Shown piece by piece: positions 1 through 27,492 of a DNA stretch of 27,492 bases; position 1 is the stretch's first letter; the number at the start of each line of letters is the position of its first letter. The notes beneath the pieces are model-generated. The model saw nothing but the letters and a program-made list of their open reading frames with translations, was not told where the DNA came from and did not search any database. The position numbers and the translations under genes were made by a program. This DNA comes from a virus. The DNA lies in the IMG/VR virus record IMGVR_UViG_3300025154_000335, positions 1 through 27,492 of that record; one strand, written 5' to 3'.

Positions 1-72
1 CTTAGATTTACCTCATGTGCAGGCTGGGAAGTGGCGGGAGCGGCAAGCAATGTGGAAAAGAGGGGAGATTAA
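1..72 (+). CDS. C-terminal end of an upstream gene (partial)
   Basis: The first frame is open from base 1 and stops at a TAA at 70-72. It encodes 23 residues ending in NVEKRGD. The stop lies two bases before the TTG start of the next gene, and the SD of that gene (AGGGGAG, 61-67) would lie inside this reading frame. Such tight packing is the rule in this window, so a real gene end is likely. Too little remains to say what the protein is. Its place before a lipoprotein gene would suit a lysis gene, but that is inference only. Confidence 0.4.
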   Translation, partial: LRFTSCAGWEVAGAASNVEKRGD

Positions 73-74
73 CA

Positions 75-332
75 TTGCGTAGGGCGCTCATTTCATTGGC
101 CCTTTTTCTCCCCGGCTGCGTTGGCCTCGGCGCCCGTGAATCCTCCGTAATGGCCCCTAACGGCCAAATTTACCGCATCCGGTGTCAGAGCGACGGCGTG
201 GTGGACTACAGGGACACGGCGGTGCAGATCAAGGTGGACAATCGGGGGCCGCTTGGCACAGTGTGGGCTGTCGGCGTGGCGAGTCTTGGGAAGGTTTACG
301 ACAAGGTAAAGGGCGAGGAGGTGGCAAAATGA
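75..332 (+). CDS. Small predicted lipoprotein, possibly lysis-related
   Basis: An 85-residue protein if translation starts at TTG 75, which has a good SD (AGGGGAG, 61-67) seven bases upstream. An ATG at 15 in the same frame has no comparable site. The N-terminus reads as two Arg, a hydrophobic run and LPGC, which looks like a lipoprotein signal peptide with a lipobox and lipidated Cys near residue 14. The mature part is polar with no recognised domain. A lipoprotein at the end of a late phage operon could be an outer-membrane spanin subunit, which would imply a diderm host. That role is inferred from size, lipobox and position. The stop overlaps the next start (ATGA). Confidence 0.6.
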   Translation: MRRALISLALFLPGCVGLGARESSVMAPNGQIYRIRCQSDGVVDYRDTAVQIKVDNRGPLGTVWAVGVASLGKVYDKVKGEEVAK

Positions 333-490
333 GCCGCTACTGTTCCTACATCATGGGGCAATGCCCCACAAACACCGTGCAAGAGTGCGCCAAACGTAAC
401 CCTGTGGAGTGCCGGAACTGTCGGCAGAAGAATGAGGCCGCGCAAAGGGAGGTGGCGAGTGATATTGACATGCGCCAAGTTATGTCTTGA
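329..490 (+). CDS. Small Cys-rich hypothetical protein
   Basis: This 53-residue protein starts at ATG 329 in a 4-bp overlap with the lipoprotein gene. Five Cys (residues 5, 12, 20, 28 and 31), including a CRNC pair, suggest metal binding or disulfides. The C-terminus is charged. It overlaps the first 32 bases of the lipase gene in another frame. No family recognised. The start is supported by the overlap and the purine-rich GGCGAGGAGGTGG just upstream. Confidence 0.55.
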   Translation: MSRYCSYIMGQCPTNTVQECAKRNPVECRNCRQKNEAAQREVASDIDMRQVMS

Positions 491-1034
491 CAGTTACGAC
501 GACTCCGCACAGGGCTTTGTCACAGTTGGCGATCTTAGGTACGGAGTGTTCCCCACTGAGCATGGAACCATTGTTGCCATACGCGGTACGGCAAATCTTG
601 ATAACTGGCTGACTGACGCCCACGCTTTCCCGGCGAGGTCATGCGGTGGGTATTTGGCCCACAAAGGGTTTATCCGCGCATTCCGAGAACTTTGCACCGG
701 TGGTATGCCAACCATCAGAGGCGGCAACGTGATAGCTACCGGCCACAGCCTTGGAGGCGCGGTGGCAACCCTGTTGGCAGAGCACACCGGTTGCAAACTT
801 GTCACGTTTGGAAGCCCTAGAGTATATTGGCGGTTTGGCAGTACACCTGTATTAGACCATGTCAGGATAGTTCGCGACGACGACCCCGTGCCAATGGTGC
901 CGAAGTTTTTGTATAGGCACCATTGTAAACCTGTATCTATACACGACAACGACTGCCACCTGTTACAAGTGAGCGACCATTTTATGTCTGCCTATGTCAA
1001 GGCCGTGGCAAACAAAACGCTTGTAGATACATGA
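459..1034 (+). CDS. Class 3 lipase-like alpha/beta hydrolase
   Basis: A 191-residue alpha/beta hydrolase resembling lipase class 3 (Lipase_3). The nucleophile motif GHSLGG places Ser97. It is followed by the family-typical GSPRV block (118-122), an acidic patch before PVP (Asp140-142) that should hold the catalytic Asp, and a DH..SAY block giving His174. All three triad members are therefore present. GTG 459 is chosen because AAAGGGAGGT lies just upstream and the N-terminus AKLCLDSYDD fits the family; ATG 432 is an unsupported alternative. There is no signal peptide, so the enzyme would act in the cytoplasm or be released at lysis. It follows a lipoprotein and precedes an HNH gene. A membrane or polymer ester substrate is possible but not shown. 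Confidence 0.85.
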   Translation: MILTCAKLCLDSYDDSAQGFVTVGDLRYGVFPTEHGTIVAIRGTANLDNWLTDAHAFPARSCGGYLAHKGFIRAFRELCTGGMPTIRGGNVIATGHSLGGAVATLLAEHTGCKLVTFGSPRVYWRFGSTPVLDHVRIVRDDDPVPMVPKFLYRHHCKPVSIHDNDCHLLQVSDHFMSAYVKAVANKTLVDT

Positions 1035-1082
1035 CAAAAGTGGTAAGGTGTGGCTCATGCAATTCAAAAGGGGGCTGCACAA

Positions 1083-1730
1083 ATGGACAACACAGTTTTG
1101 ACAGGTTATTGCCAGTGCGGATGCGGGCAACAAACAGGGGTGTGCACTCAGTCGTCTACAAAAGGCGGATTTAAGAGAGGCGACCACAGACGGTTTATCT
1201 CGGGGCACAATAACGGCAAAAAAGAAAAAGCCCTTGGATGGAAGGGCGGCAGGAATAAAACATCGCATGGCTACATTTGTTTGTTCATGCCTGACCACCC
1301 CCGCGCTCTTAAGTCGGGTTACGTTTATGAGCATATAGTTGTTGCGGAAAAGATTGTGGGCAGGGGGATAACACACAAAGAAGTCATACACCACATAAAC
1401 GGTGTCAAGTCAGACAACCGTGTTGAAAATCTTGTGGTATGCCAGGATCAAAAAGAGCATTTTCTGATTCACCAGCGCCAACGTGCATTAGCCGAGTGCG
1501 GGGACCCTTATTTAAGGCAGTGCACGTACTGCAAAGCATGGGATAAGCCGGAAAACTTGAATAGATTGGGCGGGTCCCCTTATCACAAGGAGTGCGCACG
1601 CATAGAAAGCAAAAGGCGTTACGACGCCGGTCTTGCTGTCCGCGACCCTCAAAAGGTGCAAGCTGCGCGAATCAAGCATTACGCGGCCAACAAGGATATG
1701 ATTTTGGCCAGAAAGCGCAAAAAAGCATAA
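1083..1730 (+). CDS. HNH homing-type endonuclease
   Basis: A 215-residue protein with an N-terminal Cys cluster (CQCGCG) and a GGFKRGDHRRFISGHN block, both typical of free-standing phage HNH endonucleases. A central HNH core follows, with HHING and N-x-x-N (roughly residues 105-125), then a second Cys cluster (QCTYCKAW) and a basic tail. ATG 1083 is preferred because AAAAGGGGG lies about ten bases upstream; a GTG at 1050 would add 11 residues. It sits alone between the lipase and a double terminator, a common insertion place for a homing gene. The target site is unknown. Confidence 0.85.
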   Translation: MDNTVLTGYCQCGCGQQTGVCTQSSTKGGFKRGDHRRFISGHNNGKKEKALGWKGGRNKTSHGYICLFMPDHPRALKSGYVYEHIVVAEKIVGRGITHKEVIHHINGVKSDNRVENLVVCQDQKEHFLIHQRQRALAECGDPYLRQCTYCKAWDKPENLNRLGGSPYHKECARIESKRRYDAGLAVRDPQKVQAARIKHYAANKDMILARKRKKA

Positions 1731-1750
1731 CCCCTCTAGCCACTTGGCAC

Positions 1751-1784
1751 CCCCGGCGCGTTCCTCCCGTGCCGGGGCTTTTTT
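1751..1784 (+). terminator. Rho-independent terminator
   Basis: CCCCGGC (1751-1757) pairs with GCCGGGG (1771-1777), followed by C and a six-T run. It lies 21 bases after the HNH stop and is the first of two terminators closing the left-hand operon. Confidence 0.85.
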
Positions 1785-1792
1785 CTCTCTCA

Positions 1793-1823
1793 AGCCCGCT
1801 GTTTACTCAGTGGGCTTTTTTAT
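1793..1823 (+). terminator. Second rho-independent terminator
   Basis: AGCCCGCT pairs with AGTGGGCT (one G-T pair) across an 8-base loop, followed by TTTTTTATTTT. Two consecutive terminators suggest strong insulation of the late-type operon from the next promoter. Confidence 0.8.
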
Positions 1824-1846
1824 TTTCACTCTCTGTAATTTTCCCG

Positions 1847-1875
1847 TTGACATGACTTTTAGCACCTGCTATCTT
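1847..1875 (+). promoter_or_regulatory. Promoter for the early-type operon
   Basis: TTGACA (1847-1852), a 17-base spacer, and TATCTT (1870-1875). It lies just after the two terminators and about 35 bases before the HTH gene. The -35 is a perfect sigma70/A box and the -10 is moderate. Confidence 0.75.
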
Positions 1876-1909
1876 TCACCTACGTTTGACAGAAAGGGAG
1901 GTGACATAA

Positions 1910-2095
1910 GTGGTTTTAGCGAATCTCAAGAGTATCCGAGAGCAACGTGGCATGACACAAAAGCAACTGGCGGATGCGCTGCTCTACCATGAGCGCACCA
2001 TCATCCGTTGGGAGGGTGGGGAGCCGACAACCGCCAACAATGCCAAAAGGGTAGCAGTGACATTGCGGGTCAAGGTTAAAGACTTGGTATCATAA
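1910..2095 (+). CDS. Small Cro/XRE-type helix-turn-helix regulator
   Basis: A 61-residue protein that is essentially one XRE/Cro HTH domain: the REQRGMTQKQLADAL and RTIIRWEGG segments form the turn and recognition helix. GTG 1910 is preceded by AAAGGGAGGTGA. It is the first gene after the promoter at 1847, so it may control this promoter and the operon that follows. No operator repeat was identified there. It may be a Cro- or repressor-like switch protein, but no divergent repressor gene is visible. Confidence 0.85.
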   Translation: MVLANLKSIREQRGMTQKQLADALLYHERTIIRWEGGEPTTANNAKRVAVTLRVKVKDLVS

Positions 2096-2115
2096 TAAAA
2101 TCCAAGGAGGGATAA

Positions 2116-2862
2116 GTGAAAACGTACACAGTGCAGGAAATAAAAGAAATTCTTGATGTGCATGATAAGTGGTTGCATGACGAAGATGGCGGCGAGCGCG
2201 CAGACCTTCGGGGCGCAGACCTTCGGGGCGCAGACCTTCGGTGCGCATACCTTCGGGGCGCATACTTTCAGCGCGCATACCTTCAGGGCGCAGACCTTCG
2301 GGGCGCAGACCTTCGGGGCGCAGACCTTCGGTGCGCATACCTTCGGTGCGCAGACCTTCAGGGCGCAGACCTTCGGGGCGCAGACCTTCGGGGCGCAGAC
2401 CTTCGGGGCGCATACCTTCGGTGCGCAGACCTTCAGGGCGCAGACCTTCGGGGCGCAGACCTTCGGGGCGCAGACCTTCGGGGCGCATACCTTCAGGGCG
2501 CATACTTTCAGCGCGCATACCTTCAGGGCGCAGACCTTCGGGGCGCATACCTTCGGTGCGCATACCTTCGGGGCGCAGACCTTCGGGGCGCAGACCTTCG
2601 GGGCGCAGACCTTCAGGGCGCAAAATACGCTGACGAAGAAATGTTGGTGAAATACTTTTGCATTGGTCCCATGGGAAGTCGTTCCGATTACCTGCAAGTG
2701 TTCATTACCGACAAGCGCGTTGAACTGAAAACCGGTTGTTTCTGTGGTAGTTTGGAACAGTTCACCGAACAGGCGAGTGAACACATCATTGCAGAGCACC
2801 GCCAGAGCTATCTTGCGGCTGTGGAGTTCATCAAGACCATGGTGGCACCCAAGGCGGCATAA
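2116..2862 (+). CDS. Pentapeptide-repeat protein
   Basis: A 248-residue protein with three parts. Residues 1-28 form a charged helical lead (MKTYTVQEIKEIL start). Residues 29-168 are 28 uninterrupted pentapeptides of form A(D/Y)(L/F)(R/Q)(G/C/R), which in this superfamily fold into a right-handed square beta-helix. Residues 169-248 form a globular tail with Cys and aromatic residues. GTG 2116 has AAGGAGG at 2104-2110. Some members of the superfamily mimic DNA and bind gyrase; nothing here proves that role. It lies directly after the HTH gene, probably in the same transcript. Confidence 0.85.
   Translation: MKTYTVQEIKEILDVHDKWLHDEDGGERADLRGADLRGADLRCAYLRGAYFQRAYLQGADLRGADLRGADLRCAYLRCADLQGADLRGADLRGADLRGAYLRCADLQGADLRGADLRGADLRGAYLQGAYFQRAYLQGADLRGAYLRCAYLRGADLRGADLRGADLQGAKYADEEMLVKYFCIGPMGSRSDYLQVFITDKRVELKTGCFCGSLEQFTEQASEHIIAEHRQSYLAAVEFIKTMVAPKAA
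2200..2619 (+). repeat. 15-bp tandem repeat array coding the pentapeptides
   Basis: Twenty-eight head-to-tail 15-bp units, mostly GCAGACCTTCGGGGC with variants (CATACC, TTCAGG, TTCGGTGC). Units are nearly identical at the DNA level, and a longer block containing ATACTTTCAGCGCGC occurs twice (about 2271 and 2511). This implies expansion by slippage or unequal recombination. Confidence 0.95.
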
Positions 2863-2883
2863 TTCAATGACTTGGAGGGCAAC

Positions 2884-2985
2884 ATGAGCAACAAAATGCG
2901 CAAGTACCGCAGCACCGGGTTCATGGCATGGGCGACCATTCTTTTCATCATGGCGATTGCTGTCGCATACGGGGGGCTGAAATGA
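2884..2985 (+). CDS. Single-pass membrane microprotein
   Basis: Thirty-three residues: a basic N-terminus (KMRKYR) and one hydrophobic helix at about 13-29. ATG 2884 follows TTGGAGGGC at a good distance, and the stop overlaps the next ATG in ATGA, supporting translation. Predicted inner-membrane peptide with the N-terminus inside. Function unknown. Confidence 0.6.
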   Translation: MSNKMRKYRSTGFMAWATILFIMAIAVAYGGLK

Positions 2986-3149
2986 CCATCCGCGCCACGC
3001 TAGACGCCATAGTTGAGGAAAACTACCGCCGCATCACCGCCGAGAACGAGCGCCTACGCGCCGAGATTGCCAATTTGCACAACATCACACTTTCACAGGC
3101 GCAGGTTGACGCCGCGCTATCACAGATGGGACAAGGGGGGAGGGTATGA
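2982..3149 (+). CDS. Small coiled-coil hypothetical protein
   Basis: A 55-residue protein starting at ATG 2982 in an ATGA overlap. The ENYRRITAENERLRAEIANL stretch has leucine/isoleucine heptads, so a short coiled coil is likely. It overlaps the next gene by four bases. No family recognised. Confidence 0.6.
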   Translation: MTIRATLDAIVEENYRRITAENERLRAEIANLHNITLSQAQVDAALSQMGQGGRV

Positions 3150-3598
3150 CGGAGTTGGAGAGGACAAAGAAGGCACTGGATGTAGCGGTAGATTCGCTAA
3201 CGGTTTGCACACGGCATATGCCGGAAAACTACAGCAAAGCCGCGCAACGCGATCTTGACCGCATCAACGCCATCCTGCACCCCGAACCGCAGTACGAGGA
3301 GGTGAAGGAAAAACGCTACATCGTCATTGACGCCCAAGGGACGGAGCGTTGGTACGGTGCAGGGTCTTCCCCCGGCATTGCCGAAGGTGAGCACATCGTT
3401 TGTCTTGTAGGCACCTACCGCCGCGCCATTCCGCAGCCGGTGGATAAGAGCGTGACGGTGGAGTGCGGCTGGCATGAGACGAAAGGCCCCGGCAGTTGCA
3501 GCATTATCTACCCGTATGACCCGACAGCGGCTTTAAATTTGAAACAGTTTCTGGACAAGCGCGGCACTCTCACCTTCACATGGACCGACCCGCAATGA
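3146..3598 (+). CDS. Hypothetical phage protein
   Basis: A 150-residue protein starting at ATG 3146 with ACAAGGGGGGAGGG just upstream and a 4-bp overlap with the previous gene. The first 45 residues are helical and charged; the rest is mixed beta with a GWHETKGPGSCSI loop. No recognised domain. Its position among early-type genes suggests an accessory role only. Confidence 0.65.
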   Translation: MTELERTKKALDVAVDSLTVCTRHMPENYSKAAQRDLDRINAILHPEPQYEEVKEKRYIVIDAQGTERWYGAGSSPGIAEGEHIVCLVGTYRRAIPQPVDKSVTVECGWHETKGPGSCSIIYPYDPTAALNLKQFLDKRGTLTFTWTDPQ

Positions 3599-3876
3599 GC
3601 GCCCACATATCCCGCGCAATGCTAGTGATCCGCCATGCTTGGCAGATGTACCGCAACCTCACCCTCCCGCGCAATGTTGCCAAAGGTGACTGGGGGGACC
3701 AAACTCCGCATGAACTATTGCGGTTGCTCATGATCGAGTACGAAGAACTCTTTGTGGCGCTGTGGGAGCTAAAAAGCGGCAAAGGAACAGCCCAAAGAGT
3801 GGCAGAAGAGGCCGCAGACCTCAGTGCATTTGCCGCCATGCTAGCCGACAACGCAAGGAGGGCCGATAATGCCTGA
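3595..3876 (+). CDS. MazG-like nucleotide pyrophosphohydrolase-type protein
   Basis: A 93-residue, all-helical protein starting at ATG 3595 in an ATGA overlap. It carries an acidic helix (IEYEEL, Glu48/Glu51) and a second motif EEAAD (Glu71, Glu72, Asp75), the ExxE...ExxD pattern that binds Mg in MazG-type NTP pyrophosphatases. Phages use such enzymes to clean or adjust nucleotide pools or to alter ppGpp. The protein is about one MazG half in length. Similarity is by motif only, so the activity is a moderate-confidence inference. Confidence 0.55.
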   Translation: MSAHISRAMLVIRHAWQMYRNLTLPRNVAKGDWGDQTPHELLRLLMIEYEELFVALWELKSGKGTAQRVAEEAADLSAFAAMLADNARRADNA

Positions 3877-4102
3877 GAAAATGACCGTCACCGTGCGCGG
3901 CGTCCCGCTGGAGGTGGAGTTCGAAGGGACACGCGCAGAGAAGGGACACAGAAACAGCTTTGGAGCGCCCGAAGAGCCAGATTACCCCGAAGAGGTGGAC
4001 ATTGTGGAGGTTTACTGCGAAGGGTGGGAAATCCTGTGCTTCATGGACGATAGCACCATATCCGAGATACGCCGGTTGATACTGGCACAAAAGGGGGAGT
4101 AA
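3869..4102 (+). CDS. Small acidic hypothetical protein
   Basis: Seventy-seven residues. ATG 3869 follows AAGGAGG (3855-3861), overlapping the MazG-like gene by eight bases. The start is beta-rich (TVTVRGVPLEVEFEG), followed by an acidic middle and a helical end. The stop abuts the ATG of the Gp157-like gene, so the pair is likely co-translated. Family not recognised. Confidence 0.65.
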   Translation: MPEKMTVTVRGVPLEVEFEGTRAEKGHRNSFGAPEEPDYPEEVDIVEVYCEGWEILCFMDDSTISEIRRLILAQKGE

Positions 4103-4585
4103 ATGAGCAAGGGACTGACGCTGTATGCAATGAGCAAAGAAATGATGGAGCTGATCGAAACCGACGAGGTAAGCGATGAGCTGCTGTCTGCGGCAATCGG
4201 CGACATCGAAAAGAAGGGCGAGAACGTCTGCCACTTCATCAAAAATATGGAGAGCACGGTTGACGTGTTCAAGGCCGAAGAGAAGCGCATCGCAGCGCGG
4301 CGGAAAGCCTTTGAGAACACCATCACCCGCGTCAAGCAGTACGCCAAGGAATGCATGGATCTGATGGGCGCGGAGAAGATTACCGCCGGCACGTTCACGC
4401 TCGGCATCCAGAACAACCCGCCGTCTCTTGAAATCACCGACGAAGCGGCAATCCCGAACGCTTACAAGATCGTCATTCCGGCTACCACCACGCCCGACAA
4501 AGACCGCATCAAGGCTGACCTCAAGGCCGGGATTGAAATCCCCGGCGCGGTGCTCACTGTTGGCCGCTCACTGAGGATACGTTGA
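4103..4585 (+). CDS. Siphovirus Gp157-like protein
   Basis: A 160-residue protein with the Gp157 layout: an N-terminal helical region with ELIETDEVSDE, a central long coiled coil (FKAEEKRIAARRKAFENTI), then a beta-rich tail with TFTLGIQNNPPS and a C-terminal PGAVLTVGRSLRIR. The Gp157 family was linked to phage resistance in Streptococcus and is often beside recombination genes, as here, with the ERF gene 1.7 kb downstream. ATG 4103 follows AAGGGGGAG. A role in recombination or replication is inferred from neighbours. Confidence 0.8.
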   Translation: MSKGLTLYAMSKEMMELIETDEVSDELLSAAIGDIEKKGENVCHFIKNMESTVDVFKAEEKRIAARRKAFENTITRVKQYAKECMDLMGAEKITAGTFTLGIQNNPPSLEITDEAAIPNAYKIVIPATTTPDKDRIKADLKAGIEIPGAVLTVGRSLRIR

Positions 4586-4719
4586 TGGATGAAATCTACA
4601 GCGGCATCATCACCGGCCACGAGCCTTACCTTCGCCATTGGGCGCGGATGAGGGCTATCGGGCCAGCAAGGGCGAGGGGGTTTAAGGCTATGTCGCTCGC
4701 GGGGTGGAGGAACCTATGA
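4585..4719 (+). CDS. Small basic hypothetical protein
   Basis: A 44-residue protein rich in Arg (RARGFK, WRNL end), starting at ATG 4585, which shares one base with the previous stop. It ends in a 4-bp overlap with the next gene. The tight coupling at both ends supports it. No family recognised. Confidence 0.5.
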   Translation: MDEIYSGIITGHEPYLRHWARMRAIGPARARGFKAMSLAGWRNL

Positions 4720-5003
4720 GCGATTACAAAAAAGTTGAAACAACTGGCGCGGTGTGGGATGCGATCATGGCGGCGCACCGCAGCCAGCTTACCGTGTTTA
4801 GCAGCTTCAGCGATCCGAGCGGGACCATGTTCGGCGGTGGGGGGCAGCGTGGCCGCATGGAAACCGCCTACGGATTCAACGATGCAGATTACCCGCTGAT
4901 TGAGGCCAAAACCACATGGGATATTGACCGTATGAAGCCCTACGAGCGGGTGGACGAGCAGCACCAATACTGGCTGTGTCTGCCTCAGAAGGATGAGGAC
5001 TAA
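4716..5003 (+). CDS. Hypothetical phage protein
   Basis: Ninety-five residues from ATG 4716, with GGTGGAGGA upstream. It contains a glycine loop (MFGGGGQRGR) and ends in an acidic tail. No domain recognised. An in-frame GTG at 4704 is less likely because the SD would then lie within the coding part. Confidence 0.6.
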   Translation: MSDYKKVETTGAVWDAIMAAHRSQLTVFSSFSDPSGTMFGGGGQRGRMETAYGFNDADYPLIEAKTTWDIDRMKPYERVDEQHQYWLCLPQKDED

Positions 5004-5004
5004 C

Positions 5005-5020
5005 CCGCCCTTGAGGGCGG
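5005..5020 (+). other. GC-rich hairpin between genes
   Basis: CCGCCC and GGGCGG form a six-pair stem with a TTGA loop directly after the stop of the gene ending at 5003. No T run follows, so it is not a normal terminator. It may stabilise the mRNA end or cause pausing. Confidence 0.5.
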
Positions 5021-5036
5021 CATAAGGGGGAAGGGG

Positions 5037-5195
5037 ATGGAAATCGGTACAGGTATTTTCGCAGCAGCGGTTATTTGGGCTACCCTGCGCGTGGTTGATA
5101 TAGTGCTAGGTGCAAAGGCTGTGCGCCGAGTCATTGACATGGAAGACAGGGTGCAGGAGATAGAGCGGAAGTTAGAGAAAGGGGGGATTTACTAG
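5037..5195 (+). CDS. Membrane-anchored coiled-coil microprotein
   Basis: Fifty-two residues: one hydrophobic helix (about 4-25) followed by a charged amphipathic helix (MEDRVQEIERKLEK). ATG 5037 follows AAGGGGGAAGGGG. Predicted single-pass membrane protein with a cytoplasmic coiled coil. It is the last gene before a terminator. Function unknown. Confidence 0.6.
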   Translation: MEIGTGIFAAAVIWATLRVVDIVLGAKAVRRVIDMEDRVQEIERKLEKGGIY

Positions 5196-5257
5196 CACTT
5201 CCAGGCCGCTTTGACTGCCGGTGGATGAACGGCCAGGCATAGGCATAGGATAAAAAG

Positions 5258-5287
5258 AGAGGTGCCAGTATCGGGCCTCTTTTTTTG
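5258..5287 (+). terminator. Rho-independent terminator
   Basis: AGAGG pairs with CCTCT with partial inner pairing (TGCC against GGG), followed by a run of T to 5286. Bases 5196-5257 just before it hold no gene that I can see. Confidence 0.7.
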
Positions 5288-5314
5288 TGGCATAAAATAA
5301 TTTCCACTTTCCTG

Positions 5315-5342
5315 TTGACTATGACTATGACTATGATATAAA
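5315..5342 (+). promoter_or_regulatory. Promoter with TGACTA direct repeats in the spacer
   Basis: TTGACT (5315-5320), a 16-base spacer and TATAAA (5337-5342). The -35 and spacer hold three copies of TGACTA in a row (5316-5333), which could bind a regulator. The next gene starts at 5371 with GAGGGAG as SD. Confidence 0.7.
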
Positions 5343-5370
5343 TACACCATCACTTATAGAGGGAGTCATT

Positions 5371-5622
5371 ATGTGCCACGCCGAGCCGTACCACCTGTAC
5401 AAAGACAGCATCATGACTTTGGTTAAAAAGTCTGTCCCGCAGGTTGACATGGCATGGCTTGGCAAACATGATAGCCGTATTTCCCTTTACTGGAACTGTG
5501 GCGAACCTTCCGAAACGGCAGCGGCCACTATTTCCGCTTTTGCTAAGGCTGATTTCAATCAGACTTATGTTGGCAAGGAGAAAAGCCCTTTGCAGCTTGC
5601 TACAAGGGTAGTCAAATTCTAG
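5371..5622 (+). CDS. Hypothetical protein
   Basis: Eighty-three residues, first gene after the promoter at 5315, with AGAGGGAG upstream of ATG 5371. It contains scattered His and Cys (MCHAEPYH, YWNCGE) but no clear metal site. No family recognised. Confidence 0.65.
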   Translation: MCHAEPYHLYKDSIMTLVKKSVPQVDMAWLGKHDSRISLYWNCGEPSETAAATISAFAKADFNQTYVGKEKSPLQLATRVVKF

Positions 5623-5631
5623 GGGGATTAC

Positions 5632-5970
5632 ATGAAACCACCATGCCACAACTGCAAACGATGGGAAGGCAAGTGCTGCGCTTCACAGAAAGTGTGGAAC
5701 AAATGTGACAGAAGCGGGACGTACTCCCAGTTCCAACCCAAAGAGTTGTTTACCCGTGGCGAAATGGACACATGGGACGGCATCTTAGAAGGTTGGGGTA
5801 AGTGCAATTTTTCTGTTATCGGTACGTATGGCGACAACCGCGACCCCCGTATAGTAATCAACCGCGCCGAGAACTCTATCAACTGCGAGTATGCCGCTAT
5901 TGACTGGCACACTGGCAAAGTAATAAAGTTTTTTGGCAACCCAAACATGGCAGTAGAATACATCGAATAG
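5632..5970 (+). CDS. Cys-rich N-terminal hypothetical protein
   Basis: A 112-residue protein starting at ATG 5632 after TAGGGGGA. The N-terminus holds CHNC (5, 8), CC (15, 16) and Cys25, a likely zinc or iron-sulfur site, followed by an alpha/beta domain. No family recognised. It is followed closely by a zinc-ribbon gene and may share its transcript from 5315. Confidence 0.65.
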   Translation: MKPPCHNCKRWEGKCCASQKVWNKCDRSGTYSQFQPKELFTRGEMDTWDGILEGWGKCNFSVIGTYGDNRDPRIVINRAENSINCEYAAIDWHTGKVIKFFGNPNMAVEYIE

Positions 5971-5980
5971 GAGGTGTAAT

Positions 5981-6163
5981 TTGTATCTTATCAACGGGGA
6001 ACATCACTCTAACCATCTGCCTGATCTTGGACCTAAAGACACATGGGAGTATTTGTGTCAAAGGCCCACATGCGGGTATCACTGGACTCCTAAAAACAGT
6101 GGAAAAACTCCTGTTGAATGCCCTGAGTGCAAGAGCCGCAAGTGGAAGGAGGGGAAGAAATGA
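5981..6163 (+). CDS. Zinc-ribbon protein
   Basis: A 60-residue protein with the ribbon pattern Cys26...Cys31 G-x-x-W and CPEC (47, 50). The start is TTG 5981, chosen because TAGGAGGTG lies immediately upstream at the right distance and there is no ATG nearby. It overlaps the next gene by four bases (ATGA). Likely a nucleic-acid or protein adaptor; specific role unknown. Confidence 0.7.
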   Translation: MYLINGEHHSNHLPDLGPKDTWEYLCQRPTCGYHWTPKNSGKTPVECPECKSRKWKEGKK

Positions 6164-6294
6164 GCATAGTGATACCAACGTGGGTACTGTGGGCAGTGGG
6201 CGGTACCATTGCAGGGGTGCTGATGCTGCTAGGGGTGGCATTCTTAGCGATATGCTGGGCAGGACGCAATATTGATTTTAGGATCAACTGGTAG
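6160..6294 (+). CDS. Single-pass membrane microprotein
   Basis: Forty-four residues with one long hydrophobic segment (about 7-33) and a short polar tail (RNIDFRINW). ATG 6160 is preceded by GGAAGGAGGGG and overlaps the previous stop. The function is not known. Confidence 0.6.
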   Translation: MSIVIPTWVLWAVGGTIAGVLMLLGVAFLAICWAGRNIDFRINW

Positions 6295-6303
6295 GGAGGG
6301 ATA

Positions 6304-6954
6304 ATGAACGTTTACCAGAAGCTGCAAAAGTGCCGCGTGGAACTTAAAACGCTGGAGATTAAGGAGAGCGGCAATAACAAGTTTGCAGGTTACCAGTACA
6401 TGGAGCTTGGCGACTTCTTGCCGCACATCGTGGACCTTTGCGACAAGCACAATCTCTGCACTATGATTTCTTTCACCAAAGACGAGGCGACGTTGACCAT
6501 CGTCAATGCGGAAAAGCAGGAAGAAGTCCTTGTTTTTGCCTCTCCGATGTCAACCGCAGATTTGAAAGGTTGCCATCCTGTTCAGAACTTGGGCGCAATT
6601 CAGACCTATTTGAGAAGATACCTCTACGTTGCCGCTTTTGACATAGTGGAGCATGACGCGCTGGACAGCACACAGGGCAAAGAAGAGAAGCCGAAGCAGC
6701 AAAGGCAGCAAGAATCCGCCAAATCTGCCGCACAGGGGCAAACAAGCACCACCGGCACACAGCCGCAAGGGGGAGAGAAGAAAGCCACGGAAGGGCAGGT
6801 TAAGCTACTTAATGGCAAGATCACCAAGTCCGGCATCCCCCGCGATGATTTCAAGGCGAAGTACGCCCTTGCCCATGTGGAGGATCTGCCCATGTCGAAG
6901 GTCAACGATGCTATCAAGTGGCTTGACGAGGCGATAACGGCGGCGGCATCATGA
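6304..6954 (+). CDS. erf: ERF-family single-strand annealing protein
   Basis: A 216-residue recombinase of the ERF superfamily. The N-terminal domain (1-120) carries the family core, including KFAGYQYM at 26-33 and LGAIQTYLRRYLYVAAF at 96-112, then EHDALD. A Gln/Ser-rich linker spans about 125-160. A C-terminal helical domain (ATEGQVKLLNGKI onward) matches the layout of other phage ERF proteins. The protein anneals complementary single strands in phage recombination and repair. ATG 6304 has GGGAGGG upstream. A VRR-NUC nuclease and a Gp157-like gene are nearby, which fits a recombination module. Confidence 0.9.
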   Translation: MNVYQKLQKCRVELKTLEIKESGNNKFAGYQYMELGDFLPHIVDLCDKHNLCTMISFTKDEATLTIVNAEKQEEVLVFASPMSTADLKGCHPVQNLGAIQTYLRRYLYVAAFDIVEHDALDSTQGKEEKPKQQRQQESAKSAAQGQTSTTGTQPQGGEKKATEGQVKLLNGKITKSGIPRDDFKAKYALAHVEDLPMSKVNDAIKWLDEAITAAAS

Positions 6955-7115
6955 GAGCGCCCACAAAAGCCAAGCTCCCCCGCTTCATAGCCGGCAACTG
7001 CGCCTCCTGCGCCCTCTTCCGCACGCTGCGTCACCCCGACTGCAAGGAGTGCCTGCGGCTCGGATGCTCTGCTAACCCAAAACCGATGTGGCGCGAGGCT
7101 GCAGAAGGAGAGTAG
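6951..7115 (+). CDS. Small four-Cys zinc-binding protein
   Basis: Fifty-four residues, starting at ATG 6951 in an ATGA overlap with the ERF gene. CASC (17, 20), CKEC (31, 34) and Cys39 form a probable zinc site in a basic protein. It is translationally coupled to the ERF gene. Function unknown. Confidence 0.65.
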   Translation: MRAPTKAKLPRFIAGNCASCALFRTLRHPDCKECLRLGCSANPKPMWREAAEGE

Positions 7116-7117
7116 AT

Positions 7118-7492
7118 ATGCAAAAGTTTGAGGATTTGAAAGGCAAGACGCTCGTTGAGATAGTTGGCGGGGTGGGCGACGGAACTATGGTTTTCGTCAC
7201 TACTGATGGGCAAAAGGCGACGCTGTATTACGAACAGGATTGATGCGCCTCATGCGATGTCGTGGACATCGTGGGCGATCTGAACGATCTGATAGGCACC
7301 CCGCTTTTGATGGCTGAGGAAGTGACTAGCGACCACGACGTAACCCCCGAAGGCGTGACCGTGCCGGAATATCAAGACAGCTTTACATGGACCTTTTACA
7401 AACTGGCAACCGTCAAGGGCTACGTCACCATTAGCTGGTACGGGGAGAGCAACGGATATTATAACGAGTCTGTGAGCTTCCGATGCGAATGA
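7118..7492 (+). CDS. DUF7448-like protein interrupted by in-frame UGA (candidate selenocysteine)
   Basis: From ATG 7118 (AAGGAG upstream) the frame runs 41 codons to TGA 7241-7243, then continues open in the same frame to the stop at 7490-7492. As one protein it has 124 positions and reads as a member of a small phage/bacterial family I know as DUF7448: an FEDLKGKTL start, the QD-Cys-Cys block, GDLNDLIGTPLLMAEEV, and WTFYKLATVKGYV with WYGESNGYY. The UGA falls at the first Cys of the usual QDCC block. Either the UGA is read as selenocysteine or the gene carries a fresh nonsense mutation. TGA is an ordinary stop elsewhere here. Good conservation after the UGA argues against an old pseudogene. 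The family name is from memory. Confidence 0.65.
7241..7271 (+). other. SECIS-like hairpin after the in-frame UGA
   Basis: UGA (7241-7243) is followed by 11 bases and then a 17-base hairpin, CGATGTC-GTG-GACATCG (7255-7271), with seven perfect pairs. Flanking GCC/GGC can extend the stem. Spacing and length resemble the minimal bacterial SECIS of E. coli fdhF, and the loop contains GU. The loop is smaller than the classical one. Confidence 0.4.
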
Positions 7493-8025
7493 CCGAGGAA
7501 GAACTAGCCGACTACCAGGCCAAGCGCGGGAAGGACACCTTCCAGCAGCTCATAGAGAGCAAGGGCTTCAATCCGACTGAGGACGTGGAGCATCTGGCGG
7601 TGGCGCGATACCTCAACCTTCTAGGCGTCCTTTGGGTCCATTGCCCGAACGAAGGAAAGCGCAGTAAGGCGGCAGGGGGGCGGCTCAAGGCAATGGGGAT
7701 GAAAGCGGGTTTTCCCGACTTCCTCATACTGGACGCGCCGCCTTACAACCACACTTGCAAAGGCGTGGCAATCGAGCTAAAGCGGCAGAAGGGCGGAAAG
7801 GTTTCAGACGAGCAGCGCCAATGGCTTGACGATCTGCGGCATCGCGGTTGGATGGCTGAGGTGATGGAGGGGGCCAACGATGCTATCACGTGGCTCCGGT
7901 CACTAGGGTGGAGGATAGGGGGGCCGCTTCCCTGCGTTGCCAAGGATGATTGCCCCCGCGATGATTGTGCGGCAGGCCCGAATGTGGCTTGCCCTTACTA
8001 TGAGCCAAACCAGGAGGGAGTATGA
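7489..8025 (+). CDS. VRR-NUC domain nuclease
   Basis: A 178-residue protein whose middle matches VRR-NUC nucleases of the PD-(D/E)xK superfamily: PDFLIL (Asp77), then IELKRQKGGKVS (Glu96, Lys98), then DEQRQWL and a GANDA segment. Similar domains occur in phage resolvases and FAN1. The C-terminus adds a Cys-rich tail (CVAKDDCPRDDC...CPYY), a probable zinc site. ATG 7489 overlaps the preceding stop (ATGA); ATG 7483 two codons earlier is possible. It likely processes branched or broken DNA together with the ERF annealing protein. Confidence 0.85.
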   Translation: MTEEELADYQAKRGKDTFQQLIESKGFNPTEDVEHLAVARYLNLLGVLWVHCPNEGKRSKAAGGRLKAMGMKAGFPDFLILDAPPYNHTCKGVAIELKRQKGGKVSDEQRQWLDDLRHRGWMAEVMEGANDAITWLRSLGWRIGGPLPCVAKDDCPRDDCAAGPNVACPYYEPNQEGV

Positions 8026-8381
8026 CCGAGAAAGAACGCGCAGAGCAGTTAGCCGCCGCCCATTGGGGCTACGTCAAGGGGTTGTTGGCGGTCCACTGCA
8101 TAGAAGGTGATTTTGCCGATATTGTCGGATTTCACTACAGAACCGCCATGGCTCACGGTTACGGCCACGGAGTTGAGGACGAGCGCAACCGCATGTTTGC
8201 TGAGATCCCCCTCCCCGGCAGCGCACGTTACGAAGAGATCCACGCGGAGCTCACGGAGGGGGAGGTGGCAAAGTTTGCAAGCTACCCCGAAGTTTGCCGG
8301 ACTTGCAACCGCACCTTTTGCGGACTGTCCTATAAGCCGGACGCGGTTGATAAGTGCTCATACAGGGAGGCCTGCCCATGA
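8022..8381 (+). CDS. Hypothetical protein with C-terminal Cys cluster
   Basis: A 119-residue protein starting at ATG 8022 after CAGGAGGGAG, overlapping the nuclease gene by four bases. The first 75 residues are helical (HWGYVKGLLAVHC, FHYRTAMAHGYGHG). The end holds CRTCNRTFC and KCSYREACP, likely a zinc site. No family recognised. Confidence 0.65.
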   Translation: MTEKERAEQLAAAHWGYVKGLLAVHCIEGDFADIVGFHYRTAMAHGYGHGVEDERNRMFAEIPLPGSARYEEIHAELTEGEVAKFASYPEVCRTCNRTFCGLSYKPDAVDKCSYREACP

Positions 8382-8875
8382 CCTGCCTAGACTGCGGCAA
8401 GCCCGCCCCCGCCAAGCGCAAACGTTGCGAACCCTGCCGCATTGCCGCCGAGAAAGCGTGCACCGACCGCGCAAATGCCCGACAGAGGGCCGTGAGGGAA
8501 GCGTACCGGGCAAAGAACCCCTTTCGCTGTCGCTCCGGCTGCGGTGCCATTGTCGAGGCGAAGAACATGATCTGCGCCGGCTGCAAAGGCAGCGTGAAGG
8601 CGCGGAAGAAGTACGACAAGACCAAAAAGCGGGAGTCAGAGAAAAAAAGCAAAGAGGCTTTGAGGTCGCTGCTTGAGTCTAACGAGTGCAGCATCGTACC
8701 AGAGAAGCCTAAGCCGTACAAGTACGCGAAGATCACAAAGACCGCCGAGCAGGTTGAGAAGGAGTGCAAGAAGGAAGAGCGGCGGTTGGAGAAGGTGCGG
8801 GAGAGTTTACCACCACTGCTATTGGCGGCAAGGTATGCGCCTAGCTGGATGGTGCAGCAGATGGGGGGTGCATGA
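8378..8875 (+). CDS. Zinc-finger protein with basic coiled-coil tail
   Basis: A 165-residue protein with two Cys4 units: CLDCG...CEPC at 3-20 and CRSGCG...CAGC at about 51-69. A long Lys/Glu-rich helix (residues 70-150) follows. ATG 8378 follows AGGGAGG. The layout suggests nucleic-acid binding. It overlaps the start of the broken methyltransferase gene (ATGA at 8872). Confidence 0.65.
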   Translation: MTCLDCGKPAPAKRKRCEPCRIAAEKACTDRANARQRAVREAYRAKNPFRCRSGCGAIVEAKNMICAGCKGSVKARKKYDKTKKRESEKKSKEALRSLLESNECSIVPEKPKPYKYAKITKTAEQVEKECKKEERRLEKVRESLPPLLLAARYAPSWMVQQMGGA

Positions 8876-8961
8876 GTGAGTTGGCATATCAGCAACGCAA
8901 TGATGAAGGCTTACGAGAGCTCGCACTCTTTGCAGGAGCAGGTGGGTTGACAATGTGCTAG
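8872..8961 (+). pseudogene. Truncated N-terminus of a C5-cytosine methyltransferase
   Basis: From ATG 8872 (coupled ATGA start) the frame encodes 29 residues ending in ELALFAGAGGLTMC before TAG 8959-8961. ELALFAGAGG is motif I of C5-cytosine methyltransferases and recurs in the intact gene 540 bases downstream. The HNH gene lies between them. This is the operon-coupled start of the original methyltransferase, cut off at motif I. Confidence 0.8.
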
Positions 8962-8976
8962 CAAATGTGGTATAAA
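8947..8976 (+). promoter_or_regulatory. Promoter of the inserted HNH gene
   Basis: TTGACA (8947-8952), an 18-base spacer and TATAAA (8971-8976). The -35 lies inside the truncated methyltransferase fragment. The HNH start is at 9005 with AAGGGGG before it, so the inserted gene brings its own expression signals. Confidence 0.75.
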
Positions 8977-9004
8977 CCCTTTAAATTTAAAACAAGGGGG
9001 TTTT

Positions 9005-9502
9005 ATGCCAGAATTTGAGTCTCGCCAAAAAATGTCAGTATCTGCAAAAAAACGTTGTACTCCCGAATGGAGAAAAGCTACGTCAGAAAAGTTCAGGACA
9101 AAGATTGATGACATGAAACTGGCAGAGTTGTACTCCAGCGGCATGACGCAAGATGAATGTGCCGCTACATTGGGTGTGTCTAGGAAAGTGGTTGCTAACG
9201 CTATGAAGAGGTTAGGAATTAAACCCAGGGTGGCGGCAAAGCGCAACCAAACTGGGCCAGATAACCACATGTGGAAAGGGTCGGCAGCTAATTTGGTTTG
9301 CAAGCACAAGCGTTTGTATAGAGCGTTTGGCCAGCCAGAAAGATGTGATGTTTGCGGCACCACAGATAGTTCCAAAACGTATGATTGGGCAAACTTGACA
9401 GGGGATTATGATAACCCCGCTGATTACAGGAGGATGTGCAGATCATGCCACGCTCAGTACGACAACAAAATAGTGAATTTGCTAGGAAGGAAGGAGGTTT
9501 AA
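9005..9502 (+). CDS. HNH homing-type endonuclease with HTH
   Basis: A 165-residue protein. The middle holds a helix-turn-helix (YSSGMTQDECAATLGVSRKV). The C-terminal HNH nuclease has CDVC, the YDWANLTG core, and CRSCH closing the zinc site. ATG 9005 follows AACAAGGGGG. The gene has its own promoter and sits exactly at motif I of the methyltransferase gene, which is disrupted upstream and restarted downstream. That is the behaviour expected of a free-standing homing endonuclease that targets a conserved codon stretch. The stop at 9500-9502 abuts ATG 9503. Confidence 0.85.
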   Translation: MPEFESRQKMSVSAKKRCTPEWRKATSEKFRTKIDDMKLAELYSSGMTQDECAATLGVSRKVVANAMKRLGIKPRVAAKRNQTGPDNHMWKGSAANLVCKHKRLYRAFGQPERCDVCGTTDSSKTYDWANLTGDYDNPADYRRMCRSCHAQYDNKIVNLLGRKEV

Positions 9503-10227
9503 ATGAGTTGGCACTTTTCGCGGGCGCTGGTGGAGGCGTATTGGGCGGAAAACTCCTCGGATGGCGCACAGTCTGTGCCGTCGAGCAAGAGCCCTATGCC
9601 GCTAGCATACTTATGCAGCGACAGAATGACGGCATTCTCGACCCGTTCCCTGTCTGGGATGACGTTTGCACCTTTGACGGAAAGCCTTGGCGCGGATGTG
9701 TTGACGTGGTTTCTGGCGGGTTTCCCTGCCAGGATATCAGCGCCATGGGTAAAGGTGCAGGACTCGACGGAGAGCGTTCAGGGCTTTGGGGCGAAATGCA
9801 GCGGATCATTAGCGAAGTTCGACCCGCATACGTCTTCGTGGAAAATTCACCAGCGCTCACTATTCGGGGGGGAGTACGAGTCATTGCAGACCTTGCCTAC
9901 CTGGGGTATGTGGGAAAATGGGGAGTTATTGGGGCCGGTGACATTGGAGCTTCGCACCAAAGGGACAGAATGTGGATTGTGGCATCCGACACCAGTAAGA
10001 ATGGATTACAAGGGGGCGAACTTCAGAGGCGAAAAACAAAGGGAAAGCCAACTAAAAGAATGGCTCCATGTCCGATTTTCCCAAGGCATGAAGACGACTT
10101 ATCCCCACCCTTTGTTCTTGGAGCAGGTAATGGGATGGCCGATAGGGTGGACCGAACTAAAGCCATTGGCAATGGGCAGGTTCCAGCAGTGGCTGCGCTC
10201 GCATGGAGGACGCTAACATGCAACTAA
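9445..10227 (+). CDS. C5-cytosine DNA methyltransferase (Dcm-like)
   Basis: Up to 260 residues with the C5-methyltransferase motifs in order: I (FAGAGGG, 25-31), IV (GGFPCQDIS, catalytic Cys95), VI (VENS, 132-135), VIII (QRDRMWIVA, 172-180) and X (IGNGQVP). The segment between VIII and X is short, so the target-recognition domain is small. It transfers a methyl group from SAM to cytosine C5, probably to protect phage DNA. The start is uncertain: ATG 9445 lies inside the HNH gene with AGGAGG 11 bases upstream, and TTG 9508 lies 10 bases after AAGGAGG. The best-placed ATG nearby (9503) is in another frame and begins a different long reading frame across the same DNA. Confidence 0.85.
   Translation: MPRSVRQQNSEFARKEGGLNELALFAGAGGGVLGGKLLGWRTVCAVEQEPYAASILMQRQNDGILDPFPVWDDVCTFDGKPWRGCVDVVSGGFPCQDISAMGKGAGLDGERSGLWGEMQRIISEVRPAYVFVENSPALTIRGGVRVIADLAYLGYVGKWGVIGAGDIGASHQRDRMWIVASDTSKNGLQGGELQRRKTKGKPTKRMAPCPIFPRHEDDLSPPFVLGAGNGMADRVDRTKAIGNGQVPAVAALAWRTLTCN
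9503..10216 (+). CDS. Antiphase reading frame over the methyltransferase (possible overprinted gene)
   Basis: A 237-residue frame, shifted +1 from the methyltransferase and lying wholly within it. It has the best start signals of the region: AAGGAGG (9491-9497), five bases, then ATG immediately after the HNH stop. The product begins MSWHFSRALVEAY, has a DPHTSSWKIHQRSLFGG block and ends MGWPIGWTELKPL...RFQQWL. I recall phage proteins annotated with the same beginning and end, so this frame may be kept across phages. It could be a real overprinted protein, or an echo of conserved codons with the ribosome site actually serving the methyltransferase. No catalytic motif is visible. Confidence 0.45.
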   Translation: MSWHFSRALVEAYWAENSSDGAQSVPSSKSPMPLAYLCSDRMTAFSTRSLSGMTFAPLTESLGADVLTWFLAGFPARISAPWVKVQDSTESVQGFGAKCSGSLAKFDPHTSSWKIHQRSLFGGEYESLQTLPTWGMWENGELLGPVTLELRTKGTECGLWHPTPVRMDYKGANFRGEKQRESQLKEWLHVRFSQGMKTTYPHPLFLEQVMGWPIGWTELKPLAMGRFQQWLRSHGGR

Positions 10228-10382
10228 CCATCCCCGCCCCCCACCACTTCGACAAGGGCCGCGTGCTCACCCCCGAGGAAAGGGAGAGCGTGAAGGTGAC
10301 ACCGATATTGGAGATACAGCGGCGGTGCTGCCAACGGCTCGGTGATAACAGCCGTTACCGTCCCGGCAAGAGTAGGAGATAA
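10218..10382 (+). CDS. Small basic hypothetical protein
   Basis: A 54-residue protein starting at ATG 10218, overlapping the methyltransferase end by ten bases, with GGAGG upstream. Arg-rich C-terminus (QRRCCQRLGDNSRYRPG). It is followed four bases later by a strong terminator, so it ends this operon. No family recognised. Confidence 0.55.
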   Translation: MQLTIPAPHHFDKGRVLTPEERESVKVTPILEIQRRCCQRLGDNSRYRPGKSRR

Positions 10383-10386
10383 TAAG

Positions 10387-10425
10387 ATAGCCCTTTTGTT
10401 TTGCCACAAAGGGGCTATTTTTTTT
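10387..10425 (+). terminator. Strong rho-independent terminator
   Basis: ATAGCCCTTTTG (10387-10398) pairs with CAAAGGGGCTAT (10407-10418) over 12 pairs with one G-T, followed by T to 10425. It ends the operon running from the early region. Confidence 0.9.
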
Positions 10426-10426
10426 G

Positions 10427-10456
10427 TTGACTTGCGCTAAAGGTGTAATGTATTCT
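10427..10456 (+). promoter_or_regulatory. Promoter of the regulator/fusion cassette
   Basis: TTGACT (10427-10432), an 18-base spacer and TATTCT (10451-10456), directly after the terminator. The HTH gene starts at 10487 with AAGGAGG at 10474-10480. Confidence 0.75.
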
Positions 10457-10486
10457 GGAAACACTAAACAAGCAAGGAGGCCACTA

Positions 10487-10714
10487 TTGAACGAATGTCC
10501 AAGGTGTAGAGGCGCTGGCAAAGTAAACACTGAGGCCGAAAACGGAGAACTGGGGGAGAGTTTGAAGCGACAGCGTGAAAAGCTCGGCATCTCACTAAGA
10601 GCCGTCGCCCGTCACATGTGCAAATCACCGACATACCTTTCTAGGCTAGAACATGGGCGCGAAAGGTGGAACCCAGAACTGGAAAGAGCGTACCGCGATG
10701 CAATCAGCCAGTAA
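10487..10714 (+). CDS. XRE-type HTH regulator with N-terminal Cys motif
   Basis: A 75-residue protein from TTG 10487, six bases after AAGGAGG; no ATG has a comparable site. It opens with CPRCRGAG, a half zinc-finger like the DnaJ repeat. An XRE HTH domain follows (ESLKRQREKLGISLRAVA...SPTYLSRLEHGRE). It overlaps the fusion gene by 17 bases and shares its promoter, so it probably regulates that cassette, perhaps by acting on 10427-10456. Confidence 0.8.
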   Translation: MNECPRCRGAGKVNTEAENGELGESLKRQREKLGISLRAVARHMCKSPTYLSRLEHGRERWNPELERAYRDAISQ

Positions 10715-13013
10715 AAAAGACCAGCTCTCTTTTTTTGAAGATTGCCCCGGAGCAAAAAGGTATCGGCCACTTCTTACCGTTGCCGAAAACTTTAAAGGAG
10801 TTTTAGACGTTGACACGGTAAAGGGCTGTAGCCTTGGAATGGCAGCGTATCCAGATGGGGGGTGTTACGGTGAATGTTACGCCAACAAAATTGCGTCAAG
10901 GTATGGAATTGATTTTACCACAAGCGTGTCAAGGAAACCAAGCCGCCGACATTTTGCCGACAGTTTCCAAGCTGTAAAAAGACACCCCGCCGCATGGTAC
11001 AGGATCGGGACGGCTGGCGATCCCTGCCACGATTGGGACAACACTCTTTCGGTGTGTGAGGCGTTGCAAGGTACAGGCAAAACACCGGTCATTATCACTA
11101 AGCACTGGTTGCCACTTTTGGACAGCCACATAGTGCGGTTGCAAAAGCTTTCAGCGGTTGTAAATACCTCCACAAGCGGAATGGACAGCGATAGCGAAAT
11201 AGCTCACCGTGTGGGGCAAATGACGCGGCTGGAATCGGCGGGGGTGCAAAGCGTGAACAGGGTTGTTACTTGTGAGTACGGGGTGTCTGATTGGGCTAGA
11301 AGCTGCCATGACAAGCAACGATATTTGCTATCGCTTGGGAAGGTAATTGACAACCCTCTAAGAGCAAGCAGCGCCAACAAGAGAGTAATAAACGGGGATA
11401 TAGTCGTAACAAGAAAAGATGAATCAATAGGTGGGGGGAAGTTTGTTTCGTTACACCGGCCAAATGTTTACCTGGGCTGTTGCAAAAGCTGTCCAGACCA
11501 ATGTGGCGTTAACCGATCGGCATTAAAATTACATAGCGAAAAAAGGAGAGGGGAACAAATGAGCGAAATACAGGGGATTCTATTTGGCCACGAACCGAAA
11601 CACAAAGTCACCGTTCCAAGGGCCAACAAGGTAATAGCACCGCCGCATCAAAACGTAGAATACCTGTACGTCAAAAGCGTTATAGGGTCCGGTTACGAGG
11701 CAGATGTGGCGCAATTAGCTATAGAGGATAAGATAGCTTATCGTGCGGCCCGCAAAAACATGCAGATTCATTCTGCAATCATCCTCAAAATAGACGGCGA
11801 GTTTTGCGGGTTTTTCACGTTCCAAAACAACGAGGAAGTCGGGGAGTTTTGCCTGTTGCAATCGACCATAAGGCCGGACCGGTTCAACTTTGACATTTAC
11901 GACAACATGGTCAAAGCGATCATAGCCCAGAATACCAAGGGCTACCCGATGATAATTACCACTGATCCGAAGAGCAAGTTTGAAACTCCCAAGCGGTTTA
12001 AAAGCCTTGGGTTCAAGACTTACCTCACCATGTCTGGGTACGAGTACATGGTGTACGGCGACGAAAAGGATGTGAGAATGAAACTTCTTGCTCACATCAC
12101 CATGACAAACGTGTGGAACTCGCTTAAAGGTGATTGGTTGCGTCTCAAAAAGGAATGGAACGCACAGATTGAAGCGGCTGGGGAAAAGTACAATATTCCC
12201 AACCCTAAATTTGCTTCCCGTGAAGGGTGCTGGCAGGGGGAAAGCGGTTTTTCTAACGTGGTCCTTTCGACCCATACCGTGGAAGACGGAGAGATCAAGA
12301 CCGACAAAGTGAAGTCTCACAACGGCAACGCTTCTGTGTTGGACCCCGTAGCCTGTGAGGTGATCCTCCGGTTCTTCATGCCTAAAAATGGCCGGTACGT
12401 GTACAACCCTTTTGGCGGCGGGGTACAGATGGGTTTTGTTGCCGGTGCGTATGGGTATGACTACGTTTCCAGCGAGATCAGGCAAAACCAGTGCGACACC
12501 AACAATGCTATTTGCCAGGACTTGAATAGCGCAAAATGGATCAAAAGCGACAGCTCTACTTATACCCCCGAAAACCGCCCCGATCTGGTTTTCAGTTGCC
12601 CCCCCTATTACAAGGTGGAAAAGTACATCGATTACGACGGCAAATCACCAGCTGGGGAGATTAACTCCATCGACACCTACGAGGGTTTTAGAAATACCCT
12701 TTTTGCCGGTTACAAAAAGGCCATTGAAGCCTTAAATGATAACTGCTTTTTTGTGGTGATGACCGGAGACAGCCGGGACAAAAACGGGTCGTATCATTGC
12801 CACGAATCCGAGACAGAGATATTTTTCAAGGAACAGGGCTTGTCGGTCTACAACAAAATAATCTACCTTGAATGCGAGTTTACGCGGCTTGCACAAGCTA
12901 AAAAGACGCTGAACTACCGCAAATTCCCCAAGCGTGAGCAGAAAATCATAGTTGCATACAAGGGTGATCCCACGCTTATCAAAGACCTGTTCCCACCCAC
13001 CGGGAGGCTATAA
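10698..13013 (+). CDS. Radical-SAM-like / GNAT (Mom-like) / DNA methyltransferase-like fusion
   Basis: A 771-residue protein with three parts. Residues 1-285: a radical-SAM-like region with Cys44, Cys56 and Cys60 in a GGCYGECYA context, plus a second Cys group (CCKSCPDQC, 261-269) for an auxiliary cluster; it recalls phage Gp37/Gp68 or gp88 proteins. Residues about 315-455: a GNAT-type fold (ILKIDGEFCGFFTF, then FKSLGF) resembling Mom-like acyltransferases. Residues about 540-755: an amino-methyltransferase-like domain with motif I as NPFGGG (570-575, Asn replacing the usual Asp) and motif IV SCPPYY (633-638). It probably makes a complex DNA base, perhaps on adenine N6 or cytosine N4. ATG 10698 is chosen; ATG 10653 lies inside the regulator gene. 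The chemistry is inferred. Confidence 0.75.
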   Translation: MQSASKKDQLSFFEDCPGAKRYRPLLTVAENFKGVLDVDTVKGCSLGMAAYPDGGCYGECYANKIASRYGIDFTTSVSRKPSRRHFADSFQAVKRHPAAWYRIGTAGDPCHDWDNTLSVCEALQGTGKTPVIITKHWLPLLDSHIVRLQKLSAVVNTSTSGMDSDSEIAHRVGQMTRLESAGVQSVNRVVTCEYGVSDWARSCHDKQRYLLSLGKVIDNPLRASSANKRVINGDIVVTRKDESIGGGKFVSLHRPNVYLGCCKSCPDQCGVNRSALKLHSEKRRGEQMSEIQGILFGHEPKHKVTVPRANKVIAPPHQNVEYLYVKSVIGSGYEADVAQLAIEDKIAYRAARKNMQIHSAIILKIDGEFCGFFTFQNNEEVGEFCLLQSTIRPDRFNFDIYDNMVKAIIAQNTKGYPMIITTDPKSKFETPKRFKSLGFKTYLTMSGYEYMVYGDEKDVRMKLLAHITMTNVWNSLKGDWLRLKKEWNAQIEAAGEKYNIPNPKFASREGCWQGESGFSNVVLSTHTVEDGEIKTDKVKSHNGNASVLDPVACEVILRFFMPKNGRYVYNPFGGGVQMGFVAGAYGYDYVSSEIRQNQCDTNNAICQDLNSAKWIKSDSSTYTPENRPDLVFSCPPYYKVEKYIDYDGKSPAGEINSIDTYEGFRNTLFAGYKKAIEALNDNCFFVVMTGDSRDKNGSYHCHESETEIFFKEQGLSVYNKIIYLECEFTRLAQAKKTLNYRKFPKREQKIIVAYKGDPTLIKDLFPPTGRL
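11543..11561 (+). promoter_or_regulatory. Internal SD and in-frame ATG inside the fusion gene
   Basis: AAGGAGAGGGG (from 11543) precedes an in-frame ATG at 11559, codon 288. The site falls exactly at the border between the radical-SAM-like part and the GNAT part, and would give a separate 484-residue GNAT-methyltransferase protein. Confidence 0.6.
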
Positions 13014-13017
13014 CCAC

Positions 13018-13290
13018 ATGACCCCCAACCAGCTAAAAGCCGCCGCCCTGCACGCCTCAGTCGCGCTCGGATCGCTAGACGCCTTGATGCAGATGGAGAA
13101 GCCCAAGTCCGCACGCTGGAACCGGCTTGACGGCATGGTGGACGCCGTAAACCGCTACATAGAGTTAATCAAGGCCGACCTCGCAGCGCAGCAGGTGTTT
13201 GATGGGCCGGTGTTCTCTGTGGAGGAGTTGCGGGCGGCATCGCTGCTAATTGACATCGTGAACGACAAAATTGAGCAACTTTACCCGTAG
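13018..13290 (+). CDS. Helical hypothetical protein
   Basis: A 90-residue, mostly alpha-helical protein from ATG 13018, with CGGGAGG upstream and four bases after the fusion gene stop. Ala/Leu-rich helices, no Cys. It may share the fusion gene transcript. No family recognised. Confidence 0.65.
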   Translation: MTPNQLKAAALHASVALGSLDALMQMEKPKSARWNRLDGMVDAVNRYIELIKADLAAQQVFDGPVFSVEELRAASLLIDIVNDKIEQLYP

Positions 13291-13298
13291 GAGGGAAT

Positions 13299-13667
13299 AT
13301 GAATGTGGCAGACGTGCATGAGTGGTGGGAGCTTAAGCGGACAGATATAGCCGATGATGACGCCATTAGGTGGTTATTTGAGGAGATAAAGCGGCTTGAC
13401 AGTCTTTGTGATGATCAAGCCCGACAGATAAAACACCTTAAAAACCCAGAAACTGCCGGAGGGGTACTCCCTGACTGTATGATACCTGATGGTGGTGATG
13501 GTCCATGCCTTGCTTACCGTGAAATGATGCGCCAAGTAAAAGGTTTGGCTGAAGTTGCAGGAGCATGGTGCGAACAGCTTTGCGCAGAATCTAGCAAAGT
13601 TCGTGTTCTCTCACAGCGGCTCGACCTACTACATGAGAAAGCCGCCAATCCCCCTAACCCCTCATAG
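13299..13667 (+). CDS. Hypothetical protein with coiled-coil segments
   Basis: A 122-residue protein; ATG 13299 follows TAGGAGGGA. It starts with Trp-rich VHEWWELKRTD, then two helical segments separated by a Gly/Asp loop (IPDGGDGPC). The overall plan resembles small phage accessory proteins. Function unknown. Confidence 0.6.
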   Translation: MNVADVHEWWELKRTDIADDDAIRWLFEEIKRLDSLCDDQARQIKHLKNPETAGGVLPDCMIPDGGDGPCLAYREMMRQVKGLAEVAGAWCEQLCAESSKVRVLSQRLDLLHEKAANPPNPS

Positions 13668-13668
13668 C

Positions 13669-13697
13669 TTGCAATGTCTGAGCGGGTGTGATAGTAT
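13669..13697 (+). promoter_or_regulatory. Promoter of the structured leader
   Basis: TTGCAA (13669-13674), a 17-base spacer and TAGTAT (13692-13697). Transcription would start near 13704. The -35 shares TTGCA with the promoter before the terminase genes. Confidence 0.6.
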
Positions 13698-13703
13698 GGG
13701 GGC

Positions 13704-13838
13704 ACAATTTAATACAGCATTGAAAACTCACCGTGCAGGGTTGAGTGTTCACCATAAGGATTTGACTCCCACTATCGGGGGTCAGTCTGACAGCGCCCCT
13801 CTGAGACTGCACTCTTGGAGGGGCGCTGTTCTTTTTTT
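13704..13838 (+). ncRNA. Structured leader or small RNA (about 135 nt)
   Basis: Between a promoter and an intrinsic terminator lie three hairpins: ACTCA/TGAGT (13726-13730 with 13742-13746), GACTCCC/GGGGGTC (13764-13770 with 13777-13783) and the terminator stem. There is no convincing reading frame. It could be a cis-acting attenuator for the HNH gene that starts 11 bases later or a free small RNA. No known RNA family recognised. Confidence 0.5.
13790..13838 (+). terminator. Intrinsic terminator/attenuator before the HNH gene
   Basis: A perfect 12-pair stem, ACAGCGCCCCTC (13790-13801) with GAGGGGCGCTGT (13818-13829), then TCTTTTTTT. The SD of the HNH gene (TAGGAGCGG) comes right after it, so read-through decides HNH expression from this promoter. 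Confidence 0.9.
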
Positions 13839-13848
13839 AGGAGCGGCA

Positions 13849-14229
13849 ATGAGCACATATTACTCTCCCGGCTGTACTAACGAGAAGGCCCACATTTGCA
13901 ACAATTGTGAAGAGGACGATGGTAGGCCAACTCTTTACTGGCAAGCGTCGGACTTCGACCTTTGCCACCAATGTTTGCTTAATTTGACAACATATCACGT
14001 TGACCCTCAGTTGAAAAACCACGAAGCAATTACCGTCCGCAGAATGGCAATTCCCGAAAGCTTACGTAATGAGATTTTTGAGCGTGATGGGAATAAATGC
14101 ACCGTCTGCGGAAGCGATAACCATTTGCAGGTGGATCACGTTGTCCCTTTTTCTAGAGGTGGCAAGACAACGAAAGATAACATGCAGACGCTTTGCAAAT
14201 CATGCAACCTTACAAAGAGGGCCAGATGA
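13849..14229 (+). CDS. HNH endonuclease (McrA-type)
   Basis: A 126-residue protein. The N-terminal half carries Cys pairs (CNNC at 17-20, CHQC at 39-42) forming a zinc ribbon. The C-terminal half is a classical HNH nuclease: CTVCG, VDHVVPFSRGG with the catalytic His, N-x-x-x-LCKSCN. ATG 13849 follows TAGGAGCGG. It lies between accessory genes and the replication initiator and may be a homing gene or a nuclease in DNA metabolism. It ends in an ATGA overlap with the initiator gene. Confidence 0.85.
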   Translation: MSTYYSPGCTNEKAHICNNCEEDDGRPTLYWQASDFDLCHQCLLNLTTYHVDPQLKNHEAITVRRMAIPESLRNEIFERDGNKCTVCGSDNHLQVDHVVPFSRGGKTTKDNMQTLCKSCNLTKRAR

Positions 14230-14909
14230 TGCAAGAGGGATACATCAAACTTCACCGGTGTATTCTGGATAGCAGTTGGTCCCGACACCCTGACTTTGTA
14301 GCTGTATGGGTCTACTGCTTGCTGCGAGCCAACTACAACCCCGCCGACGTGGTAACAAAAGGTGGTGCCGTTGTGCATCTTGAGCCGGGGCAGTTTATTA
14401 CGTCAAGGGAGCAAATCAGCGCAGGAACGGGAGTTCAAGAATCGAAGGTGGAGCGCATACTGAAATTGTTCAAAAGTGAACAGCAAATTGAACAACAGAA
14501 TAAAGGGAAATTCCGTGTAATAACAATAACTAACTGGTTTAAATACCAAGCGCGTGAACAGCACAATGAACAACAAATGAACAACAAACGAACAACAGAT
14601 GAACAGCAAATGAACACAAACAAGAAGGTAAAGAAGGAAGAAGAAGGTAAAGAAGAAAAGAAAGAAACGGGGGATGTAAAATTCTTTTTGCCTACACCTG
14701 AACAAGTCCAAACATACATGGATGAGATTGGGTTTAGATCAGATGGGGAACATTTTGTAGATTACTACTCAGCAAAGGGATGGATGATCGGCAAAAACAA
14801 GATGAAGGATTGGAAAGCAGCAGTCAGGACCTGGCGGAAAAACAGCACCCCTAAGCAAGAAAATAATCCACAAGAAAGGCCGGACTACATGAGGGGGGTG
14901 CAAATCTGA
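14226..14909 (+). CDS. Phage replication initiator / replisome organizer
   Basis: A 227-residue protein. The N-terminal part (1-105) resembles the phage replisome-organizer winged-helix domain: YIKLHRCILDSSW, FVAVWVYCLLRANY, LEPGQFITSREQIS. A very polar Asn/Gln/Lys/Glu linker (about 112-155) follows. The C-terminal part has FVDYYSAKGWMIGKNKMKDWKAA, shared by DnaD-like or helicase-loading phage proteins. ATG 14226 overlaps the HNH stop, with AAAGAGGG upstream; ATG 14229 is equally possible. It would bind the iterons inside its own gene and recruit the primase-helicase encoded immediately downstream. Confidence 0.8.
   Translation: MMQEGYIKLHRCILDSSWSRHPDFVAVWVYCLLRANYNPADVVTKGGAVVHLEPGQFITSREQISAGTGVQESKVERILKLFKSEQQIEQQNKGKFRVITITNWFKYQAREQHNEQQMNNKRTTDEQQMNTNKKVKKEEEGKEEKKETGDVKFFLPTPEQVQTYMDEIGFRSDGEHFVDYYSAKGWMIGKNKMKDWKAAVRTWRKNSTPKQENNPQERPDYMRGVQI
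14476..14620 (+). other. Iteron array, candidate origin of replication
   Basis: Two iterons at 14476-14498 (GTGAACAGCAA, ATTGAACAACAG) and six head-to-tail units at 14554-14620 around ATGAACAACAA, five of them spaced exactly 11 bp (14566, 14577, 14588, 14599, 14610). A purine-rich, A-rich stretch follows (14621-14672). Because 11 is not a multiple of 3, the repeat is kept in DNA, not protein. The layout recalls lambda ori inside gene O. Confidence 0.7.
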
Positions 14910-16810
14910 TGGAAATTTCAGAGGTAGTAGAGTCGTTAACCTCGCAGGTTAGCACCATTGCAAAGATGCTACTTCCTGGGGGGCGTGAAGTCGGTCGCGA
15001 ATGGGAAGCTGGATCGACAGGCGGCGAATCGGGCCGCAGTTTAAAGCTTTGCCTCTCAGGAGACAAAAAGGGCAAATGGGCGGACTTTGCTACAGGGGAG
15101 GGCGGAGACCTGCTCGACTTGTGGTGCGTGGTTAAAAACATGCCTCTTGCCTCAGCATTGCAGGAAGCCAAAGCATACCTTGGTGTATCTGAACCGGAAT
15201 TTCTTAAAACCAAGGAGAGGAAGTTTCGCAAACCTTCCCCGAAGGGAGCGCGTAAGGTTGCCGCTGCCTCGCCGGTCATGAAATATCTTTTTGACACGCG
15301 CAAACTGTCGCCGGAAACGCTAGCAGCTTACAGGGTAGCCGAGGCCGACAAGATAGGCCCATGGGCAGGGTGGAAGCGGCAGGAACCTTGGAGCGGCCCG
15401 TGGGTTTGCTTTCCGTCATTCCATGGTACCGACTTGGTTTCGATGAAATACCTTCACTTGGAGCGCAAAGAAGGAAAGAAACAAACGCTAGTTGAGGCAG
15501 GGTGCAAGCCAATATGTTTTGGCTGGCAGGCGATAGACCCCAAATCAAGGCAGATTGTCATAGCCGAGGGCGAGATTGACGCTATGACGCTGCACCAGTA
15601 TGGACACCCCGCCGTTTCGGTTCCTTTCGGAGCTGGCAAGGGCGAAAAGCAGCAGTGGGTTGATTATGATTGGGATGAGTTGGAGCGGTTTGAAACCATT
15701 TACCTTTGCATGGATAACGACAAGGAGGGACACGTTGCCGTTGAGGAATTGGTATCACGGCTAGGAGTCCACCGTTGTCGGATAGTGACCCTTCCCAAAA
15801 AGGATGCTAACGAGTGCTTGCAGTCTGGCGTTACAGAAAAGGAGATCGCCGTTTGCTTTAGGGAGGCACGGTATATCGAACCGGAGGAGCTGAAAAGAAC
15901 CAGCGACTACACGCAAGCCGTAATAGACCAATTTTACCCACCAGGCGGAAAGGTGCCGGGCTTTGATATGCCATGGCCAAAGATACCCTTTCGTTTCCGC
16001 AGGGGGGAGGTTTCAATAATTACCGGATGCAACGGCCATGGTAAAAGCCTGATGTGGGGGCAAGTAATTCTTGCCGGTGCGCTGCAAGGCGAAAAGGCTT
16101 GTATTGCCTCGTTTGAAATGGCCCCGGCAACGACTCTTGCTCGCATAGTCAGGCAAGCCACAGCTCACAAGAAGCCGACTCAAAAGACCATAGATGAATC
16201 GCTAGAGTGGCTGTCTGACAAGATTTGGCTGTTTGCCCTTGTAGGGACGGGCAAAACGGATCGCTTGCTAGATGTTTTTGAATATGCGTTTAAGCGGCAT
16301 GGGGTCCGCCACTTCCTGATTGATTCTCTTATGAAGCTAGGGCTGAGTGAGGACGACTACAACGGGCAAAAAGCCATAATGGAAAAGCTGTGCGATTGGG
16401 CAAACGCTACCGGGGCACATATCCACCTGATAGCTCACCCCCGCAAGGAAGATGAAAGCATACCCGCTGGGAAAATGGCTATCAAGGGGACAGGGGCATT
16501 AACCGACCTTGCCTTCAACGTGTTTTCAGTGTGGCGCAACAAAAAGAAAGAGCAAACTATGCAGTCGTACCGAAATGGGGAAGCAGTGGAATTGCCGAAA
16601 GGGAAAAAGATTGAAGATATTATGACCATGCCGGATGCAATATTGGTTTGCGATAAGAGCCGCAACGAGGAAGGAGTTGAGGGGAAGTATGGGCTTTTTT
16701 ACGACTCCGATTCGCTGCAATATTTGAGTGTTCACGGTTCTCGGCCCATTGACTATTTCGGGGAATATAAGAGGTATTTTGAGCAGGACGAAGATACGGG
16801 GGGTTACTGA
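14909..16810 (+). CDS. Primase-helicase (TOPRIM + DnaB-like RecA domain)
   Basis: A 633-residue bifunctional replication protein resembling T7 gp4/Twinkle. Residues 40-75 (GKWADF...GGDLLDLW) look like a primase N-terminal domain without the zinc Cys set. The TOPRIM domain holds AEGEID (219-224) and DNDKEG (269-274). The C-terminal helicase has Walker A GCNGHGKS (373-380) and a later IDSLMKLG and LIAHPRK block typical of DnaB-family ATPases. It unwinds DNA and may make primers, although loss of the zinc Cys leaves priming uncertain. ATG 14909 shares one base with the previous stop. It follows the initiator gene, forming a replication unit. Confidence 0.9.
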   Translation: MEISEVVESLTSQVSTIAKMLLPGGREVGREWEAGSTGGESGRSLKLCLSGDKKGKWADFATGEGGDLLDLWCVVKNMPLASALQEAKAYLGVSEPEFLKTKERKFRKPSPKGARKVAAASPVMKYLFDTRKLSPETLAAYRVAEADKIGPWAGWKRQEPWSGPWVCFPSFHGTDLVSMKYLHLERKEGKKQTLVEAGCKPICFGWQAIDPKSRQIVIAEGEIDAMTLHQYGHPAVSVPFGAGKGEKQQWVDYDWDELERFETIYLCMDNDKEGHVAVEELVSRLGVHRCRIVTLPKKDANECLQSGVTEKEIAVCFREARYIEPEELKRTSDYTQAVIDQFYPPGGKVPGFDMPWPKIPFRFRRGEVSIITGCNGHGKSLMWGQVILAGALQGEKACIASFEMAPATTLARIVRQATAHKKPTQKTIDESLEWLSDKIWLFALVGTGKTDRLLDVFEYAFKRHGVRHFLIDSLMKLGLSEDDYNGQKAIMEKLCDWANATGAHIHLIAHPRKEDESIPAGKMAIKGTGALTDLAFNVFSVWRNKKKEQTMQSYRNGEAVELPKGKKIEDIMTMPDAILVCDKSRNEEGVEGKYGLFYDSDSLQYLSVHGSRPIDYFGEYKRYFEQDEDTGGY

Positions 16811-17025
16811 TGGTTAAGCATGAGGTGCTAGATCAAGAGGTGTGGGAATGCTCGGATGAGGAAATCCGCCGCTTATGGCCGGAGACGCCGCCAGAGGACA
16901 GGTACAAGCTGTGGAGCAATAGCGAATATACCTCGCACATTCTAGACGACCCCGCCCAGGTGCGGGCGTGCTTGTCGCGGAAAAGGGCGCAGCCAGGGCG
17001 TTTGCAAACCAAGGAGAGCAAATGA
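16810..17025 (+). CDS. Small hypothetical protein
   Basis: Seventy-one residues from ATG 16810, which shares one base with the helicase stop; GGGGGG lies upstream. Acidic start, basic end (LSRKRAQPGRLQTKESK). Coupled at both ends, by a 4-bp overlap downstream. No family recognised. Confidence 0.6.
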   Translation: MVKHEVLDQEVWECSDEEIRRLWPETPPEDRYKLWSNSEYTSHILDDPAQVRACLSRKRAQPGRLQTKESK

Positions 17026-17747
17026 TTGCATATCACGGTACACCATGCGGGGCGACTCGACCCGATGCAGCACGTTTTCTTAGAAGCCGTCACGCGCTGG
17101 TTTCATACGCCAACCCCGAAGATATGCCGATAGTGGCTGATGCCTGTGCATCCTTCGTTTTGGACAACGGAGCTTTTACCATGTGGCGCGGCGGCAAAAC
17201 CCCTGATTGGGACGCCTACCTTAAATGGGTGCAGCATTGGTCTAAACACCCCGGCTTTGATTGGTGGCTTATTCCTGACGTGATTGGCGGCACCGAAGAT
17301 GAAAACCGCTGTCTCAACTTTCAGTATGGCCGTAAAGCGCCTTACGGCGTCCCGGTATATCATCTGCATGAGTCGCTAGAGTACGCCGCACAATTGGCCG
17401 AAACCTGGCCGCGTGTGGCTATAGGTTCAAGTGGTGAATGGCCGAACCCCGGCACACAATCATGGTGGAACCGGATGGGCGAAGTCATGGCGGCGATGTG
17501 TGACAGCAAGGGGCGGCCTAAATGCAAACTGCATGGGCTGCGGATGTTGGACCCGCTGATATTTTCCCGGCTCCCGTTATCGTCTGCTGACTCTTGCAAC
17601 GCCACTATCAACAGTGGTTCACTGTCCCGATTTGGAATGTACGTCCCACCGACTGCAAGTCAGAGGGCCGAGGTTATCGCGGCAAGGATTGAGTCGCACA
17701 ACAGCGCGGCGGTTTGGGATCAACCGCAAATGTCCCTGGCAATCTAA
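17022..17747 (+). CDS. TGT/DpdA-like TIM-barrel protein (possible DNA deazaguanine transferase)
   Basis: A 241-residue protein from ATG 17022 (AAGGAGA upstream, ATGA overlap). Conserved-looking blocks follow in the order of tRNA-guanine-transglycosylase-like barrels: FVLDNGAFT (Asp48), WWLIPDVIGG (Asp86), VYHLHESLE, VAIGSSGEW, KLHGLRMLDP and SADS (Asp190). Phage proteins with these blocks are commonly seen beside DNA-modification genes. DpdA members swap guanine for a 7-deazaguanine base in DNA. No preQ0 synthesis genes (queC/D/E, folE) are in this window, so the base would come from the host or genes outside. Assignment to the exact DpdA branch is by eye. Confidence 0.6.
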   Translation: MIAYHGTPCGATRPDAARFLRSRHALVSYANPEDMPIVADACASFVLDNGAFTMWRGGKTPDWDAYLKWVQHWSKHPGFDWWLIPDVIGGTEDENRCLNFQYGRKAPYGVPVYHLHESLEYAAQLAETWPRVAIGSSGEWPNPGTQSWWNRMGEVMAAMCDSKGRPKCKLHGLRMLDPLIFSRLPLSSADSCNATINSGSLSRFGMYVPPTASQRAEVIAARIESHNSAAVWDQPQMSLAI

Positions 17748-17784
17748 ACGCAGCCGGGGCGTTTAAAATAATTTGCAAAAGGCG

Positions 17785-17813
17785 TTGACACCGGAGCGCT
17801 CCGGTGGTAATCT
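17785..17813 (+). promoter_or_regulatory. Promoter with palindromic operator in the spacer
   Basis: TTGACA (17785-17790), a 17-base spacer and TAATCT (17808-17813). The perfect 16-bp palindrome ACCGGAGCGCTCCGGT (17790-17805) fills the spacer, a classic repressor position. The next gene starts at 17848 with AAGGGGGA. Confidence 0.8.
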
Positions 17814-17847
17814 CCTATTAACGATGAAGCACACCAAGGGGGACGCC

Positions 17848-18150
17848 ATGGCCCGCACAAAACTGGATAACAAATTGATAGATTCATTGATAGCTGAAAA
17901 TTGCGCCCTAAAAAAAGAGTTGGCAGAACTACGAAACCCCATTCGCAGTGGCAGACAGATTGCCAGTGAACTTAAGGCATTAGGTGCATATAAACGATAT
18001 GCTAGCGATGGGCTTACCGGTCGAGGCATGTACTGGAACTTGGACCACAAAGGGCAAACTTACCGGCTAACTAAAAGAGCGGGGGAAAAACTTAGTGAAT
18101 CGGCTGTTCGTTTAGCCATGGAAATAAAAGGAGCAAAGGAGACCCCATGA
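17848..18150 (+). CDS. Hypothetical protein, first gene of the accessory operon
   Basis: One hundred residues from ATG 17848, preceded by AAGGGGGA. The N-terminal helix (LDNKLIDSLIAENCALKKELAEL) is a likely coiled coil; the rest is basic. An ATG at 17824 lacks an SD. It follows the promoter with a palindromic operator, but it shows no clear HTH, so it is not obviously the regulator. Function unknown. Confidence 0.65.
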   Translation: MARTKLDNKLIDSLIAENCALKKELAELRNPIRSGRQIASELKALGAYKRYASDGLTGRGMYWNLDHKGQTYRLTKRAGEKLSESAVRLAMEIKGAKETP

Positions 18151-18308
18151 AACACACCTGCACCGTCTGCGGCCACGTAGACGAGATAAACCCTGCCGCC
18201 GTCCTTGGTAGCATGAGCAACAAGCGGACCCCGAAGGCGAAGGCGGCGCAGTTGGCGAATTTGGAGAAGGCGAACGAGGCGAGGAAGAAGAAGGGGGAGG
18301 GGAGATGA
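18147..18308 (+). CDS. Small CxxC protein with basic tail
   Basis: Fifty-three residues from ATG 18147 (AAAGGAG upstream, ATGA overlap). CTVC at 5-8 plus His10 could hold a metal; the C-terminal half is a Lys/Glu/Ala helix. It overlaps the next start by four bases. Function unknown. Confidence 0.6.
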   Translation: MKHTCTVCGHVDEINPAAVLGSMSNKRTPKAKAAQLANLEKANEARKKKGEGR

Positions 18309-18634
18309 AGTTTGAAAGCTTGAAGCCGGGGATGGTGGTTTACGACATTCGCAAACACCGCATGGGCAACACGACCATAAACACGTTGTCACTTTACGAG
18401 GTGAGGGTTTTAGAAGTCGACCACGAAAAGGGGAAAGTTACTTATTCGTGGAACGGGAACCGCTCCGTAGTCAGCAGCAGGTACGCATGTGAGCCGTGGA
18501 AGAAAAACAAGCCGCTGATTATCAGGTCCGCAATGGGCTACTGCCGATTGGCGACCAAAGAGGAAAAAGCCGCCGCTAAAACCGCAGAGGGCAACGTCAA
18601 GGGCATGAAACCACCGCAGGACGCGCAAGGATAG
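18305..18634 (+). CDS. Hypothetical phage protein
   Basis: One hundred nine residues from ATG 18305 with GGGGGAGGGGAG upstream. The beta-rich N-terminus (FESLKPGMVVYDIRKH, YEVRVLEVDHEKGKVTYSW) resembles a small barrel; the C-terminal tail is Lys-rich. I recall similar small phage proteins without function. Bases 18635-18719 after it show no gene. Confidence 0.65.
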   Translation: MKFESLKPGMVVYDIRKHRMGNTTINTLSLYEVRVLEVDHEKGKVTYSWNGNRSVVSSRYACEPWKKNKPLIIRSAMGYCRLATKEEKAAAKTAEGNVKGMKPPQDAQG

Positions 18635-18719
18635 CCCAAACGGGCACGATCTAGCCAAAGCGCATACCGTTGGCAGGGGCGAGGGATAACAGGGCGGGAA
18701 TGGGGCAAGGGGGGGGAGT

Positions 18720-18923
18720 GTGAAAAAGGGAAGAGTTCATCTCGCGGGGCAAGACCCGTTTTATCTGCACAGCAAGCGCAGCAGCGTATGGAGATATCTT
18801 GGATGCGCCAACCCTTACAGCGAGACTGCAATATCCGTCCACAAGGACAGTGACACGGTGACTACCGACCCCGCAAAAGTTACGTGCTGTCATTGTAGGG
18901 TGAAGATGCAGCGCGGCAAGTGA
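18720..18923 (+). CDS. Small zinc-binding hypothetical protein
   Basis: Sixty-seven residues from GTG 18720, preceded by GGGGGGGAG. The C-terminus has CCHC (56-59 region), and the centre has YLGC and an HKD segment. A metal site with the upstream Cys/His is plausible. No family recognised. Confidence 0.55.
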   Translation: MKKGRVHLAGQDPFYLHSKRSSVWRYLGCANPYSETAISVHKDSDTVTTDPAKVTCCHCRVKMQRGK

Positions 18924-18940
18924 CCGCCCAAGGAGGCAAC

Positions 18941-19402
18941 ATGGATTTGCAGGGGAAACTCAGAGCGCAGAAGTTGGCAAACTACGGCAACGGGATGAGC
19001 GGCGAATTTTTCAATAAGGTGGCCGATGAACTCGACCGCCTCACCCAACTCTGCGAGGAGCAGGGGAGAGAACTGGTAGATTTCAAGCAACTCTATGAGG
19101 ATCGCGCTTCCGATTACAGGCAAGCCGAATCCGCCCTCACCCGCCACGCAGAAGAAAAGGCAGGGCTGGATGCGGAGCTGTCGCAGGCGAGGGAGGAGGT
19201 GACGCTGTGGAGGGGCTGCTATAACATCCAGTTTGCGCGCGCCGAAGCCGCCGAGCAGCGCGAGAGGGGGCTGAGGGAGGCGTTTGCGCTGTACGGCTGG
19301 CATTCTTCTGGTTGTGCTTGCAACATGGGCGAAGGACTAGGTAAAAAATGCTCTTGTGGTTTTGAAGCCGCCCTCGCGGCAGAGACGAAAGGGGAGGAGT
19401 AG
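18941..19402 (+). CDS. Coiled-coil protein with C-terminal Cys cluster
   Basis: A 153-residue protein. ATG 18941 follows AAGGAGG (18930-18936). Residues about 20-110 form a long coiled coil; the tail (HSSGCACN...KKCSCGF) holds four Cys and a His. The plan is similar to the protein at 19938, so the two may be distant paralogues. Function unknown. Confidence 0.65.
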   Translation: MDLQGKLRAQKLANYGNGMSGEFFNKVADELDRLTQLCEEQGRELVDFKQLYEDRASDYRQAESALTRHAEEKAGLDAELSQAREEVTLWRGCYNIQFARAEAAEQRERGLREAFALYGWHSSGCACNMGEGLGKKCSCGFEAALAAETKGEE

Positions 19403-19404
19403 AG

Positions 19405-19629
19405 ATGAGACAGCCAGATATTTGGGATGTGAACACTATCTGCCTATTTGCAGGGAGCAACCGCAAGAAGATCACAACTACACTCGGCACAGAGTTATGG
19501 GTGCCGAGTAGACCAGAGCCGCACAACGCATTTTCGCCTCTGTGGCGTTTCAAACTCGCATGGCTGGTACTCACCGGGAAAGCCGACTGCTTAACATGGG
19601 AAGCAAGAGCGGCAGGAGGTGGGGAGTGA
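19405..19629 (+). CDS. Hypothetical protein
   Basis: Seventy-four residues from ATG 19405, with AAAGGGGAGGAG upstream. The end FKLAWLVLTGKADCLTWE resembles the tails of several small phage proteins, but no function is known. It ends in an overlap with the GTG of the next gene. Confidence 0.6.
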   Translation: MRQPDIWDVNTICLFAGSNRKKITTTLGTELWVPSRPEPHNAFSPLWRFKLAWLVLTGKADCLTWEARAAGGGE

Positions 19630-19778
19630 AGGTCTATTTCTACACAAAACACGGTAAATGGTTCTACTTCTCGATAGGTAAATGGTGTCCGTTTCGCTAC
19701 ATGCAACACGGAGGATGGGTTTGTCTTGAGTGGCCGTGGATCAAGCAATATGCACTCAAGGTAAGAGGTGGGGGATGA
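19626..19778 (+). CDS. Aromatic-rich microprotein
   Basis: Fifty residues from GTG 19626 (AGGAGGTGGGG upstream, 4-bp overlap GTGA). Very rich in Trp, Tyr and Phe (KWFYFSIGKW, GWVCLEWPW). It may be membrane-surface or protein-binding. Supported by coupling on both sides. Confidence 0.5.
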   Translation: MKVYFYTKHGKWFYFSIGKWCPFRYMQHGGWVCLEWPWIKQYALKVRGGG

Positions 19779-19945
19779 TCAAGGATTGGCAGGTTATCGA
19801 CTATGCTGGTACTGACGCTAAGGCGTTGGCGGCGCTATTTCTCGACGGATGGGAGACCGCTCCAGGTACACATGAAAGTCTAACCGATCATGATGATCTG
19901 AGCTATGTGGTGTTGGTTAAAAGAGGAGATAGCGAGAATGAGTAA
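19775..19945 (+). CDS. Small acidic hypothetical protein
   Basis: Fifty-six residues from ATG 19775, with TAAGAGGTGGGGG upstream and an ATGA overlap. No Cys, mixed alpha/beta, ends YVVLVKRGDSENE. Overlaps the next gene by eight bases. No family recognised. Confidence 0.55.
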   Translation: MIKDWQVIDYAGTDAKALAALFLDGWETAPGTHESLTDHDDLSYVVLVKRGDSENE

Positions 19946-20390
19946 TTGCCTATATGGATGTGTACCAGGAGCACCGAACGACCATTGCGGTCAACACGGT
20001 TTAGCCGCGCAACTCATAACCCTCAAGGCCGACCTCGCCGCGGCGCTGGAGAGGGTGGGGGAGTCCGTCAAGCTGATTGACGAGATAGACAGGGAGTACA
20101 ACCAGAAAACCAACGCCTTGATAGAACGCCACGCTGCACAACTCGACCAGCTCAAGAGGGAGAGGGACGAGGCGCAGGAAGGATGGGCAGCGGCTGAGGA
20201 TCGGGCTAGCATCGAAGCAGGATGCTGCCACGAGGAGCGAACCAAGGCCAAGAAAGCCTACCGCCAAGGCTTCGAGGATTGCAGGGAGGCGATACACGAC
20301 CATTTGGTTGACGTCGGCGTGCTGGTGGACATATGCCCCGCCTACGCTGAAATCCGCGCACTGACGGTGCCGGAGAGGGGGCAAGGGTGA
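19938..20390 (+). CDS. Coiled-coil hypothetical protein
   Basis: A 150-residue protein from ATG 19938 (AAAGAGGAGA upstream). Cys/His at the start (CLYGC...HCGQH) is followed by a long coiled coil (residues 25-110). The remainder is helical and acidic. No enzyme motif. It may be a scaffold or a nucleoid-associated protein; that is a guess. Confidence 0.6.
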   Translation: MSNCLYGCVPGAPNDHCGQHGLAAQLITLKADLAAALERVGESVKLIDEIDREYNQKTNALIERHAAQLDQLKRERDEAQEGWAAAEDRASIEAGCCHEERTKAKKAYRQGFEDCREAIHDHLVDVGVLVDICPAYAEIRALTVPERGQG

Positions 20391-20632
20391 AGACACCAAA
20401 AGAGAAATACATGAACGACCCCGAGTATCACAATCTAGTGTGTACGCTTGAATCACTCATAGAGCAAGCTAGATTTACACCATCCGAATTGCGTGAGGCT
20501 TGTATCCTCGCCTGCATAAATTATGAAATGCGCCACATTCGGGAATACCTAATTGACCCGCATGTGCTCAACGCCCTTGATACATTAGATAGGTTCACCT
20601 CACAGCGTACTCAGAGAGGCCCAATAGCATGA
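20387..20632 (+). CDS. Helical hypothetical protein
   Basis: Eighty-one residues from GTG 20387, with GGAGAGGGGGCAAGG upstream, overlapping the previous gene by four bases. All helical (ARFTPSELREACILACINYEMRH). Similar phage proteins are known to me only as hypothetical. Confidence 0.6.
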   Translation: MKTPKEKYMNDPEYHNLVCTLESLIEQARFTPSELREACILACINYEMRHIREYLIDPHVLNALDTLDRFTSQRTQRGPIA

Positions 20633-20751
20633 ACGAGCCAAAACACCCATGCGGCAAATGCACCTGGGCGGGGAAATCACGGTTGGGCTTCGGCTGTGTT
20701 CTGAAACAAATGGTGGTCACTGAGAAATGTGGTGGGTACACGGAGGGATAG
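20629..20751 (+). CDS. Small Cys4 protein
   Basis: Forty residues from ATG 20629 (ATGA overlap, AGAGAGGC upstream). CGKC at 8-11, Cys23 and Cys34 would bind one zinc ion. Function unknown. Confidence 0.55.
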   Translation: MNEPKHPCGKCTWAGKSRLGFGCVLKQMVVTEKCGGYTEG

Positions 20752-20752
20752 C

Positions 20753-20881
20753 ATGGACGAGTTCGCATATGAAAAATGGTGGGTGACGGTCAGTGAAGAG
20801 GACAGGAAGCTTCCGCCTGAGTGCTTAGCATGTTGGCAGAGGGTCTTTCTCAGAGGGTGGTTGCAGAAAGGTTCGGAGTGA
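20753..20881 (+). CDS. Microprotein overlapping an HTH gene
   Basis: Forty-two residues from ATG 20753, one base after the previous stop, with ACGGAGGG upstream. It has Trp pairs (KWW, CWQRVF). Its last 61 bases overlap the HTH gene in another frame. The good SD supports it; the role is unknown. Confidence 0.5.
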   Translation: MDEFAYEKWWVTVSEEDRKLPPECLACWQRVFLRGWLQKGSE

Positions 20882-21075
20882 GTCATGCAACCATAGGGTA
20901 TGTGGCAAGGGACCAATCATGGAAATCGGTAGATTGCCAGCGCGATCCTGCCGGCAGATTGCGGCCAGGATATACACGAAAAGCAACCATCTGTATCTGT
21001 GGACAAGTTTTTGCTTCTCCGCAAAGGATGGGGCGACATCTCAAGCGCAGTCGCTGCGGGGTAGAAGGGGAGTGA
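20821..21075 (+). CDS. HTH protein with C-terminal zinc finger
   Basis: Eighty-four residues from GTG 20821 (AGGAAG 11 bases upstream; a stop lies immediately before, so no longer form exists). The first 35 residues form a resolvase/homing-type HTH (LAEGLSQRVVAERFGVSHAT). The C-terminal CICGQVFASPQRMGRH...C is a C2H2-like finger. Probably a DNA-binding protein; target unknown. It overlaps the following GTG by four bases. Confidence 0.65.
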   Translation: MLSMLAEGLSQRVVAERFGVSHATIGYVARDQSWKSVDCQRDPAGRLRPGYTRKATICICGQVFASPQRMGRHLKRSRCGVEGE

Positions 21076-21224
21076 CCACCGCCAAGGACCCAGCAAGAAC
21101 TCCCCAGCGCACCTACGAGGATCGGCGGAAATCAGCGCAGGACGCGTGCAGAAAAGAACCGTGCCACAGCGCGGGGGATTACCCCAAGTGCGTGTGGTGC
21201 TATTGGGAGAAAAGGAGGAAGTGA
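21072..21224 (+). CDS. Small Cys-rich hypothetical protein
   Basis: Fifty residues from GTG 21072 (GAAGGGGAG upstream, GTGA overlap). Four Cys and a His in the second half (CRKEPCHSAG, CVWC) form a probable zinc site. The stop lies two bases before the next start. Confidence 0.55.
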   Translation: MTTAKDPARTPQRTYEDRRKSAQDACRKEPCHSAGDYPKCVWCYWEKRRK

Positions 21225-21226
21225 TA

Positions 21227-21511
21227 ATGGCGCATGATATGGGGTTATTGGGTGACATAGGAGGCTTGCGCATATTTGTGAGTGAGCTTTGCACAGAGGC
21301 CGAAGAATACGAGGTGGTAGTGCAGCTTTCCTTCCGCCAAAGGTGGATAGAACCGCTGCTGCACGGAATAACGATGCCTTTTGAGCCGTGGGTAAAAACG
21401 CGCACCGAAACCCGCCGCAGAAATGTACCGTTAAAGAAAGTGATACAGACCCCGCAGGGTTTGCTGATGCACCCCGCCATGAAGGATGAGTTATTACGGG
21501 CGCTTTTGTGA
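21227..21511 (+). CDS. Hypothetical protein
   Basis: Ninety-four residues from ATG 21227 with AAAGGAGGA upstream. An acidic N-terminus and a basic C-terminal half (TRTETRRRNVPLKKV). It directly precedes a DUF968-like nuclease gene with an overlap. Family not recognised. Confidence 0.6.
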   Translation: MAHDMGLLGDIGGLRIFVSELCTEAEEYEVVVQLSFRQRWIEPLLHGITMPFEPWVKTRTETRRRNVPLKKVIQTPQGLLMHPAMKDELLRALL

Positions 21512-21855
21512 CCGCGCCCCCACAATGGAAGGTCAAGCCGTGGCGGTGCAAAGCCTATGGCCTATACGTCCGCACATTGCCGTGCGCTCTCACCGGTCAC
21601 CGCGCCACTGAATGGATGGCAGTAGACCCACACCACGAAGAAAGGCCAGGGCATTCTGGCACCGGGACCAAAGCTTGCGACTCGCGGCAGATCCCAATAC
21701 GGCACGATTTACACGTGCTGATGGAGTCGCCGGGGAACAGCAGGGCGGCGGTGTACGCAAGGTATGGCAAAGACCCTGAAGAGATTATCGGGCAGACGCA
21801 GGAGGAGTGGGCGAGGAGAGGAAACAGCAAAGCATGGGAAGCAGTAACCGGCTAA
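21508..21855 (+). CDS. DUF968/HNH-type putative nuclease
   Basis: A 115-residue protein from GTG 21508 (GTGA overlap). The arrangement RTLPCALTGH, then VDPHHEE with GHSGTGTKACD, then IPIRHDLHVLME resembles phage proteins annotated as DUF968 or HNH-like nucleases that sit near recombination or packaging genes. The Cys pair of the classical zinc site is incomplete (CALTGH), so metal binding may be reduced. Its place just before the packaging operon would suit a DNA-processing nuclease, but activity is unproven. Confidence 0.6.
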   Translation: MTAPPQWKVKPWRCKAYGLYVRTLPCALTGHRATEWMAVDPHHEERPGHSGTGTKACDSRQIPIRHDLHVLMESPGNSRAAVYARYGKDPEEIIGQTQEEWARRGNSKAWEAVTG

Positions 21856-21889
21856 GGTCGGTAAACTAGTTGTCATAGGGAGGAATAAA

Positions 21890-22213
21890 ATGGAAATGGT
21901 TATTTTGTTTTTGAAACTGTTGGCAGGGCATTTTGTGGCAGATTACCCTTTGCAGTCGGATTTCATAGCCAATGGCAAGAAGCGCCCCGGCCTGTATGGG
22001 GTGCCGTGGTATTACACCTTGTCTGGCCACGCGGCAACCCACGCCGTGGCTGTGTATCTTGTCACTGGCAGCATGGTGCCATCTCTAGTCGAGTTTGCGG
22101 CGCACTTTGTTATAGACACGCTGAAGTGTGAAAAGCTGATAGGGATACACACTGACCAGTGGCTGCACATTGGGTGCAAAGCGGCGTTTGCGCTGTTTAT
22201 CACACTTGCTTAG
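21890..22213 (+). CDS. DUF3307-like integral membrane protein
   Basis: A 107-residue protein from ATG 21890 after AGGGAGGA. It has the DUF3307 pattern: LLAGHFVADYPLQSDFIANGK, HAATHAV, HFVIDTLKCEK and TDQWLHI, with three or four hydrophobic helices. The conserved His/Asp residues face the membrane in this family, whose function is unknown. A membrane protein at the end of an operon could be holin-like, but its motif content argues for DUF3307. Confidence 0.75.
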   Translation: MEMVILFLKLLAGHFVADYPLQSDFIANGKKRPGLYGVPWYYTLSGHAATHAVAVYLVTGSMVPSLVEFAAHFVIDTLKCEKLIGIHTDQWLHIGCKAAFALFITLA

Positions 22214-22248
22214 GTGGGTGGCTATGGGCAAGGAAAGGGGGTGGGAGG

Positions 22249-22413
22249 ATGGCGCTGTTTTGTGAGTTGTTGGCGTACGTGTGGTTTGCCTTTGGAACAT
22301 GGGCGTTGTCACAGCAGACAGACGCTTTACTTTGTGCAACCGGCGTATTTCACATGGCTGTAGGTGCAATGTGGGTAGCAAAGTGGTCAGAGTTGGGGGA
22401 GTGGAGAGCCTAG
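22249..22413 (+). CDS. Small membrane protein
   Basis: Fifty-four residues from ATG 22249, with AAAGGGGGTGGGAGG upstream. Two hydrophobic segments (about 2-17 and 27-46) suggest a hairpin membrane protein. It follows the DUF3307-like gene and its stop lies in the terminator stem. It could be holin-like, but no evidence decides. Confidence 0.55.
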   Translation: MALFCELLAYVWFAFGTWALSQQTDALLCATGVFHMAVGAMWVAKWSELGEWRA

Positions 22414-22437
22414 GGGCCACGCGCCCCTTTTCTTTTA
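22413..22437 (+). terminator. Rho-independent terminator before the packaging genes
   Basis: GGGGC (22413-22417) pairs with GCCCC (22423-22427), followed by TTTTCTTTT. The stem overlaps the last stop codon of the accessory operon. Confidence 0.65.
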
Positions 22438-22439
22438 TC

Positions 22440-22468
22440 TTGCATCCCTCATTAGCAAGTGGTAGACT
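22440..22468 (+). promoter_or_regulatory. Promoter of the packaging/structural operon
   Basis: TTGCAT (22440-22445), a 17-base spacer and TAGACT (22463-22468). The 80-base leader before the first gene contains a GCCGGT/ACCGGC hairpin (22509-22529). No other gene lies in 22438-22551. Confidence 0.55.
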
Positions 22469-22551
22469 CCGCGCCAAGCTATGGCCCCTCCTCCGTGGCT
22501 TCCTTCAGCCGGTACGGGTTAGACCGGCACCTTTAATATCAAGGGGGCAGC

Positions 22552-23124
22552 ATGGCAGGGAAGAAAAAGGACACCACGGAAGCTGTGATAAGGCCACTCA
22601 CCGATAAGGAGGAGTGGCTTTGTCGTGAGTTCGTGTCCGATGCGGGGGAGAATCAGACAAAGGCGTACATGAGGGTCTACAAGGGCTGTACGTATGAATC
22701 CGGCAGAGTGTTGGCGTCCAAAGCTTTCGCAGATGTTAACATCCGTCAAAGAATTGACGAGTTGAGGCTTGAGCGCAACAAGCGCCTTGAGATCACCGCC
22801 GACAAGGTATTGGCAGGTATTGCCAAGCTTGCCTTTTACGACTCCCGCGACTTCTTTGATGATAACGGCAAGCTGAAACCCCTTAGCGAGTTGGACCCCG
22901 ACCATGCAGACGTGATTGCAGGGCTTGAAACCTTCCACAAGGTGACAGGGGACGAGTCAGACGAGGTAGCGATCACTACGAAGATCAAGCTTGCCGATAG
23001 GGGCCAGAACCTTGAGCGGCTGGGGAAATATCTTAAGCTATTTACGGATAAGATGGAACTAGGCGGGGTGGACGGCAAAGACCTTAACCTCACCGTGTCG
23101 TTTGTAAAGCCCGATGTCGGTTAA
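22552..23124 (+). CDS. terS: Terminase small subunit
   Basis: A 190-residue protein matching the Terminase_2 type: LTDKEEWLCREFVSD, then NQTKAYMRVYKG as the HTH region, then ASKAFADVNIRQRIDEL. A central helical oligomerisation part and an acidic tail follow. It recognises the packaging site and recruits the large subunit. ATG 22552 follows AAGGGGGCA. It overlaps terL by 11 bases, a common arrangement for the terminase pair. Confidence 0.9.
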   Translation: MAGKKKDTTEAVIRPLTDKEEWLCREFVSDAGENQTKAYMRVYKGCTYESGRVLASKAFADVNIRQRIDELRLERNKRLEITADKVLAGIAKLAFYDSRDFFDDNGKLKPLSELDPDHADVIAGLETFHKVTGDESDEVAITTKIKLADRGQNLERLGKYLKLFTDKMELGGVDGKDLNLTVSFVKPDVG

Positions 23125-24379
23125 CGCGCAATTTCCCGACAAGCTCTCGTTCCTTTTCGACTCTGTACGCTACAAGGTGGCAAGAGGCGGCAGGGGGTCG
23201 GGAAAAAGTTGGAGTTTTGCAAGAGCTTTGCTTATCCAGGCAGCATCGCAACCCCTCCTAGTCCTCTGCACCCGCGAGGTGCAGAAGTCGATAAAAGATT
23301 CCGTTCACAAGCTACTTAGCGACCAGATACAGGCGCTGGGCCTTGGTAGTTTCTACACTGTCCTCGAAACAGAAATAAGGGGCCGCAACGGCTCAAAGTT
23401 CATCTTTGCCGGTCTTTCTCAGCAGACGGTGGAGAGCATCAAGTCTCTAGAGGGCTGCGACCGCGTATGGTGTGAAGAAGCCCAAGCGATCACTAAGCGG
23501 TCATGGGATGTGCTGATACCGACTATCCGCAAAGACGGCTCAGAGATATGGATCAGTTACAACCCCGAGTTAGAGACGGACGAAACGCACCAGCGGTTCA
23601 CGGTGAACCCGCCCGAAGATTGCGTTTCGGTGTTGGTGAATTACCTTGACAATCCATGGTTCCCCGAAGTGCTGGAGAAGGAGCGCAAGCGGTGTCAGGA
23701 GAAAGACCCGATAGCCTACCCGAACATATGGGAGGGGAAGTGCAAGCCGGCAGTTGAGGGCGCGATCTACTACAACGAGGTGGCAAAGGCTGAGTTGAAC
23801 GGCCAAATTTGCAATGTGCCATATGACCCACTTCTAAAGGTGCATGTGGTGTTCGACCTTGGGTGGAACGACAGCATGAGCATTAGCCTTGTGCAAAAGA
23901 TACGTTCAGAGGTCCGCGTCATTGAGTACATTGAGGACAGCCACAGGACGCTTGACGATTACTCCGCAGACTTGAAGCTGAAGCGGTACAACTGGGGCAA
24001 GGTGTGGTTGCCTCATGACGGGTTTAGCCGGGATTTCAAAAGCGGTAAGAGTTCCGAAGAGATCCTTAAAAAGCTAGGGTGGGACGTGGCAAGCCGTGAG
24101 CTTATCGTGGAAATGGGGCTGGAAGAGGGCATAAAGGCAACGCGCACCACTTTCGGCCAGGTCTACTTTGACAAGAACAAGACCACACGCCTTATCGAGT
24201 GCTTGAAGCGTTACCGTCGCGCTATCAACCAGACAACAAGGGAAGCAGGCGCACCGTTACATGATGAGTTTTCGCATGGTGCTGATAATTTTCGATATAT
24301 CTGCATAAACGCAGAGAAGATGACCAACGACACCGTAGATCATAAGCCATTGCCCCTTCCCCGGCTCGGCTGCGTATAG
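23114..24379 (+). CDS. terL: Terminase large subunit (PBSX/Terminase_3 type)
   Basis: A 421-residue packaging motor. The N-terminal ATPase has Walker A GGRGSGKS (25-32), the Terminase_3-type adenine and coupling segments, and Walker B RVWCEE (117-122). The C-terminal RNase H-like nuclease starts with FDLGWND (Asp248) and ends with DEFSHGADNFRY, supplying metal-binding Asp. It cuts and pumps DNA into proheads through the portal encoded next. ATG 23114 overlaps terS, and the length is normal for the family. Confidence 0.95.
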   Translation: MSVNAQFPDKLSFLFDSVRYKVARGGRGSGKSWSFARALLIQAASQPLLVLCTREVQKSIKDSVHKLLSDQIQALGLGSFYTVLETEIRGRNGSKFIFAGLSQQTVESIKSLEGCDRVWCEEAQAITKRSWDVLIPTIRKDGSEIWISYNPELETDETHQRFTVNPPEDCVSVLVNYLDNPWFPEVLEKERKRCQEKDPIAYPNIWEGKCKPAVEGAIYYNEVAKAELNGQICNVPYDPLLKVHVVFDLGWNDSMSISLVQKIRSEVRVIEYIEDSHRTLDDYSADLKLKRYNWGKVWLPHDGFSRDFKSGKSSEEILKKLGWDVASRELIVEMGLEEGIKATRTTFGQVYFDKNKTTRLIECLKRYRRAINQTTREAGAPLHDEFSHGADNFRYICINAEKMTNDTVDHKPLPLPRLGCV

Positions 24380-24387
24380 GAGATCTC

Positions 24388-26361
24388 ATGGACGTTTCAA
24401 AGCTCAACAAGGACGACATCACCACCAAGTGCATCGGCTACTTACGGGACTACAGTGCGGATATGTCCGAACTCCAAACGGCAAGGGAACGGGCGCTTAA
24501 ATCCTATATGTCGCAGCCATACGGCAACGAGGTAGAAGGACGCTCCCAGGTGGTTATGTCGGACGTGTTCAACACTGTTGAGTCGCTGATGCCGTCGCTG
24601 ATGCGGATATTCGCAGGGTCTGCCGATGTTGTCCAGGTTGAGGGGCAAGGCGAGGGAGACGACCAGAAGGCGCAGCTCATGGGGGAGTTGCTGAACTACC
24701 AGAGCCGCAAATGCTTCAACTCCTTTACCGTGTTCCACGATTGGTTTAAAGACGCGCTCATGTATAAGCTTGGCGTGGTCAAATACTACTGGCAGAAGGA
24801 AACCACCTACAAGGCGAAGGAGTACAAAGGGCTGACACCGGAAGAGCACGCCGCGCTGTCTGCATCCGAAGAGTTTGAGGTGGACAAGGCAGAAGGCGAT
24901 GACGTTACCGGCTACAACGTCAAAGGCAAGGTGAAGACCACCACAAGTAAGCCGATGGTGGAGGTGTTGCCACCCGAAGAGTTCATTTTTGACGTGAGGG
25001 CCAAAGACCTCAAAGACTCCTTCTGCGCTCATAAGAAAAAGGTCCACCGCCAGACGCTCAAAAAATACGGTGTCAAAAGCGCGGATGTGGCCGATACCAT
25101 CACCGAAATGAGCGGCGAAAACTTGGAGAACGAGCGTTTCCGCGACCTTGGTGGCAAGAACTTCCTTGTTGACGAGGACGACGAGAACTTTGTCTACATC
25201 TACGAGTGCTATTACAACGAGTACGAGGACGGCGAACCTGTACCAGTCAAGGCTGTTGTGATGGGCAATAAGGTCATTGACCTTGAGGAAAACAAATACG
25301 GCAAGCCGCCCTTCCGTGAACTGTCGGCGATTCGCTTGACTCACCGCGTAGTCGGTCGATCCTTTGCCGACTTGGTGGAAGAGATTCAAAAGCTCAAGAC
25401 GGCCCTTGTACGGTATATTCTCGATAACATCTATTACCAGAACAATGCGCAGCGGGTAGTCAACCCGTACAAGATCAACATTGACGACCTGTTTACACAA
25501 AACGTGCCGGGAGGGACGGTCAGGACGCTGGACATAAACACCCCCGTTGGCGATGCAATCATGAACGTGCCGACAGCCCCCCTTCCCCCGCAGGTTTTCG
25601 GGTTTCTCGATTACGCGGACGGCTCCATACTGGAGAACCGCACCGGAGTCACGCGGTACAACCAGGGGCTTGACTCCGATAGCCTGAACAAGACCGCCAC
25701 GGGCATCAGCCAGATCATGTCGGCATCGCAGCAACGCATCGAGTTGATAGCGCGGCTGTTTGCTGAAACCGGCGTTAAGGGGCTATACGAAGACTTGGTA
25801 CATATGAACCTGGACTTCTTCGATATGGCGACTTCCATCAAGATCAACGAGGAATGGCAGACCATAAACCCCGAAGACATCGACGGGCGGTATGACATCA
25901 ACATTGACGTGGGCATAGGCACCGGCACCAAGGAAATGATTGTCCAGCAGCTCATGACCATGCTGCAACTGTACCTCAACGGGCTGATTCAGGTGGGCGT
26001 GGTCACACCGGAAAATGTGTCCGAGATGGTCAAGGCTATATGGGAAAACATGGGCTTCAAAAATGCTTCTAAGTTCGTGCAGAGCGGCAAGGAGGGTGAA
26101 GACCCCAATGCACCGCCGCAACAGCCGCAGGAAGATCCCATGCAAGCAATGCAAGCGCAAATGCAAATGATTGCTGCCCAGTTAGAAATGCAGAAAAAAC
26201 AGGCCGAGATAAACAAGATAGAAACCGCTGCCATACTCGATCTTGCAAAAGCCGAAGCCGCAGAAATGGGGCAGCAGTTGGCAGAATACAAAGCAACGTT
26301 CGATATGTTGAACGCGGCACAGCAGACAGAGCAACAGCCTATGGCGCAGGAGGGTATGTAA
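24388..26361 (+). CDS. Portal protein (P22-like)
   Basis: A 657-residue protein from ATG 24388 with AGGAGA upstream, eight bases after terL. Features fit P22-like podovirus portals: VMSDVFNTVESLMPSLMRIF near the start, a long central domain with KPMVEVLPPEEFIFDVRAKD, YILDNIYYQNNAQR and SILENRTGVTRYNQGLD. A Gln/Met-rich helical C-terminus (about 570-657) follows, like the portal barrel. It forms the dodecameric vertex for packaging. The stop shares one base with the next ATG. Confidence 0.9.
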   Translation: MDVSKLNKDDITTKCIGYLRDYSADMSELQTARERALKSYMSQPYGNEVEGRSQVVMSDVFNTVESLMPSLMRIFAGSADVVQVEGQGEGDDQKAQLMGELLNYQSRKCFNSFTVFHDWFKDALMYKLGVVKYYWQKETTYKAKEYKGLTPEEHAALSASEEFEVDKAEGDDVTGYNVKGKVKTTTSKPMVEVLPPEEFIFDVRAKDLKDSFCAHKKKVHRQTLKKYGVKSADVADTITEMSGENLENERFRDLGGKNFLVDEDDENFVYIYECYYNEYEDGEPVPVKAVVMGNKVIDLEENKYGKPPFRELSAIRLTHRVVGRSFADLVEEIQKLKTALVRYILDNIYYQNNAQRVVNPYKINIDDLFTQNVPGGTVRTLDINTPVGDAIMNVPTAPLPPQVFGFLDYADGSILENRTGVTRYNQGLDSDSLNKTATGISQIMSASQQRIELIARLFAETGVKGLYEDLVHMNLDFFDMATSIKINEEWQTINPEDIDGRYDINIDVGIGTGTKEMIVQQLMTMLQLYLNGLIQVGVVTPENVSEMVKAIWENMGFKNASKFVQSGKEGEDPNAPPQQPQEDPMQAMQAQMQMIAAQLEMQKKQAEINKIETAAILDLAKAEAAEMGQQLAEYKATFDMLNAAQQTEQQPMAQEGM

Positions 26362-26672
26362 TGGGGCTGACAGACATATTTAAGCGCAAGCAACAGTGTA
26401 TCAAGGAGATAGAGCTATCAGCGGAGGCCAAGGTGATACTTGATTCCCCCCTGGTGCAGGACTTCTTTGCCAAGGCAGAGGCCGCAGCTTATGAGAGGTG
26501 GAGAGCTACACCGGACGAGGCGGTAGACGTGAGAGAGCGTCTGTACGCATTAGACGGGATGCTCCGCAACTTTAAGCAGTATTTCATCGGATTCATTGCC
26601 AACGGGCAGTTTGCAGAGCGGCAGCTTGAGGAAATTATCAAGGGTGAAGAGTTGCAAAGCAAAAAGCATTGA
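26361..26672 (+). CDS. Hypothetical protein between portal and scaffold
   Basis: A 103-residue, mostly helical protein from ATG 26361 (TAATG overlap; AGGAGGG upstream). FKQYFIGFIANGQFAERQLEEI resembles small proteins found at this place in P22-like phages, with unknown role. It is probably co-translated with the portal. An assembly function is inferred from position alone. Confidence 0.7.
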   Translation: MGLTDIFKRKQQCIKEIELSAEAKVILDSPLVQDFFAKAEAAAYERWRATPDEAVDVRERLYALDGMLRNFKQYFIGFIANGQFAERQLEEIIKGEELQSKKH

Positions 26673-26727
26673 CATAAGGCGCTAATGAGTGTAATTGATG
26701 CACTCAACAGATTCCTTTTTTTACACA

Positions 26728-26773
26728 GTGATGCCGACTAACGGGCAATGGTGATGCCGACCCACGGGCAAGG
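26728..26773 (+). repeat. 23-bp tandem duplication before the scaffold gene
   Basis: Two adjacent copies (26728-26750 and 26751-26773) share GTGATGCCGAC and ACGGGCAA and differ at three bases. The second copy has AAGG in place of AATG, which creates the SD of the scaffold gene. A hairpin, TGAGTG/CACTCA, lies just upstream (near 26685-26706) and is followed by a T run at 26714-26722, a weak terminator at best. Confidence 0.7.
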
Positions 26774-26781
26774 AGACAGAG

Positions 26782-27492
26782 ATGGAAGACGAGTATGTAG
26801 AAGAGTTGGACGCGGAGCAGGAAGAGGCTGAAACACCCGAACAGGAACAGCCGGAGACAGAGGCAGAAGAGGCTGAGGTTGACGCGGAGCAGGAAGAGGC
26901 CGAGACAACCAGCAAAAACCCTGTCATTCCCCGCAAGGCGTACCAGGCAGAGAAAGAGAAGCGCCAAGGGCTTGAAAAGCGTTTACAGGAGATGGAGCAA
27001 CAGCTTGCGGCAACAAAAAACGCCCCCATCTCGCAGAAGCAACCGGAAACCATCGAGGAACTGTTTGACGTTAACCCTGATGCCGCTCTTTCCCACATCG
27101 ACCAGCAAATAAGGGCGGCAAAGGACGCTTACGACGTTGACGCCGAGCAGCGGTACAAAGACCTCAAGGTGGATCTGGTGGCAAGGGGGCTTAGAAGCCA
27201 GCACCAGCGGCAGAGCCAAGAAACGCTCACCTCAAAGATCAACAGCGAGATTTACAAGTCAATCCCCGACTTTGACACCAAGAAAACCGCGCTTGTCGCG
27301 CTTGCCGTCGAATACGGGTTGACCGAACAGGAAGCCGCCCAGGTGATGGACCCCACTGTAGTGGGCGACACCGCCGCCCGCATGGCAAAAATGCTAAACA
27401 AGGTACACGCGGTTGTCAACGCAGGGAAGACCGCTAAAACCAAAGAGGTGAAGCAGCCGAACCGAACTGAACCGGCTGGGGCAGGGGGGTTT
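26782..27492 (+). CDS. Scaffold-like protein (partial, leaves window)
   Basis: An open frame of 237 codons from ATG 26782 (AAGGAGACAGAG upstream) continuing past the end of the window. The first 42 residues are strongly acidic, with DAEQEEAE repeated twice. A coiled coil follows (AYQAEKEKRQGLEKRLQEM), then mixed helical parts and a basic, Pro-rich stretch at the edge. Position after the portal and composition fit a phage scaffolding protein, which guides capsid assembly. The major capsid gene would be expected next, outside the window. Confidence 0.75.
   Translation, partial: MEDEYVEELDAEQEEAETPEQEQPETEAEEAEVDAEQEEAETTSKNPVIPRKAYQAEKEKRQGLEKRLQEMEQQLAATKNAPISQKQPETIEELFDVNPDAALSHIDQQIRAAKDAYDVDAEQRYKDLKVDLVARGLRSQHQRQSQETLTSKINSEIYKSIPDFDTKKTALVALAVEYGLTEQEAAQVMDPTVVGDTAARMAKMLNKVHAVVNAGKTAKTKEVKQPNRTEPAGAGGF

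Follow-up and report, generated by a model that had tools for sequence, protein, structure and literature searches.

A virus gene fusing radical SAM-like, GNAT-fold and DNA methyltransferase-like domains, a probable DNA base hypermodification enzyme

A conserved three-domain gene

What does a virus gain from joining, in a single protein, a radical SAM-like domain, an acyltransferase-type domain and a DNA methyltransferase (MTase)-like domain? The question is raised by a gene of a bacterial virus in an IMG/VR record (IMGVR_UViG_3300025154_000335), of which positions 1 to 27,492, the window, were analyzed. The gene occupies 10698–13013 on the plus strand, where the frame is open from the ATG at 10698, with a GGAAAG-like ribosome site immediately 5' of it, to the stop codon at 13011–13013 and encodes 771 amino acids; an alternative in-frame ATG upstream, at 10653, gives a product of 786 amino acids. 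This is a real, conserved gene rather than a chance frame, because 78 distinct loci with relatives, 58–100% identical across most of the length and with conserved motifs, were found in a scan of viral contigs.

Mapping of these relatives resolves two units, A (residues ~20–272) and B (residues ~318–771), which are either fused or encoded by two genes that may stand in either order. Where the units are separate genes, the end of A and the start of B both map to the region that forms the A/B junction of the fusion (11523–11654, plus strand). Conservation is far higher in B, which is 63–88% identical to the window protein, than in A (28–71%).

Direct searches recognized the last third of the protein. 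A PDB sequence search with the whole fusion gave no match, the matches in PHROGs (phrog_12517 and phrog_498) fall on the MTase-like third, and no credible relatives of the A or GNAT domains were found among 50,697 phage records. The sole Pfam match of the fusion is PF01555 (N6_N4_Mtase), below its cut-off, a match that would suit simple protective DNA methylation, with the MTase alone catalytic and with A and the GNAT domain serving as degenerate accessory or DNA-binding modules. We consider this explanation very improbable, in view of three features of the other domains described below.

A radical SAM fold with two cysteine triads

Domain A (residues ~16–275; 10743–11522, plus strand) was modeled with AF2 at pLDDT 88 and pTM 0.85, from an alignment that, like the one used for B, is shallow. 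The model contains the partial TIM barrel of the radical SAM superfamily, and the top of the list from a Foldseek search of the PDB with it consists almost exclusively of radical SAM enzymes, with EpeE, PFL-activating enzyme, QueE and HydE as the top matches (best E-value 6.9e-4, probability 1.00), at modest TM-scores of about 0.36–0.44 by query length. Judging from the model, A has a radical SAM fold, with Fe-S binding and SAM cleavage as putative activities.

The cysteines of A form two triads. The first (C44, C56 and C60, in C-x11-C-x3-C-Y-A; 10827–10877, plus strand) comprises the putative [4Fe-4S] ligands, and the second (C262, C265 and C269, in C-x2-C-x3-C-G; 11475–11507, plus strand) is a putative auxiliary cluster or metal site. 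All six are invariant across the 34 A domains of alignment A2, which argues against a degenerate module. In place of the textbook CxxxCxxC cluster motif, A has three conserved cysteines with another, unusual spacing, C-x(9-11, sometimes 18-25)-C-x3-C among the A genes; of 118 A genes, 111 carry the second triad pattern. The SPASM family gave no match in six of the virus records, so the C-terminal triad is not a recognized SPASM domain.

At the sequence level, two relatives of A matched DUF5131 weakly (best E-value 0.001), and PDB profile searches with A produced no credible match. Radical SAM proteins of the DUF5131 and PF04055 families share with A the partial TIM barrel and the Cys-Tyr-Ala that includes the last cluster cysteine, whereas the C-x11-C-x3-C spacing and the C-terminal triad set A apart. 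A pentatricopeptide match to the A2 profile (2.1e-5) was rejected, given that no single stretch was significant alone and that the match contradicts the AF2 model. At one locus (L016:6001-6900), gene A carries an in-frame stop codon at a Tyr position inside the Cys motif, with B intact, an apparent case of decay, error or recoding.

A GNAT fold with neither a CoA motif nor a detectable sequence relation to Mom

The middle domain (residues ~320–453; 11655–12056, plus strand) adopts the canonical GNAT topology, b1-a1-a2-b2-b3-b4-a3-b5-a4-b6-b7, in the AF2 model of B (m2bb93be20692; pLDDT 76.6), where this order of strands and helices is followed by a Rossmann MTase. In a search of BFVD, a viral structure library, with B, an uncharacterized full-length phage protein (67% identity) ranked first and GNAT proteins came next, the NAT_SF/GNAT matches of the middle domain reaching E-values of ~1e-5. 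One relative (L164) gave a weak match to PF13302 (E-value 0.079), and no credible match came from PDB profile searches with the domain. The CoA-binding motif Q/RxxGxG/A is present in none of 137 B proteins. Many residues of the domain are invariant in the B alignment, again at odds with a degenerate accessory role. The GNAT and MTase domains are connected by a helical linker (TNVWN...NPKFASREGCWQG; 12065–12329, plus strand) delineated by invariant columns of B alignment A1.

The preliminary description of the gene, made from the sequence alone, had called this domain Mom-like. The label is not supported by sequence, as profile-profile comparison (hhalign) with ten Mom homologues detected no relation (probability 0.1, E-value 0.55). 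Mom of phage Mu (PDB 8bv8) resembles the domain in its GNAT-type fold, its DNA modification context and the absence of Q/RxxGxG/A (0/10 in Mom), an absence that amounts to only a loose resemblance; unlike in the fusion, radical SAM and MTase domains are missing from Mom.

For the radical SAM and GNAT domains together, the nearest precedent in mechanism is, by analogy, Elp3, which combines radical SAM and KAT/GNAT domains in one chain, has a wide-spaced Cys motif and makes carboxymethyl-uridine (cm5U) in tRNA. Among the proteins described here, only the fused forms share with Elp3 the order of radical SAM then GNAT within one chain. Elp3 has no MTase domain, whereas the GNAT domain of the fusion has no CoA motif; Elp3 is absent among the 50 Foldseek matches listed for A, and no sequence match to it was found.

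An amino-methyltransferase relative with an altered motif I

The C-terminal domain (residues ~545–771; 12330–13010, plus strand) matches phrog_12517 (1.3e-37) and phrog_498 (3e-36), and a profile built from it and its relatives matches the modification methylase 2zie (2.3e-13), an m4C MTase and CcrM. With this clear profile homology, the domain is, by sequence, a relative of the DNA N4/N6 amino-MTases, with motif I followed by motif IV, an order permuted relative to the beta class. Motif IV, for which (D/N/S)PP(Y/F/W) is the usual form, starts with Cys (SCPPYY, 12594–12611, plus strand; [T/S/A/M/C]CPPYY in 137 of 140 B genes). Motif I is YNPFGGG (12402–12422, plus strand), with its Asn at residue 570; the longer form YNPFGGGVQ occurs in 136 of the 140 B genes, and a further one has FNPFGGGVQ. 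The preliminary description had pointed to Asn in place of the usual Asp in this motif, and the alignments bear this out: Asn is invariant in B, and the sampled relatives mostly have Asp. Likewise, its proposal of a three-part chain held, in that a radical SAM fold (A), the GNAT topology (middle domain) and a DNA amino-MTase relative lie in one frame.

Among the closest known proteins are the ParB-MTase proteins of phrog_498 and phrog_12517 (Listeria phage B054 gp77, Mycobacterium phage Vincenzo gp1, Enterococcus phage phiFL3A gp36), which, at about 23–36% identity, share with B the MTase-like domain, the CPPY motif IV and the order I then IV. They differ in having an N-terminal ParB-like domain in place of GNAT and, mostly, DPFAGG as motif I, and no radical SAM partner was seen adjacent to them.

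The PDB structure matches of the B model are MTases, and aTrm11, a tRNA m2G10 MTase, is among the better-superposed Foldseek ones. Together with the radical SAM and GNAT combination characteristic of Elp3, this match raises the alternative that phages have recruited an Elp3-like enzyme to modify RNA, with tRNA or mRNA as the target. We regard such a role as quite improbable, because the sequence of the MTase domain best matches DNA modification methylases and its relatives include the ParB-MTase proteins, several of which are encoded near terminase genes.

Near-obligate pairing with radical SAM partners

Uncultured viruses, along with a few bacterial contigs, supplied the 140 relatives of B. 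In this non-redundant set, a radical SAM partner is fused or adjacent in 136 cases, namely, 50 fused, 19 with A followed by B, 49 with B followed by A and 18 with B followed by a different gene, A' (the remainder are three with too little flanking sequence and one without a partner); the loci were retrieved by bait, so these counts are not abundances. Since the 78-locus scan had employed both A and B patterns, a separate count was made with B-family bait only, and of the resulting 87 loci, 83 encode the partner (31 fused, 9 A then B, 33 B then A, 10 B then A'), three are on short contigs and one lacks it. The median gap is 3 bp when A or A' follows B.

A' was identified at loci seemingly without A, where the gene directly after B encodes YGCGCQHDCSYCYAK and matches PF04055 (Radical_SAM). 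Its Cys motif is GCGCQHDCSYCYAK; three of four A' genes tested scored above the PF04055 cut-off and the fourth just below, and the profile alignment of A with A' is weak (E-value 0.0016, probability only 16%). A' is a canonical PF04055 radical SAM protein, apparently a distant relative of A, and replaces A in 18 loci. This independent replacement is the third feature that argues against simple methylation.

A tree built with FastTree from 132 B proteins requires 30 changes of arrangement; branches with good support alone account for at least 10 changes in the fused state and at least 9 in the identity of the partner, A or A'. With the arrangement altered so often (about 30 times) and the partner hardly ever missing, the coupling is functional rather than the product of chance fusion. 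The near-obligate pairing, maintained through repeated fusion and separation, reversals of gene order and exchange of the partner, is strong evidence of a joint function. Besides A and A', no gene recurs next to B in more than 10 of 63 loci.

An exception is locus L096 from Riemerella columbipharyngis, which encodes a B-like protein with a different GNAT and lacks any match to A or A' in its genome, so radical chemistry would not be needed in every member. Seven relatives lie on bacterial contigs; the six other than that of Riemerella belong to Smithella, Desulfobacterales, Desulfobacula, a Spirochaete, Massilibacteroides and one further bacterium, which we take to be largely anaerobic lineages, in keeping with an oxygen-sensitive cluster. 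The Riemerella locus itself (L096:1481-7323) consists of three overlapping genes, for an 889-aa Cas9-like HNH protein, a SNF2 helicase and an LPG-synthase-like GNAT fused to the same MTase family, and is a possible modification-linked nuclease module; searches of viral contigs with exact patterns found no Cas9-like relatives.

DNA modification genes around the partners and in the window

When A' occurs without B, a ParB-family cluster gene is found nearby in 41 of 65 loci. The annotated A' loci encode ParB_N, ParB_N-MTase, a second radical SAM protein, SAM synthetase and a Vut_1/YhhQ-type transporter, and in one of them (L182) a TET-associated DNA glycosyltransferase is fused to the second radical SAM domain. 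At L334, A shows a similar association: its neighbors encode a ParB-like protein and a second radical SAM protein, of the PF04055 family. These neighborhoods of the partner, with A and A' beside ParB and DNA-modification genes around A', make likely the role in base hypermodification put forward in the preliminary description and further weigh against an RNA target. Several phage loci that combine A', ParB_N, a second radical SAM gene, SAM synthetase and YhhQ/DpdA-like genes (L182:5624-7717, L172:4848-7214, L138:4846-6859 and L135) appear to be rich hypermodification neighborhoods.

Elsewhere in the window, the virus carries genes for an m5C MTase (9436–10227; PF00145, 1e-27) and for a DpdA/queuine tRNA-ribosyltransferase-like protein (16968–17747, GTG start; phrog_887, 1.5e-60), the latter suggesting deazaguanine in the viral DNA. 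Given these two genes, the virus probably modifies its own DNA in several ways. The m5C MTase frame is overlapped by a second frame (9503–10216), itself with matches to the phage MTase families phrog_1008 and phrog_35493; these are either overlapping genes or the result of a frameshift.

Sister methyltransferases and SAM-derived groups

Among relatives of the MTase domain from cultured sources, the adjacent gene encodes SAM decarboxylase (PF02675) in Croceibacter phage P2559S, Pseudomonas phage ZRG1 and Borrelia turcica lp27, and a PLP enzyme in Mycobacterium phage Vincenzo. In 80 further viral loci, the decarboxylase is near 72 of the 78 MTases in which motif I ends in '..GD' and near neither of the two with '..GG' (the decarboxylase-linked sister MTases are at loci L342, L343 and L351-L431). 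This association suggests, without proving, that the family is able to move aminopropyl or other SAM-derived, non-methyl groups, makes the '..GD' loci a candidate DNA aminopropylation system, and renders a changed chemistry of the MTase domain in B, which the preliminary description had raised, plausible.

Such a capacity would also fit an altered donor, whereby radical SAM and GNAT make a modified SAM or an acylated SAM-derived group and the NPFGGG MTase domain, in a single step, transfers this non-methyl group to DNA. We judge this route rather unlikely. To our knowledge, no radical SAM enzyme makes a modified SAM for transfer to DNA, and the GNAT domain is tied to the MTase chain, whereas the radical SAM gene is often separate. 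On the other side, motif I differs by branch ('..GD' with SAM decarboxylase, DPFAGG in the ParB-type relatives, YNPFGGG in B with radical SAM), and the use of a non-methyl SAM derivative on phage DNA is established for CmoX, which employs carboxy-SAM (PMC12783734). The CmoA/CmoX/CmoY carboxymethylcytosine system resembles the fusion in that a phage MTase-fold enzyme has tailoring partners and ParB genes nearby, and differs in that the enzyme is a C5-cytosine MTase homologue with an SPPC motif, and radical SAM and GNAT are lacking (PMC12783734).

A probable route to a new DNA base

We consider it fairly probable that the gene, as two genes or one chain, is a self-contained DNA base hypermodification enzyme. 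This reading draws on the three domains, the near-obligate radical SAM pairing and the partner swap between two radical SAM families, as well as on the neighborhoods of A and A', the kinship with DNA N4/N6 MTases, the decarboxylase-linked sister branch, and the m5C MTase and DpdA-like genes in the window. Conversely, the GNAT domain without the usual CoA loop, the Riemerella protein without A or A', and the fact that A is not especially close to Elp3 count against it, and the substrate could instead be RNA or protein.

Under the hypermodification reading, the MTase-fold domain would bind phage DNA, flip out the target base, probably adenine or cytosine, act on its exocyclic amine and attach an alkyl group supplied by SAM or by a derivative of it. 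The carbon radical generated by the radical SAM domain would lie on this alkyl group, on the base itself or on an acyl group bound to GNAT, and the GNAT domain would acylate or condense the product; the resulting bulky base may shield phage DNA from host nucleases. A more specific version, possible but less likely, is a widespread Elp3-like DNA machine in which radical SAM and GNAT build a new carbon or acyl group directly on a base held by the MTase fold, within a branch of the MTase family that swaps methyl for other SAM-derived groups.

We found no description of this system in open-access papers that link radical SAM enzymes to Mom, ParB or GNAT proteins or to aminopropyl DNA, although it may have been mentioned earlier elsewhere. 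Phage DNA hypermodification is a continuing source of new nucleotide chemistry, and in the present case a radical enzyme is locked together with the folds of an acyltransferase and a DNA-MTase. Because about 140 relatives keep these parts side by side, the fusion probably adds an undescribed decoration to the bases of viral DNA. These findings suggest that a common phage MTase family carries groups other than methyl, and the fused form offers a compact, one-gene system in which to seek a new DNA base.

Follow-up and report, generated by a model that had tools for sequence, protein, structure and literature searches.

Does the run of short direct repeats inside the replication initiator gene of this phage mark its origin of replication, or are the repeats there for another reason? 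The gene lies in a tailed-phage record of 27,492 bases, the whole of which is hereafter called the window; genes for terminase and portal proteins are located at 22.5-26.4 kb. We favour the reading that the segment at 14476-14672 is an in-gene iteron origin, bound by the winged-helix protein encoded from 14226, with an A-rich element that opens and a helicase that is recruited, and we give this reading a probability of roughly 85%. The repeats themselves, selection at the DNA level, a conserved geometry, covariation between the repeat unit and the recognition helix, the A-rich element, the protein fold and the gene neighbourhood were all computed, and are taken up in turn below.

The initiator gene, its product and its neighbours

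The gene (14226-14909, + strand, 227 aa) matches PHROG 2514, DnaD-like helicase loader, with an E value of 4e-37. Together with the winged helix-turn-helix model of its product and the primase/helicase gene that comes next, this match bears out the initial assignment of the gene as an initiator. The Pfam model Phage_rep_org_N (PF09681) gave a weak match of 20.5 bits, below its curated cut-off of 23.3, and the RepA_N domain (PF06970) gave no Pfam match in the protein up to E 0.1.

The protein consists of a winged-helix N-terminal domain, a linker encoded by the iterons and a C-terminal helical domain. In the AlphaFold2 model (mean pLDDT 80.7, and above 90 over most of the N-domain) the N-domain is a winged helix in which residues 72-84 form the predicted recognition helix, residue 61 begins the preceding helix and residues 88-101 make up the wing. 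The codons of the predicted recognition helix (ESKVERILKLFKS) lie at 14439-14477 on the + strand, and residues 72, 73 and 77 of this model are among the columns that track iteron identity best. A PDB profile search with the initiator returned generic winged helices only. In structure comparison, 4pql aligned over initiator residues 1-122 (Z 8.5, 100 residues, rmsd 5.4), within the range seen for other winged helices; 4pql and 4pt7 are entries that we take to be pSK41-type RepA. This similarity of fold is generic, CRP-type winged helices scoring on par with RepA. The C-terminal domain (residues 152-207, FFLPTPEQVQTYMDE...GWMIGKNKMKDWKAAVRTW; 14679-14846, + strand) is strongly conserved in many relatives and is the probable contact with the helicase or primosome.

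With no gap after the initiator gene there follows a primase-helicase gene (14909-16810, + strand; phrog_239, E 6e-110; Toprim_2 and AAA_25), which encodes a TOPRIM domain and a KaiC/DnaB-like ATPase domain. On the upstream side, an HNH endonuclease gene overlaps the start of the initiator gene, and a strong terminator-like hairpin (18 pairs, then T7) lies just upstream of the HNH gene, at 13789-13830.

Other parts of the window hold features of their own. The gene at 16968-17747 matches phrog_887, queuine tRNA-ribosyltransferase (E 1.5e-60), and its product is possibly a DpdA-like enzyme for 7-deazaguanine modification of phage DNA. A cytosine-5 methyltransferase gene is found at 9436-10227, and a 786-aa ORF occupies 10653-13013; the C-terminal third of the latter matches phage DNA methyltransferases and its first ~540 residues are without a family match. 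At 2198-2622, a 15-bp repeat of 28 copies encodes a pentapeptide-repeat protein (PF00805, E 1e-64) and is an ordinary in-frame protein repeat. Rfam detected no RNA family over the window.

Eight repeat units in the initiator gene

Eight GAACA units are present in the initiator gene on the + strand, starting at 14478, 14490, 14556, 14568, 14579, 14590, 14601 and 14612, all of them within 14476-14672 as originally described. The start-to-start intervals are 12, 66, 12, 11, 11, 11 and 11 bp; the exact 11-bp period that had been reported for five units holds for the last five starts. Upstream, TGAACAGCAAA and TGAACAACAGA form a pair of iterons with a spacing of 12 bp (14477-14499, + strand) in the codons directly past the recognition helix. 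The first unit of the array proper (TGAACAGCACA; 14555-14565, + strand) stands 66 bp past the upstream pair and 12 bp before the next unit, and is followed by five iterons with an exact 11-bp period (14567-14621, + strand) and the consensus TGAACARCAAA, the last of which (14611-14621) is degenerate beyond TGAACA. The upstream pair falls in codons of the structured part of the protein, which means that the codons of a folded domain, too, have had to accommodate the DNA function. Three 11-bp units make 33 bp, and for this reason the array also encodes an imperfect protein repeat of 11 residues (EQQMNNKRTTD/EQQMNTN).

Over the 27.5-kb window the longer motif GAACARCA has eight + strand occurrences, of which seven fall in the initiator gene and one elsewhere, and it is absent from the - strand. 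TRF independently calls an 11-bp array at 14555-14620, with six copies and 83% matches. The lag-11 self-alignment score of the initiator gene is 28.5, whereas 1000 random sequences from a first-order Markov model matched to its composition averaged 5.2 and reached 14.5 at most, and the rest of the window scores no higher than 8.5 at this lag. The GAACA repeats are thus not a product of chance.

Selection on the DNA across relatives

Relatives of the initiator gene were gathered from viral contigs (80 loci), from prokaryote genomes (69 loci) and from phage records (175 matched, of which a selection was fetched). The comparison set comprises 75 non-redundant relatives at less than 70% identity, and includes lambda, P22 and 80alpha as outside comparisons. 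Conservation of the period had been proposed as a check on the original prediction, and 11 proved to be the best self-alignment lag in 47 of these 75. A lag-11 score of at least 13 was reached by 53 of the 75 initiator genes, and by 1 of 428 equally long segments taken from their flanks. When codons were shuffled synonymously, with the protein kept, 53 of the 75 relatives were significant at p<=0.01. For the window gene alone the score was equalled or beaten in 2 of 300 such shuffles, a moderate result that is explained by the skew of its Q/N/T codons, and it is the family result that carries the argument. Asparagine codons point the same way: AAC and AAT stand at 117:26 in the arrays and at 48:161 in the following 60 nt, with a p value of 8e-29 that is nominal, the counts pooling related sequences. 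Such a flip of codon choice at the array edge is unlike what a protein-level explanation predicts. Across the relatives, the lag of 11, the synonymous shuffles and the asparagine codons together support the earlier proposal that selection acts on the DNA and that the repeat is not a protein repeat.

Other spacings exist as well. The units are 12 bp apart in three relatives (L076, L082 and L084) and in the O gene of CUS-3, and 23 bp apart, i.e. 11+12, in three more (L074, L079 and L163); the 11-bp rule thus describes a strong tendency that has exceptions. In one further relative (L057:2989-3834) the initiator gene carries a much longer array of ~12-13 units in which the 33-bp lag is dominant, an arrangement consistent with growth in three-unit blocks that preserve the reading frame.

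A recurring layout and a changing unit

The geometry was compared by using each locus's own consensus as probe and the units of other loci as control. Relative to the array start, own-unit copies occur at -12 in 47% of loci, at -78 in 32% and at -90 in 34%, with further own-unit copies at -79 and -91 coming on top of these, versus 1-2% for the units of other loci at -12, -78 and -90. The 12-66-12-11-11-11-11 layout, with 66 or 67 bp as its long interval, is therefore family-wide and not a peculiarity of this phage. Grouped at <=3 mismatches, the units of 53 loci make up about 19 classes, among them GAACAACAA, CTAACAAACAA, AACCAACGAGC, GAAACGCAAAC, GGGCACAGCAG and TTGTCCAACGG. The relatives keep the spacing and have many times exchanged the sequence of the unit, apparently in step with changes in the DNA-reading part of the protein.

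Unit distance is correlated with N-domain distance (Mantel rho 0.31, reached in 0 of 999 permutations). Once overall distance is corrected for, unit identity is followed most closely by columns E72, R61 and S73, and next by I88, K95 and R77. Residues 84-92, which are encoded by the upstream pair, were excluded from the contact-set test, and the five highest-ranking of the remaining columns are all among the 21 of 87 predicted to contact DNA (p 6e-4). With the GAACA-type loci removed, S73 ranks first. Label permutation gave column values of up to 0.293, against 0.314 observed. Given permuted values so near the observed one, and a simple correction that allows only partially for shared ancestry, the covariation is good support, and not proof, for recognition of the unit by the initiator.

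The A-rich element beyond the array

The A-rich, purine-rich stretch that had been noticed past the iterons is real. It extends over 14618-14672 (+ strand), contains AAGAAGGTA-type 9-mers and is a candidate DNA unwinding element. Of all 50-mers in the 27.5-kb window, the one that starts at 14618 is richest both in A (33) and in purine (47). The 60-mer at 14625 is in the window's lowest 0.5% for predicted duplex stability, a low value that is not unique within the window. The least stable 60-mer of the window lies in the intergenic gap at 5235-5370, which also has a terminator-like hairpin then T7, plus three and a half copies of TGACTA.

Among 53 loci, the 60 nt past the array are 53% A and 71% purine, and their A+T content is 71%, as compared with 60% over the remainder of the gene. 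Many relatives whose units differ have an element that reads much like ACAAACAAGAATGWAAAGAATGAAAAGAA, with AAGAATGWA 9-mers; in the window it reads AAGAAGGTAAAGAAGGAAGAAGAAGGTAAAGAAG. It is natural to suppose that its role may be strand opening, as its position and composition resemble those of the AT-rich element beside the lambda iterons.

Comparison with known origins

A literature search for 11-bp phage iterons yielded Salmonella phage L as the sole direct precedent; reviews of phage replication modules may list more. Gene 18 of phage L contains six imprecise 11-bp repeats (TGTCCAACGGA), described as the likely origin (PMC8022706), and the phage L record (MW013502) and its sequence confirm these 11-bp repeats, annotated there as a putative ori. 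The O protein of phage L is homologous to the window initiator (hhalign E 1.5e-20), and both phages have 11-bp direct repeats within the initiator gene and an AT-rich tail. They differ in the unit and in its arrangement, which in phage L is two groups of three units separated by a gap and in the window a contiguous array with an upstream pair. They differ also in the next gene, which encodes a DnaB-like helicase in phage L and a primase-helicase here. The O genes of the lambdoid phages HK022, HK629 and Pantoea PA-1 likewise have 11-bp repeats (TACCAGCAGAT, TTGTCCAACGG and TTACCAACAGA), which, unlike those of the window, form split clusters and carry no origin annotation in their records. The O proteins of HK022 and HK629 share the N-domain with the window initiator (hhalign E 3e-19 and 3e-21).

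The lambda-type plan that had been proposed for this locus is supported, with one refinement. Iterons lie in the initiator gene as they do in lambda, P22 and phage L, and at lambda O/ori-lambda and P22 gp18 they are followed, as here, by an AT/purine-rich region. The N-domain, however, has no detectable relation to lambda O (E 0.17 in hhalign, compared with one lambda sequence) or to P22 gp18 (E 0.028), neither value being significant. The iterons, too, are unlike those of lambda: lambda O and P22 gp18 have iterons of ~18-24 bp, the period in the window is 11 bp, the four ~18-bp iterons of ori-lambda have no equivalent here, and the best lag of lambda O is 20.

Origins within initiator genes are found in other systems too. 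In pSK41-type RepA the origin is inside the rep coding region and a DnaD-like winged helix was seen bound to the Rep boxes, and plasmid pPR9 is said there to carry a phage-type N-domain (PMC5703833). RepA of this type has about 13% identity to the initiator and different repeats, with a winged helix that may be comparable in structure. Staphylococcus phage 80alpha (ORF20) and SPP1 (G38P/oriL) have the origin within the initiator gene, as in our reading of the window; for 80alpha, orf20 is not complementable in trans, which is genetic support for an in-gene origin (PMC5499656). The repeats of 80alpha are spaced at 30 bp, without an 11-bp array, and ORF20 therefore backs the in-gene principle only and gives the 11-bp array no experimental footing.

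Alternative explanations

In iteron plasmids there are binding-site arrays with roles in autoregulation or in incompatibility and titration. The array might serve the initiator in one of these ways while the origin lies elsewhere, and all the evidence for binding, that is, the covariation and the geometry, would apply equally to such a site. We nevertheless consider this improbable: the array is in the middle of the gene, a search around it for a promoter-like site found none, the adjoining A-rich element recurs past the array in relatives with different units, and the corresponding in-gene region is annotated as the origin in phages L and P22.

Far less probable is that the repeat is a feature of the protein, an 11-residue repeat in a Q/N/T-rich linker, with the DNA repeat as its by-product. 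That 33 bp equal 11 codons, that the EQQMNNKRTTD/EQQMNTN repeat is present and that L057 has a dominant 33-bp lag would all fit this explanation, but in most loci the score is higher at lag 11 than at lag 33, and the lag-11 signal withstands synonymous shuffling in 53 of 75. Moreover, the amino acids of the linker differ between unit classes while the 11-bp period is constant, and the choice of asparagine codon switches at the edge of the array. Binding of the array by a different protein, such as a host factor or a recombination or packaging protein, is the least probable of the three, as unit identity varies together with the recognition helix of the initiator, the array is kept in the initiator gene across very different phages and hosts, and the terminase genes are ~8 kb away.

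A model for initiation

If the segment is indeed an in-gene origin, one may envisage initiation as follows. The winged-helix domain of the initiator would bind each TGAACARCAAA unit via the helix starting at residue 72. Monomers along the array would follow one another at roughly one turn of the helix and lie on nearly the same side of the duplex; the upstream pair at -90 and -78 would also be bound, so that the DNA could wrap or loop into a compact complex. The resulting strain may open the A-rich element adjoining the last unit, and the C-terminal domain would then recruit the helicase, probably the product of the primase-helicase gene that follows. Recognition of the units has the support of the covariation, and the binding itself, the wrapping, the melting, the loading of the helicase and the actual start of replication are inferences, those after recognition drawn from lambda- and DnaD-type systems. 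A GC-skew analysis, suggested as a check in the original prediction, reveals no clear switch of sign along the fragment; it is therefore uninformative on the position of the origin.

Implications

This kind of system is already known, through phage L and through the in-gene plan of lambda, P22 and pSK41 RepA. For the unit itself, the layout of an upstream pair with a contiguous array, and the family-wide constancy of the period while the sequence changes, the literature searched gave no earlier description. We lean towards the broader view that tailed phages across many bacterial phyla share one winged-helix initiator fold that reads origins of constant 11-bp phase and similar layout, in which the unit is repeatedly rewritten together with positions 61, 72, 73 and 77 of the protein.

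On this view an 11-bp unit is read in three frames, and the origin would therefore dictate the amino acids of the initiator's own linker; since adding or dropping one unit would throw the gene out of frame, the number of units should be constrained. In-gene origins couple an initiator to its own origin, and how the specificity of such pairs changes is poorly known. Dozens of matched pairs of protein and origin, with constant spacing and about 19 unit classes in 53 loci, make swap experiments, and the prediction of an origin from its initiator gene, straightforward. If this broader view is true, the specificity of an origin could be predicted from sequence. The family also supplies a simple computational marker of replication origins in uncultured phages, since the position of the array can be foretold and the gene that holds it is readily recognised.
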